DNA of 64,000 nucleotides, taken from Cladosporium sp. IMV 00045. Its lineage: Eukaryota > Ascomycota > Dothideomycetes > Cladosporiales > Cladosporiaceae. The notes beneath the pieces were generated by a model, which was not told the origin of the DNA, did not search any database, and worked only from the letters and a program-made list of their open reading frames with translations. The stretch is taken from positions 31,237 through 95,236 of the forward strand of contig MSJI02000731.1 in assembly GCA_001931905.2 (NCBI GenBank), given 5' to 3'. Positions 1 to 64,000 of this stretch are shown piece after piece (position 1 is the first letter of the stretch; each line of letters begins with the position of its first letter). Position numbers and translations under genes: made by a program.

Positions 1-1582
1 CCAGGCCTCTCGTGTTCCCACTCATCCCTCAAACAGGCATAGACGAAATCCGTCTCCAGAATCAACAGCGCGAGATTCCAGACGAGGGTGATGGCGTAGA
101 AGAAATTGGCGTTGCCGCTGCCGGCGTAGATCCAGAGGTAGTGGAACGCCGGGCCCAAAAGCGTGGCGTACAGAAGGGCCGCGAGGGCGGGGAAGGGGTA
201 GCGGTGGGTTGATGTTACTGTTGGGCAAGTTTCGTTAGAAAAGGGGCGACTTCGGGTACGAATTTCTTGCGTTCTTTTGGTCAAGAAGAATCGATGTTTG
301 GGGGGCAGAACTTACTAGGAAACAAATGACCCATCAGAGTCGTCGTCGAAAGCCACGCTCCTACTTCTCCCACATTTGCGTACGGTTGGAAAATCGCCAG
401 CACGCCCAGCATGGCGACGACAGCCGCGAGGGGCTGGGTGCGCAGTCGTAGAGTGAAGGGCACGCTGTAGGCCAACATGTGCAGCCAGAAAACGCCGAGG
501 AAGAAGGAGCGGAAGGCGTCGAACATTTCCGTGAAGAAATACCACCACAGGCCTGGATTGGGGGTGAGGTCTGGGAGGGAGAGGGGCGTGAGATAGAGGG
601 ATTGGAGGAAGGAGAAGGAGGGGAGGATGAGGCGGGAGAGGCCAAGGAGGATGAGAGTTGTGAGGGTGTAAAGGGAGAGGAACTGGAGGCTGAAGTGAAG
701 AGCTGTTGGTTTGGTTCTTGTCGTCTTGGGGGTTGTTGGTTTGCTGTCCTGCTTAGTAGAAGGCGGCGCTTGTGCTTTGCAGACTTGATCATAGCAAAGG
801 AGGCCAATGGGTGGAAGGAGTAGCAGAGGGTGTAGGCTGGTATAGCTTGCAAGCGCCAGAGCATATGATGTAGCTAAGGTGTTGGCTTGAGTGGCATGGC
901 GGATACTCAGCAGCACGAAAAATGTCGTGAAGACAGTGGTCGGTCGTGCCAGGCATGTCAACAACACAAAAGGATTGAACAAGATAAACGGCCGCCACGG
1001 ACACGGGTTTCCAGCCTTGACCACGTCGCGGTGAGGTGTATACGCTGGACAGAGAGGCGACACCAGAAGCGGCGATCTCATACAGACAATCGGCCGAGAG
1101 AACATCGAGGGCGGTATACAAGATGATGCTGATCAAGCGGCCGAAGTAGGAGGAAGGCGAAGGGAGGATGGAGAACAAGGGCAGGAACAACGGCGCCTTT
1201 TCACGTGTATCAGTGTCAATGTGCTGTCTGGACTGAAGAGTGTATACGGTTATATCTGTGCTGACCTGGTAGAAGATGCCGCCATCATATGGATCTAGGC
1301 CACGTTGGTATAGGAAGAGACCTTCCTGCACTGCACACCAATCTCAGCTCCTGCGCTTTCTCTTGACCAATATGGCTTCTTGTTCGATTGACTATAGTCC
1401 TTGCCATGTCGTCCCTACATACGTCTTTTGAAGGAGTTGACCGGTGTTGAGATCTCGGCGCGCAGGGTGAGGAGATCTGGCAGTGCTGGGAATGCTATGG
1501 GCAAGAGGAGGCGCAGGGCGACGGCGGAGGTGAACAAGATGCGTTTCGGATGCTCATTGTAGAGCTGGGCGAGGGCGTTCAT
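1..1582 (-). CDS. PIGU: GPI transamidase subunit PIG-U (Gab1/Cdc91), 3' end cut by window, apparent frameshift
   Basis: This is a multispanning ER membrane subunit of the GPI transamidase, which attaches GPI anchors to proteins. Four exons are visible: 1582-1423, 1330-1266, 1196-316 and 217-<1. Joined, they give the family order: an N-terminal helix, then LQEGLFLYQRGLDPYDGG, then SADCLYEIA, then FNPFVLLTCLARPT, then the hallmark NPGLWWYFFTEMFDAF, and a C-terminal WIYAGSGNANFFYAITL segment that runs off the left edge. Homology passes from one frame (ending KPVSVAAVYL) to another (starting FNPFVLLTC) at about position 980, with no room for an intron. One extra base there explains it. The start ATG at 1582 opens a typical signal-anchor-like MNALAQLYNEHPKR. 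It is divergent from NOP7, 299 bp apart. Identity is seen from several conserved blocks. Whether the frameshift is real or a sequence error is open. Confidence 0.88.
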
Positions 1583-1881
1583 GGTTGGGGGATGTGTTGT
1601 ATCATCCTTGGTGGAGGGTTATCACATCAAATAGAACAACGAGTAGTGTCAGTAAGGTAATATTGATTGATGAATTGATTAAAAGCTCCGGGTAATGGAA
1701 TCAGGGTGCTGTGTCACCACCGAGCGCGGGCTGACCCCCATCTCGGTGCCGATCAGTGCTTCCCCGGATTTTGCGAGAGAGAAGCGACGCTGGATTTTTT
1801 GGACCTGGAACTTTTTGCGTGCAATCTTCAATCTCCACCACCAACCTCACACCCAACCCTCACCACGTCCACACCCCAGCC
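1583..1881. promoter_or_regulatory. Divergent promoter region PIGU / NOP7
   Basis: This 299-bp stretch lies between two start codons that point away from each other, so it must hold both promoters. No TATA-like element or strong motif stands out. The NOP7 side is rich in CCACC/CAACC pyrimidine-biased leader sequence just before its ATG. Confidence 0.5.
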
Positions 1882-3992
1882 ATGGCGAGGATCAAGAAGA
1901 AGGGTATGACATCTGAAATAATCAGCGACCTTATTCATGCTAATAACATACCCCAGGCACCGCTGGCAATGCCAAAAACTACATGACCCGCTCGCAGGCG
2001 GTCCGCAAACTGCAACTCTCCCTCCCAGACTTCCGCCGACTATGTATCTTCAAAGGAATCTACCCTCGCGAGCCGCGCAACAAGAAGCGCGTGAACAAGT
2101 CTTCCACCGCCTCCACCACATTCTACTACACCAAGGACATCCAGTACCTACTCCACGAGCCGCTGCTAGCCAAGTTCCGCGACCAGAAAGCCCTCGCAAA
2201 GAAGATTAGCAAGGCCCTCGGCCGCAACGATGTCGGCGATGCCGCGCGCTTCGAGAAGAACCTCACTCCCAAGTTGAAGCTGGATCACATCATCAAGGAG
2301 CGCTACCCCACCTTCGTCGATGCGCTCAGAGATTTGGACGATGCGCTGAGCATGCTTTTCCTGTTCGCCAACCTGCCCGGCAACCAGAATGTGCCGCCCA
2401 AGATGATCGCCAGGTGCCAGCGTTTGACGATGGAGTTTGAGCACTTTTTGATCAGGACACACGCCATGAGGAAGAGCTTTCTGAGTATCAAGGGAATCTA
2501 CTACCAGGCCACCATTCAGGGCCAGGATATTCTGTGGCTGGTTCCCTACAAGTTTGTGCAGACTGCCGGTCCCGATGTCGACTTCAGAATCATGGCCACC
2601 TTTGTCGAGTTCTACGCCACGCTTCTCAGCTTCGTCAACTACCGACTCTACTCCAGCATCGGACTGGTCTACCCTCCCAGATTCGACCTCAAGAGCGAAG
2701 AGCAAGGTGCGGAACTGAACGCTTTCCAGTTGGAAGGACAGCAACTTGAGGAGCAGGCAGAGGCCGCCAGCCTGATGGACACTGGCGCAAACGAGAAGGC
2801 ACAGGCAGAGGCGGACAGATTACTCGCCGACCCTGAAGCAGAGCAAAACGGCGAGCCTCAATCATCATACGCCACCGCGCCTGAGACGTCCGTCGTGGAA
2901 AAGAGCGAGACTGGCGAGCCTACCGAAACCCCACTCGCAGCCCTCGACCAATTCGCTTCAATAGACCCCAACGCCGACGCTCTCCAGCAGCCCTCTCTCA
3001 CCGCAGACTCTCAGGTCGCCGGCAAGCTTTTCTCTCCCTTCACCTTCTTCCTGAACCGCGAGACCCCCCGTCACTCTCTCGAGTTCCTCCTCAAGGCCTT
3101 CGGCTGCCGCCGCGTCGGCTGGGACAGCACCCTCGGCGAAGGCGCCTACTGCGACGCGTCCGACCCCCGCATCACCCACCAAGTCATCGACCGCCCTGAG
3201 ATCCCTGTCCCCGACCCCGAGGACGACGACGAAGACGCCGCCGCCGCGCGCAAGGCCAACGAACGCGTCCCCGGCCGCATCTACGTCCAACCCCAGTGGA
3301 TCTGGGACTCCATCAACGCCGGCCAGCTGCAGCGTCCGGACCTTTACGCTCCTGGCGCCACTCTCCCACCCCATCTCAGCCCGTGGGTCAAGCCCAAAAA
3401 GGGCGAGTACGATCCCACGAAGTCCCTCGAGGAGCAGGAACTGGAAGGCGAGGCCGAAGCCGCCGCCGTGGCAGACGAAGACTCCGAGAGCGAAGACGAA
3501 GCAACCAGCGCGAGCGACGACAAGCAAGCCGCAGACCTCGACGACGAAGCAGCCGACATCGAGCAAGGCGAAGGCATGGACGTCAACCTGGCGGGCTCCG
3601 ACGACGACGAGTCGTCAGAAGCCGAGGCCGACGACGATGAATTCGGCGGCTTCTCCGGCGACGAAGACACCACCGCCGCCTCAGCCGAGCAGAGCGCCTC
3701 GACCGCCGCGCTCGCCCACCAGGCCGAACTGGAAGCCGAAGCGCGCGGGCAGACAGTCAAGGCTTCCAAGCCTCCCACGGCGAAGGAGAAGGTCGCCGCG
3801 GCCAAGGACAAGCGCAGCAAGGCCGAGCGCGAGGCCGACGAGGACCTCGAGCGCCGCAAGATGATGGCGCCCCGGCGCAAGCGCAAGATGTACGAGAAGA
3901 TGGTGTATTCCAATGCCAGGAAGGATGAGGAGGCGGAGAGGTTGAGGGAGAAGAGGAGGAAGATTGAGAGGAAGGGGAAGAAGGCTGCGTAA
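1882..3992 (+). CDS. NOP7: Pescadillo homologue NOP7 (60S ribosome biogenesis)
   Basis: A nucleolar PeBoW-complex subunit needed for processing of pre-rRNA to 25S/5.8S and for 60S assembly. A 22-nt first exon (1882-1903) is followed by a 53-nt intron (1904-1956) and a long second exon, giving 685 residues. The start [16 protein letters not shown] matches the very conserved pescadillo N-terminus. The pescadillo domain follows ([20 protein letters not shown], then [12 protein letters not shown]). A BRCT domain lies near residues 360-470 (around [14 protein letters not shown]). The C-terminus is long, acidic and Glu/Asp/Ala-rich, ending in a basic [13 protein letters not shown] tail. Length and domain order are normal for fungal Nop7. 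The ATG at 1882 is chosen because the conserved N-terminus is only recovered by splicing. Confidence 0.96.
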
Positions 3993-4759
3993 GCGAAACG
4001 AAGTGAAGAAAAGGTGTTGCAACTAATTTTCCCCGAATCAATCAATCTACTACACAAAAGAAGTTTTGGAGCGTTTGGGGTTCCAGGAGTTTTTTTCCTT
4101 GCTAGAAAAGTCTTTGTTGTTAAGGGGTAGGCGCGTGTGTATGTATGAATATTCGCTATAAAAAAGAAACATACCTTACGTTGCTCACTTCCTCTTCACA
4201 TCTGATCATATCTGTCAAATCTTTCGATCATATCGAATCACGCTCAAAGCACTAGCGGACCACCTCTACGACCTCCCTCAATCTCTACATGTAATAACTC
4301 TTGACCTTTGAGTTTCGTCCAAAGTCAACAACGCCACTGGAGCGAGAAGTGAGGACTAGCAAAGAAAAATTGCTGTGCATTGATTGATCGGATCGGAAAG
4401 TTGGCGAAGATATGACGGAGGAATTTAATGAAATGACAGGCTGCAGAAGAATAAATGTTGATTTTTTATAAATTTCGTACCGGAAGGGGTATCTACTTCT
4501 TCTCTTTTCGCCGCCAAATCTATATACGCCTTGGTCAGATAGGGAAATGATGAATCTCGCTGCATAGCTAAGGTGGCCAGACGATATGAAGGTAAGCAAG
4601 CACGAAACCAGCCAACAGCATAATTCCAGCCAGCAAACACCAACAAGGCAGAGAATCCACACGATCCCCATTCTCGCTTTTTCGGTCCAATGCTATTTCG
4701 TTCCAAGTCTGGTTTCCGATTCCTTTTTTTTTTCTTTACTACTACATCTGCAATCCAGC
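3993..4759. other. Convergent intergenic region NOP7 / LOS1
   Basis: 767 bp between two converging 3' ends. It holds AT-rich stretches and A/T runs fitting 3' UTRs and poly(A) signals (for example gctataaaaaagaaac near 4155, and a T run near 4725). No gene is seen. Confidence 0.5.
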
Positions 4760-7700
4760 TCAACTCTTAGCGCCCTGCACGAACCCCGCGAAAAACTTCT
4801 TAAACCCAAGCACATCGTCGCCCTCAGCGTGCTTGACAAACTCGAGCGCACCGGCCTCGCCCGCGCCCAAACCCCTCAATTCCGCCAGCAACTGCTCTCT
4901 ATACACATTGCCCGTCTTTCTGAGAATCGTCCACTGCAGCGCGGCAGCTTCCTGGAGCACACTCCTGATCTGCGCGTCGCCGGGGCTGAAAGCCGGTGCA
5001 GAAATGAGAGCCCATGGCAGCGGTGCGAAGGTGGAGAGGACGAAGCTGTCGAAGCCGGGAAGGGCGGGGTTGGGCGGTGCGGTGGAGGAGGGGGAGACGT
5101 CGGGCCCGCCCCAGATGGTGGTCATGCGGGTGAGGACGGAGAGGGCGAGGCGGGCGGTGGGGGGGTCGCTGGGGTCTTGGGAGAAGTGGGTGATGGTGGT
5201 GAGGAAGGTGTCGAAGGTGGATTGGTTGGTGGGGCTGACGAGGACGGAGCCCAGGTCATTGTTGAGGATGACGAGGATGAAGTTCAGGTATTGGAGTTTC
5301 AGCTCTTTGAGTTGGATGCTGTCGTCTGTGCCGGAGACGGGGGCGGACATGCCGGCGAAGACTTTTTGGAGGAGGGGGGAGAGGAGTTGGTCCAGGATGG
5401 TGAAGATTTCCGACTTGAAGCCGTAGACGACTTGGACGAGGAGCCGGAGGAACATGGCCATTTCGTCGTTGGAGGAGGCGGGGGAGAGGAGGCCTTCGAT
5501 CCAGCGGGGGAGTTGGGGGAGGATGCGAGATCCGAGGACGCCCATGAGACGGCTGAAGGAGTGTCTAGCTGCAGTGCGGATCTCGAGGGAGTTTTTGACT
5601 TCGCCAATAGCAGCGAGCATGTTTTCACTGGCTTGTCCGAATACGTCCGAAACTTCACTTGGAGGTGGACCGCCGGATTTCGAACCAGGCGTCCAGTCCG
5701 AAAAGCCGCTTGCGAGAGTACCAAAGGCCATGATGATGTGGTGAACCTGCAATGTAGCTCGCTCGTCCCCGGCCTTCGCTGCAGCAACGCTGTTGCTCAA
5801 GTCTGCCTCCAGTGGGTTAATAACGTAGCTGGCAACCTGGACCTTGGTCTCGGCAGGGACTGCATGCGCAGAAGCGACGCAGCCAACAGCCTCGAAGAGG
5901 AACAGCTGCGCTGTGAAGACAGCATCGGCTGATTGGTCGTCTCCATCACTGGACATGTCCTCTTCCTCACGGTCCTCCGGCAGCTCAGCCTTGACCTTGA
6001 GCAGGTCACCCATAGCCTGGATGATGGTTTGCGCGACGTCACCCAGCTGAGGGCGCAGGTGGCGGACGAAGCGCTGGAAAAGGTACCACGAACGTAAGCG
6101 CACTTTGACGTGGTTGCTGCGGACAAAAGACACAAAGTTCTCGAGCACCTTGTGGATGAGAGCAGGGTTTTGCTCGAAGTACTGCATGTAGCGGCAGCAG
6201 ATCTCCATGTATTGAAGCTGGATGGCCGGGTGTGGGTAAGAGGCGAGGCCGGTGTTGACCATCTTATCCATCATCTCCAGCAGACGTTGTGAGGCGAGGG
6301 ATGAAGGGACGCTCTTCGCGTACAGGCCACCATTCTTGACAGCGAGTTCTCCAAACAAGAACATCTCGTGCAGCGCCAAGTCAAGGTCGCGCCAGTTGGG
6401 CTTCTCAGGGCTTTCTATGCGGCTGAGAGTGTCACCGACGACCTTACTGAGCACGTCGATGACGAGCGTCTCGTCAACGGCCGCGACAGTTTGCTGGAGC
6501 ACATGCAGGCGCTTTCTCAATTCTTGGAACTCCGCCTCATCGGTAGCCTCGTCCTCCTCACCCCACGACGCGGTCTCGTCATACTTCATCTTAGCGACAA
6601 TGGGCTCAAGGATGGCAGGAAGCAAGCCACTGTAATGGCTAGGCAGCCCACCTTTTGACTTGACGAATTTTCTGAACATCGTGAGCAGATCCGTCAGAGA
6701 AGGGATGACCGCCGAGCAAATTTCGTCGTATTCGTCGGAGAAGAAGCGGAGCAAGCAGGGCATGAAGTTCTGCAGCTCGACGTCTGCTTTTGAGCGAGTT
6801 TCCGCATCGACCGAGTCGTTGTCGAGGACCTTTACGATGTCGAACATGACGTTGTTCACGAGCTTTGCCACGGTTTCGGCGAGGTCTGTGTCGTAGTTCG
6901 GGGTAGTGCGCAATTCTGACAGTGCAGGACTTGCGACGAGTTGCTCTACGATGGTTCCCAGGTTGAGATAGCGAATCAGCTCGATCTTGTCCCCAGCACT
7001 CATCTTCTTGCCCACCGTTTCGGTGAACGTATCGATAGCCGCGTCTCTGGCCTTTGATTCCTTGCTTTCTGTCCCAGAGCTGCCTTGCTGACCCGCGAGT
7101 TGCAACAGGGCGCTCTGAATGTTCTGATTGATGACCAGCCAAATGTCAATCCAGCTCACCCACTTAGCCACGGTTCTGAGGCAAGCCTCCACGATCCCAA
7201 GGTCGATATCCTGCCACCTCGACAGAATCTCTTGCCATGTCGCCGCGATCTTGTTGACATCTCTTGCACGCACGAGGTCTTTGAGCTCCGTGCTCCGCTT
7301 CGCCTCCTCCGGTGTACGGGGAATAAGCTGATCGGCGATCTCGTCGTGAACAGAGCCCACGATGCGGAGGTAGAGGATGGTAGCGGGCGGGTTTGCGGTG
7401 CCGATGTTGGAGCCCTCGCCCGCGAGTGATCTGAAATCGTCGAAGAAGCTGGTCCAGTCCGAGGGATACAAGTAAGTGAAGAGGTAGGTGAAAGTCTGTG
7501 TGAGCTTGTTCTGGATGGACGGGCTGTCCACTTCCTGCGAGCCGACGTCGTAGCGCTGGCGGACGTATCCCATCAGACTGTCGCGGACGTACACCAGGCT
7601 CTGCTGGTCCAGGTTCTGCGTCTGAACGGCATTGTTCAGGATCTCGAGTGCGACGACCCGCACCACTTCTGAAGGCGCCGTGGGGCGCACGAAGAGTGTG

Positions 7701-7828
7701 AGACAGACTTGCCAGCCGTTCGGGTCCTGGCGCAGCTGGTTGAGGAAATCGTAGGCCTGGGCCTTGAGGTTGTTGTCGGTGGAGGGGTTGAATGCGATTT
7801 CGATCGCATTCTCGACTTGTGCGTCCAT
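4760..7828 (-). CDS. LOS1: Exportin-T / LOS1 (tRNA nuclear export receptor)
   Basis: A karyopherin-beta family receptor that carries mature tRNA out of the nucleus with Ran-GTP. It is a single uninterrupted exon of 1,022 residues, the usual length for fungal Los1. The N-terminus (MDAQVENAIEIAFNP, LKAQAYDFLNQL, DPNGWQVC) and the exportin-1-like segment (LTQTFTYLFTYLYPSDWTSFFDDF) are characteristic. The rest is alpha-helical HEAT-repeat sequence, including EICCRYMQYF and VKVRLRSWYLFQRFVRHLR. There is an acidic insert, REEEDMSSDGDDQS. No catalytic residues are expected. The start ATG at 7828 gives the canonical amino end. Confidence 0.95.
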   Translation of the reverse strand: MDAQVENAIEIAFNPSTDNNLKAQAYDFLNQLRQDPNGWQVCLTLFVRPTAPSEVVRVVALEILNNAVQTQNLDQQSLVYVRDSLMGYVRQRYDVGSQEVDSPSIQNKLTQTFTYLFTYLYPSDWTSFFDDFRSLAGEGSNIGTANPPATILYLRIVGSVHDEIADQLIPRTPEEAKRSTELKDLVRARDVNKIAATWQEILSRWQDIDLGIVEACLRTVAKWVSWIDIWLVINQNIQSALLQLAGQQGSSGTESKESKARDAAIDTFTETVGKKMSAGDKIELIRYLNLGTIVEQLVASPALSELRTTPNYDTDLAETVAKLVNNVMFDIVKVLDNDSVDAETRSKADVELQNFMPCLLRFFSDEYDEICSAVIPSLTDLLTMFRKFVKSKGGLPSHYSGLLPAILEPIVAKMKYDETASWGEEDEATDEAEFQELRKRLHVLQQTVAAVDETLVIDVLSKVVGDTLSRIESPEKPNWRDLDLALHEMFLFGELAVKNGGLYAKSVPSSLASQRLLEMMDKMVNTGLASYPHPAIQLQYMEICCRYMQYFEQNPALIHKVLENFVSFVRSNHVKVRLRSWYLFQRFVRHLRPQLGDVAQTIIQAMGDLLKVKAELPEDREEEDMSSDGDDQSADAVFTAQLFLFEAVGCVASAHAVPAETKVQVASYVINPLEADLSNSVAAAKAGDERATLQVHHIIMAFGTLASGFSDWTPGSKSGGPPPSEVSDVFGQASENMLAAIGEVKNSLEIRTAARHSFSRLMGVLGSRILPQLPRWIEGLLSPASSNDEMAMFLRLLVQVVYGFKSEIFTILDQLLSPLLQKVFAGMSAPVSGTDDSIQLKELKLQYLNFILVILNNDLGSVLVSPTNQSTFDTFLTTITHFSQDPSDPPTARLALSVLTRMTTIWGGPDVSPSSTAPPNPALPGFDSFVLSTFAPLPWALISAPAFSPGDAQIRSVLQEAAALQWTILRKTGNVYREQLLAELRGLGAGEAGALEFVKHAEGDDVLGFKKFFAGFVQGAKS

Positions 7829-8724
7829 TTTTGGATGTGCGTGTGGTTCGTTGGTGGCTCGTGTGTGCTTCTCTTGTGATTATATCGTTCAATGCCTTGG
7901 CAGCGCGCCTTGCTCACGCTGCCTCGTTCGGCACAACTTTACTGAGACATTGCTTCCTGCTCTTTTAATCCAGTAATAATGTGTAGTGAAGGCTGTTGAG
8001 TCGGTCCAGCGGTGAGTCAATGCGCCACTGAAGCCGTGCGGTGTTTGTTAAGAAGCGAGTCGGCGCCCGTAGAGATCCAGATGCAGAAAGTCCGGCAAGC
8101 AAAGAGACTCGTAATACGTGCAGTCGTGTGTTGTGGGATTGGTATGTGGTTGATTTAGTGTTGCAAGCAAGGTGTCTTGTGATGATTTCCGCTGCAAAAT
8201 CTCGCCCCCGCAGTCCCTCTCTCTCGCTTTCTGCATGTTCGGTGGGGAATTCACTTCAGTCAGAGTTCATGGCACGTGCCATTTGCATACGTCAATTTAT
8301 GAAACCACCGACCTTCCGCAAGTGTGCAAAATGGAACGAGGGATTCTGGTTTTCTCACATACCAAAGTCATTAATATAGTGGGAAAATTTTTCTGTTCGT
8401 TGTAAGCCGATAACACGGAAAGAAATCAAATCAAAGCTCAAACCAGGCAAAAAAGCCAGCGAACCTTTGAAGCATGCTCTGCAGACCCTGAAAAATAGAT
8501 ATGTTGGAATAGTTGAATCAAGATGGACATCTCTTGAGTTACCGCATCGTTTGACTCTTTCATAGCATCGCCATACAGGAACAGTAGCCACAATTGATGA
8601 GAAGAGTTAAATTTCAGAAACGATCGCTCATGAAAGACTTCGATGCTTTCAACCAAGCGATGATTAAGATGCTACCAGGGGTATCTGTACTAAAAGCAAA
8701 GAAGAAACGCCACGCTAAACTTTT
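7829..8724. other. Intergenic region upstream of LOS1 / downstream of TFIIIA-like gene
   Basis: 896 bp holding the LOS1 promoter (left part) and the 3' flank of the zinc-finger gene (right part). A perfect 10-bp palindrome, ggcacgtgcc, lies at 8271-8280. It contains CACGTG, the core bound by bHLH regulators. Nothing else with coding character is seen. Confidence 0.45.
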
Positions 8725-10485
8725 TCACATCCCAGACAAAGCTGGATCGATAGCATCCTCGCCCATGCCCGTATCTTGCACCGCGTGGGGCTGCAGGAAA
8801 TCCCCCAAGCCATTGCCCACGACCGGCGGCATCATCTGATCGTGGTTCTGTTTCTCGAGCTGAAGGCCTTCGACCAAACGACGCCTCAGCTCGCGGTCTT
8901 CCTCTGCTTCCAACTCTTCACCTCCACCGATCCAGAACTTGCCGCCTTCGTGTGCCTCTCGCTCGACCAGAGCGTCGTTGAAATCGTCGATGTTCCATTC
9001 GTGGACCATGTCCATGTGCGTTTCGAGGTCGCCGTTGCGCATGAAGCGTTGCGGACATGAACTTTCCAAACAAGCGATGGGGCGGTCTTTCTCGTAGCCG
9101 TACCCGGTGAGTAGCGAGGCAGCATCTTCCATCTTCTTGACCGCAGGAGACCGGACTCGACTACCTGGGGGTTTGCTCTTCTGGCCGGGCCTGGAGGTTC
9201 CTGGTAGATTCAAGTGCTGAGTGCGGACATGCTCTTCCAGGTTGGCCTTGGTGCCGAAACTGTAGCCACAGCCCTGGCCGTTCCAGCCTTCCGTCTTTTT
9301 ACTCTTGCTCAGATCAAATTGACCACAGATAAATTTCTTCGTCTTGGCGTGTACTGTTTGGATGTGCACTTTCATGTTACCAGCTTTGGTAAACTTCCTA
9401 CCGCATCCCGGTTCTGGACACTCGAACCGCTGGCGGTCGGTCAAAGAGGAATGCTCAATATCCATGTGTGCCACCAGAGCTCGATTGGTCTCGCAAGCCT
9501 TCCCGCAGGTACTGCAGGTTGGAGGGTGAACGATCTTGATGTGGGTTTGAAGCTCCGCGTAGGACGAAAAGCCGACTTGCGAGCTCTGCAATGACATTGC
9601 GTCGTCGACATCGTCCATGGCAGCATCCTCGTCATTTCCAGTCGGTGCACAAATCTGGCAGAAGTAACGCGCCCCAGAATGACAGCGTGCCTCGTGCGCC
9701 TTGAGCTGTCTCGGATTGGCGAAGGTTTGCCCGCACTCTTCAGCCTGGTCATCGTCCATTTCACCAATCTCCACATGGGTGCACCTGAAAGCCTTCTCGT
9801 TCAAATGGACCGACTTGATGTGCCTCTGCAGAGTTTCCTGTTTCCTGAACTCTTTCCCACACTCCTGACAGCGAGTCTGTTCCTTCTCTTCGTGCATGGC
9901 CATATGTCTGCGAAGCCTCGTGGCAGTATGAAAGCCTTTCCCACATTGCTCTTTCTGGTCGTTTTCAGCGTTGTGAATCTCGTATGTGCATACATAGCTG
10001 CGCTCATCGTTGTGTTTGGCCTTGATGTGAGCTTTGAGGTGCTCGTTGCGTAAGAAGCTCTTGTCGCAGCCTTCCTCCGTGCATGGAAATGGTCTCTCGT
10101 TGGTGTGGGAGCGAATGTGCATCTGAAGGCGGATGGGACGGTCAAAGGCCTTGTCGCAGCCTTCGTACGTGCATTTGAAGTTCTTTGCTCGCTTGGAGCT
10201 GGATGCCGAGGTGACCGATGTCCCAGCGACGGATTCGGCACGTTCGGTGCCAGGCGGAGAATCTTGCGAAGAAGGAGTACTTGCGAGTGTAGGAGTGGCT
10301 ATATCTTCTATCGGTGATCTGCTATCCCATAATCCACCGGCTTCATGTTGTTAGTGAGATGTACGGAAGATTAGTAGCGGTAAGTAGATAGACTGACCTT
10401 CATCCACGCGCTGCTTCTTGGCCGACAGATAGTCGGTCTCAGCAGCCGCAGCCCTTTTCTTCGACATCGCCGCCGCAGACGCCAT
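8725..10485 (-). CDS. TFIIIA-like C2H2 protein with ten zinc fingers
   Basis: Probable 5S rRNA gene transcription factor (TFIIIA), which binds the internal control region of 5S genes to recruit TFIIIC and Pol III. Exon 1 is 10485-10398, a 57-nt intron follows, and exon 2 is 10340-8725, giving 567 residues. After a disordered N-terminus with an SSSKRAKN basic patch there are ten C2H2 fingers. They begin CTYEGCDKAFDRPIRLQMH and end CLESSCPQRFMRNGDLETH. The first two have the regular TFIIIA linker HTNERPFPC. Fingers 3, 5 and 9 have very long cysteine-cysteine loops (about 14-18 residues). A long acidic C-terminus follows. The neighbour RPB6 is divergent. TFIIIA is inferred from finger number and spacing; another multi-finger regulator is less likely. 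Confidence 0.82.
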
Positions 10486-10820
10486 GTCTGGGAAACATGC
10501 AAAACGAGTCTGGACGAAACTAGGACTGCTCACGTGTCGAAACCAAATAAATATCTAATGCAACTTTTGTGATCGCGAGACCCTTGGCCGGTGTGGAGAA
10601 AAAGTAGCGGCTAGATCCGACCAGATCCGCGCTAGCGCCAAATGCAAGTTTAGAGGTCGCGCGCCGTCTTTCGAGAAATGTTGCTAAGAAGGCTTTCACA
10701 TGCAAAACATCCGTCTGTAAATCACCACAACCACCCCGACTCGATCCACCGACATCCATACACGCGCTGAGCGACCAGCGGCCACACTCATTACGAAACT
10801 TCGATACATCACAGTTCAAC
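10486..10820. promoter_or_regulatory. Divergent promoter region TFIIIA-like / RPB6
   Basis: 335 bp between two outward-facing start codons, so a shared bidirectional promoter. It contains a CACGTG core at about 10532. No TATA box is obvious. Confidence 0.5.
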
Positions 10821-11490
10821 ATGTCTGACTACGGCGGCGAGGATGAGCCCATGGACTACGCCATGGGAGAGTGCGCCTCCCCGTCGCGCATACGAGCGCA
10901 GGATCTTCGTCACTAACACAGCCTACAGGGAGAACGACGACAATCTCATCGACGAAAACGATCTCGTGGAGCAGGACTACGACGGACCCAACGATGGCGA
11001 AGCGAACGGAGATGTGGACCAGGACGACATGAACAACATCGTGGCGAGTGGGGATATCACGGCACAAGAAAAAGCGGCCAAGTCGCTCAATACTGTCAAG
11101 GGCGTCAAGGATAAGAAGATCGCGAACGAGAACCGCAGCACCACACCTTACATGACCAAGTACGAGAGGGCGAGAGTATTGGGCACTCGTGCGCTGCAGA
11201 TCAGGTATGTCAGGCGCGGTAGAGATTGGAGCTGCTTCTGAGCAGCACAAATGTCGCGACTCTATGCTGATCCCCATTTCAGTATGAATGCGCCTGTGTT
11301 GGTGGACGTGGAGGGCGAGACCGACCCGCTGCAGATCGCCATTAAGGAGCTGAGAGAGAAGAAGATCCCTCTGGTGGTGCGGCGATACCTGCCTGACGGC
11401 TTGTAAGTTGGCGATAACCAATTTTCTTTCTGCGTTTATTGCTAACGTACTTTCAGCTACGAGGACTGGACTTGCGAAGAGCTTCTATAA
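10821..11490 (+). CDS. RPB6: RNA polymerase I/II/III shared subunit RPB6 (Rpo26)
   Basis: A common small subunit of all three nuclear RNA polymerases (ABC23), the omega counterpart that clamps the largest subunit. Four exons, 10821-10870, 10929-11204, 11283-11402 and 11457-11490, join in frame to 159 residues. The N-terminal half is acidic. The conserved core is complete: [22 protein letters not shown], then [39 protein letters not shown], ending [10 protein letters not shown]. Each intron has a consensus donor and acceptor, and the conserved motifs cross every junction. Length and ending are standard for fungal Rpb6. Confidence 0.97.
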
Positions 11491-12296
11491 GCGACGCTGT
11501 ATCTTTCCAGAAGCTGTGATACAACTGGATGGACGCTCTACCTCTTGAACATCCCTTCCAAAAATACCTATATCACTAGACCAAAACGATCCGACAAAAA
11601 AAGACAGCGAGGCGTTAGGCGTTAACCATTGGCGCGCCACAGAGGCTGTGTCAGTCTGTACCAACATATTTATGATCAATTCACGAGAATATTCAAAGCC
11701 AGAGGGCTTTTGCGTGGAGTGCATGGTTGGCAATCGACTTGATACCATCTGGAAGTTCTCGTGCTCGGTAGTAGAAGCTTGAATAATTCCAGTCCTACTG
11801 GTGGGAAACGAACCATGGTCTGGCGAACGCATTCATCTGCAGAAAAATGAGCGGACAGCATCGATGCCATTGTGGTCAAAGAATAGCACAAAAACATTAT
11901 TCATCAAAGTGCAAGTTGAATTAGATCATCATGTCCAAATACCCAGGTAGAGGAAATGAATCGCTATATCCGTGAAGACCGGCGAATTAGATTGTCATTC
12001 CCTCCAGCGTGTTGTAGCTTAATTTGGAAGGATGTTCCGGCGGCTGTCTGCCCCGCTGACGTTACGCCTTGAGTCTCTCTCGGTCCAAACAAACTGCCCC
12101 GCCCAAGTCCATGTCAATGCCAACCCGATCCAGGGCTAGACAAGGTATCATGGCAGCAAAAAGGTAAGTAGAGAGCGAGCTTTGGGCGTCTACGACTTCT
12201 TTATCTCTCATCTCGCCTTCCCTTCTTCTTTCAAACACATTCCCTTCTCACTTCTACCCTCCACTCATACAACCACACAGTCTCACCTCCATCATC
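11491..12296. other. Intergenic region RPB6 / S-formylglutathione hydrolase
   Basis: 806 bp. The right end has a pyrimidine-rich leader (cttcccttcttctttc) typical of a fungal promoter and 5' UTR directly before the next ATG. No coding or RNA signal is seen in the rest. Confidence 0.45.
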
Positions 12297-13214
12297 ATGT
12301 CTTTCGAAACAACGGCAACCATCGCCAACTTTGGCGGCAAGCTGCTCAAGCTCGCTCACCAGGTATGGTCACTCATGCAAGGCGGATCTGATAGCCTGTC
12401 AAACATCTATTGACAACACTGCCAGTCCAAAGCCACCACCACCCAGATGAAACTGAACCTCTTCGTTCCCGGCACCGCATCCGCCTCAAAACCCGCTCCC
12501 GTCCTGTTCTACCTCGCCGGCCTGACTTGCACTGGTGACAACGGCGCCGAGAAGGGCTTCTTCCAGGCCGCCGCGGCCAAGCACAACATCGCCGTCGTCT
12601 ACCCTGACACCTCCCCTCGCGGCCTCAACATCCAGGGCGAAGATGAGAGCTACGACTTTGGCAGCGGCGCGGGCTTCTACGTCGACGCCACCAAGGACCC
12701 CTACAGCAAGGGCTACAAGATGTACAGCTACATCACGGACGAGCTGCCTAAGGCGCTTTTCAGCCAGTTCAAAGAGCTCGACGGCTCCCGCGTCTCCATC
12801 ACCGGCCACTCGATGGGCGGCCACGGCGCGCTGACCCTCTTCCTCAAGAACCCGGGCATGTACAAGTCGGTCTCCGCCTTCGCCCCCATTTCCAATCCCA
12901 GCAAGTGCCCGTGGGGCCAGAAGGCTTTCGGCGGCTACTTCGGCGAAGACAAGAAGGAGCAGTGGGCGGCGCACGACGCGACCGAGCTCCTGCCCCAGTT
13001 TCCCGGCGACACGGACATTCTCGTCGACGTCGGCACCGGCGACAACTTCTACAAGCAGGGCCAGCTGCTGCCGGAGAACCTTGAGGAGGCCGCCAAGAAG
13101 GCCGGCAAGGGCGTCAAGGTCCGCTACCAGGACGGCTACGACCACTCGTACTTTTTCATCTCCACTTTCGCCAGCGATCACGTCGAGCACGCCGCGAAGT
13201 ATCTGACCAAGTAG
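12297..13214 (+). CDS. S-formylglutathione hydrolase (esterase D type)
   Basis: Hydrolyses S-formylglutathione to glutathione and formate, the second step of glutathione-dependent formaldehyde detoxification in the cytosol. Exon 1 is 12297-12362 (22 codons), the intron 12363-12425 and exon 2 12426-13214, giving 284 residues, the normal length. The alpha/beta-hydrolase shows the oxyanion region LFYLAGLTCTGDN, the nucleophile elbow GHSMGGHGAL, the SNPSKCPWGQKAFGGYFG signature of the esterase-D family, and the catalytic Asp and His in DVGTGDNFYKQGQL and DGYDHSYFF. The start at 12297 supplies the usual beta-strand MSFETTATIANFGGKL. Confidence 0.96.
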
Positions 13215-13998
13215 TGAGTGTTGGCATTTCCTTGCGTGCTTCCTTGATCAAAGCAGATCTCATCCATTCTATCTATCGCCCTCCCAAGCCAGACTTCCAA
13301 TCACAGAAAGAGAAAAAGACACAAAGGAAGAAAGAATACTGACTGACGACGCCAGGAAAAGCAACGACCGAAACAGGCAACAAAAGCTCTAGGCTCTTGA
13401 CGTGTCTTCCCCGAAAAGAGAAGGAAAGAAAGTCGATAATGCACATATACGAAGGAAATGAAAGAACATGAACACATGACACATTGCCGAAACCCCTCAA
13501 AAAGTCAATCTATCTTCAACGCAATGGGATGAAGACAATTACATTGCAAAATCGAGAGCTCCTGCAAGACCACTCGCACATTACAAGCTTTGAACCTCAT
13601 CGATGTTTGCTACTAGCAATGCCTACTCACCGTTGGCCAAAGAGTAATAGCCATACCTGAGTCACACCTCCACTGTCACATCGTGTTCAAGCTTACAGCA
13701 TTCACTCTCTCTACGCATCTGGTGGTCACTCGTTTACACCAGTGACTCAATATGTTAGATTGGAGGGATATATTCTTCTATGTTGCAAGTTATGGCCCTT
13801 TAAAAAGACTGAATACCTTGCCTTGGATCGTACATGGAGCCTTGCACTATCGCCGACTATCTGGCGTCACAACGGCACTAGCAGGACTGCATCAGGTTGA
13901 GTTTTCCGTGGTGATTCTCTGAGACGTTTCCAGCACGTCAGCACCCAAATATGCGCCAGCATACCTTGAACGGTTCTGCCTATGGCGGCCATTCATGG
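13215..13998. other. Intergenic region between S-formylglutathione hydrolase and GGDEF relic
   Basis: 784 bp. It holds the 3' flank of the esterase gene, with A-rich tracts near 13310-13500. No further gene or repeat was recognised. Confidence 0.4.
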
Positions 13999-15067
13999 TC
14001 ATTTTTCAAGCGAAACCGAAGATTGCGGTCTTGCCGGGGCGGCGACGACACAATTACGGCCATCGGACTTGGCCTGGTAGAGCGCCTGGTCCGCGGCCAG
14101 AAGGAGATCTGTGGGGATTTGCACGCTGCTGTCGGCAAGCGACGCTACGCCCATGGAGATTGTGGCCATCAAGGCGTTGCCATTGTCGCCCAAGTCGGTG
14201 TGTTCCATTCTGGAGCGTAGACGTTCTGCTAGTTCCATGGCGTTGGCGAGGTTCGTGTGTGGCAACAAGATGCAGAACTCGTCGCCCGCGTACCGAATGA
14301 CCATGTCCGTATCGCGCACGCCGCTGCGCAGCAACTCGCCCATTCGACGAAGCACGCGGCTGCCGAACAAGTGGTCATGCTCATCATTGACGAGTTTGAA
14401 GTGGTCGAGGTCCAGTATTATCACCGACAAGTCTTGGGCTGTAGCGTTGCGAGCGATGGAACTCTTCGTCGAGGCGCGTAGAGAGGAAACGCTGATTGTA
14501 CAGACCAGTGGCTTCGTCGGTGAGCGTGAGCTTTTCGAGGTGCTCGTTGGCCTTTTGTAGCTGCGCGGTGCGCTCCGCCACTTTGGCCTCCAGGTATTGA
14601 GTTGTATCCTCGTCCGCGATAGGCATCTTCGTGAGAGTTTCGCGCTCTTTCTCCGTCAAGGCAGCTATGTGAAGCCGTTGATGTTTGACTGTTTTCAACT
14701 CGGTCGTGGCCGCCTCTGAATCAGCAAACATTTCTGGCCGCAACGAATCTAACAGACGGCCAATATATGCATGTTCATTATTGGGTTTTGCGAGACGTAC
14801 GTTGAGTCTCCACTCTGACCCCAAACAGAACACTCCAGCTACGACCCGTTGATTGCCATTGTGCGCCGCGGATCATATCGTATTTGTGAAATTGATGATG
14901 CGCTGAGATTCGCCCATCGCCGTGACGTGTGAGCGTCCATCATCGGAAGCAAAGGCAATTCGAGACTGCTGCATAAGGTACATATGATTCAGCACTGCTC
15001 CATGCTTGATCAAGCACTTCAGCAAGCAGCCAGTCAATTGCGCATCACACGGCTGGTCAATGATTTG
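13999..15067 (-). pseudogene. Decayed GGDEF (diguanylate cyclase) gene of bacterial type
   Basis: On the minus strand, 15067-14876 reads as plausible protein (HGAVLNHMYLMQQSRIAFAS) up to an in-frame TGA at 14875-14873. The same frame continues to about 14440 with a charged helical linker (LEAKVAERTAQLQKANEHLEKL) and the opening of a GGDEF domain (LTDEATGLYNQRFL). There the frame breaks. The domain resumes one frame over from 14430 as LSVIILDLDHFKLVNDEHDH, followed by VRDTDMVIRYAGDEFCILLP, and stops at 13999. The catalytic signature is AGDEF rather than GGDEF. The RxxD inhibitory site five residues before it is kept (RDTD). GGDEF enzymes make cyclic di-GMP in bacteria and are not a normal part of fungal genomes. 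A relic of horizontal transfer is the simplest reading. A chimeric assembly join is the main alternative, though fungal genes flank it closely. Confidence 0.85.
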
Positions 15068-15788
15068 TTAAGCGGCAATCTATTGCGCGCTGCCGTTGGA
15101 ATGATACTGCCGCATGGGTAAGGGCGGAGAAGGCTACCTTATTTATTAGGCTCGGTAGGATGTCTGCCTTCTGTCCGAGCCGATTCCGTTCATTGCAGCA
15201 TCATCATTAGCCGAAATCCCAGATCCTGCTACAGATCGGCACCTTGTGCGTCTACCACAAGGGTGACTATCTGGGAATGCCGCCTGTTGTATGTTTTTTT
15301 TGTCGGTTTTTGCTTTCCAGTAATCATCAACGTTTGTTCTTTTCTTGGGTGAAATACCATGTTGATAACGCAAACGGCTGAGCTTCGATTGTTGCGAGGT
15401 ACATGTAGGGTCGACTGGGCATTGCCTGGGGTGTTGTCAGGCATACATACTACTTGGAGTCATCTATGAGTTGCGATGCGTGACGGAACACAAGATAGAG
15501 CGTGAGTAAAGATGGAAGGGTTAATGTAGATTAGAATCGGCGAGAAAGCCAGACTGGTTCAGGCTATTACTACCTGCGGTTGAGTGTAATGTGAAAAGAC
15601 TAAATGATAACGTAAAAACCCAACAGGTCAGAAAGGACAGCGATAAGAAAAGAAGAGAAAGAGAAAAAGTCAGCACTTGACTTTTCTTGTATCCATCCAA
15701 AGGACTGACGCTCGACCTTTGCCTCCCAACTTCGAACCAGAAAGTGAAAGAATGGCTGGAAAGGTAAGACCAAGAGCATGAACGCAGC
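15068..15788. other. Intergenic region, no gene seen
   Basis: 721 bp between the GGDEF relic and the next gene's 3' end. Stop codons are frequent in all frames, and no bacterial-like protein sequence was recognised beyond the relic. The 3' flank near 15640-15670 is A/G-rich. Confidence 0.4.
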
Positions 15789-17073
15789 TCACCAAATCAA
15801 TAAGTGAAAAGCCATGAGCGCCAAAGAAACCAAGCCCAACAGAGAAGCGCCCTCGCCGCTCTTGCTGTATAGCATCGACAACGAACGTGCAGCACCGCTA
15901 ACAGCAACGCCCGCCTCGACAAACCCCGGCCCGCAACTCATATGCACCATCTGCGCGGCCTGGGCATAATCGCCGCGGAGAGGCTTCTGACTATCCCCCG
16001 CAGCCGCGGCAAAAATCGCCATCGTATCCTGCAAACACTCCGTGCAAGCCGGGCGCGTGCCGGCGGGCAGCTGCATGCCAAGGGGGATCCAGTAGATGTA
16101 GCTGCTGGTCGGGGCGGAAGCGTTGGCGACGGCGTCGGCGTAGCAGTAGTTGCCCGTCGACTGGGAGGTGAGGCAGGCGGCTTGGTAGAGGGTGTCGTAG
16201 GCCATAAGGCCCGTGTAGGCCTGCGAGGCGAGCGGGTTTTGCAGGTCGAGGTCGTTTTTGCACGCGGTTTGCGAGAGTTGCGTGGCCAGGCTGGACATGA
16301 GCGCGCTGCAGGCGGGGTAGCTGGGGAGGTGGCAGGTGGCGTCCAGGGTGCGGATTAGGGAGAGGGGGGATTGGATTGTTGCGAAGAAGGAGTTGGATGT
16401 CTGGGTGGGATGATTAGTTTGGTTGAAGGAGGTTTGGGATTTCGGGGTTGGGGCTTACTTGGAGGAGAAGAGAAAACGGAAGACATTCTTGGAAGGTGGT
16501 GTTTGTTAGGAAGTCGTTGAAAAATTCTGGACATGATGGTTCGGTGAAATTATTGCCTAAGCTGGAGTCGAAAGGTCTTGGGAGAGATGTTGATATTGGG
16601 GTTGCAGTTTCGATTGTCGATTGCGTGACGGATGAAGTTGAAGATGGTGCAGGGATTCCGGATGGTCCTGTGGATGCTGCAGACGAGATACTGTGGTCAT
16701 CTTGTCGGGCATAGATCCCCATGCCCATGCGAGGCTTTGGTGCGGGCCGGCGGTCATATACAAGTTCGCGGTCGAAGATGCTGGATCCCTGCAAGTTGGC
16801 CTGCACGCTCTGGCAGAAGAACAGCACAACGCACAGCAGGGCTAATATCAACCTCTGGGCGTTTGCCCATGGTCGACTGGTCCGACGAAGTTGGCTGAGA
16901 CAATTTGATGATGGATCACGCTGGGGTCTGGGTTTGTGACACAAGGCGTCCGTATGCACATTCCGGTCGGCACTGGTCCCCCGCCATGGATCGTGTTGTC
17001 GTACGACAGCGGGTGAGAAGCGTGCGGGCTTGCATCTGTTGGGTTGAGACGCGCAAGTCGTCGGTGGTGTCAT
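15789..17073 (-). CDS. DUF7729-type secreted or GPI-anchored fungal surface protein
   Basis: Function unknown. Exon 1 (17073-16459), a 58-nt intron and exon 2 (16400-15789) give about 408 residues. A hydrophobic segment LILALLCVVLFFC near residues 74-92 should be a signal anchor or late signal peptide. A Ser/Thr-rich stretch follows, then a cysteine-rich domain with SCPEFFNDFLTNTTFQECLP, LDATCHLPSYPACSALM, YCYADAVANAS and PACTECLQDTMAIFAA, as I remember for the fungal DUF7729 family. The C-terminus SLLGLVSLALMAFHLLIW is hydrophobic after a small-residue stretch, suggesting a GPI-anchor signal. The frame stays open upstream of 17073 but without another ATG, so the true start, or a further 5' exon, is uncertain. 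Confidence 0.75.
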
Positions 17074-19337
17074 CGCACCGCTAGCTCGTGTGCCGGGCGT
17101 GTCTGTCGCATGACAGGTCGTGGATGAGTTGTCCAGGGTTGGTTTGGTGAATGAGAGTCCGGTGGATTTAGTGGGAGAATGCAATCTCTCGAGACGCGAT
17201 GATGATGGATGAAAGGCTTGTGTTCCTTTCTTCAGTCTTGGATGCCAAAGGTGGAAGTCTTTATCGAATGTCGATCCCGTAATCTAGAATCCAGGTGACC
17301 CAAGACCAGTCCCTTGCAGCACGAGGCGAAGGCTCGGCAACGGCCCGGTTGTTGATCTGGTATAGCCGTTGGAATCCTGGAGATAGCAGGGTGGAGAGAA
17401 GAATCGAGAAGAAGACAGGTGAAGATCACGGATAGGGCAGCAATGGTGAAGGAAATGAGGATGTGCGGTGAGATTGACGATATAAAGAAAAAGGTGAGGA
17501 GAGAAGCTTTGCCTAATGCATGGGGAGCAAATAGACGTAGTAGTGTAGCTGAACTCGCCCGGCGCCACGCAGCTATATGGCGCGATAGTGAGCGCCACGC
17601 ATTGCTTTGGGGCTACATGCGAGCAGTGTGGGAAAGGGCATCACAGTAGTGCAAAGTGGTGCTGCGATAGTAATAATTGGACACCCATCGGAAACAGACG
17701 AGCCAGGCCCGCCAGGAACGGGCATGGGGGGCATAGCAACATCGCTTGGGCATAATACGCCGCTCCAGTCGGCAAATGGCACCTGCGTGAACAGCAGAGA
17801 TGCAGCAGTCTTGGCCCTGTCGGACAGGTGCGCGCAGAGAGAAGAAGCAGGCAGCGTGATTGTCGAATTATTGGCAGCGAGTGGTGAAGGTGTGGACGGG
17901 CAATAATGCTGGCGATGGGGGCACAGATCAGCGTGGATGCATGGCTTTTGCCCAATCCGGCCATGCAAGATTCACCTCCGCCGGTCTCTTGTCTAGTGCA
18001 TCCTGCTGCGCCCTTCTGGACCGCGCCCCATGGATATTATTGAATCGCCCTTCAAATGAAGCCCACACCCTCTCAAGCCTGCCCTCTTTGTGTCGGTTTG
18101 TTTTGTCGTCTCTGGGCCGGTCGCACTACTGTCGCATGACCCTTATAAACTGCCTTTCTCCCCTCAACGATTAAGCTCTCGCGAAAAGATGCTCCGAACA
18201 GCCCTCCTCACCTCATCCGAAAGCTACCAGGCTCAGCTCGAGCAAAGCAATAAAGCCACTGCCGGCCTGCCGTCCACTCTATTGGTGCTCGGCGAATGTC
18301 AAGGGTGTCGCCCTCCGTGCCTGATCCCAAAAGGAGAAGCCAGGAGTTGCATTATCGGCGGTAGTACCGTCTCTGCCCTATAAGGTGTGAGATTACCCTT
18401 GCAGGCCAGTCCTTGTGATGCCTATGGTTGTTTGTCGTCGCTAAAACATGCGCATTCATCGCTGGAGGTGCTGTCTGTATGGCTGCACGTCTTGCATGTC
18501 ATATATGATAGATCCGTCTCGTATTCATGCGCTATCCTCATCTGAGGATTTTGTCTTATCAATCTGTGAAGTTGTCGATGTAGTGGGTGTTACTGTCTAC
18601 CCTACCGCCTCTCCATCATTCGCTAGCTACTCAAAGAGCTCAACGAGCAGAAGGCGAAACCGAGTATTTTCAGAAGCATTGAGATCTTCATGTGATGAAA
18701 CATCGAGTGATGACAGATGGTGCGGTTCACTTACTAATGCGAGCAAGTACTGTAATGTCGGTCGATTTGAAACGTGATCCTTGGGACTAAACCGATCGTT
18801 GAACGAGTCTTTGATCGTGTTACAGCTTTGGACGCTTCGGCAACAGAATGCCAGGATCAGTCTCTGGATGCGATGAATTGACCTTGGAAAACGTTCCCAT
18901 GAGCATGAGAGCAGATGACGAATAAGTCAGTATTGACTGTCACTCATGACCTCTTGTCATTGCATAAGGTATGTAAGCATACCTGCCTGTGTCGCGATTG
19001 CTTGAGGAAAATCGATTTGCGGCCTGAGGCAATCATGATGCCTTGAAATGAGCTCTTTGGTGTTCGCCCGCAACGCGCTCTCTTTACGCGGAGGGCGCGA
19101 CGGGAGCTCTGGACTTTCGGAACTTCACAAGCGTCAAAGACGCCCGTCTCTCCAACCTCATCATCGCCTTCACTCAGACAACTCACTCGCTTAATATAAT
19201 CCAGCAGCCACTACCTGTCGTAGCGACCAACCTTTCGACTTGACAAATACAAATCATCACCAACTCCCCGCCCTCTCGAGCGACACTCACCATCTGAACT
19301 AGGCGCACCGGCGCAACAATCCACAGACTTATTCACC
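17074..19337. other. Long intergenic region, no gene recognised
   Basis: About 2.26 kb between a minus-strand gene start and the plus-strand POB3 start, so it includes two promoters. Several open frames of 70-130 codons exist, but none has recognisable motifs or continues across plausible introns. The right end near 19200-19330 is pyrimidine-rich POB3 leader sequence. Confidence 0.4.
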
Positions 19338-21222
19338 ATGTAAGTCTCTCTCTTATTGGCAACAAGAGTCGCATATGTATCAGCAGCAAAAGGCGCATCA
19401 GTACGGCCTGAAAGCTCATCTTGCGACCGACTGCTATAGTGAATTGCAGAAACCATGCGAGCATCGGCTAATGCTGCTATAGGGAGTCTTTTGACAACAT
19501 CTACCTCGACCTCTCCAAGGAGCCCGGCAAGTGCAGACTCGCAGAGTCTGGACTTGGCTGGAAGCCAGCAGGCGGCAAGACTTTCACGCTCGACAAGGCC
19601 GAACTCATCAGCGCACAATGGAGCAGAGCAGCGAAGGCCTACGAACTCAAGATCTACGCCCGCCATGCAGGTGTGGTGCAACTTGACGGCTTCAAGCAAG
19701 AGGTGAGTGGGAAATACAAGGATGCGCCGGGTGCAACATACTGACTCCCTGCAAGGACTTTGACACAATCGCAAAATGCTTCAAGGTCTGGTACGGCATC
19801 GACTTCACCCACAAGGAGCACGCACTCCGCGGATGGAATTGGGGAAAGAGCGAGTTGACTCGGAACGAGCTGGTGTTTAATGTGCGCAATCAGCCCGCTT
19901 TCGAGATCCCTTTCACCGAAATCACAAACACCAACTTGGCGGGAAAGAACGAGGTTGCTGTCGAATTCTCGCTGCCTGAAGATGGCGCAGAGACAGGCAC
20001 AGAGGATCTCGGAGGCGCAAGAGGCAACGGCAGGAAGAGCGGAGCATCTGGCGATCAACTCACTGAAATGCGCTTCTACATTCCCGGAACCGAGAAGAAG
20101 AAGTCAAAGAAGGGCGAGGACAACGACGAGGAGGCCGATGATGACGAGCAGGATGTCGGAGCTGCAAGCTTGTTTTACGAGCAACTCATGGAGAAGGCCG
20201 ATATTGGTGAAGTTGCTGGCGAGACCTTCGCTACCTTCCTGGAGATCCTTCACCTCACCCCCCGTGGACGTTTCGACATCGACATGTACGAGAAGTCTTT
20301 CCGTCTTCGCGGCAAGACCTACGACTACAAGATCAGCTACGAAAACGCCAAGCGGTTCTTCCTGCTCGCTAAGCCGGATGACATGCACACCATGCTCTGT
20401 ATCGGCCTCGACCCTCCGCTCAGACAGGGTCAGACCCGTTACCCATTCCTTGTGATGCAGTTTAAGAAAGACGAGGAAACCAGCATCGAGCTGAACATGA
20501 CTGAAGAAGACCTCAAGAAGTACGACGGCAAACTGCAGTCAAGCTATGAAGCGCCCGTTGGAAACGTCGTCGCGAAGATCTTCCATGGCCTGACTGGCAA
20601 GCGCCTGATTCAGCCATCCAAGGATTTCGTCTCTCACCACCAGCAACAGGGCGTCAAGTGCAGTATCAAGGCTTCGGAAGGCCACCTCTTCTGCCTTGAC
20701 CGCGCTTTCCTCTTCGTCCCCAAACCCGCCACCTACATTTCCTTCGAGAACGTTTCCGTCGTCACCATGTCGAGAGTGGGTGGAGCTGTTAGTGCTAGTC
20801 GCACCTTCGACATTACTGTCACACTCAAGAATGGCCAAGGCGAGCACCAGTTCTCCAACATCAACCGCGAAGAGCAGTCACCGCTCGAGCAATTCCTCAA
20901 CATCAAGGGCATTAAGACCAAGAACGAGATGGACGGCGACCAAGGCATGCTCGCCGCCGCACTCACCGCCGATCCCGACCTCGCCAGCAGTGATGATGAA
21001 GTCGTCGCCGCCGACCGTGGCAGCGCTGACGAGGACTCGGAATCTGCCGATGAAGACTTCAAGACCGACAGCGAGAGTGACGTCGCTGAAGAGTACGACG
21101 AGAATGCCGGTTCGAGTGGCAGCGAGGACAGCGATGCTGAGATGGACGATGCGGACGCAGCCAGCGGCAGCGATACTGAGGCCAAGGTCGAGCGTCCCAA
21201 GAAGAAGACCAAGACCGGTTGA
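19338..21222 (+). CDS. POB3: FACT complex subunit POB3 (SSRP1 homologue)
   Basis: Histone chaperone subunit that works with Spt16 in transcription and replication through nucleosomes. The first exon contributes only the bases AT (19338-19339). The intron 19340-19482 has donor gtaagt beginning at the G that would complete ATG in the unspliced RNA. Exon 2 (19483-19702) starts with G, so the start codon is assembled by splicing, followed by ESFDNIYLDLSKEPGKCRLA. Exon 3 is 19756-21222. The 562 residues hold the Pob3 N-terminal PH domain, the SSrecog region (ESFRLRGKTYDYKISYEN is nearby as YEKSFRLRGKTYDYK), the Rtt106-like middle domain (KASEGHLFCLDRAFLFVPKP) and an acidic Ser/Asp/Glu tail ending KKKTKTG. 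There is no HMG box, as usual for fungal Pob3. Confidence 0.95.
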
Positions 21223-21549
21223 TAGATCACGATTGCAAATGTGGACGCGAGTCCTGGCGGATAGGGATGGATTTTTTCTGTGTTTTGGAGAGCGGGTTAT
21301 GGCGTTCGTTGGAATTCGCCATCGCGTAGGGAGGAAATCCTCACCATGGCCATCTTTCTGTATAAGGTTGCAGCTGCAACATTGTGGTATCAATCAATTA
21401 AGGTAAACTACCAACTTGTGTTTAAAAACAAATCATATTCAACCACTTGCTTTGTGTCCCCCATCACATGTACTACCCCTTGATACTAACACTCTAATGT
21501 ACCTACACTCCTCACACGACGACCATCCAGATATACCCTACCCGCCACA
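21223..21549. other. Convergent 3' flanks of POB3 and the OXNAD1-like gene
   Basis: 327 bp between two converging stop codons. It is AT-rich near 21360-21450, as expected for 3' UTRs. No other feature is seen. Confidence 0.4.
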
Positions 21550-22684
21550 TCACCACCACTTCTCACAAAGCACCCTCTCCCTCTGCATCCCCTCCTGCGC
21601 CTTCAAAAACTCCACAATCTCATCCGTCATCCCCTGCGGTCCACATACGAAACAAACCGTCTCCTCCCTCCCAGCACTCCCACTTCCCCACCCATCCAGC
21701 GCACCCAACAAATCTCCCCTCTCCATCCTCCTCCCCCAAGTCCCCTCCGGAAACCCTTCCCTCACAATCCCTTCCCCACCATCACCACTTCCGTTTCCGC
21801 CGGTCAAAAACACCCTCCCCGTCACCCCCTCCCCCGCCTCCCCCACCAGCCTCACCAGCCTCGGCAGAAACAACACCTCCCCCGCAACCCCATTCCCCTC
21901 CGGCGCTTTGGTGCCGTACAGCACGTGGATCTCCCTTGGCCTCTCTACCCCCGGCCCGCGGATTAGGTGTGCGAGAATCGAGATGAGCGGGTTGATTCCC
22001 ACCCCGCCGGCGATGAGGACTAGACGCTTGATTTGCGGGGTTGGGAGGGCGGGCGGTGGCCAGGTGAAGGAGCCGCCGACGCGGACACGAAGGGGGGTGT
22101 GTAGGAGGTTGGGGATGGGGCGGTGCAGGTATTGGGCCGGGGGATTGGGGGTGCGTTGGATGGCGAGTTCGAGGTAGCCTGGTTTGGGGGAGTTGGTGGG
22201 GGAGTTTGCTTGTTGATTTTGTGGTTTGGCGAGGTGTGGAGGAGAGGTTATGGTGAAGCCGCCTGCTTTGGGGAGGGTGGGGAGGTAGGTGTCGAGCCAT
22301 TGGCCGGGGTGGAACTGGAGGTGGTTGGTTAATTTTGGTTTGATTCGTTGGTTGGAGTACACGAGTATCTTTTTCTTATTCATCCTTCTTCTGCAAGTGA
22401 ACATTCATTCAAGGGAGACCAACTTTGATAGTGTGCGTTGGATCCTCGGGAGTGAGGCGCAAGACCCGAGTCGTCGAGTTGATGTCGCGAATATACGAAA
22501 TAGTCACAGGTTCTACGACATTTTGTCGTGGCTCTGCGGCTGTACGGTCCTCGTGAGGGACGGAGTCGTGGTTTTTCTCGGTAGACATGGTCCGTTTGAG
22601 GATATTGTTGGTGGTAGGTTTAAGTATGCTTATTGAGATGCTTCTTGTTTTGCGAATGTGGTGTGATAGGCGAATGGCGGACAT
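21550..22684 (-). CDS. OXNAD1-like FAD/NAD(P)-binding oxidoreductase, probably mitochondrial
   Basis: A ferredoxin-reductase-fold flavoprotein; substrate unknown. Exon 1 is 22684-22424, the intron 22423-22315 and exon 2 22314-21550, giving 341 residues. The N-terminus MSAIRLSHHIRKTRSISISI is basic and Ser-rich, fitting a mitochondrial targeting peptide. The FAD-domain strand VTISYIRDINSTTRVLRL leads across the intron to FHPGQWLDTYLP. The NAD-binding half shows LVLIAGGVGINPLISIL, IHVLYGTKAPE and VCFVCGPQGMTDEIVEFL, and ends CEKWW. The conserved strand pair across the splice junction supports the model. The intron donor gttggt is non-typical at base 3. Internal Met codons give alternative, shorter starts. 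Confidence 0.85.
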
Positions 22685-23103
22685 GGCGTTTAGGCGATCA
22701 TTTTCGTTAATACAAAAGTGATACAGTTTTCTCCGATAATGTTCGTATGGTCTCTGGTGCAGATATATTGTATAACTCCAAGGTTCATGTGTGTATCGAC
22801 GGAGATGGCGTTCAAGAAGAGCATGACGTTTCTTTGCAGTGCCTCCATTCATCAGCTGTGGAGAGTGGGGTCATCAGATAGGCCCACTTGATTGAGAGCA
22901 CGTCAGATAAAAGGCGACATCGCCATCGCGAGGAATCTCCCAATTACACATGTGCATGTATCGAAGTGACCCGACTAGTCTGGACTTCGTGGCTTTTCTA
23001 GCAGCTTCGCAACAGAAACCTTCCAGACTGGACGGTTCTTCTGGCAACAAGCCTCGCATTCTACCCTGTACTTTGCACCAACCATTCATCAACAAGCGAT
23101 AAC
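22685..23103. promoter_or_regulatory. Divergent promoter region, OXNAD1-like / 6PGDH-like genes
   Basis: 419 bp between two outward-facing starts. No clear motif was found, and no further gene. Confidence 0.4.
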
Positions 23104-24124
23104 ATGGCGAGCCCACTTGCTACTGTTGGCATACTCTCCATCGGCAGCATGGGCGTTGGCGTGGCACAGTTGCTCTCGGCGCATAATTACCGCGTAATTA
23201 CAAACGCTTCGGATCGAAGGTGAATCTCACCTGGGCAGTTGTATATGACTTTATTGACTGACTCGATTGCTTTCCTACAGCGAAGCGACCCAAAAGCGAG
23301 CCCAAGCAAACAATGTTGAGCTACTACCGACCGACTTGGCCCTCTGCAACGAGGCTGACTACATACTCTCCATCGCACCCCAGCGCGACGTGATCTCCAT
23401 CGTACAGCGAATCATCGCTTCGGCGAATGATCCAGGGTTCGCAAAGCGTCCCCAGCCGCTCTATTTTCTCGACCTCAACGCCGTGAGCCCGCGCTCCGCA
23501 CGCGCTACTGACGACCTTTTTGCATCTTCGGCACCGGCGATCAAATTGATCGATGGAGGCATCCTCGGCGGACCGCCGAGTTTGAAACCCGATGGCTCCT
23601 GGTCCCGACCGAGCATTGTCGTCTCTGGACCCAATCGTCTCCACGAAGCGCAGCCGAGCGGCGAACACCTCGCGGAAATTCTTCAAATCCGCCACATCAA
23701 TGACACGGTTGGCTCGGCGTCTGGGTTGAAGATGTGCTTTGCTGGAATCCACAAGGGTTTTACGGCGCTGGCGTTGCAGTCTTTGACCACGGCCCATAAC
23801 TTAGGCATCATGTCGGAGTTGCAGAAACATCTCAAGGAGTCGCCTCTGGGGCCACAAGTGGCTAAGAGTGTGCCTGCCATGCCGCCAAAGGCATACAGGT
23901 GGATCCGGGAGATGGAGGAGATAGCCGATACGTTTGAAGAGGATGGGGGGTTTTCAAAAGAGGAGAGTATCTTCAGGCCAATGGCTGAAGTGTATGAGTT
24001 GGTGACGAATGGTACCGAGCTCGGCAAAGAGCAGACGGAAAATCGACAGCGTGGTAAGACGGCGGAGGATGTTGCTGCACTGACGAGCGCTGGTTTGGAG
24101 AAGCGCAAGCTCAAGGTTGAGTGA
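23104..24124 (+). CDS. 6-phosphogluconate dehydrogenase-like NAD(P)-binding protein with DUF1932-type C-terminus
   Basis: A beta-hydroxyacid dehydrogenase-like protein; substrate not predictable. Exon 1 (23104-23219), a 61-nt intron and exon 2 (23281-24124) give 319 residues. The dinucleotide-binding loop is GILSIGSMGVGVAQLL, with Ser in place of the first loop Gly-adjacent Gly (GxxxxG kept). The strand YILSIAPQRDVISIV and the YFLDLNAVSP motif match the 6PGDH N-terminal fold. IDGGILGGPP is the conserved substrate-side loop. The C-terminal helical part (GSASGLKMCFAGIHKGFTALALQS) carries the catalytic Lys-like position. Its stop codon lies inside the 3' end of the converging QRI7 gene, a 14-bp overlap. 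Confidence 0.85.
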
Positions 24125-25577
24125 TCGCTTGGGACTTCTGAACTGCAGGCACGGGAACGCCGTGATGAAGCCATCCTTCAGCGCCCAAAATTCCTCCATC
24201 CTCTGCTCGTGGGTCCATCGACCATTTCCGGATGGGTGTAGCGTCGAGAGTGGTCTGGTAGCCAGACGTATACATTTCCATGCCAGCCCATGCGATCATT
24301 AATGCGTTGTCCGTGCAGAGATTCGGCGGTGGGAATGCCACTTTGATGTGTGAATAGCCGCGAGCGTCGAGCATGGCTCGAAGAAGATGACGGAGGTAGC
24401 GATTTGACGCAACACCGCCGGAAACAACAACGGTATCGATCTGTTGTGTGCTTTCTGTCGATGGCTTCTCAGAGTTTGACTTTGCCGTGTCGCTAAGGTA
24501 AAGCAGTATGCGAGAGGCGAGGTGCTCGAAAGACACCCGCAGGACTTCGCGAGCCATATCACGTCGTTCCTCGATTTCGATTGAATCCGGTTCACGAAGC
24601 TCGGCCGTGGAAGTACCATTGCTTCCTACCTTGAACTTCATAAAGCGCTGGACAGAAGTGAGCAACCCCGAGAACGAGAATGCCATTCTCTTCGATGACT
24701 TATCGCCAGTCTTGGACTGAGAGAGGGGAGCTCCAAGCGACCATCCCCATTTCGAAGGACGCCTGTCAAGCTCTTCCTGCCTCCTCGCTGGAGCAGTGTA
24801 ATTGTAGTCGCTCGCTCCACTGGGGAATGCGAAATCTTCCAATGCTCTACCGTACGGTGGTTTCATTAAATCCAACGGAAGCAACGCTCGAGCAGCTTTG
24901 TCTAAGCAGTCTCCAATCGCTATGTCCCCAGTTGAAGCGAGAATCTGATGGTCATTCAGACCTGCCGATTTCACGAGCATAGTATGCCCGCCGCTAGCGA
25001 GCACGCTCAGATATGGAAACGATGGCTGCAACGTCTCCGGAGTCCACGGTCCTTGGTACAAATCGGGCAGAGTCTCGAGCGTGGCACATAACCTCGGCGT
25101 CAGAGCATGCGCCTGCATGTGATGAACTCCAAGCAACGGAACTCCCCAGGCGAGAGACAGGCCTTTCGCAAGCTCAAGTCCGACTGTGAGGTTGCTTCGC
25201 ATGCCAGGACCGCGAGTTACAGATACGAATGTTGGATTTCGTCCAGCATTCTTCGCTATCGCGTCCGCAACGAGGCCTCCGAGTGTTGTTTGGTGAGAGT
25301 GCAGTGCTATCAATGGATGAATGCCGTTGTATGCCACACTGTTGGCGGTGATCCTCTCATGAAAGGCCACATGAGTCCGTAGGCTAGGAGTTCCGTGTGA
25401 TGTATTATCATCGTCGTTCTGTATTTCCAGTAGCGCAACCGAAGTATCGTCACAAGATGTTTCGATGGCCAGAGTCGATATGCCTGGTCGCCACGCCGAG
25501 TGCATGTGCCGAAGACGCGTGCCACATCCTCTGAGAGCACGTATTGGCCATCCTCCTCTCCGCGCGCCCACTAGCAT
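24111..25577 (-). CDS. QRI7: Mitochondrial tRNA N6-threonylcarbamoyltransferase Qri7 (OSGEPL1)
   Basis: Transfers the threonylcarbamoyl group to A37 of mitochondrial tRNAs decoding ANN codons. A single exon of 488 residues. A basic N-terminus (MLVGARRGGWPIRALRG) suits mitochondrial import. Kae1/TsaD motifs follow in order: TLAIETSCDDTSVAL, the metal-binding HHMQAHAL, SVLASGGHTMLV, IGDCLDKAARAL, AFSFSGLLTSV, VVSGGVASNRYLR and LCTDNALMIAWAG. A fungal insertion lies between the FPSGASDYNY and KRMAFSF segments. The 3' end overlaps the converging dehydrogenase gene by 14 bp. The 5' end faces the patatin gene, 299 bp away. Confidence 0.95.
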   Translation of the reverse strand: MLVGARRGGWPIRALRGCGTRLRHMHSAWRPGISTLAIETSCDDTSVALLEIQNDDDNTSHGTPSLRTHVAFHERITANSVAYNGIHPLIALHSHQTTLGGLVADAIAKNAGRNPTFVSVTRGPGMRSNLTVGLELAKGLSLAWGVPLLGVHHMQAHALTPRLCATLETLPDLYQGPWTPETLQPSFPYLSVLASGGHTMLVKSAGLNDHQILASTGDIAIGDCLDKAARALLPLDLMKPPYGRALEDFAFPSGASDYNYTAPARRQEELDRRPSKWGWSLGAPLSQSKTGDKSSKRMAFSFSGLLTSVQRFMKFKVGSNGTSTAELREPDSIEIEERRDMAREVLRVSFEHLASRILLYLSDTAKSNSEKPSTESTQQIDTVVVSGGVASNRYLRHLLRAMLDARGYSHIKVAFPPPNLCTDNALMIAWAGMEMYTSGYQTTLDATPIRKWSMDPRAEDGGILGAEGWLHHGVPVPAVQKSQAITQP

Positions 25578-25876
25578 CCCTGTTGGATCTCTTGTGATCG
25601 ATGCAGATATGCTTCGATATGTTTGAACCTCCTATTCGAGCCGAGTCTTCAGGCCTGATCAACGCCGAGGATTTGCGGTTCGCGGCTCCGCTGACGCTGG
25701 CGCCGAACGCCTGCCACATGGGCAGTGACGTCTTAACGTATTGCTGATGGGCTCGCATTGTCTCGCCCCAACCTTCGCCGACCGTTTACTCTTGCATCAA
25801 CCCTCAACCCATCCGCGGCGACCAATGTATATATATCTTCTAGAGCCTCCCATAGGCTGGCAGAACCCGTTTCAAC
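25578..25876. promoter_or_regulatory. Divergent promoter region QRI7 / patatin-type lipase
   Basis: 299 bp between two outward-facing start codons. A TATA-like tatatatat tract lies near 25828-25836, about 45 bp upstream of the lipase ATG on the plus strand. Confidence 0.45.
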
Positions 25877-28453
25877 ATGGCCGATGAGAAGAAGGCCAGC
25901 GACGGACCATCCGTGTCCGAATCAGATGCCTGGGATTACCATACCCTCCCGGACTGGGACGACGATTTCTACAATGAAGACGATATACTAGCCTTTGCTT
26001 CGGCCCTGTCAGCACCCGAGACCTCACCTTCCGAGGAAGATCTGCTCAACCCGAAGCGACAGAACGCCGAGTTCTTCACGGCACTCAACGACTGGAGGCC
26101 GGTGCATCAGCGCGTACGAGGAGACAGTCTGAGCAGCAATGGAGGCCATGATGGAAAGAGCAAGAAGTCGAAGAAGCAGAAGAAGTCTCAGCGCGGAAGA
26201 GATGAGACACGTGAAGGCTGGACCTATTCACTTGTCAAGTACCCACTGCTGCTATTCGTATTTGGCTGGCTCTTCGTGCTGTTCATGGGGTACTTGTTTA
26301 CACGATTATACATCTACTTGTACGAACAATATGTGACGTGGCGTGGTACAAGAGAGAGATTGAGGAAGAATCTGCGCAAGCAGACGAGTTACGAAGACTG
26401 GGTTAAGGGGGCTAAGGATTTGGACAGACATCTGGGCAGCGACAAATGGAAGGAGGATGAAGATTCGTCTTACTACCAGCCTCGCACTATCAAGCGAGTG
26501 CTTGTGGAGATGCGGAAGCTGCGCCATAATGCAGAGCAAGAGGAGCATGAGAACAGCAATGCACCTGGCTTTAGAGCGATTGACAACCTGCGCGGACTGG
26601 CAGAGGCTTGCGTGAAGAACAATTTCTCAGGGTTCGAGGATCCGCACCTGTATTCTGAGACCTACTACGGAACCAAAGACCTCGTACAAGCTTATGTGGA
26701 TGAAGTGTCAAGGACCTTGAAGTTCATGTTCTCGAGCTCTCAACTGTCTCAAAAAGAGAAGCGAAATCTCTCGAAACAGTTGGGCACGAACTTTGGCCGC
26801 ACTGCGCTTTGCTTGAGTGGTGGTGCGACTTTTGCGTACTACCACTTTGGCATTGCAAAAGCACTTCTGGACGCTGATGTCCTGCCCGATATCATCACAG
26901 GAACATCAGGCGGCGCCCTCGTGGCTGCCTTACTTGGAACCCGAACAAACGAAGAGCTGAAAAAGCTGCTCATCCCTGCACTGGCGCACAAAATCACCGC
27001 CTGTCACGATCCAATTTCCGTCTGGTTCCCTCGGTGGTGGCGTACAGGTGCTCGCTTCGAGAGTGTCGACTGGGCAAAACGCTGTTCCTGGTTCTGCTAT
27101 GGCAGTCTGACATTTCTTGAAGCTTACCAGCGTACCGGACGCAGTCTCAATGTCACCTGCGTTCCTTCAGATCCGCACTCACCAAGCATTCTTGCAAACT
27201 ATCTTACAGCTCCCGACTGTGTCATCTGGTCAGCGGTCCTGGCATCAGCTGCCGTTCCTGGTATTCTCAACCCGGTAGTCCTAATGCGCAAGACATCGAC
27301 TGGTCAACTCGAGCCGTATTCTTTCGGACACAAATGGAAAGATGGATCTTTACGAACAGACATCCCTCTGAAGAGTCTCAACCTTCACTTCAACGTCAAC
27401 TACAGCATTGTCAGTCAGGTGAATCCACATATCAATACATTCTTCTTCTCGTCTCGCGGCAGCGTTGGTCGACCCGTCACTCATCGCCGTGGACGCGGAT
27501 GGCGTGGTGGCTTTTTGGGCAGTGCAGCAGAGTTATATCTCAAGCAAGATCTCACCAAATGGCTCAAATTCCTCCGCCATCTCGAACTTTTGCCTCGACC
27601 ACTGGGACAAGATTGGAGCCAGCTATGGCTGCAGCGCTTTAGCGGCACGGTCACGATTTGGCCTCGGTGCGTCATCAGCGACTTCTGGCACATTCTCTCA
27701 GATCCAGACATGGATCGACTCGCACGCATGCTCCACGTAGGCCAATTGGCCGCCTGGCCGAAGCTCAAATTCATCAGTAATCGCATGGCGATTGAAAAGG
27801 TCATTCAAGAGGCCCGCCAAGCGACCAGGCCAGCAGAACAAGCACTCCCTACCCCTATGCCAAACGACAACGAACGCACAATGCGCAATGTTCTCTCCGA
27901 GGAAGACCTTAGGACGCTCCTCGAAAAAGCTCGAACCTCCGGCGGTCGTGTCGAAGTCCCTAGCAAGCGACCGACTCCCACGCTCGAGATTCCCAACCCG
28001 CTACCAGAGCAAAACCCACGCTCCGTCAGCCCATCCCTGAGCAAACGCCTAGGCGGATGGTTTGGGTCTCTCTCCCGCTCGCCCTCTCGCCACAACAGCG
28101 GCGACCTGGGACGATCATCACTCGCAAGCCCCGTAGAACACCACCACCGCCGCAGCAGCGTCATGGAAGAAATCAAGCGCCAAAGCGGCGTCTTCTTCGA
28201 CGACCCCGATATCGAAGAGAGCCCCGACGAGCAAGGGAGCGCAACAGACGCCGACGGCCACGAAACTGATCAAAGTGCTGATGTCGCACCGCTGGAGAAC
28301 GGGCGCGTAAGGCGAAGGGTGGAGCGGAAATTCGATGGGGGCGATTTCGGGTTTGATGGTGTTGATCCTGGGGAGGAGGATGCTGTTCAACGTTTGGGGA
28401 TTGGAGATGATGAAGATGAGGAGAGGGGGAGGGAAGGCACTTTAGTTGGTTGA
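25877..28453 (+). CDS. Patatin-like phospholipase / triacylglycerol lipase with membrane segment
   Basis: Probable acyl hydrolase of lipid-droplet or ER lipids, of the fungal TGL3/4/5-SDP1 patatin group. One exon, 858 residues. The acidic N-terminus is followed by a basic patch and one hydrophobic segment near residues 120-145 (YPLLLFVFGWLFVLFMGYLF). The DUF3336-like region precedes the patatin core. Core motifs are the oxyanion loop SGGATFAYYHFG, the nucleophile elbow GTSGGAL with catalytic Ser, and the DGS dyad Asp in KWKDGSLRTDIP. The C-terminus from about residue 660 is disordered, Ser/Pro-rich and then acidic, a likely phosphoregulated tail. Specificity (triacylglycerol, steryl ester or phospholipid) cannot be read from sequence. 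Confidence 0.92.
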   Translation: MADEKKASDGPSVSESDAWDYHTLPDWDDDFYNEDDILAFASALSAPETSPSEEDLLNPKRQNAEFFTALNDWRPVHQRVRGDSLSSNGGHDGKSKKSKKQKKSQRGRDETREGWTYSLVKYPLLLFVFGWLFVLFMGYLFTRLYIYLYEQYVTWRGTRERLRKNLRKQTSYEDWVKGAKDLDRHLGSDKWKEDEDSSYYQPRTIKRVLVEMRKLRHNAEQEEHENSNAPGFRAIDNLRGLAEACVKNNFSGFEDPHLYSETYYGTKDLVQAYVDEVSRTLKFMFSSSQLSQKEKRNLSKQLGTNFGRTALCLSGGATFAYYHFGIAKALLDADVLPDIITGTSGGALVAALLGTRTNEELKKLLIPALAHKITACHDPISVWFPRWWRTGARFESVDWAKRCSWFCYGSLTFLEAYQRTGRSLNVTCVPSDPHSPSILANYLTAPDCVIWSAVLASAAVPGILNPVVLMRKTSTGQLEPYSFGHKWKDGSLRTDIPLKSLNLHFNVNYSIVSQVNPHINTFFFSSRGSVGRPVTHRRGRGWRGGFLGSAAELYLKQDLTKWLKFLRHLELLPRPLGQDWSQLWLQRFSGTVTIWPRCVISDFWHILSDPDMDRLARMLHVGQLAAWPKLKFISNRMAIEKVIQEARQATRPAEQALPTPMPNDNERTMRNVLSEEDLRTLLEKARTSGGRVEVPSKRPTPTLEIPNPLPEQNPRSVSPSLSKRLGGWFGSLSRSPSRHNSGDLGRSSLASPVEHHHRRSSVMEEIKRQSGVFFDDPDIEESPDEQGSATDADGHETDQSADVAPLENGRVRRRVERKFDGGDFGFDGVDPGEEDAVQRLGIGDDEDEERGREGTLVG

Positions 28454-28841
28454 TCTGGTCATCTTTGGTTGGTTGACTTTGGCTGAACCCTATGAAGCGT
28501 TTAGAGCGGTTGCCTGAATTGAGAAGCATACATTGGTAGAAAAGCATTCATCATCATCCTAATTGTCCCTCGCGCGTATGACTCAGCTATTTGCAATCCT
28601 GTGAACGAGATACGATCACCTTCGCTCTTTGCCTTGAGAATGAACCGTGTCAATCTCTCTCCGTTATACTACATCTGACTTGGGCCAGCCATGTATCGCA
28701 GAAACTATTGCATGTTTCTTGGGAAAAGGAACGAGTGAAAAACAAACAATAAAATGAATAACGCGACACTTTGTTCTAGTGTGTATTGCTGTGGGATGCG
28801 CGGGAAAAATGTCAGGTCTGCGAGGATCAGACAAAAGAATC
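28454..28841. other. 3' flank of lipase gene, up to the tRNA
   Basis: 388 bp without a recognised gene. It includes an A-rich stretch near 28735-28760 (aaaaacaaacaataaaatg) that could be a poly(A) region. Confidence 0.35.
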
Positions 28842-28924
28842 AGCTCCCTCCCGTGATCGAAACAGGGACCTTAGGATATCTTGCATTGCTGCAATCCCAC
28901 GCTCTACCACTGAGCTAAAGAAGC
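28842..28924 (-). tRNA. tRNA-Cys (anticodon GCA) with a short intron
   Basis: Read on the minus strand from 28924, all four arms form. The acceptor GCTTCTT pairs with AGGGAGC (with two or three G-U pairs). The D arm is GCTC/GAGC with loop AGTGGTA. The anticodon stem is TGGGA/TCCTA. The variable loop is AGGTC, and the T arm is CCTGT/ACGGG around TTCGATC. The loop reads TT-GCA-G, then about 11 extra bases (CAATGCAAGAT) after position 37, then A, which is the canonical place for a nuclear tRNA intron. The base after the acceptor (position 73) is U, the known identity base of tRNA-Cys. The exact intron ends are inferred. Confidence 0.93.
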
Positions 28925-29106
28925 TGCTGTGCTATCATTGGTTGATGATGAATATCGATACAATATCCCCCATATATAATATTGTTACAATTTTGCGTAG
29001 CCATAGTGGACAAATAACTCGATTCACGGAAGCATAGTAATCAAAGAAGACACGAAACTGTCGTCACGCGATATCACGAATCAAAATTATCAAAGAGTAG
29101 TCATCG

Positions 29107-30102
29107 TCAAGCAGTAGCAGAAACCTCCTCAACCTTCACCCCAGCACCCTTCTTCTTCAACTCCTCCAACCTCAACAACTCCTGCTTCATCATCTCATTC
29201 TGCCTCCTAAGCCTCTCAGGAACAACCTCATCCCTCGTCCCCTCCACCCTCCACCCGTCCAACCTCTCCACTCCCAGAGCCTTCAAAGTCTTCCTCTCAA
29301 CAAGACTGTACTGACTCTCATCCTCCCGATCGAATCGCATCGGCTCCCTCAGACTCACCGGCGGGTTCGTGATGATCCTCACATTCCGTAGCTTGTTATT
29401 GCTAGCGCAGTGCAGCATGAGCGGATGCAAAAGGTAAACATCGCCGACCTGGCCGGTTGCTTCGACGAAGGACTCGCGCGGCATTGACTTTGCGACGTTG
29501 TTGAAGAAAGTCAGACCTTGCTCCGGCTCCCAGGTCGGGTTCTGAGCTCGCGGTGTCATGCGGGGGCTGACGCCTTCGGGGTGGTCGTGCAGGTGACGTG
29601 CCATGACCGGGATTGCGTCCGGACAGATCATCGTCCCACCTCCGCCAGCTTTGATGTCGGTGAAGAGAGGGATGACGAGCAGGCCTTGCTCGGGCGAGTC
29701 GAGAAAGTGTACGAAGAAGTCGCCGTCGACGTGCCATTCGGCTAGGTCGCGCGGGTCGGTCTCTTTGCCTTCAAGCTCGGCGGAGCCCAGGTTGACGATG
29801 AGCCCATCGCCCCATTGCCTGTGGTTGTCTGAGATTTTGTCTTCGCCTCCGAGAAGCTCGCCGATCGCAGCCCAGGCTTTGGGTGTGAATTCGGAGGCTT
29901 CGAAGCGGTTGTGGGCGGGCATGTTGGTTCGCAAAGTGTGCCAGGTGGATTTGTCGTTCGGGTCCATTCCGAGGCGTGTCCATACATTTGCGGTCACTTT
30001 GGCGGACTGCTCCTGGGTAAAGCAGTTTGACAGCTTGATCCATCCATGTTCGAGGAAGTGGTCGATGTCTGCTTGGGTGAGCACTTTTTCCTGCTGGGAC
30101 AT
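29107..30102 (-). CDS. Phytanoyl-CoA dioxygenase (PhyH) family protein
   Basis: A predicted Fe(II)/2-oxoglutarate-dependent oxygenase; substrate unknown. From the ATG at 30102 it has 331 residues. The double-stranded beta-helix core shows the iron ligands HVD in AEWHVDGDFFVHFLDS and the distal His in VYLLHPLMLHCASNN. A downstream Arg (LRNVRIITNPPVSL) is placed to bind 2-oxoglutarate. The C-terminus is Glu/Lys-rich coiled-coil-like sequence. The frame stays open to 30180. The sequence before the ATG (ctgcag directly ahead of acatg) resembles a splice acceptor, so a longer spliced N-terminus is possible. Confidence 0.85.
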   Translation of the reverse strand: MSQQEKVLTQADIDHFLEHGWIKLSNCFTQEQSAKVTANVWTRLGMDPNDKSTWHTLRTNMPAHNRFEASEFTPKAWAAIGELLGGEDKISDNHRQWGDGLIVNLGSAELEGKETDPRDLAEWHVDGDFFVHFLDSPEQGLLVIPLFTDIKAGGGGTMICPDAIPVMARHLHDHPEGVSPRMTPRAQNPTWEPEQGLTFFNNVAKSMPRESFVEATGQVGDVYLLHPLMLHCASNNKLRNVRIITNPPVSLREPMRFDREDESQYSLVERKTLKALGVERLDGWRVEGTRDEVVPERLRRQNEMMKQELLRLEELKKKGAGVKVEEVSATA

Positions 30103-30587
30103 GTCTGCAGTCTGTAAATTAGTCTGTTGCGAGTTCAGGCGAGGTGACATTAGATAGCAAGTCCATGTCTTTATAGGCACCAGATGAACGGGTCATCGGC
30201 ATGTATAATGGTCGATGTCCTTCCCAAAGAAGCAATAAGTGAGGGATGGATGGCAGACCGGCTAAAACCTGCGGCTAAAGCAAGCCGCCTCTTGAGTCTC
30301 ACCCACCGGCGTCTCTATTAGACCGATGCGGCGGTTTAGTCGCGGTAAACGCGTGCAATATGTAGAGGACTACAATGTTTATTCCGTAAGGTGTGAGTAC
30401 CACCGGTCGAAGATGCGGATTTCACAAGCATGTTCACATTGGAAGTGGGTCGAAAGAGCTAGAGTGTCGATCGTGTCTCTAAAATCAATACCAAGGCAAC
30501 CTTCACGTTGCACGCACCTAGACTTTATCCATAATTCGTTTTTGCATTGCAATCCTCTTCTGAGCGCCTTGTCACATAACCCTCAGA
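30103..30587. other. Intergenic region, PhyH gene start / VPS4 3' end
   Basis: 485 bp holding the PhyH-like gene's promoter and the VPS4 3' flank. Inverted GC-rich words near 30262-30300 (cggctaaagc, gccgcctcttgag) are too weak to call. No gene is seen. Confidence 0.35.
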
Positions 30588-31883
30588 CTATGCACCCTCG
30601 CTGCCGAACTCAAGCGTCCAGTCGGCGCTCCTCTTCAGATCTTCACCACTGACCGTAGGTCTTGAGCCCTTGATCGCCTTGACGAAGTCCTTGACTTGAA
30701 GGGGAGGCTCAAGCAACTGTTCAGTGTCCACGTCTACCCAGCTCATCTCAAGCGCGCCAGCATCCCCCGGACTGCAAGGCGTCAGCTTTTCCTCGCCATC
30801 CACTTCAACCTTCTTGTAGTGTGTTGCCGTTTGGATCTTTCGCACGGGCTGCATGAGCGCATCCTGAACAGCGATGGAGATATCGGAACCGGAGTAGCCT
30901 TCACTGAGTTTGGCTAGAGTCTTGTAGTCGTCTGCCTTGAGCTCGCAGGGAGTGCTGCCAACTGCGATCTCGAACATCCTCATGCGTGCGGGCTGATCGG
31001 GCAAGCTGATGTGCACGCGACGCTGGAAACGTCGACGAATAGCAGCATCTAATTGCCAGGGAATGTTGGTCGCACCAAGGATGAGCACGCCTTTGCTGTC
31101 GCGTCCAACACCGTCCATTTGTACCAGCAGCTCAGTCTTGATGCGACGAGACGCTTCCGACTCGCCTTCGCCTCTAGGTCCACAAAGCGCATCAATCTCA
31201 TCGATAAAGATAATGCTGGGCTTGTTCTCTCGCGCCAGATTGAACAGTTGCTTGACCAGTCGTTCCGACTCACCCATCCACTTGCTCACCAAGTCCGAAC
31301 TGCTGACCGAGAAGAACGTGCTGTTGGCTTCTGTTGCTACGGCCTTCGCAAGATAAGACTTTCCCGTACCGGGAGGACCGTAGAGTAGGATACCCTTCCA
31401 CGGCTGTCGCTTGCCAGTGAACAGATGCGGGAACTTGATAGGCAGAATGACCGCCTCCTTAAGCGCCTCTTTCGCACCCTCCAGACCTGCCACGTCCTCC
31501 CACTTGATGTTCGGCTTCTCAGTAAGAATAGCGCCGGCGAGTGCGCCTCTGAGCTTCTTGCTTTCCGCATCATCGCCATCGTCTTCCTTTCCTTGTCCGT
31601 TGCTCGCAGTTCCATTGTTTCCCATAGCAGCAGGTTTCCGCTTTTGACTATCTTGCTCTTCAATGTGTTTCTTCAGCTTCTCTGCGCGCTCCATGTATTC
31701 GCCAGCTTTGCCTCGGATCATGTCCTTTGACTTCGGGTTCTTCTCCCATTTCAGCGCAAGCATGAACAGCTCCAGCGCTGCGTAGTATTGCTGATACGCC
31801 TTCTCATATTCGCCCGCGGTGTCCTGTTCGATGGCCTTTTTGACGGTCTCGATTGCCCGTCCGAGGAAGTCGGTATTCGACAT
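30588..31883 (-). CDS. VPS4: VPS4 AAA-ATPase (ESCRT-III disassembly)
   Basis: Hexameric ATPase that disassembles ESCRT-III at endosomes and other membranes. A single exon of 431 residues, the family's normal length. The N-terminal MIT domain spans residues 4-80 ([24 protein letters not shown]), followed by a Gly/Asn/Asp linker. The AAA core begins [15 protein letters not shown]. It has Walker A GPPGTGKS, pore loop KWMGES, Walker [11 protein letters not shown], sensor 1 GATNIPW and arginine fingers in [10 protein letters not shown]. The beta domain and the C-terminal helix ending [11 protein letters not shown] are characteristic of Vps4 and separate it from katanin or spastin. It is divergent from prefoldin subunit 6. 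Confidence 0.97.
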
Positions 31884-32438
31884 GCTGGGCTTGAGCTGCT
31901 TTGTGCAGCGAGGGAGTTCCTAGATGCGGTGTTCTCGTACTTTTCACGGCCAGTAGTCTCTTAATGCAGTGAGTAACCACGTCGCAATGGAGGTCGTTGA
32001 TGGAGATAGAGGAAGTGGGGCTGATTAGACGCAGGTGCCCGGGAGATTTTCCGAGGATATGTGGCGGGAGCGAGTGTCGAGGAGTCTAGTCGAATGAGGT
32101 CCTCGTCTTCTTGTAGAGTGTAGCGGATGTGGAGTGACTGCAGATGTGAAGATTCAAGACGGGATGCTAGATGTTGTGTTGTTTGGGATCGAGGGCCTCG
32201 AGTCGTCAAAGCGCCTTGTGGAGAAGAACAGACGATTTGGCGGGGGTGTTTGCTTTGCACGTGAGCCCGCGTTTTCATCAACTTGAACGGCGAGAAGCGT
32301 TGGAGAGTCTCACCTTCAAACGCCACATACCACTTTGTAACAAGAGAATACACCCATTTTGGAGCAGTCGAACCTGTCAGCTGTCTCTCTATCATCCAGG
32401 AAAGATACACCTTCATCAACAGTCCAACAACAGGCAGA
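31884..32438. promoter_or_regulatory. Divergent promoter region VPS4 / prefoldin 6
   Basis: 555 bp between two outward-facing start codons. A CACGTG core is present near 32259-32264. No gene is seen. Confidence 0.4.
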
Positions 32439-33029
32439 ATGGAGCAACAAAAGCAACTCCAGTCATTGACAAATGAATATCAGTCACTCCAGAATGGTTT
32501 GTAATGCCGAAATGGCGGAAATTTCTTAAATCAAGAGATGCTAACACGCTGCAGACATGAGCGGTCTCGTCACCGCACGCCAAAAGCTTGAGAGTCAACA
32601 GCAAGAGAACAAGAGCGTACAGAAGGTTCGGTTATTGTTCCAAGGTGACGAGGCATATCGCATTCTAACTGAATTCAGGAGTTCAACTCACTAGATGATG
32701 ATGCTGGCATCTACAAACTGGTCGGCCCAGTCTTGCTGAAGCAGGACTCAACAGAAGCTAAGAGCACTGTGGACGGTCGTCTTGAGTACATTGGTGGAGA
32801 GATGTACGGCCATCGCGTTCTAAAGGCAGACGAGCATGATGCTAACAGCTTCCCAGCAAGCGCATTGAGGAAAGCATCAAGGAGATCACCGACAAGTGCG
32901 AAAGCATGAAGATGCAGGTATGTGGCAATTATTTGGACCTGCCCTAGAAGCCAGTGTGCAATACTAACTTTCAGATAGATCATGCAAATACAGGGAGCTA
33001 TGCAACAGCAAGGCGCTGCCCAAGGCTAG
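32439..33029 (+). CDS. YKE2: Prefoldin subunit 6 (YKE2)
   Basis: A beta-type subunit of the hexameric prefoldin chaperone, which hands unfolded actin and tubulin to the CCT chaperonin. Five short exons, 32439-32496, 32555-32625, 32679-32803, 32857-32917 and 32979-33029, join to 121 residues. The product is two helices around a beta hairpin: QKQLQSLTNEYQSLQND, then the hairpin DDDAGIYKLVGPVLLKQD and RLEYIGGEIKRIEESIKEI, ending QIQGAMQQQGAAQG. Each junction restores the family sequence. The last intron ends tcagatag, with the downstream AG giving the family reading. The upstream AG would change the frame. Confidence 0.93.
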
Positions 33030-33690
33030 ACCGACATTTTTGTCTAATGAAATACACTCAATTATCATGTGGCTCACCCGCTACCACCACCGGGCACTCT
33101 ATTAGCTCCTCAGCCGCCCAGCATATCGAACGCTGTGGCTATCGCTCAAAGAGCTCTTGAAAAGGGCTCGTCGCTGGCAACTCTGCTCGCATTCTTTGTT
33201 TTGCATGAGATTTGAGAACCAACCATGCCCAACGATGTAAGAATCACTTCCCTAGAACGTTGCGAGCCAATCACATAGCTCTTCTGGCGAATAATGATTA
33301 CTCAGAAAATCTCTACAATCGCGTCGCGGCCTAATTTTTAGGACGAAGTTCGAGCAAGGGAATTCCTCTTAGGCTATGTATTATGATCCTCATGTTTACG
33401 ATTGGCTTATCTCACGGAGTAAAGACGCTTACTCACTACACAACAAAAAAAAACCATGTCGCAGGACTGATTACCACGGCTCTGCACTGGTGGTGGTATA
33501 AAGTGCTAGCCAGGTCTGCCAGAAGCACAATTCATTTTTCAAGTCGACTTTCTTCTGCAGCGCTTTCGCTCTCACTGAACAGCAACTCATCAGCAGATCT
33601 ACGTTCCAACTTCGCCCCTAAACACCACCAGCCGACATTAATAAATCCACGTCAAATTCAAAGCGTCACGAAGCTTCACCAATAAGCAAC
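33030..33690. other. Intergenic region, prefoldin 6 / small membrane protein
   Basis: 661 bp. The right end (33540-33690) is CA/TC-rich leader sequence. No other gene or RNA was recognised. Confidence 0.35.
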
Positions 33691-34122
33691 ATGTCTTTCA
33701 GCACCGGCCTCCGGCTCTTTCTGGGCAGCTCAGCCTTCTGGCTCATCATGATGTTGCTGTCGATAATTACATACAGCGTCGTCGTGTCCACATGCGCTTC
33801 CACAGAACCTTCCTTCCAGGCCATCCTCGTCATCTGCTTGCTTATCTTCTTCCAGGCCGGCCTCTTCTACGCCAGATCTCTGCACGTCCACGCCGGATTA
33901 TCGCGCGTACGGGCATACTGTTGTCTCACGCAAGCCCTGCTCTGTGGCTCCCTGCTTGGGTTCGCTTGGTTCCAATTCTTCGGCGACGCGAGGAATCCCT
34001 GGTGGTACATGGATGGACTCATGATTGTCGCCATGTTGATCATCCTGGTCCACGACGTTGGGGTTTTGGCCTTTTTTCTGAAGAAATCGTCGCTCTCGGC
34101 TTTCTTCCAGCGCTATGGCTGA
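33691..34122 (+). CDS. Small four-helix membrane protein of unknown function
   Basis: A single exon of 143 residues; I do not recognise the family. Four hydrophobic segments are visible at about residues 15-33 (AFWLIMMLLSIITYSVVV), 43-60 (FQAILVICLLIFFQAGLFY), 75-95 (CCLTQALLCGSLLGFAWFQFF) and 108-128 (GLMIVAMLIILVHDVGVLAFF). The C-terminus is short and basic. Cysteines lie in or near helices. The layout resembles MARVEL-like or DUF-type small fungal membrane proteins but has no diagnostic motif. The clean alternation of helices and polar loops and the well-placed ATG favour a real gene. Expression is unproven. Confidence 0.6.
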   Translation: MSFSTGLRLFLGSSAFWLIMMLLSIITYSVVVSTCASTEPSFQAILVICLLIFFQAGLFYARSLHVHAGLSRVRAYCCLTQALLCGSLLGFAWFQFFGDARNPWWYMDGLMIVAMLIILVHDVGVLAFFLKKSSLSAFFQRYG

Positions 34123-34912
34123 GGATGTTCCTGTTTTCTCAGTCTGCCTGGGTGGACCCTCGATATTCTGAAGGGGCGCATCTCACGTCGTCCTGACCGA
34201 CTCTGCACTTGCGAAAACTCCCCTGAATCATGAATTCTCCACAACAATGGCCTACGTCATACCAGCTCGGACTCAGCATTACATCTACACAATTGATGAG
34301 TTACTCGAAAATTTGCAATGTGCACGAGTTTGCAATGGCCAGCGAAACCAGGACGACACTTATGAAAAGTTGAAGCAACGAGGAATGACGTGGAATTTCC
34401 TGTTCTCTGAAGCCGCTATATCGCTGCAGACACGCGGCGAGTAGATTGGTTTCAATCCTCACCGGACATCCAGAGATCACTGCTTCCAGCACATGTTCTG
34501 ACTTTTTGCGCAATTCTTTAAATCAGCTTTTGAAGTTGCTGGCAGTTGACATAGTGCTTCTTTCTGACAAAGCTTTCATTATTGTTACTGTCACACGCTA
34601 GAAGCTAGATGGCCTTTGAGGCAGATGCAGATTGGGACGGTGGTCAATATGCAGTCATGTGGTACGTACCCTTGACAGGACGAATGTCATGCTGCCACGT
34701 AGCGAGGCTGCCGTCTTGAGCCTCAAGGTGCATGAAGCTGAATGTTCTAGCTACAACACCTCAAGAAATTTGTAGCAGTCTAGCTTCACCAGAGTCCAGC
34801 ATACCTACACTCCAGGCCGGAGAACATAAGATCTGCCACTAGTGCCTTACTTCCCTCACTTGACACGTCCTTAGCACGACCAAACCAAGGCTCGCCGCTC
34901 GAGATCATATCG
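34123..34912. other. Intergenic region upstream of the large ankyrin gene
   Basis: 790 bp. A 65-codon open frame at 34247-34444 has no recognisable features. Otherwise nothing is seen. Confidence 0.35.
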
Positions 34913-37900
34913 ATGGAGATCAATCAAGAAGATACACAGTCGCAGATAGAGCGATACCCTCTCGGTGCTTCTCCTACATCATCAAAACATGCTCTCCCTA
35001 CAGCAATGGGGATTGGAGAGGACCTCCCATCCTTTGAGCCTCCATCACCCTCCACAGATTCGCCGCAAGCTGAGAGGCTGCCATTTATTCCTCCTGACTT
35101 CATGGGGTCACTCCCTGAGCTTGCAGAGGCCGCGAGCCAGGGAACGCAGGAACCAACTTGGTCGCAAGATGTCTCTCATACCTCTCGGCCCGATCGCCGG
35201 ACGACCGCCCCTATCCATGGCATGTGGTAGGTTTCCAGAGAAGTTACTGCAAGACTAAAAGCCGAAAATGTCTAATCTATGGAGACAAGGTCTTGCTGTC
35301 AATGCCGTCAGGTCAACATGCCTGCTAATGCCGGCGATCGGTGCCCATTAGATGGCCACTGGAAATGCAGTACTTGCTTCACATACCATGGAGCTTTTTA
35401 CGTTGACGATGACCTTGACGATGAACATACAACCGGTCTCGGGACCTACAACTTTGAACAGTTTCAAGACGCCTTACAGGACGCAGTCGGAGACCAAGAA
35501 AACATCTTTCAGCGACAGCAAGATGAATTAACAATCGGCTTAGTCGAAGATCATCTGGAGACCATTCGACCATACGAAGTGCACCAACCTTTTCAGGCTG
35601 TGAGTGAAAGGATAGGTAGCCTTCCTCGGGTAGAAACTGCGTCAGAACCACACCTCCGGAGCCATGGGCATGGTTCCAGAATTGATCGATTCCAAGGTCT
35701 GAAGAGTCACGAATTCACAGAAGACGTTGCAGACGGTGATAATGACGAAATATCCTTCGCTGCAACCATGAGTAGAGACCAGGATCTTTTCAGCGACGTG
35801 CAGGGTTCGGCGAACATGTGGCATCGTAATAAACGATTTTCGAGTAAGGAAGAAGCCTTCGGAAGCTTGCCATCTAAAGCTGCAGTTCGTTTGCAGGAGA
35901 ACAGCGAAGCTGCCAGCACATCGAAGTCGTCGGTCAAACCGAAGAACCTCGAAGTATGGTCGGAACCAACTCAACCTTCCGCTACCCAGCCGACAACTAT
36001 GGGCCCTGAGAATGACGCACAAAACCTTCCTGAAAGCCCAAATGGCCCAAGCTACGCCGAGAGTATGCAAAGTGACGGAAGTGTCTTTGATCTTCACGAC
36101 AGCAAGAAAGTGGAGCTCGTGGAATGGTTCGTAGGCTATCTGTCAAACGAACTCGAAGATATTCAGATATCGACCAGTCAGCAAGATGAAGTGGCAAGCC
36201 TCCTGCTGACATACCAACGGGGGCTTCGTTTGCATGCATCTTCTGGGCTCGAGAGAATGTTCACGAAATTCGTTCGTCACCGACGCAACATGGTCGCCAA
36301 CATGCTGATCTCGGAGCACGGTGATCCACGCGGTTCAGAATCCGAAGTGGATTGGCAAAACAGAATTGACATGTTGTGGCCCACGTTGCTTTTCCTACCC
36401 ATGCAGAACCTTCACATGCCGGCAGCGCAGCCCGACGACATTGATCTGACGAACATTGCAGAGGAAGAGACAGGGTACCACGTGGAGTCCTCGGAGCTAG
36501 TATTTGCTAAACGATTCCTGTTCAACAACCCGCATTATTCTTGGCTCATTTCGCGACTGAGATGCGAGCTAACATTGCTACCGACTGGGAATACTTCTTC
36601 TGCTGTCCGCAACGAGCTTACGCGGTGTCTGGGTAGCTCAGGCGACCTGTCGATCAAATTGCACTGGGATCCTGTGGACTTCCTTCAAGACCAATACGGC
36701 TCTCAGAAAGATTCGAGGCTTGCCGATGTTGTATGTCTTGTTGGATCTGAGACTTGCGCTTTTGCAACTTCTTGTGTCTCCTACCTTGAGCTTATGTGGC
36801 CAACTCTGGGCTCTCGGTTACTCCAATTCCTAGACTCTTGGATTTCTTCAGGGGCCTCTGCTCAAAACTCCAGTATGTCACCGTTGCGATAAGGACAGCT
36901 TTCAAATTATGAGATTTGGGTGCATTGGAGTATACTGACATCTCACAGCTCTCCAAAGCTATGATTTCCGCCTACAAGTAGGTCTTGAGGACGGCTGGTT
37001 ATCGTGTACAGCCTCTGCTGAGGTACCTGGCTTGAACGTGCAAGTATGCGAGATACTTTGTTGGCTATCAACAGCTTGCAGGGCCAACACCTCAAGTGGC
37101 CCGGATGTGACCTGCCCTGCCATCTGCCTGCCAAAGCTATCACGATTGCGACCAGAAGATCCAGAACAACCCACACTACGGGTAGAGCATGACTGTCGTC
37201 CTTTCCACAGGGATTCTACCGTCCAAGACGAAGGTACATGTTGGAAATCGATATTCTGGAACCCTACCTTGACGCTGGGCTATCCCATACCCACCAGAGA
37301 GCCCTCCATAAAAGGCCTGCAGATTGACCTAGAATTGATGACGAGTCTGTGCGAAACATCCCGCGCAATGATGTACGGCAAAGTTCTGATGCTAAAGGGC
37401 GATTGCAACATGTTTGTCCCTACCCTCGTTTCCGCCACGATGATTGTTTGGCATTACATGCTCAATGAGGATCTGTCTTGGATGTCCCACAATCAAGCAG
37501 AGGAAAAATGCCAGACCATTGCAAGAATTGATTTTGAAACGCTCGAGACTGCCACCACGCATTACGTCGGATGGTTGCCTGTCGCAGAGATCAACACTGG
37601 TACGTGCCAATAAGCCACAACCTACACAAATATGCGCATCTACGTTCTTCATGCTGACTCCGAGAAGGCAAGGTCGATACCAAATATGATGCAATTAGAT
37701 TTACAGGAAGTGATATGGTTGGACCTGGACTTGCCATTGATGGTGTTACCCTCAACGTGGCAAAGATTGTCGGCGCCTCGATCAAATTCCAGCCTGGTAA
37801 GAAGGACAGTCGCCTGTTGCACGCCGCAACAACTTCATACGAGCGCATGATCAGGATCGCTCGCAATATGGACGTCATATTTTACGATGTCACAACTCGC

Positions 37901-39754
37901 CGGAGCTGGCTTGTGGGCGGCGATGATGCGTTATTGTATCTGAGCCGAGCTGCCATTTCACACCCGGAAGGCGAAAGAGTCTATCGCGATAGCCAAGGTC
38001 AATATCCAAAGGATCGTTTCAAACACGTGGAGACTTCGATACTTAGACTTGGTACCAGTGAGGATATGCTCGTACACCAGGGCAATCGCGATCTCGTAAT
38101 ATATGACGAGAAACCCAGTCCCTGGCGGTTTGAAAACCTCGTGCGCGCTCACTTCGACTTGCTACAAGAGATCAAGTCCTGGCGAGCCAAGTTGGTAGCC
38201 TGCGCAAAGCAGCAATGGGAAATTCGAAAGCCTGGTGTGAGGAAGGATTTCATCGGGTTTGGATGCTTGGACATCATCTCTGGTCACACCACACTCCGAC
38301 CTCGCCTTCGAGAGCTCAAAGAGCCGGCAACACATTGGCTCAAGTTGGCAGACGCTATCGACAGTGTCAACATCATAGGCGCCGGTATTGACGACCTCAT
38401 CGTGCCATCACCCAGGAATAGCGTCAACAGCATGGATCTCCCCAGCGGCTTCGACGTCCTTGGCGCACCTCTGTACCGGCTTCAACGGATCGCACAGATA
38501 TATGGAAGAATCTATCCAGACTGTGTGCAGCTTGCCCACGAAGTCTTTTGGAAGAGCCCAGAAGATGCCTTTCACTCTGATCCATGTCTTCGCAACGAGC
38601 GAAATCTGGAGAGTCACTGCGGCAATTCCATCATAGAACTGCGAGACCGCCGGCAAACATTGTTCAAAAGGGCCCACAGCTCATCAACTCCTTGTGACCT
38701 TATCAGCGTCAGACATCCTGCTGCTGCTGTATGTTTCGGGTCCCTGCGTCCTGCTCTTCGGGCACGACCGAGCGAGAAAGCTCGCACACCAACCTCATTG
38801 TCTCGATTTCTGCACTTTCGTTCACGGCAGCCAACAACCATTGCCACTTGCGTTCGATCGCCAGCTTCTTCAGATTCTGGGACTTCGAACACGACACAGC
38901 ATCATCGTGCGAGTAAGCCGACCTCCCCCGAAACGGCTAAAGACGACACACTCTCATCACGCAGTCCACGGAGAATTGACCATATATGGACCGCACTTCT
39001 CAATCGCAACAGCATTGATGCTCAATTAGGAATAGATTCGCTCATGAGTTCAGCCAACCGTCTGAGTGCAAGCAGCATAGACCAGCTCTGCAAAGATAGT
39101 AAGGGTTTCCAGGAGAGTTTTCTGAGCTTCGCAGCACGGACTGGAGACTTTCAGTTCGCGGAGTTTCTCTTAAGAAGAGGTTTTCCGGCCAATGAAGTCA
39201 ATGGATCTGGCATGACGCCCTTAGAAGAGGCTGCTTCTTCCAATCACGTCAATATCATGCAACTGTTGCTGACTGGGCGAACGACGTCCCAGCTAGTACA
39301 TCTGAGGGTGCGAGAGGCCTTGACCCGGGCGATACAAATTGGGCACAATGATGCCGTCAACTTGCTATTGGCGTCTTCCGGTGCAGATCTGAACCTGAAC
39401 GATGCACTTCAAACAGCTTGCGAAAGCACAAGGCTAGAACTTGTTCATTTTCTCATCAAGAGGGGGGCTGACCCTAACTTCGATGAATCCAAGCTGTTCC
39501 GGGATGCTGTAGCTTTCGGGCCAGTCGACTTGGTTGAGGCACTGCTTCTCCACGACATCGACTCCTCCCTAGTCCTCGCTCTGACATCAAAGTTGGAAAA
39601 CTTGACAGTCAATCCCGACAGGCTTCCCAAGACCTTTCAAGCAAAGCTTGCGCTTCTGCGGGACAAGCGTGCAAGAATTCAAGCACTCCACCGGCCATGG
39701 CTCAATGACATTCCCAATGACGATAACGAGGATGTCATGATGCTTGACGACTAA
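34913..39754 (+). CDS. Large fungal zinc-ribbon / ankyrin-repeat protein of unknown function
   Basis: Four exons, 34913-35226, 35290-36872, 36949-37599 and 37668-39754, join in frame to 1,544 residues. The N-terminus is disordered. The first junction creates GMWSCCQCRQVN, opening a four-Cys zinc-ribbon-like element (CxxC, then C about 14 on, then CSTC) near residues 107-135. A long low-complexity region follows. From about 640 to 1,000 lies a domain I associate with a widespread uncharacterised family of filamentous ascomycetes (SIFWNPTLTLGYPIPTRE, LMLKGDCNMFVPTLVSATM). The C-terminus has several degenerate ankyrin repeats (GMTPLEEAASSNHVNIMQLLL, LELVHFLIKRGADPNFDES), residues about 1,320-1,500. 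Similar proteins are often linked to non-self recognition, but that is inference. The Ser/Thr/Pro-rich segment encoded at 38660-38950 could hide an unrecognised intron. Confidence 0.8.
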
Positions 39755-40402
39755 GCTTGGAGTACATGCATGTGAAAGCTTCTCAAAGGCTTCGAGAGAC
39801 ACTGGCCTGAGGAGACTGTGTAAAGCATCGAGAATAGAGTAATAAAGACATGATGCTGCAAAATGTGTGCCTGGGCACATCTTCCTGTTCCAACGTATCA
39901 TGACATTCGAAGTGAATATAAACGTGGCGGTGGAAACCATTGGGTTAAGGTATCCTGTTACACAATCGAGCCTTCTCACTCCCTTTTAAGCATCGACGCT
40001 ACTGATTAATGTGCAGGCGAGAAAAAGATGAAAGCCATAAATCGACGAAAACGCATCATTCGTTGGATTGGATTATCTGTAAGTCTTGTAGGTCATGGTT
40101 AGGTATCTTATCGTGAATAATTGCCAACCCTAACCCTAACCCTAGTGTCGTCCGACCTCTCCAAAAGAGATTGGTGCTGCAGGTTGCATATGACACCGAA
40201 CTATCTAGCTAGCTATGTGCATGACTGTTGTACATTTGTTATGGTAGAAAGAAAATGTTTTCTTCACGTTCTGTGAAATTTCTCGGTTATTTCACATTGC
40301 TCCTTCCCCCAAGCTGCGTCCCAGAGCCCAAATTGATCCAATTCACACTTCACTCCTAGACTTGACACAAACGTACCACAACACCTCGCAAGCCTTTACG
40401 AA
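39755..40402. other. Intergenic region with interstitial telomere repeat
   Basis: 648 bp between the ankyrin gene's stop and the next start. Apart from the telomere-like tract listed separately, no gene or repeat was recognised. Confidence 0.4.
40126..40144. repeat. Interstitial telomeric repeat (CCCTAA)3-like tract
   Basis: The 19 bases aaccctaaccctaacccta form three perfect copies (last one lacking a base) of CCCTAA, the complement of the TTAGGG telomere repeat used by filamentous ascomycetes. It lies 258 bp upstream of the paraoxonase-like gene's ATG, far from any contig end. Confidence 0.9.
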
Positions 40403-41675
40403 ATGAGACTCATAGCGAACATAGTAAGCTCACTATCTGCACAAGATGCTAGCGATTCCTCTCGCCCACCTGACCCAAACCAGGCAATCTTGCTCGCTCT
40501 CATACTTGGACCTTACTTGTATCAACGAATCCGCCTGGTGCTGGCACTCAGCGACAATGCACCAGGAAAACTCCAAGCGATATCCAATTTTGCTTCTTAC
40601 GAGGTAAAGTTCCAAGACCAGCTCCGGAACTGCGAGGATGTCATCCTGCTCGAAGGGCTGGATGGCATGGCACTGCTGAGCTGTGATGAGGGGAGAGATC
40701 GATGGAACACCGTCATGGTAAGCTTACATACCAAACCAGGTCTTCATAGGCAAACAAACCAATCTAGACGAATTATAGGGCATCTTCAAAAATCCACAAC
40801 ACCAAGGAACCCTCCACATCTACAACCTCACCACTCCCTCCCTCCCACCCCAACCCCTACACCTCCACTCCTTCCCCCCAGCTTAAACAGACTTCCACCC
40901 CCTCGGCATAGCCCACCACCCCCCATCCCGCACCCTCCACATAATAAACCACGCCACCACCGGCTCCACGCTCGAACTCTTCACTCTCCACCCACACAAC
41001 GCCACAGCAACCCACCTCCAAACCATAACCCACCCAGCAATCCACAGCCCCAACTCCCTCACCGTAATCGACGAGCATGACATCTACCTCACAAACGACC
41101 ACAAATCCCTGTCACGCTACCACCCCTGGCTCGCGAAACTCGAAACTTGGCTCGCGGTCCCGGGCGGGAATGTACTGCACTTTCACATCCCGTCGGGAAA
41201 AGCGAGAGTGCTGGCTCGCGTGCCATTTGCGAATGGCGTGGAGAGGCTGAATGAGACGGCGCTCGCGGTTGCGTCGACGAGTGCGAGTGCTGTGCACATC
41301 TACGACATCGAAGGCGAGGGAGACAAGACCAAGCTGAGGCTGAAGACTAAGCTGCCAGTGCCTTTCCTCCCCGACAATCTCAGCGTTGACAGCGCGGGGA
41401 GGCTGCTTATTGCTGGCCATCCGCATGCGTTTAGCATGACTAAGTTTGCGGAGAGTCGTGATGCGTGTTTCAGCGGGGAAGGGGAGGCGAGGGAGCGGGC
41501 TTGTCAGGTCAGGGCGGGGACTGCGGTGGCGGAGTGGGAGGGGGAGGGGGATGTGAGGGTGCTGTGGATGGGGGAGGAGTTTGCGACGGGGAGTACGGCG
41601 GTGAGAGATGGGGGGAGGGGAGTAGGGGTTGTGAGCGGGTTGTATGAGAGGGGGGTTTTGATTTGGAGGGAGTAG
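40403..41675 (+). pseudogene. Paraoxonase/arylesterase-like beta-propeller gene with in-frame stop
   Basis: A calcium-dependent lactonase/arylesterase-like protein of the SMP-30/PON fold. Exon 1 (40403-40717) encodes a hydrophobic N-terminal segment (AILLALILGPYLYQRI) and CEDVILLEGLDGMALLSCDEGRDRW. A 61-nt intron follows, then exon 2 from 40779. Exon 2 reads GIFKNPQHQGTLHIYNL, reaches TAA at 40884-40886, and continues in the same frame with DFHPLGIAHH, NSLTVIDEHDIYLTNDH and VPFLPDNLSVDSAGRLLIAGHPH to the stop at 41675. DFHPLG and the IYLTNDH-type motif are family hallmarks (Asn/Asp calcium ligands). No GT dinucleotide exists between the exon 2 start and the stop, so a canonical intron cannot remove it. 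A true nonsense mutation, stop readthrough and sequence error remain possible. Confidence 0.82.
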
Positions 41676-41831
41676 AAATGGCGTTCTGTTTTGAGTATTG
41701 CCATAATTGGGGTCGTGGCGTTTGAGAATTTTTTGAGCTCGGTGGAGAGGTCCTTTCATACATTCATGATGATGTTTTCTCGGTCGAAAGTAAGCATCAG
41801 CAAACCGCCCATCCTCTCTCTAAGATACAGC

Positions 41832-43276
41832 TCAGTCAACAACATCATCCCTCAAATTAAACGCCTGCCTAACAACCTCATCCATCCTACTCCTAATCGC
41901 ATCGTGAAACATGACATTCGTGGTGAAAACCTTACACCCCTTGATCTTCCTCGCCGTCGCCAGACTCATCTCATAATCGACATACATATCCTCGGTATAA
42001 GCCGCCGCAAACACAGGCACCTCATTCCTACCCAGCTGCTCCTCATCGAACAACGCCGGCCAGTCCGCGTCGGCCGCGATCCGCTCCGCCACGGCCCCGA
42101 TCTTGCGCAACTCGCTGTAATCCTCGAACATCCAGGGATAGACCATCTCGCCCGTGAGGTAGACGGGCCCGTCGGCCTCGGCGCGATCAGCGTCGAATTG
42201 GGGGAACTCGGCGCGGATCCGCTCCGCGCTCCAGTTCGCCGCCTGGCCTTCGCAGTAAATCGGCTCGTGCAAGATGGCGTACAGCGGGTTCTCATCGAAG
42301 CCCAGCGCGCGATCGATCGCGCACAGCGAGCCGCGGGTGAGGTGACCGAAATTCTCAATATCGTACGCGCCCCGCAGCACGATATCGTGCACGGCGTCCA
42401 GGCCCCCGTGGAAACCCAGGCCGATGCCAAGCTGCTGGAAGCGGCGGCGCGTGAGCGTGCCTTCAGACGGCAGTTTGATTTTGCCATCGCCGAAGCGCGC
42501 CAGGTAGTTGAGAATGAGGCGCACGCGGGCCTGGTCGGCGGGGAATTTGGCGTAGTAGGCCTCGTTGCGCTGCGTGAGCTTGGCGTACGTGGCGCGGTAG
42601 ACGGCGTCCGGGTTCTTCACTAGCCCTTGCAGGCCGCCGAAGAGGAAGGCTTCGCGCAGGCCCTGCGGGTAGAAGGAGAGGTAGGTGGTGATGCAGAAGC
42701 CGCCGAAGGACTGGCCCATGACGCTCCATTTCTTCTTGTCGTCGGGGAAGTCGGCCGTGAGCGTTTGGCGGATCGCTTCGCAGTCGCGCACGATGGAGTC
42801 GGCGCGGTAGAGTTTGAGGTAGTTGGCTTGCACGTCGACGTCGCCGCGCATTTGCAGCGTGCTGGCTGTGATGGGCGTGCTGAGACCCGTGCCGCGCTGG
42901 TCGAGACAGAGGACTTGGTAGCCTTTGTCGAGCAGGGTGGTGGTGAAAGGGTAGTGCTGTGGCGGGCGGCATTCGTTTCCAGGCCCGCCGTTCAGGAAGA
43001 CGATCCAGGGTAGTTGCTCGTCATTTTTGGCCTCGTTGGGGAAGGTCTCGTGTTTCCGCGCGCTGCGGGCGAAGACCTTGATAGTACCAGCTTCCGGTTT
43101 GTTGTAGTCCTTGGGTACGTCGAAGAAGTGCTCCGTGATCTTCAACTTGCCTGCGTGGTGAGACGTGAGCTGAGACGATTCATGGGCTTGCAGTTGGGAC
43201 GATGTGTGGTGGACACGATACCGGTGACGAGGTATGAGCTTTGGCTCAGAGTCTTTGCTGGAGAAACAGGGACCAT
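41832..43276 (-). CDS. Proline iminopeptidase (prolyl aminopeptidase, S33 family)
   Basis: Releases N-terminal proline from peptides; probably cytosolic. Exon 1 (43276-43222), an intron of about 71 nt and exon 2 (43150-41832) give 457 residues. The junction yields SYLVTGKLKITEHFFDVP, matching the family N-terminus. The alpha/beta-hydrolase core shows VFLNGGPGNECRPP (HGGPG-type oxyanion loop, Asn in place of His), CLDQRGTGLS, the nucleophile elbow MGQSFGGFC, the acid in AAAYTEDMYVDYE and the catalytic His in NVMFHDAIRS. A start 21 nt upstream (MLRLAKKMVPV) is possible. Length is typical for the fungal enzyme. Confidence 0.92.
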
Positions 43277-43746
43277 CTTCTTCGCTAGTCTGAGCATTGC
43301 CTGGCTGGATTCTTTCTTTCGTTTACCGACACGCGAGATGTGTTGCTCCTTCTCCCATGTCGTTGGGTTTGGGGCCCACAAATCGTACCGCTGTTCCGGT
43401 CCCGAGATTAGGAAGCGCGTGATATAGCGTCCGATTTTCTTCGCGTCTCAGACTTGAAGATGATGTAGCAAGTGGTAGACATAAATCCAAGGAAGCCGGA
43501 AACAATGTGGTTTTGTTTGCTGACAACGCAGATGGCGGCCTCAAAAGTCACGAGCTACGTCGATTTACCGACGTACATACATGTCGATTGACAGCGAAGT
43601 CCTCCAATTCATCACAGCCTTCTAAGGACGCTTTATCGATTACTGAATGCGATTTCTATGTACACTTTCATGCTCTTCATCTATTACAATGCTATGACCG
43701 TAGATTCCCTCTTTTCCCTCTTCGTAGTTGTCATCACTTCCATCTT
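43277..43746. other. Intergenic region, prolyl aminopeptidase start / Sec14-like 3' end
   Basis: 470 bp that must hold the aminopeptidase promoter and the 3' flank of the Sec14-like gene. No gene or RNA was recognised. Confidence 0.35.
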
Positions 43747-45453
43747 CTAATCCAGTTCGCCATCACCGTCGCCTCCAGCCTTAGCGGCGCCACCGGCAGA
43801 AGGGTAAAAGTTGATCTTCCCACCCTCACCGATAACACCAGAGCGATCGTACAAACTCCTCGCTCTGACATAGGGGTCAAGACGCCAGTAGTTTTCAGAA
43901 ATGCGCTGCGCAAGCCTGGTGCGACCCTCACCGGAATCCTCACCAGAAGCCCAACTGGCCGTCTCCGACTCGTAAGACTTGACCAACTCCGCCCTCTCGC
44001 TCTTAATGCTGTCCTTGGCCGCCGTGTCCTCCATGCGCTTATTCTCGCCCTCGACGGGCTCCGGGTATTTGTACGTGTAATCCTCCAAACCGCCGAGTTC
44101 CTTGGAGATCTGGCTGCGCGGGATCCACTGCTGCAGGTCGTCGACGCTGGAGGCAAAGTGCACTTTGTTGGCCACGACGGGGTCGAGCCAGCCGCGGATC
44201 ACCTTCCAGATGCCCTGGAAGACCCATGGCGACTTGTACACCAGCACGCTGCCGAGCGATTCAGGGTAGTTGGCTTCGAAGCACTTGATCATGAATTTCA
44301 CGGGCGTGTAGTCCATGTTTGCCAGCGAGAATTCGCTCATGTCGAAGACGATGGTCTGGGAGGGGGGATGTTAGTACGTCGGATTGAAGGTAGGGAAGCA
44401 CAGCATACGTACGGCAGTATCGACCGGAGGCTTGAGCAGCATTCTCGTGGTCTCGATGGTGTAGACGGTGAATCGCTCAAGAGACTTCTCAGACTGCTCG
44501 CCCTGCTTGTGCAGACGCACGCGAACGTAGCAGCACGGCCTTCCATCCTTGTCCGTGCCGTGTAAGAAGCTCTTGCCCATGCGCAGCTGCGCCATGAAAT
44601 CGTCGCCCTCCTTCTTGTCGCCGCCCTTGCCACAGGAGTCTTTGATCGCGCGCTCCTCGCCGTTGTACATGATGTCGTCGTCGACGTGCATCTCCTTCGC
44701 GCGCCAGTGGATGGTCGAGACGAACATGACCATGGCGGCGTTGACGTCCCACTTCCGCGCGCGCAGGAAGCGCAGGAGCAGCGCATCCGGGTGGTCGTGC
44801 TTCACCATGCTCCAGAAGGCTTCCCTCAATTCCTCAGGCTTCTGCGACGCCAGCGCTTGCTGGAATTCCTTCGCCTGGCCGTGCTTGTCATTGTCGTTCT
44901 CGTTTGCGCTAGTGTCCGCCTTGCGCCCAAACAGCTTCATGCCCTTGGACTTGGGTTTCTTGTCGCCGCTGGGATCCGGCGTTCCCGGCGTCGTTGTGGG
45001 CGTCACTGATCCGTTTGTGTGTGTGCCTTCGGGCAACACGCCGAAGATCTCCAGCGTGTGCGCCCACATCTCCTTCAACTTGACCTCCTGGTCCGGTGTG
45101 AGGTTTCCCGGCCTTCCAGGAGGCATGCTAGGCGCCATGACGTCGGGGTAGTCTTGCGCTTCGAGCGCGAGGATGTGGTCGGGTTTGGAGGAGTTGTTGT
45201 AAGCTGGTTCGGGCAGTTCTTGCGGCGGGGTTTCCCTGGTGTATTTGTCGAAGGCGTAGGCAGTACCTGCAGAGAGAGCGAAAGCAATGACAAAAACAAC
45301 GGGCTCTATGCCGGCACGCTGCGGTCTTGTGGGTGGAGCAGGGAATGGAGACGTCCTCGGTGGCGGAGTGTGGGATAGCAATCTGACGGTGGTTGTCTGT
45401 CGTGTGGAGAGGAAGGACGGGGGATTTCTGAGTCGCAGCGAGCGAGGGAACAT
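43747..45453 (-). CDS. Sec14-like CRAL-TRIO lipid-transfer protein with mitochondrial-type N-terminus
   Basis: Likely a phosphatidylinositol/phosphatidylcholine transfer protein. Exon 1 (45453-44413), a 57-nt intron and exon 2 (44355-43747) give 549 residues. The N-terminus MFPRSLRLRNPPSFLSTRQ is Arg/Ser-rich, fitting a mitochondrial presequence. It is followed by one hydrophobic segment (VVFVIAFALSAGTAYAF). The CRAL-TRIO N-terminal helices (LLLRFLRARKWDVNAAMVMF) precede the lipid-binding domain (TIVFDMSEFSLANMD, ANYPESLGSVLVYKSPWVFQGIWKVI, VANKVHF). The closest yeast counterpart may be the Csr1/Sfh group. The membrane segment suggests anchoring at mitochondria, by inference. Confidence 0.9.
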
Positions 45454-45912
45454 AAGGGAGGGAAGTGGGAGGCGGAGGGGAGTAGTCGTATTGCGCAGAG
45501 TCAGGTCCTACTATCCAATAATGATCAAGGCGCAGCACAATCCTTCCGGATCGTAGAAAGGGCCTTGTTCCGTTCCTTCGCTTGGTCGCGTGCGCCGCCG
45601 GTTGAAGTTCGCCCATTGGCTTGCTCTGCCTGAAAGTGATGACGCCCAATTGAACGAGGGGCAGGCACTAAAGAAAACAATTTCTCTACCCGTGCCACGA
45701 GCTTGCTAATCAAGCGACATGACGATCTTCCTGAAGAATTGGAGAATAGGAGGCATCGGATCATTCTTTTTTTTGTCTTAAAATTGTAATCCTGCAATGT
45801 TAATTTTATGCATTTATTCGTCAAGGTAGGTGATACCGTCTATGTAATTTGGTGGCTAACGAGGAAGCTATTCACTTTCACAACAAAAATTGCCTTGCAA
45901 TCATCGACTCCT
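45454..45912. other. Intergenic region, Sec14-like start / GH105 3' end
   Basis: 459 bp. It contains the Sec14-like promoter and a T-rich tract near 45768-45785 (ttctttttttttgtctta) near the GH105 3' flank. No gene is seen. Confidence 0.35.
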
Positions 45913-47107
45913 TCAAATAAACACACGCAGAAGCTCGCCCAGCATCATGATCGCCATGCTCTGCCCATACGGCATGCTGGTCAACTTGATGTCCTTATAA
46001 TGCTGGAGATCGTGGCCCATGCCCGTGCCAAAGCTGACTTCCCTGAGCTCGCCGTCTGCACTGATCCGCTCCATCACAGCTCTGACAGCCTTCAGCGCCA
46101 CGCCCTCGTATTCCTTACTGATGTACCTCTTCCGGATCGCCTTGAGGATGCCGTACGCAAATCCCGCCGTGGCGGAGGCTTCTGGATAGCTGCCTTCGCT
46201 CTCCGGCACGTCGAGCAGTGTGCGCCACATCCCGTCCTCGCCTTGCAGTCGCTTCAGCGCCTGGCACTGCGCGTCGAGCGTGTCGATCAGGTGGATTCGC
46301 AGCGCGTCGTTGGGAGGGAGGTCGAGGAGCTCGATGAAGTCGGGTATCACAATCGTCAACCAGCTGTTTCCTCTCGCCCACCGTGCGCGGGCGAAGTGGT
46401 GTCCAAATCCGCCTGGTGCTTGCTCGTCGAACTTCCAACCGTGGAAGAATAGACCCGTCGGGGCATCGAAGAGGTATTTGATGTGCACGAGGAATTGTCG
46501 CTTCGCTTCTTCGATGTAGTGGGGACGGTTGAGCAGCTTGCCGATCTTGGTCAATGGCATCACGGTCATCATCAGCGTGTCGTCCCAGAGCTCGTTGTGA
46601 TTGTCGGTCAGGTAAGTCATATGCTGCATGCCGTCGAAAGGCGTCCGAGGGAGCTCGTACATGGCCCATTCGGCCCATGAGTCCAACCAAGGAAGGTAGG
46701 TCTGTTCGCCGGTTTTCTCGTAGACGTACGCGAGGGTGAGGAACACGGCCATGGTGTTGATGTTCTTGGTGGTACTGGCTGCCAATTGCTGGCTAAACCA
46801 GTCCTTGATAATCTTGAAGACATCTTCGGAGCCATGGAGCTCGTAATACTGATACAAGCCGTAGAGACCAATGCCATGTGTCCACCTGAGAGAAGATGAA
46901 TGAGTATCCAGCTTGTTGACTTTAACGGATACAGACTTACTCCCAGTCCTGCCATCCTTTGGTGTCGATCACTCGCCCATCCGGCAAACGCAAGAGAAAC
47001 TCTCCCGTCTCATCTTTGATGTTGACGAGGTTGTCTGTCAACAGTCGGATCTTTTCATGGATCTCAGTGCTCTGAAGGCCGTGTACTGATATGGGAGTTT
47101 GAGGCAT
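45913..47107 (-). CDS. GH105 unsaturated rhamnogalacturonyl/glucuronyl hydrolase
   Basis: An (alpha/alpha)6-barrel hydrolase that removes the unsaturated uronic acid left by pectin (rhamnogalacturonan) lyases. Exon 1 (47107-46941), a 55-nt intron and exon 2 (46885-45913) give 379 residues, normal for GH105. Across the junction the sequence reads TKGWQDWEWTHGIGLYGLYQYY. The catalytic-site segments HNELWDDTLMMTVMPL and ARWARGNSWLTI (the RGNSW motif) are present. PESEGSYPEASATAGFAYGI and SMPYGQSMAIMML close the barrel. There is no signal peptide, so it probably acts on imported disaccharides inside the cell. It is divergent from an MFS transporter. Confidence 0.93.
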
Positions 47108-47695
47108 CTTGCTAATGTAGTGAATCTTTGGCTTGCTCTTCCGGATTTCCAGCACTCGCTTCGAAAGGTCGCTTGTGCCAGATTAAAAAAAAAGATTACA
47201 ACACAACAACACCAAGACCGGGTATCCAACTCGCAGCTCGCTCGCGATAAATACTACCGAGGTCCGGGCTATCTCGCAACGCTCGTTTACCAAGCCCTAC
47301 ACGCCTGTGAGACCTCCCCACGCTCCTCCTCCACAACCATCCCCGCAAACCCGCATTGTCATGCTTTAGCGAAGTGGTCTGGGTTACATTACTCGAGGTA
47401 TCTTTCCTTGCTGGATCTTAGTCTTCCTTTGGCTTGCTTGGCTCAACGAAGCAACTCTTCTTCCACCAGTAGGAGGTCAGGTAACACTCGCCAATGTGAC
47501 TATGCTTCGGTGCTCTACCACCGAGCACGCTCGGCAGGAGATTGTTCAGGCATATCTGACGAGTATGGATAAATGTGGGCACCCGCTTCAAATGCGCATT
47601 GTAGAGTAGACGGCCGGTCCACTTCTCCTTGTTTTCTTCTACCTACTTTCTAAGTCAAAGGTGGGCATCACACACGCCAGAGACTCTCTTACGAC
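47108..47695. promoter_or_regulatory. Divergent promoter region GH105 / MFS transporter
   Basis: 588 bp between two outward-facing start codons. An A run lies at 47185-47195. A tRNA-like D-arm word on the minus strand near 47500-47530 was examined and rejected. No other feature is seen. Confidence 0.4.
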
Positions 47696-49568
47696 ATGGC
47701 GAACAACAACACCGATCCGACCATGGCCAAAGACATCGCCAGCATGAAGGAGATGAACGAAGTCGAGCGCGTCATGTCCCCTGACGAGCTCAACAAGGAC
47801 CACCAGGACTATGGCCGCATGGACGCGGAAGTCGCCAAATACGCGACGGGCGAGCAAGTCGTCATCAGCGAGGAAGAGAACAAGCGTCTGAAGAAATCAA
47901 TCGACAAGCGAGTGCTGACGATCATGGTCTTCACCTACTTCCTGCAAGCCCTCGACAAGGGCACAATGTCCTTCACGTCCATCATGGGCTTGCAGGAAGA
48001 TTTCAACATCGCCGGCACAGAGCTGTTCCCTTGGCTCACAACGTGTATCTACATCGCCATCCTGGTCGTTGAATATCCCATCAACTATCTGATCACAAGG
48101 GTCCCGATCGCGAAGTTTCTTGGTACTTGTATCGTCATTTGGGGAGCCATCCTGGCGCTACATGCTGCCTGCTCGACTTTTACGCACCTTGTCGTTGTGC
48201 GTACGCTTCTTGGTGCCTTCGAAGCTGTCTGCCAGCCGACTTTCCTGGTCATGAGTTCGATGTGGTGAGTCCAGACGTGCTTGCTAAGATCAAGGCCAGT
48301 CTAACCCAGCAACAGGTACAAGCGTGAGGAGCAAGCTCAAACAGTCACCTACTGGTATATGATGAACGGTGCCCAGCAAATCGTCGGAGGTCTGCTGGCC
48401 TACTGCTTCTCATTGCTCGGAAAAGACCGTGTCATCACTGGCTACCAAGCCATCTTCATCACATACGGCACCTTTTCCGTGCTCTGGGGCCTGTTGTAAG
48501 TGACCGCGTCTCCTCTAATTCCGACATGTCGATGCTTATCATTCAAACAGCGTCCTCTGGTATCTTCCCGACTCCCCCATGCGCGCCAAGTGCTTCTCCG
48601 AAGAAGACAAGAAACTCATGGTCGAGCGTGTCCGAACCAACCAGACGGGTCTCCAAAACAAGCAGTTCCGCAAAGAGCAGGCCAAGGAAGCCCTCCTTGA
48701 CCCGCAGATCTGGTGTTACTGCCTCATCCAGATTTGCACGACTCTGCCGACGAGCGGCCTCGGTGCTTTCTACAATATTGTCATTAAGGATCTTGGATTC
48801 ACGATTCTGCAAACGCAGCTCCTGGCTATGGTCCTCGGTGCTTTCATTATCGCCATCTTGATGAGCTCGACATGGATCGTCAATAAGACAAAGCAGAACT
48901 TGATCACCATCGGCATCTACCTCATTCCGTAAGTTCTCGACCATTCCCAGTTCCTGCAATCCTGTAAGATCATCGACTGACCATCATCAAACACAGGAGT
49001 TACGTCGGTACCATCGTCCTGATGACCGTCCCGAATACGAACACCGCCACCAAGGCTGGTCTGCTCATCAGCTACTACATCGTCTTGTCTTTCTGGGCCG
49101 CGCAGGGTCTCGGAATGAGTTTGCTGTCGAGGTGAGATCCAGCCCGATCCATCTCTCCGTACAAAACACTCTGGAAAACACCATGCTGACAGATCTTTTT
49201 TCTCAGAAACGTCGCCGGCCAGACCAAGAAATCATTCGCCGTCTCCATGAACTTCATCGCCTGGTCCGTTGGCAACGCAGTCGGTAAGCCTCACCAAACC
49301 CTCCCAACCCAACGCACATAAAAATCTAACCCTCCCCCCTCCAGGCCCCCAAGTCTTCCGCAACAACGACGCCCCGCGCTACTTCATCGCCTTCAGCACG
49401 CACATGGGCTGCTACGTGCTGCTGCTGCTGGTCATCGTCTTCCTGCGCTTCTACCTGCGCAGCATCAACAAGCGCCGCGACGCGAGCGCCGAGAAGGACG
49501 AGCGCAACGTGCACGCCTTTGAGGATTTGACGGATAAGGAGAATGTTAACTTTAGATATGTGTATTAG
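47696..49568 (+). CDS. MFS transporter, anion:cation symporter (allantoate permease/Dal5-like) family
   Basis: A plasma-membrane proton symporter for an organic anion or small molecule; substrate not predictable. Six exons, 47696-48264, 48316-48495, 48551-48928, 48997-49131, 49207-49283 and 49345-49568, join in frame to 520 residues. The long N-terminal cytosolic part is acidic. The first membrane helices read VLTIMVFTYFLQALDKGTMSF and WLTTCIYIAILVVEYPINYLI. The family motif region RTLLGAFEAVCQPTFLVMSSMWYKREEQ is present, as is LWYLPDSPMRAKCFSEEDK in the central loop. GQTKKSFAVSMNFIAWSVGNAVGPQVF is the typical seventh-to-tenth-helix motif of Dal5/Tna1-like carriers. The C-terminus ends ENVNFRYVY. 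It shares a promoter with GH105. Confidence 0.93.
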
Positions 49569-50448
49569 ATTAGGCGGGGTGAGGGTTGGTGGGCTTGGTT
49601 TTTGATGCATGCAGGGCGGTGGGATGGGATGGGATGGGATGGGTTTGTCGGTGTGCATTCATTAGAGCGTTTGTATAATGACTGTTCTTTACGAGATGCT
49701 TGTTATTCGTCTCTTTTTTGTTTTTGTTCTTTCTTTTTTTCCGTCTGCCTTCTTCCTGACATCGCCGAAGACTAATAGCAGAGGAATGTTGAAGGGCAAG
49801 AAGGGAAAATATTCCCCTAAGAAAACCAGGTTTGTCCAAAATTAAAAGATCTGGATGATGGGGATGGGATGTTGGTGAGATTCTCGACTTGGTCATCATG
49901 TTGCGAGAAGTCGCACGCTTGACGCATGCTTGTAAGTGAAATCGACATCGTCAATATCTTCATTTGTACCCTCGTCTTGTGTGTCATGATAAAGGAAACT
50001 AAAGGGCGCACATGTCAAGATGGCCGTGCGCCTCGCCTCGCCTCAATTTATCTAAACGAAGCATGAAAGATGTAAGGTCGACGTTGAAATTTTCTATTCC
50101 CCTGGTTCAATAAATGACGAGAAGCCAATAGTTCTCGCTTTCGGTGGGTTTGTATCGATAGCGGAAGATGAAGGGCGCAACAGCGTCATCGCTTTGTCAA
50201 TGGTGGATGCGAGGCGCTGATGTCAGCGTCTGTTCATGACAGCACATGCTTCGATGTTTCGTAAACACATGCTATTTCTCTTAACAACCGGAGTGAATAT
50301 AAATATCGGCATCGGAACTGCAGATTGAATCAAAAGACCACTTCACTCGAGTCAGACTCGGAACGGAAAACCAATACTTCGTCGACTCCTCGACTTCATC
50401 TAACCCACCACCAACCAAACCAAACGCCACCAACCCGAAAAACCAAAA
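49569..50448. other. Intergenic region, MFS transporter 3' / HD-domain gene
   Basis: 880 bp. It contains the GGGAT array listed separately, a T-rich 3' region near 49710-49740, and a CA-rich leader just ahead of the next ATG. No gene is seen. Confidence 0.35.
49621..49643 (+). repeat. (GGGAT) pentamer array with G-quadruplex potential
   Basis: Four perfect GGGAT units followed by GGG give five runs of three guanines spaced by two bases, a textbook G-quadruplex pattern on the plus strand. It starts 53 bp after the MFS stop, so it probably lies in the transcript's 3' UTR. Confidence 0.85.
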
Positions 50449-51337
50449 ATGCCCAAATCACACACCGAAGAATACGGCTGGACCGCCGAACCACGCAACA
50501 GAAGCACCGTCCCCGGCCCTTCCACCGCCAAAACGACCTCCACCCCCATCAACGTATCCGAAATCTTCCCCACCACGCACCTCGTGCAAACCGCCCAAAA
50601 ACACATCCACTCGCTCCTCCCGCGCCGCACCTACAACCACAGCCTGCGCGTCTACGCTTACGGCCACACGATCGTGACGCAGCACTTCCCGTCCTGGATT
50701 TCCTCCCAAGCCATCCGCGACGCTTTCTTCGAAACCTGGGCCCTCACCTGTCTGTACCACGACGTCGCGACGACGGAGCAGCACCGCGCCGCCTCGCACT
50801 TGAGTTTCGAGTGGCACGGCGGCTTTCAGGCGTTGCAGGAATTGCAGGCTTGGGGGGCGCCGAGGGCGCAGGCCGAGAGTGTTTGTGAGGCTATCATCCG
50901 TCATCAAGACCCGGGGGAGACGGGGATGGTTAGTCGGATGGTGTTGTTGGTGCAGATGGCTACGGAGTTTGGTGGGTTGATTTACTTTCAGGTTCTGTTG
51001 GGTTTTCTTGTTTGATTTTTACTGATTGCCTTCTCTGTGACAGACAATATGGGTTTCCAACCGCACCTCGTCCACGAAGATGTCATCAAGCAAGTCGTCG
51101 AGCAGCACCCACGCGAGAAGTGGTCGGGTTGCTTCTCCGATACCATCAAAGCTGAGATTAGCGTATGTTCCCCTCCCCAACACCTATAGGAGGAACTTTC
51201 CCCCAGAGCAAGAAGGCAAGGACTTGAGCTAATACATGTGCTCATTATCGCAGGAGAAACCGTGGTCCCATACCACCGCCCTGCCGAATTTCGCAGAGGA
51301 CGTTGCGAATAACAAGACCATGGAACCCTATGATTGA
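50449..51337 (+). CDS. Cyanamide hydratase-like HD-domain protein
   Basis: An HD-fold metal-dependent enzyme resembling fungal cyanamide hydratase (yeast Ddi2/3 type), which turns cyanamide into urea. The actual substrate may differ. Exons 50449-50971, 51044-51162 and 51254-51337 join to 241 residues, the normal length. Metal-site motifs are NHSLRVYAYG (first His), LTCLYHDVA (HD pair), SFEWHGGFQAL (His) and IIRHQDP. The second and third exons supply NMGFQPHLVHEDVIKQVV and PREKWSGCFSDTIKAEI, both characteristic. All junctions keep frame. Confidence 0.9.
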
Positions 51338-52608
51338 GTTGATTGAAGATGCACAATTGAGTGATTACCTCAGTTGGGGAATGTCAGGAAGCGGGATATG
51401 AGAGACGAAGAAAACTAGAATGAAAACGACAAATAGTGGTTGTTTGTACTGATGGAATGAAAATGGTAGTCCAATTGAACTTGCAGAAGTTCCGATCCTT
51501 GCGAGCGAAGTATCACTGGATTTCCTTTAACGCAGGCTGCGTGCCTTCTGCTCCAGTGCTCCAGTGAACAATCTTGCTCGGTCAAGAGAGTACGATTGGT
51601 GTGGTGAATGGGATTCGATTACTCTATCGCGCTCTACCAACGCAAATGTATTGCAACAAGTTTGTTAGACGACCCAAAGGCACGTGATGCGGGTGAAAAC
51701 AGAATAGTGAAGCATTCAGGCTGAAAGGGCATCGACGACATCAGGCATCGACGAAACTATGCAAGCAGACATCAAGCTGATCGAAGCGTATATTGCATGC
51801 ACGTATGTACAGTTGTTATCTACAGGGATACCTCGACGTCCTGTTCGGGGCGGAATGCAACCTTCCACAGCTCTTCTTCACGTGTAAAGATCGAGGTCTA
51901 TTCACATGTCGATGCACACGCTAGTGCCCGTCTGCATTTACACGTGGAAGCCGCCAGATGTAGAGTCTAAAACGGCCCGACGTCCAGCTGCTTTCTGCCG
52001 ATGCAAGTTCGCTTGCCTGCGTGATGCCGTCGATGGTACAATGTACAAGGTTGAATTGGCAGTCGTAGCCGACAACAGTGGCTCTGGCTCGATAGAAAGA
52101 CTCCCAGGAGGAAGGATGCCAATACATGATGCATTGCAGCTGGTGGGCGAGGCGAGTCATGCCGCATAAAACCCCTGGCCTTTGCAGAGAAGCACTCGAC
52201 CGGGTCTGGAATGCAATGATCCATGTTCGTTGAGCCGATGGAAGCGAAGCACATGACGCACGCAAGACTCAAGAAGTATCGACGCTTTTGGAAGGATGGA
52301 AAAGCGATAGGGTAGTTTTGAGGCGCAGCGTAAGCATGCGGAGAATAGTACGTCGGTGGCACCGAAGCTCCTAGTCCTTTAGTTTGACCCAGGCATGCAA
52401 TGTGGATAGGGCGGAGATGCATGTAAAACTGCGTGGTGCATGCATAGCGTACTCGCATGATGACTGCCGAAACTTTGACAGGGAATCCTGGCGTTTTCAG
52501 CCTCGCCTCTCGCCGGGGAGTCTTAGCAGCTTGGCGGGTATGGTCGAGCGGTGGATCGCAAATACGAGTTTCTGGGAATGGAAGGCGGGTGGGAAACCGC
52601 TGGCGAGA
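51338..52608. other. Long intergenic region, no gene recognised
   Basis: 1,271 bp between two converging 3' ends. Small open frames exist (for example 51906-52169) but none has motifs or splice partners. A tRNA-like word near 51600-51640 (minus strand) was rejected for lack of an anticodon arm. Confidence 0.4.
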
Positions 52609-53619
52609 TCATGTCTCACTCTCGACGATGTTCTCGCTTCTGCAGACCTCGCGATTTGGCAAAAGCCTATCCGCTTTTTCTTGCCTCATGGTCTCGACGT
52701 CGTCTGATGCGATGCCCATAGTGGCCTCTCTGTTGCGAAGGAACCATTGTATTCTCTCGTCGCGTCCACGCATGCCTTGGACGTCTTGTTTGACCTTCCT
52801 CAATTCTTTGGCAGCCCGGTCGTGGACGATGTCCCTTTGCTCGACAAACTGCTGGCCCGCATCTTGGGCACGTGAATAATTCGCCGAACTTCCCATCAAA
52901 GCCAGGAAAGCTATGAGGGCAATGAAGTAGCTGTTTTGCATGTACAACGGAGACTGCTTCTCTCGCTTTATGCCCATAGCTTCGTCCTCTTGCTTCTCCC
53001 GCCATCGCTCCCAATCTTCCCAAGTCGCGTTCTGCCAGACCGGATCGGACGGATCACGCTGGTTCTGACCGAAAGGTCCGCTCGCAGCATTCCCTTTGCC
53101 TGCAATATCGGCTTTCCCATCCCAACCTGCACCGAGTCGATCGTAGGCGCTCCGCTTGGCCGGGTCGGAGAGAATGTCGTTCGCGGCTACCACCAGCCGG
53201 TACCGCTCTGCCTTGATTTCGTGCGACATGTTGTTTTGCGAATTGCCATTCCGGTCGGGGTGGTAGAGCTTGACCAACTGGTAGAAGCGAGACTTGGTGT
53301 ATGCTTCATTCTTCTTCAAGGCGAAAATTTGGTATGGAGTTGGCCATCTTTGCCCTTTGGGCGGCATGGGCCAGTCATCTCCTCCCTTTGTGTGATTGTT
53401 GAGATTCTCATCGCCGCTTATAGTGGCATATGTCCTCAGTGAAATGTGATGCTGGCATAGCTGGTGTCGCGTGTTCCCATTCTGGCACCAAGTTGATGAC
53501 GTCGACGACTGTGACTGGGTGGCGCAGAAGGAATGAAGGCTGCCGTAGGTCGAGTATAGGAGAGAAGGCTTTCGTATCAACATCGCCGAGGACGAGAAGG
53601 TGTAGGAAGCATGATGCAT
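52609..53619 (-). CDS. J-domain (DnaJ-like) protein with a membrane segment, probably mitochondrial
   Basis: An Hsp70 co-chaperone of a fungal type; single exon, 336 residues. The N-terminus (MHHASYTFSSSAMLIRKPSLLYSTYG) is basic and Ser-rich without acidic residues, suggesting mitochondrial targeting; MLIRKP is an alternative start. The J domain spans about residues 92-160: PTPYQIFALKKNEAYTKSRFYQLVKLYHPDRNG with the HPD tripeptide, ending ILSDPAKRSAYDRLG. A WEDWERWREKQ patch follows. One hydrophobic segment lies near residue 232 (NSYFIALIAFLALMGSS), then a charged coiled-coil-like region. There are no zinc-finger or Gly/Phe regions, so this is a class III J protein. The partner Hsp70 is unknown. 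Confidence 0.88.
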   Translation of the reverse strand: MHHASYTFSSSAMLIRKPSLLYSTYGSLHSFCATQSQSSTSSTWCQNGNTRHQLCQHHISLRTYATISGDENLNNHTKGGDDWPMPPKGQRWPTPYQIFALKKNEAYTKSRFYQLVKLYHPDRNGNSQNNMSHEIKAERYRLVVAANDILSDPAKRSAYDRLGAGWDGKADIAGKGNAASGPFGQNQRDPSDPVWQNATWEDWERWREKQEDEAMGIKREKQSPLYMQNSYFIALIAFLALMGSSANYSRAQDAGQQFVEQRDIVHDRAAKELRKVKQDVQGMRGRDERIQWFLRNREATMGIASDDVETMRQEKADRLLPNREVCRSENIVESET

Positions 53620-53965
53620 GCGGGAGTGTCGATGATATAATATGTGTGGCCGGGCAAGTGGGTAGTGAGAGTGAATGAGCGTGTATGCGCATGCAGCTGT
53701 CTCACATGATTGAGCCAGCGTGGGGAAAGAACGATCTGATAAGAGCCCACAACAGCGATATCGGTTGTTGCCTGCTACGTTCGCGGTCGGCGCGTCCTCC
53801 GTGTATAGCGCACTACCTGCCTACTTTCTCTACCATCAGCATCCTGTGTCGACAATTCACAGGATCATGTGACCAGTCTGAGGCGAAAACACCTATCTGG
53901 ATGATTCAACAGCACAGAACTCACCCTAATATGTGAGAGGCCGCCCTTACGACGCCACCGCGGCC
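53620..53965. promoter_or_regulatory. Divergent promoter region, J-domain gene / hypothetical gene
   Basis: 346 bp between outward-facing starts. Nothing beyond ordinary promoter sequence is seen. Confidence 0.35.
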
Positions 53966-55185
53966 ATGCCTTTCGATCCAGACTCTGGCCTGGTCTACGA
54001 TGAAAAGACAGTCAAACGAAATCAAAATCGTTACAGGCGTCATGATGGCCATCGAACAAAAAATCCAATGAGACACTGCATTGGAACTCCACCCGTTTAT
54101 TGCCCACCTCCACAGGGAGCAGAATCGCTGGTGTCAATCGCGATGCGCAGCATTTTACACAACGTCAACAAATTGGACTCGGAATTGCTTAGCAGCGTGC
54201 CGGCCATCCTGTTGGAGCAGATATGGAAAGCCATACAGCGCTCGTGAGTGGCAGCAAAGGTGTGTTACGTCACTTTCTATTAGGCTGATGAAATCACAGG
54301 CAACTCGACAGCGTTCATGTGTGGCAGCTCTTCGCGGAATCTTCCATCGGCGACCGCTCAACTATACCAAACAGGAGGGTCCCACGCCTCATGGACGTTC
54401 CGCAAACAATCGAATTCGCCAATCACCCGACATGCGCATGGACAACGACACTCGATATCATGACCGATAACGTTTCCCCTGTAGATCTGACAGCCATCTC
54501 CCAGCTAACGAACCTGCGACGATTCTCCATGGCCACTGCGAACGAAACACCGGCAGACAAGGGTTTCAACGATCGCGTATTGAGATCGTGGAAAGATCTG
54601 GCTCGCGAAGAGGGCGCTTTCTTCAACCTCAAAACCATCTTCCTCTATTTCCAAGACGGGGTTTCTAAATGGGCATTGGAGCACCTAGACGCTTTTCCAG
54701 CCCTGGATGAATTCTGCGCTTATCGATGCAAGCTGCGCAGACACCACGTAAAAGGCGCTGTCGGCTGGCGGGACAGTCCTGACGATAGCTTTGTTGGCTT
54801 CCTCCGCTCGTCGAAAGCTTACACTTATGCGAAATACGGCCAAGGAAGCAGCTCGTTGTCTTGGAAGGACATGACGGCGAGTTATCTCAACAAGGGAACG
54901 GCGGATTCGTCCGAGCAGATCGACCGTCGGCCTGTGTTGAACGTGCCGCTGCATGATGCACACTCTGGCCCCACGGGATACCGTATCTTGGACGTCGATA
55001 GAATCGTCTGCTTGAAGCGGATCAAGGGCCACCACCCTCTCAGCAGGGCCAGGAAGCTAAGGTCAGATGACTTTGAGTATGATGCAGCTGAGACCGGAGG
55101 AGTCGAGACTGAGTGGCAACCATATCTCAAGAAACGGAAGGTTGTTGCCAATTCGTCGGCTCTGGAAGACATGATGTCCGGCTGA
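53966..55185 (+). CDS. Conserved fungal hypothetical protein, helical N-terminus
   Basis: Function unknown. Exon 1 (53966-54243), a 56-nt intron (54244-54299) and exon 2 (54300-55185) give 387 residues. The N-terminal helices SLVSIAMRSILHNVNKLD and VPAILLEQIWKAIQRSQLDSVHVWQLFAE resemble the degenerate F-box-like start of a widespread family of uncharacterised fungal proteins. Later segments LTAISQLTNLRRFSMA and LKTIFLYFQDGVSKWALEHLDAFPALDEFCAYRC look like irregular leucine-rich repeats. The C-terminus has a basic KKRKVV, a possible nuclear signal. The frame stays open 33 nt upstream of the ATG without another ATG. The junction restoring a continuous helix supports the model. Confidence 0.7.
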
Positions 55186-56178
55186 GAGGGGTCCATTACA
55201 CGTCTTTTCTCTGTGATTGAGATAGGTCTACGACTTGCACATTTCAGGTACGACAGGACAGGAAACTGGGGGTTCATTGGAGTTGTTGGGGATGTTTAGA
55301 TTCTCGGTTTGCTTCTCGGATACTTGAATACTCGTTCAAAGTGCTCTGACCGCCCTTTTTCGGACCGCTCAGCGTTCGACCAAGGGTAAATCTCGCTCTG
55401 GAACTGAGCTTTTGACTGGCAAGATTCCCTACCAGTCCAGTGGCAAGGTCTACATACACCGTCTTGGACCACTCGAATGCATTCAAAGGAAAACACAGCA
55501 CGAGAATCAGCGAATAAAAAGCAGCTGTCTCTCTCGAAAAATTCTATCTTAGCTGGCAAAGGACACCCATTCACTGTCTGTGGCAAGTTTTACACCGCAT
55601 GTACTCGACTCGGGACCATGAGGCCCTGAGTCGAACTTCTGCTCTAGTACTGAGCGCTCGACCAGCAAGAAAGCTGGCAAAAGGGGAGAAATTCACTACC
55701 AGTCCGAAGGTCTACATACACCGACTTGAACCACTTGAATACAATCAGAGGAAAACACAGCACAAACCAGCGAACAAAAAGCAGTTGTTTCGCGAAAAGG
55801 GTTCCATCCTGGCTGGCAAAAGAACGATTCACTGTTAGTGAGAAGGCCTACACACGCCTTGGAGACCGACAGTTGGTTCAAGCAGAACATCCTGAATCAG
55901 TGGGTGGGCACAAGCAGTTTGGTTTTCAAATTTTTCATTTTTCATTTCATCAAGGCAGCCATCAGCGCTTGACAGGCTTCCCAGTGGTATATAATGCTTT
56001 CCCCCTCGCCAATCATCAAAAACTAGATAACCATAGCCGCCTGCTCTTCCCCCCACGAGCAGGCGTTCCCAAATCCCAGCTCCAGCGCTTTCGAACAAAT
56101 TCAAGTCTCTATGCGGTCGTCATCCTCGTTTTAGCAAGAAAGTTTTTTTTTTTGAACAACAAGCTTGACAAAAACGCT
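55186..56178. other. Convergent intergenic region with degenerate tandem repeats
   Basis: 993 bp between the hypothetical gene's stop and the reductase's stop. The centre is the tandem array listed separately. The right side (55925-56160) is T-rich 3' flank with a run of T at 56146-56154. Overlapping open frames here are products of the repeats, not genes. Confidence 0.5.
55375..55870. repeat. Degenerate ~130-bp tandem repeat, about four units
   Basis: The word gcaaggtctacatacacc recurs in variants at about 55443, 55583, 55706 and 55842. The word gctggcaaaagg recurs at about 55416, 55552, 55672 and 55812, each roughly 30 bp ahead of the first word. Spacing is 120-140 bp. Units one and three share a further 40-bp stretch (ccacttgaat, aggaaaacacagcac). 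Unit two differs there and carries a hairpin. Divergence between units is high, with many transitions. Confidence 0.75.
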
Positions 56179-56976
56179 TTACATGCAGGCAGCGCCATCG
56201 ATACCGATGACCTTGCCGTTGACCCACTCGCCGTCCTGGGAGGCGAGGAAACCAACAACGCGGGCAATGTCGATGGGCTGGCCGACGCGCTGCATGGGCG
56301 ACCAGGTCTTGGCGTACTCGTCGACCTCGTCGTCGCTCAGCTTCTCGCCACCGGGGATGTACTCGCGGCAGACGGCGTGGTACATGTCGGTCTTGATGCC
56401 GCCGGGCGCGACGCAGTTGACGGTGATCTTCTTGTCGCCGCAGTCGATGGCCATGCAGCGCACGAAGGTCTCGATGGCGCCCTTGCTGCCGGAGTAGACG
56501 GTGTGCTTGGGCACGCCCTTGGCCTGGCCCGTGATGGAGCCCATCAGGATGATGCGGCCGCCGACGCTCAGGTGCTTGTAGGCCTCGCGGGCGACGAAGA
56601 ACTGGCCGCGGGTGTTGATGCGCATGACGCGGTCGTACTCCTCCTCGGTGACGTCCTTGAGGTGGCCGAAGGAGACGACGCCGGAGTTGGAGCAGACGAT
56701 GTCGAGCTGGCCGAAGTGCGCGACGGCGTCGTCCATGAGCTTGGTCGTCTCGGCGACGTTGCCGATGTCCGCCTTGAGCGCGATGGCGTCGCTGCCGTTC
56801 TTCTTGATCTCGTCGACGACCTTGTTGGCCGCGTCAGAGGAGTTGGCGTAGTTGACGACGACCTTTGCGCCGCGGCGGCCGAGCTCGACGGCCATCGCGG
56901 AGCCAATGCCACGGCCGGAGCCGGTGACGATGGCGACCTTGCCGTCAAGGCGGGAGGTGTCGACGGAGACAGACAT
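56179..56976 (-). CDS. BRN1: 1,3,8-trihydroxynaphthalene reductase-type SDR (Brn1/Thr1-like), DHN-melanin pathway
   Basis: An NADPH-dependent short-chain reductase that converts trihydroxynaphthalene to vermelone in DHN-melanin synthesis. Single exon, 265 residues. The Rossmann loop is [34 protein letters not shown] carries the typical family sequence, and [17 protein letters not shown] follows. The catalytic triad is Ser in [10 protein letters not shown] with Tyr and Lys in [28 protein letters not shown] precedes the substrate lid. The protein ends IDGAACM. A C-terminal Met is the feature I recall separating tri- from tetrahydroxynaphthalene reductases, which usually end differently. It lies near the Cmr1-like regulator on the same strand. 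Confidence 0.92.
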
Positions 56977-57107
56977 TTTGATATGTGGCTGTGGAGGGGT
57001 GGTGGTGGTTGTTTGGAGGGGTGTTGTTTTGAGTGTCGTTGATTGGTTGTTGAGGATGAAGATGTGAATGAGGAGAGAGTCGGAAGGAACGACGAAAGGG
57101 AAGTCTT

Positions 57108-57115
57108 CTATATAG
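57108..57115 (-). promoter_or_regulatory. TATA-box-like element of the reductase promoter
   Basis: ctatatag, palindromic, lies about 132 bp upstream of the reductase ATG on the minus strand, a reasonable distance for a TATA box with a short 5' UTR. Confidence 0.45.
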
Positions 57116-59081
57116 GCACTTACAGACAGTGTCGAGTCTTCGACAACCTCAGCCTATGGCCGCGAGCTCGCTCATTGCTACAAAGCGCGAGGCCGCGAGA
57201 CGGCGAGCTCGTGGAGCTAAGCGTTTGGAGCTCACGTCCACTGCACTGCGGATGATACGTCGACCCAGCAGTTGGCCCAGCGGCAGACTTCAGCCTCCCC
57301 TCACGGCTCCACTGTTGCCGCCATTCTTCGCAGGCAAACAGGCAGAGCCAGCAGCAGGACGAGAAGTGTTGACGCCGGTCGTGGTGGACGATGAGACGCC
57401 CAAGGCCAGACGACGACGGGCGGCCAGCCATCTCGGGCTTGCAGACAGAGCGAGGGCGAGCGAAGGCGAAGTGGCCCAGTAGGAGGTAGTGAAGTCGACG
57501 GGCAGACCCCTGTCGCCGATCCTCTTCGGGGCGGAGGCCTCGGAGTCGCCCTTCCAGCTGCTGCGGCACGATCAGGAAGGGCGTCAGCAAGGCGCGTTGG
57601 GTGAGCCGTGCTGGACATCGACTTCGGCATGGGGGACGTCCGGACGTGTGGGGAGGCCGCTGGAGAGTGCGTCTGTGGTTGGCGGAGGGGCTGAAGTCGA
57701 CCCTCAACACTCCTTGTCCATGCTGCAATAGAAGACATGCAACTGTCATCCATTATAATTAATCCCCAAGACCCTCTGGGCAGGAGGGCTGCTGTCGCCA
57801 TAGCTCTTCTTCACCGACTCGCACCCACAGGCTTGACAGCCAACTCCTCGCAATCCAACACTCACCGCTGACGAGATTGAGTTTGTTTCGCGCGCTGCCA
57901 AAATTGGAGGCTGGCCTGTTGCTGCGGCCGCGTGAGCTGACATGAGACATTGGTGGGTACATTCTCAGCATCCGCTTTTCAATAGTGCTATAATTACATA
58001 TAGCCTTATGTGTTGCTGAGTATTAGGTGATGCGTAAGTCAGAGACACCAACAAATTTCCAAACAGCTTCGGCAGTGTGAGATTTGCAAAGTTGATGTTT
58101 CCTTTGGTTATGTCCGAAGAGCGAGAAGAAACACTTGTCTCTGCGGTGTCAGACTTTTGTTGTCTTGCAGAGTAGTGGCGTCGGATAGCGACTTGTATCG
58201 GATGCTTGCTCGTATTGCCCGAAGCAGCTGTTTGCTCGCGGACTTCTTCCACTCAGCGGTGGGTAGAGGAGCCTCAACACTTACTCACACCGCTGTTGCC
58301 GAGGGCTGTTGATTTGATGTTGCAGCTATGTGCTAGTATCTTTCATGCATAGGGAAGAAGCATCCTAGCCGGACAGTGACTAGTATGTGGTAGGGCATAG
58401 GTAGAAGTCGCGACCAATGCACAACATCCTCAAGAGACTAGCCGCAAAGTATCAAGCATCTCATTGTCTATTGATCAACGAGTCATATTGGGTGCTTAAC
58501 AAACGTATCTACCACGACACCAAAGCAGTGGGCAATGTATTCACATTCATGCCAAAAACGACTCCTAGAAGGATAGATATACCCAGACCATCCAGACCCT
58601 GCTTCGCACAAAGGCACTCGATATAGACCCACTTCCACATATAACACTCCACGGCGAATCCCTATTCCCTCCACGATGTCCGAAATGCCACATGGCAAAC
58701 TATACATACGGGCCATGATAGTACCTTTCGGACAAGATTCAAGTGGCCCTCTTCATGCAGATCCACGTCCTCATTGTCCGAGCACCGCCAGGCGGTCAAG
58801 CAGGTCGTACACGTTGAGATTCACACTTCGTGGCAACGCTGGTCGATCATGGCGAACAGCGCATCGATAGCATATCACCACATAAGTAGAAATGACCCAA
58901 ATATCATTCAACAAGGTCTCAATGAAGTCGACAAACCAGAGCCCAAGAGGCCCCTCCCGACCTTCCAAAGACAAGGCTGACATTCACGCATCTCCAACAC
59001 CCTGCGCCGCGGCGCTCTCGTGGCCCTGCCGAATGACACGCATGCCCTCCTCAAAAAAAGCCATGAAGTAGCAAGAGCAGC

Positions 59082-59101
59082 AGTAGTAGTAGTAGTAGTA
59101 G
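59082..59101. repeat. (AGT)n trinucleotide microsatellite
   Basis: About seven uninterrupted AGT copies. Shorter related tracts occur at about 60046-60060 and 63894-63905. Confidence 0.85.
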
Positions 59102-60594
59102 GTCAATCAAATCTCCACACGCACATCCAGAGCCATCCTGCGGCTCTCCGCTGTCTCTCTGTGACCGCACTTCATGCGCAGGCCCCTGTACTCTGACTTC
59201 CCCCCTTGCCGTAGATGATGATTATGGTGATGTCTAGACCAGCATTCGATCTGGAGAATCTATCACAGCGCTTGCACCGACATGTGGACGATAGGTGACG
59301 GGACTTGCCTTTCGGTAGTTCGTTGTGATGGCGGGTTAGTGTACCATTCAGTGAAGAGGGAGGGCTCACCGGACGGCATTGCTCGAAGTTCCCATTCGAT
59401 GGAAGCGAAAACCGCAACGGCGGTGATTCGATTGTCCGGCGCGGATATGCTGTTTCTTGTTGCAACAGCAGGAAAAGTACCTTCCAAACGATCAATATGA
59501 GCAGAGCGGAAAGTCATCAACCGCAATGGATATCCCGAAGATAGGCCCCCTCCGCCCGTCCGTAGCCAGAAGTGTAGTAGTGAAATCGATCCCCTTGCAA
59601 CCCGCCCATCAAATCCGCGCATACAGACAAGAAACAAAAAAAAACCCGCGTCCCAAAAAGAAACAAGCATCAATCGCAGGCGAAAGCCGTCCATCCGAAC
59701 CCGCCGCTCCCCGAACCCGCAGTAGCAACAAGCAAGTACCAGCAACAAGTAGCAGCACCCATAGTGATAACGGCGTCCGTGAGGGGAGGATTGACCAGGC
59801 CGACCAAAGGTGAAGAAACCAGCCAAAGCCAAAACCAGGCATGGACGTCCAGGGTGGAAGAGGTAGGGAGGAGGGGATGTCCGATCGGTACCGGACTTCC
59901 ATCGTTCTGGCTTTTGTGGGATCACGGACGCAAGTTCTTTGATCCAAGGGGGTTGAACTGGGTGATATATAAGAACTCTGGGAAAGTTGCACTTTTTGAT
60001 GGAAGGAGGAATTTCTGTTCGACTTCGTTTTTCTTACATCTTACTACTAGTACTACTACTGCCCTCCGCGGCTGCGCTTGTCCAGTGCAGTTTTCTTTCC
60101 CTGGCATTTCATGTGTGCTGTTTCTTCCCTTCGTCTTCTCTGTTCTCTTCTTCGTTGCTTTCAAAAGAGACATTACTGCATTAATCCATCCATCCATCCA
60201 TCGCGGTCCGAACGGAAACGTCGCCAAAGAACGCATGAGGGATAACTCCAAAGGTGGCACCAAAATCGAGGAAACTATTCAAGAAGCAAAGCAGAACGCG
60301 GAAGAAAAGCCCGTGACGACGTACGGGCATGTGTAAAAAGGTAAGGAAATTCGTTCATGGTCACGGTCTTCACCGGGCGGTATTCGGCCAATGGCTGGAC
60401 CGGTCAAGTCGCCGGTGCACCGACGGTGAAGGCGAGCGGTGCTCTTTGGGCGTGCATCATCACTACTGCGAAAGGGCCGTTCGCAATTCGGATGCTTGGT
60501 TTTGCCGTCACCCGTGAATACGGTAGGTGTGCGTGAGGTGGCAGGATGCTACTTCTCTCTTATTTATCATCGACTCATGTGGTACTCCTTCGCT

Positions 60595-63500
60595 TCAAGT
60601 GCGAGCGAGCTTCTCCAATTTAGCCCGGATGCCATCGGAGAAGCGTGATGAAGCGCCCTCATCGATCACTCCGATGCAGTGTTGTAGCACGGGGAAGGAG
60701 TGGTCAATGCCAATCTGAGACCCGTCAAGCTTCGTCAAGCAGGGAACACCCTCACGCTTGGTCAGGTAGCGGATGATAAGCGGGTGGTCTGAGGGCAAAG
60801 CGTCGATGGCGAACGAAGGCCCAGGCACGGGATACATTCCATTGCCAGCGGCTGCCATGTTGCTACCGTTGTGCACGAGGCTGTCCGTCCACAGGATGAG
60901 CGTGGCGCGGTAGATGGCCGCTGCCCACCACGGCGGACGGATGCCACGGGGCATGCTGCGTACAAGGCGGAGGACTTGGCCGCAGTGGAAAACGGCTTCC
61001 TCGACGTCGGAGATGCAGCGCTTGTGCAGCCAGGCGAGCTGCTGCATGCTGCCATCTGTGTTTTCACGGCGCGCGAGACGCTCGATTTCAGGGAAGTTGG
61101 TCACGGCGTTGAGGCTTATCAGGTGGAACAGGACGAGGTTGGTTTGCATCAGAGCGCACATCGGGTTGGCCTTCAGGTAGCGTTCGGCGAGATCGAACCA
61201 TCGCTGCAATAGTGACTGTACTTCCTCGAGGCGGGCGCGGGTGGAGGCGGCGGTGATTGCGCGGCTGCCGTTGTTACGTGATGAAAGTGAGTCAGAGAAG
61301 CAGCTGAGCAGCTGGCTGTACTGGCAGACGAGCCCCTGAAGTGGGTGTAGAAGCAGGCGCATCTGCAGTGGTGTCATCTCGATTCCCAGAGGAATCATCT
61401 CATCGTCGAGGAAGTGTCTGAAGAGATCCTTCAACGACAGTGGTCTTGCGCCAGAGCCCAGCGATGAGAAGCCGCCGGAAAACTCGTGTACCTGTTCAAA
61501 GATACTCGACCACTCAGCGGCGCTCTTTGCGTTCCAGAGACGATCTGCATCAGGCATTGGTGCCGCGAACTCGGTCACAGAGAAAAGCGGTGCGGTGTCG
61601 TGGAACAGCGATAAGTCTTGGTCAACCATAACCCACGAGTACACGAGCCTGCTTCTGCTCTCATTCTGGATCCAATCGCTCCAGAGATGATCGGTGCTGG
61701 CTCTGTGCTCTGGTGAGTGAGCCACTGCGGGCCTGTTGTCGAGGACGCCAGCATGTCTGAGCATAGAAGAGTACATCCCGCGTTGACCCATAGCAATGTC
61801 CATCTGCCACTTGTCGCCACTCCATGCAGCTTGCACTGTGAAGAGTAACGCGGAGTGCAGGACGATTGGATCGCCAGACATGATGATGTTCTTTTCAACC
61901 AGGTCGAAAAGAGAGATGCGACAAGCTTCGGTCAGACCACCTGTGAGCCATCGCGCTTCCGCGTCGGGGATATTCATGGCACCTTGAGCGATCATCATGA
62001 GGACGAGTAAGCTCGCTGCACGATCGTTGTAGCAGTGCATCAGCTCGTTGGCGTCCAGGATGCCTCTTGACGTCAACGGATAATAACGCTCAAAGCAGTT
62101 TGCGTAAGAGCGGAGGAAGTACTCGAGAACGCGAGCTGGCGGCAAGATGACAAAGTTGGAGCCACTAGCCGATCCTGGCGTCATGCGGCCGTTGGCTGGA
62201 GAATACTGACTTGAGTTGTCGCGGTGGATGTCGAGAGCCTTGTGCAGGAAGCTTTGCGTGATAGCAAGCAGCTTGTCTCGGCTGCTCTCGTGGAGTTGCA
62301 TGACGGTGAGGTGGTCGCCACCGGCAAAGTCAGCCTCGTCCCAATGAGGACTCCAAGTGCTCCAGCCCTCGTGATTGCGCAGACTTTGCTCGAGACGCTC
62401 GAGGTTGAGTTTGGCTGTTTTCGGGCAAGAGCTGGAGGGTACCGTCGGGGTGCATCGGAAAACCGACCATCCGTCTTGTGCAGCTACGATCGCAGCCATG
62501 TCATTACGCTGATCGGGAACAGAAGACGTCGACATTTGGCGGTGCGGGTGCATCATCGCTGCTGAGCTTCCGAGTTCAAGATCAGAGAAGGCGCGCTCAA
62601 CCTTGGGCGTTTCGATTGGTGTGATCAAAGGTGGCTGCATCTCAGGCATCATAGGCATCATCCCGTCGGGGCCGGGTATCATGTGCAACGCAGCGGGATC
62701 GAATGGCATGTCAGGGTTAATCAGCATGTCAGGTTGAACGACACCATTGGCGCCATCAAAACCAAGTGGCATTTGCATTTGACTCCAGTCGAGCATGAAC
62801 CGTGGGCTCGAACCTGGGTCGGAATCCTCGGCGCTCAGCTGGGTGAAGTCGTCGAAGCCAGGCATGGGTGTGGATTGGATGTAGGCATTCGGACCTTGAG
62901 GCAAAGGTGGTGACATGTTGTTTTTCTCGGGTGGCGTAGGGCCACTGGTAGGAGCCTCGATGTATTGCGAAGGCGGTCCGTCGACGGTGGGAGCGGTCTG
63001 CTTATCTTCGGGTATGATGTTGAGGCCACCTTTAGGGCTTGCTGGTTTTAAGACTGGAGGTGCTTGTGTAGGGCTGCCATTGGGCATCTGGTTCTGCGTC
63101 TGTGTGGGGGGCTGGTCGTTCTCACTGGCTGGCAGATTGTGTGGAGGCATGGCGGTCAAGCCCTCAGGAGGGACGACCATTCCCATGCGGGTTGCGTTCT
63201 TGGATGAACGCCTCGTTGGTCGCAGGGTGCACTTGAGATTCCTGCCAGCGCATCTCGAACAAGGAAACTTCTTGTCGCATTTGGTCTTTGTTTTGGCGCA
63301 GTTGCTGCAAGCGATGGGAGTTCGACCAGCTGATTTGGGAATCATTCCGTTGACGGCGGGTATCTCTTGTTGATTTTGGTCTCTGCCGTGGACTGTGTAG
63401 TGTCGTTGCAAAAGATCCCTGTGTCGAACGTTAGCATAATGCAACGAGATTGTCTTGGTGATTGATTGAGACGACAAACCTTCGAGCGAAGGACATATGG

Positions 63501-63665
63501 CAGGTAAAGCATTTGAACGGCTTGACGTTGGTGTCTGTTGACGATCGGTCAATACAAGAGGTGACAATGATGGGAGTTCAGTAGAATAGACGAACGGGTA
63601 AGAATGTGTCGTTCAAGATGTTCGTCCCTGGTGAAGGACTGGCCACAGTAGGTACAGAAGACCAT
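60595..63665 (-). CDS. CMR1: Cmr1/Pig1-type melanin regulator (two C2H2 fingers plus Zn2Cys6 cluster)
   Basis: A transcription factor controlling DHN-melanin genes. Exon 1 (63665-63596), exon 2 (63534-63480) and exon 3 (63418-60595) join to 982 residues. The spliced N-terminus has two C2H2 fingers: FCTYCGQSFTRDEHLERHILTH and FKCFTCHMSFARRDLLQRHYTVH, the second split by intron 2. Then a fungal binuclear cluster ACSNCAKTKTKCDKKFPCSRCAGRNLKC gives six cysteines. This C2H2-plus-Zn2Cys6 combination is the hallmark of Cmr1/Pig1. A Pro/Met-rich linker follows, then a fungal transcription-factor middle domain (RVLEYFLRSYANCFERYYPL, LVLMMIAQGAM). Without both introns the fingers are lost, so the ATG at 63665 is firm. 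It lies on the same strand as the reductase, upstream of it. Confidence 0.95.
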
Positions 63666-64000
63666 GATGGCGGTTGATCGTCAGTCGACGATGAGCGTCA
63701 ACGAAGCAGGTTGCGGTGTTGATATCGACGTCGTTGTTGTTGTTCCTGCAATGCTCAGGCTGACGACTTACGAAAGGAAGAAACGAACAGGACGGCAGGG
63801 CAGCCAAGTGGCAGTGAGGCGAGGGGTGGGAGAGTCGAAAGCAATAAGACACGGCAGAAACAAGGTGGCATCCCAAGATGGAGCAGGAAGACAGTAGTAG
63901 TAGTATGGGTGGAGGTGCTCTGCGAACGGGCGAAACGGCGAGCTAAACGGGGCCCTAGCGATAAGATTACAACAGGCGCAGGATTGAGTTTGGGCGGGCT
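63666..64000. promoter_or_regulatory. Promoter region of the Cmr1-like gene, to the right window edge
   Basis: 335 bp upstream of the regulator's ATG. It holds an (AGT)n tract at about 63894 and no visible coding sequence. The full promoter probably continues beyond the window. Confidence 0.4.

Follow-up and report, generated by a model that had tools for sequence, protein, structure and literature searches.

A bacterial GGDEF gene fragment of probable Hypr type captured in the chromosome of a Cladosporium-like fungus

How did a gene of bacterial GGDEF type come to lie, broken, between two fungal genes in a Cladosporium genome, which bacteria supplied it, and what would its enzyme have made? 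We addressed these questions in a stretch of 64,000 nucleotides (the window), bases 31237-95236 of contig C728 in an assembly of 49.87 Mb and 954 contigs. A first-pass annotation had read the locus as a decaying diguanylate cyclase gene with fungal genes on each side, and both neighbours indeed look native. To the left, the open frame of an S-formylglutathione hydrolase gene (12414..13214, plus strand) matches PF00756 (2.1e-51) and TIGR02821 (335.8 bits, cut-off 281.7), and its homeolog shares 97.7% protein identity. To the right lies a DUF7729 gene (15789..17283, minus strand; PF24855), two overlapping open frames that we read as exons, with homeolog identities of 91.9% and 93.4%; the nearest organism-named match of its protein is from Cladosporium fusiforme (86% over 31% of the query). 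The two genes are convergent, with the insert between them. Farther left, the minus strand at 8725-10350 encodes a many-fingered C2H2 protein, 96.7% identical in its homeolog, which we take to resemble transcription factor IIIA.

Comparison with a homeologous contig, C575, revealed the limits of the insert. By blastn, window 8001-13566 corresponds to C575 4832-10442 at 90.1% identity and window 15261-18749 to C575 10825-14393 at 89.1%, with no match between these flanks; across the stretches compared, the two contigs are collinear for 9.1 kb of left flank and 13.1 kb of right flank. Between the flanks the window holds 1,694 bp (13567..15260), in place of 382 bp on C575 (C575:10443-10824). The segment is thus flanked by native DNA and has a homologous counterpart site that lacks it. 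The span originally proposed, 13999-15067, is too short for this extra segment and too long for the bacterial homology inside it (14041-14635). The genome appears to belong to a Cladosporium with two subgenomes, whether hybrid or diploid, whose copies are about 90% identical as judged at this region alone. Its assembly is about double the size usual in Cladosporium, and an SSRP1-like gene of the window has two genomic copies, at 100% and 99%. The ITS on contig C517 likewise reads as that of a Cladosporium, of the sphaerospermum group. Hortaea werneckii, considered because of the two subgenomes, was set aside in view of this ITS and of the DUF7729 match to C. fusiforme; a Hortaea primer, moreover, had no match in the genome at up to one mismatch, which is weak evidence.

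An assembly chimera or bacterial contamination could also put such a gene next to fungal ones, and the GC content of 57.5% in 13999-14640, against 46% in 13215-13998 and 15111-15788, is in keeping with that origin. We nevertheless find this reading very improbable, given that both flanks run collinear with C575 for the distances stated and that the open reading frame of the fragment (P0001) is shared by five contigs, of which the longest, at 44,543 bp, must differ from the 95,236-bp contig of the window. Moreover, the 49.9 Mb genome yields a single GGDEF match, and a plasmid collection holds no similar DNA, although this last is weak evidence. The longest contig listed for the neighbouring DUF7729 reading frame (P0238) also measures 44,543 bp, and the equal size suggests that the two are one contig; the five contigs may derive from reads of one strain. 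The aligned flanks, the segment-free C575 and the five contigs together support the earlier proposal that the gene was transferred into a fungal chromosome and then decayed, and make it well supported that the gene fragment is bacterial DNA captured there, a transfer fossil.

The right-hand junction cuts a 5S rRNA gene. C575 carries an intact 120-bp gene (C575:10740-10859; RF00001, 78.5 bits), 85 bp of which fall inside its 382 bp, while the window keeps the last 35 bp (15261..15295, plus strand; 33/35 identical to positions 86-120 of the intact gene). Rfam accordingly reports no 5S gene in window 12400-17300, where only this 35-bp stub remains. The homeolog's 5S gene is preceded by 302 bp of single-copy sequence, so that the C575 site does not resemble a moved 5S cassette. 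A deletion could not have rebuilt a 5S gene, and the window arrangement is therefore most simply read as derived, on a comparison of two copies within one genome.

Within the segment, bacterial homology occupies 14041-14635 on the minus strand and comprises a coiled coil and a near-complete GGDEF domain in two adjoining frames. PF00990 matches 13999-14655 (minus strand) at 116.8 bits (E 1e-33; curated cut-off 23.8). A profile built from 80 bacterial relatives and searched against all six frames of the insert resolved this match into a first frame holding the coiled-coil linker and the start of the domain (14441..14635, minus strand; profile positions 145-205, 78.7 bits) and a second frame running from the DLDxFK strand to near the C-terminal end (14041..14433, minus strand; profile positions 202-340, 205.5 bits; PF00990), which is closed by a stop codon at 13999..14001 (minus strand). 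The remaining profile matches in the insert did not reach the inclusion threshold (-0.7 and -4.8 bits). By tblastn, the first frame is 63.8% identical over 69 residues to one relative, P0002. These scores bear out the minus-strand helical linker and near-complete GGDEF domain first described from the sequence.

The sole frame change in the homologous stretch (14431..14440, minus strand) falls between SQRY in one frame (14441-14452) and DLS in the other (14425-14433). The adjoining frames miss no residues relative to P0002 and P0003, and the break is therefore a frame change rather than an intron. Of the two lesions claimed at first, this one stands, in the place given for it. The other, a TGA at 14875-14873, does not: similarity to bacterial proteins starts near 14635-14611, no frame of the insert farther upstream matched the family in the six-frame search, and the codon, lying beyond the stretch of recognisable homology, thus cannot be counted as a demonstrated lesion. 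Third-position GC is 0.50 in 14639-14872, against 0.71-0.72 in the homologous part, and two upstream frames, taken as proteins, match only themselves within the genome. We also looked for a receiver domain or another sensor upstream of the coil; neither Pfam, on the upstream frames tried, nor the six-frame family profile found one in the insert.

We then mapped the residues that bear on the enzyme's product. According to PMC6456294, PMC9140294 and PMC8844925, Ser or Thr at the position of PleD D344 defines the Hypr enzymes, which accept both ATP and GTP, and Tyr, Ser, Ala or Gln at a second position accompanies mainly cGAMP. The fragment carries Ser at the first of these, the substrate-specificity position (14359..14361, minus strand; PleD D344, GsGacA S347), where it aligns with the Ser of 6d9m, whereas the canonical enzyme 3ign has Asp there. 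At the cross-dimer selectivity position (14492..14494, minus strand, first frame; GsGacA 303), which is Arg in most canonical enzymes, it carries Gln. Both residues are those expected of a Hypr enzyme. The motifs named in the first-pass annotation are all present, namely LDLDHFK (14395..14415, minus strand), the RxxD inhibitory site, RDTD (14305..14316, minus strand), and, five residues after it, the AGDEF catalytic loop (14275..14289, minus strand).

The same two residues mark the bacterial family. Among its 80 members, the specificity position is Ser in 67, Thr in 13 and Asp in none, and the cross-dimer position is Gln in 80/80; the spacing from Gln to Ser in P0002, 44 residues, equals that from 303 to 347 in GsGacA. 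Both the R and the D of RxxD, the first G of the loop and the D of GGDEF are each present in 80/80. As a control, the best 80 other bacterial GGDEF loci matched by the relative P0003 have Asp (79) or Asn (1) at the specificity position, and Arg (69) or Gln (2) at the cross-dimer position. A further 117 matches listed from the first homology search have 112 Asp and 2 Ser at the specificity position. A motif search of 39 lower profile-search matches listed found 29 Ser and 9 Asp, indicating that the Ser signature reaches somewhat past the 80. The loop of the fragment keeps its central Asp, and its first residue is Ala, as against Gly in 80/80 relatives. A loop with [G/A/S] in first place is counted active in PMC6456294, where natural Ser/Thr enzymes have GGDE[F/Y] only, with Asp in the loop; by that account, the Ala of the fragment is atypical.

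Structural comparisons gave a mixed picture. The best PDB match of the fragment by sequence is 6d9m, the Hypr enzyme GacA of Geobacter, which also ranks first in a fold search with the predicted model (48% identity). The full-length relative P0002, in contrast, matches two c-di-GMP enzymes, DgcR and PleD, better than GacA, with DgcR first (6zxm, 158.7 bits) and GacA tenth (124.3 bits). Yet in the PDB alignments both of these enzymes carry Asp and Arg where selectivity is set, which makes overall similarity a weaker guide than the two residues. An origin from an ordinary diguanylate cyclase gene, with c-di-GMP as product, is, in our judgement, unlikely. Such a reading would agree with the Pfam and NCBIfam domain names, which say diguanylate cyclase, and with the PDB ranking of P0002; sequence, moreover, gives the product without certainty, and Hypr enzymes yield some c-di-GMP too, as stated in PMC9140294. 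It fits poorly with the Gln/Ser pair of the fragment, with Gln beside Ser or Thr throughout the family, with Ser/Thr in 0/80 of the control loci, and with the Asp and Arg of DgcR and PleD. We conclude that the source was a probable Hypr, 3',3'-cGAMP-type GGDEF gene, as judged by its signature residues, and that the original diguanylate cyclase, c-di-GMP label probably names the wrong product. To speak of c-di-GMP in a fungus can therefore mislead, as the two residues point to cGAMP.

We defined the family as the top 80 profile-search matches (P0002, P0003 and P0121-P0198; at least 330 bits), taken from the best 120 of 6,681 in a search whose scoring was limited to the 7,999 candidates with the most shared words. 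The closest proteins over the 141-residue second frame are P0121 (63%), P0123, P0003, P0122 and P0002. With even the nearest bacterial protein only about 63% identical there, the donor is unsampled and the product unproven. In a tree of 110 rows and 141 columns, built by a quick method, the fungal sequence falls inside the bacterial family, with SH-aLRT support of 93 for a group of 83 rows and 89 for a group of 16; no group containing the fungal row reached the star level of 95. The bacterial relatives sought for the translation were thus found, and none of the best 120 of 390 homology-search matches was named as fungal. Viral contigs, compared with alignment A3, gave 80 loci at 24-43% identity.

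Four of the 80 family members are organism-named, all Deltaproteobacteria. Named bacterial genomes, scanned with P0003 for a donor, were set aside, as the Ser/Thr signature is absent from their best 80 loci (all Asp or Asn); the organism of the family consequently rests on the four named proteins. Hypr enzymes have been described in Geobacter, Bdellovibrio and Myxococcus (PMC6456294, PMC9140294 and PMC8844925, the last covering the myxobacterial ones). The donor of the fragment was probably deltaproteobacterial, of myxobacterial type.

With GacA of Geobacter, Bd0367 of Bdellovibrio and GacA/GacB of Myxococcus, the fragment shares the Ser, the non-Arg residue (Gln), the loop Asp and the inhibitory site; it differs in its broken frame, its lack of a sensor or receiver, the Ala at the start of the loop and its place in a fungal chromosome. 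The layout of its bacterial relatives is mostly that of the PleD/DgcR/WspR-type REC-GGDEF cyclases, 75/80 listing the receiver domain PF00072. From these cyclases the fungal copy departs in having no REC domain, and PleD and DgcR have Asp and Arg where it has Ser and Gln. The family behind the fragment therefore looks like a mostly receiver-coupled Hypr group, whose product is directly assayable.

The fragment is only slightly decayed. It changes one of 38 family-invariant positions, the first G of the loop, a count to be set beside leave-one-out changes of 0 in 71 relatives and 1 in 9. At a looser threshold of 97.5%, it changes 3/48 conserved positions versus at most 1 in any relative, so that some loosening is visible. 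There are no stops in 197 codons. When the present sequence was evolved in a neutral simulation of substitutions only, the share of runs with at most one new violation and no stop was 40% at 2% change, 3.9% at 5%, 0.5% at 7.5% and 0.05% at 10%. Third positions of the two neighbouring genes differ by 12-14% between subgenomes, or about 6-7% per lineage if split equally, and adjoining non-coding DNA by 7-16%. Such slight decay beside the divergence of the neighbours suggests that the fragment's period of free drift is probably shorter than the time since the subgenomes separated, either as a young insertion or as one constrained until lately.

A segment older than the split of the parental genomes, and later deleted from the homeologous contig, would leave the same presence and absence today. 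The comparison, confined to two copies of one genome, leaves room for this history, as does another degraded scrap in the patch, whose similarity to a gene elsewhere in the genome is about 87%. We hold it to be improbable: the homeolog's complete 5S gene spans the junction at which the window keeps the last 35 bp, and no deletion could have restored it, while the coding part is little decayed against the third-position divergence of its neighbours.

Could the fragment work in the fungus? With a single lesion, and with a remaining domain that is predicted to fold well (AlphaFold2 model of 14002-14430, mean pLDDT 94.3), the 141-residue second frame might be translated, or splicing or frameshifting might mend the break. 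Both routes are highly improbable, as the frames adjoin within a conserved stretch, leaving no room for an intron, and the second frame alone lacks both the coiled coil and the first domain helix with its selectivity Gln. Searches of the genome for EAL and PilZ, two usual c-di-GMP partners, also gave no match. With its frame broken and EAL and PilZ missing, the fragment is most likely without function in the fungus. A past use is a separate matter. One parental lineage might have acquired a bacterial cGAMP synthase and used it for a time, the copy dying recently and intact copies surviving in sibling species. The slight decay (1/38, no stop) is compatible with that history, which would give a eukaryote with a bacterial-type Hypr enzyme; a young insertion explains the decay equally well, and we rate the past use as quite improbable.

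Besides the gene fragment, the patch contains two short stretches with matches elsewhere in the genome. A degenerate scrap at 13817..13877 (plus strand) resembles part of a fungal TRK potassium-transporter gene (87% to G000:C823:90929-90988, E 2.6e-10); it aligns with frame-breaking gaps, and its C823 match lies in a reading frame just upstream of an exon scoring as TrkH (285.3 bits). A short palindromic repeat at 14991..15039 has one other genomic match (86% over 49 bp, C918:41734-41782, E 1e-7). Beyond these two, 13560-14000 and 14640-15262 gave no further genomic match. Downstream of the TRK transporter gene sits a 28-bp scrap like the 3' end of a 5S gene (L092 2714-2741, C823:92213-92240; 25/28 against the homeolog's 5S gene). 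The 61-bp C823 match, with this 5S-like scrap 1.2 kb on, raised the idea of a mobile element targeting 5S genes. We rejected it, as the C823 match lies inside the TRK gene and the only other repeat in the segment is the 49-bp palindrome. Scraps of mixed origin in one patch, together with the local loss of DNA, fit filler DNA and suggest a break repaired in that way.

Taken together, it is likely that a deltaproteobacterial Hypr fragment was captured at a break in a two-subgenome Cladosporium-like fungus and is now a pseudogene, young relative to the divergence of the subgenomes. The donor would be a deltaproteobacterial, probably myxobacterial-type, Hypr GGDEF gene, of which the coil and cyclase part would have entered one parental lineage without the receiver domain. 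It would have arrived within a patch of 1.7 kb that took the place of 0.38 kb and truncated the 5S rRNA gene between the convergent genes, and the TRK-like scrap in that patch points to a chromosome break repaired with filler DNA. The intact bacterial enzyme would have formed a dimer via its coiled coil and converted GTP and ATP to 3',3'-cGAMP, with some c-di-GMP; in the fungus, frame-broken and lacking the EAL and PilZ partners, it would most likely be inactive.

GGDEF-domain sequences occur in another eukaryote, Dictyostelium, whose DgcA is functional and makes c-di-GMP; the fungal copy, in contrast, is a single-locus pseudogene. Bacterial DNA has also been captured as relics in fungal nuclear genomes. 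Like those relics, this one is a decaying foreign fragment between native genes; unlike them, it has an unoccupied homeologous site in the same genome and a break that cut a 5S rRNA gene. In the literature joining GGDEF with fungi, ascomycetes or Hortaea, or Hortaea with horizontal gene transfer, we found no account of a fungal GGDEF gene among the matches listed. The locus offers a cleanly bounded bacterium-to-fungus capture, in which a segment-free site in the same genome and a cut 5S gene point to the derived arrangement.

Two further observations concern the ribosomal genes of this genome. The 5S genes appear to be scattered through it (among other places at L090 6241-6360, L093, L094 and L095). 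Outside C728 and C575, the gene's 3' part, as in the window stub, recurs at 37 places, and full-length genes are present in C575 and in all three of these places that were inspected. One rDNA copy (L108, G000:C220:35200-36700) differs from another (L107, C517:19400-20258) at 33/492 aligned sites, and every difference is either G>A (18 sites) or C>T (15 sites), as expected from repeat-induced point mutation.
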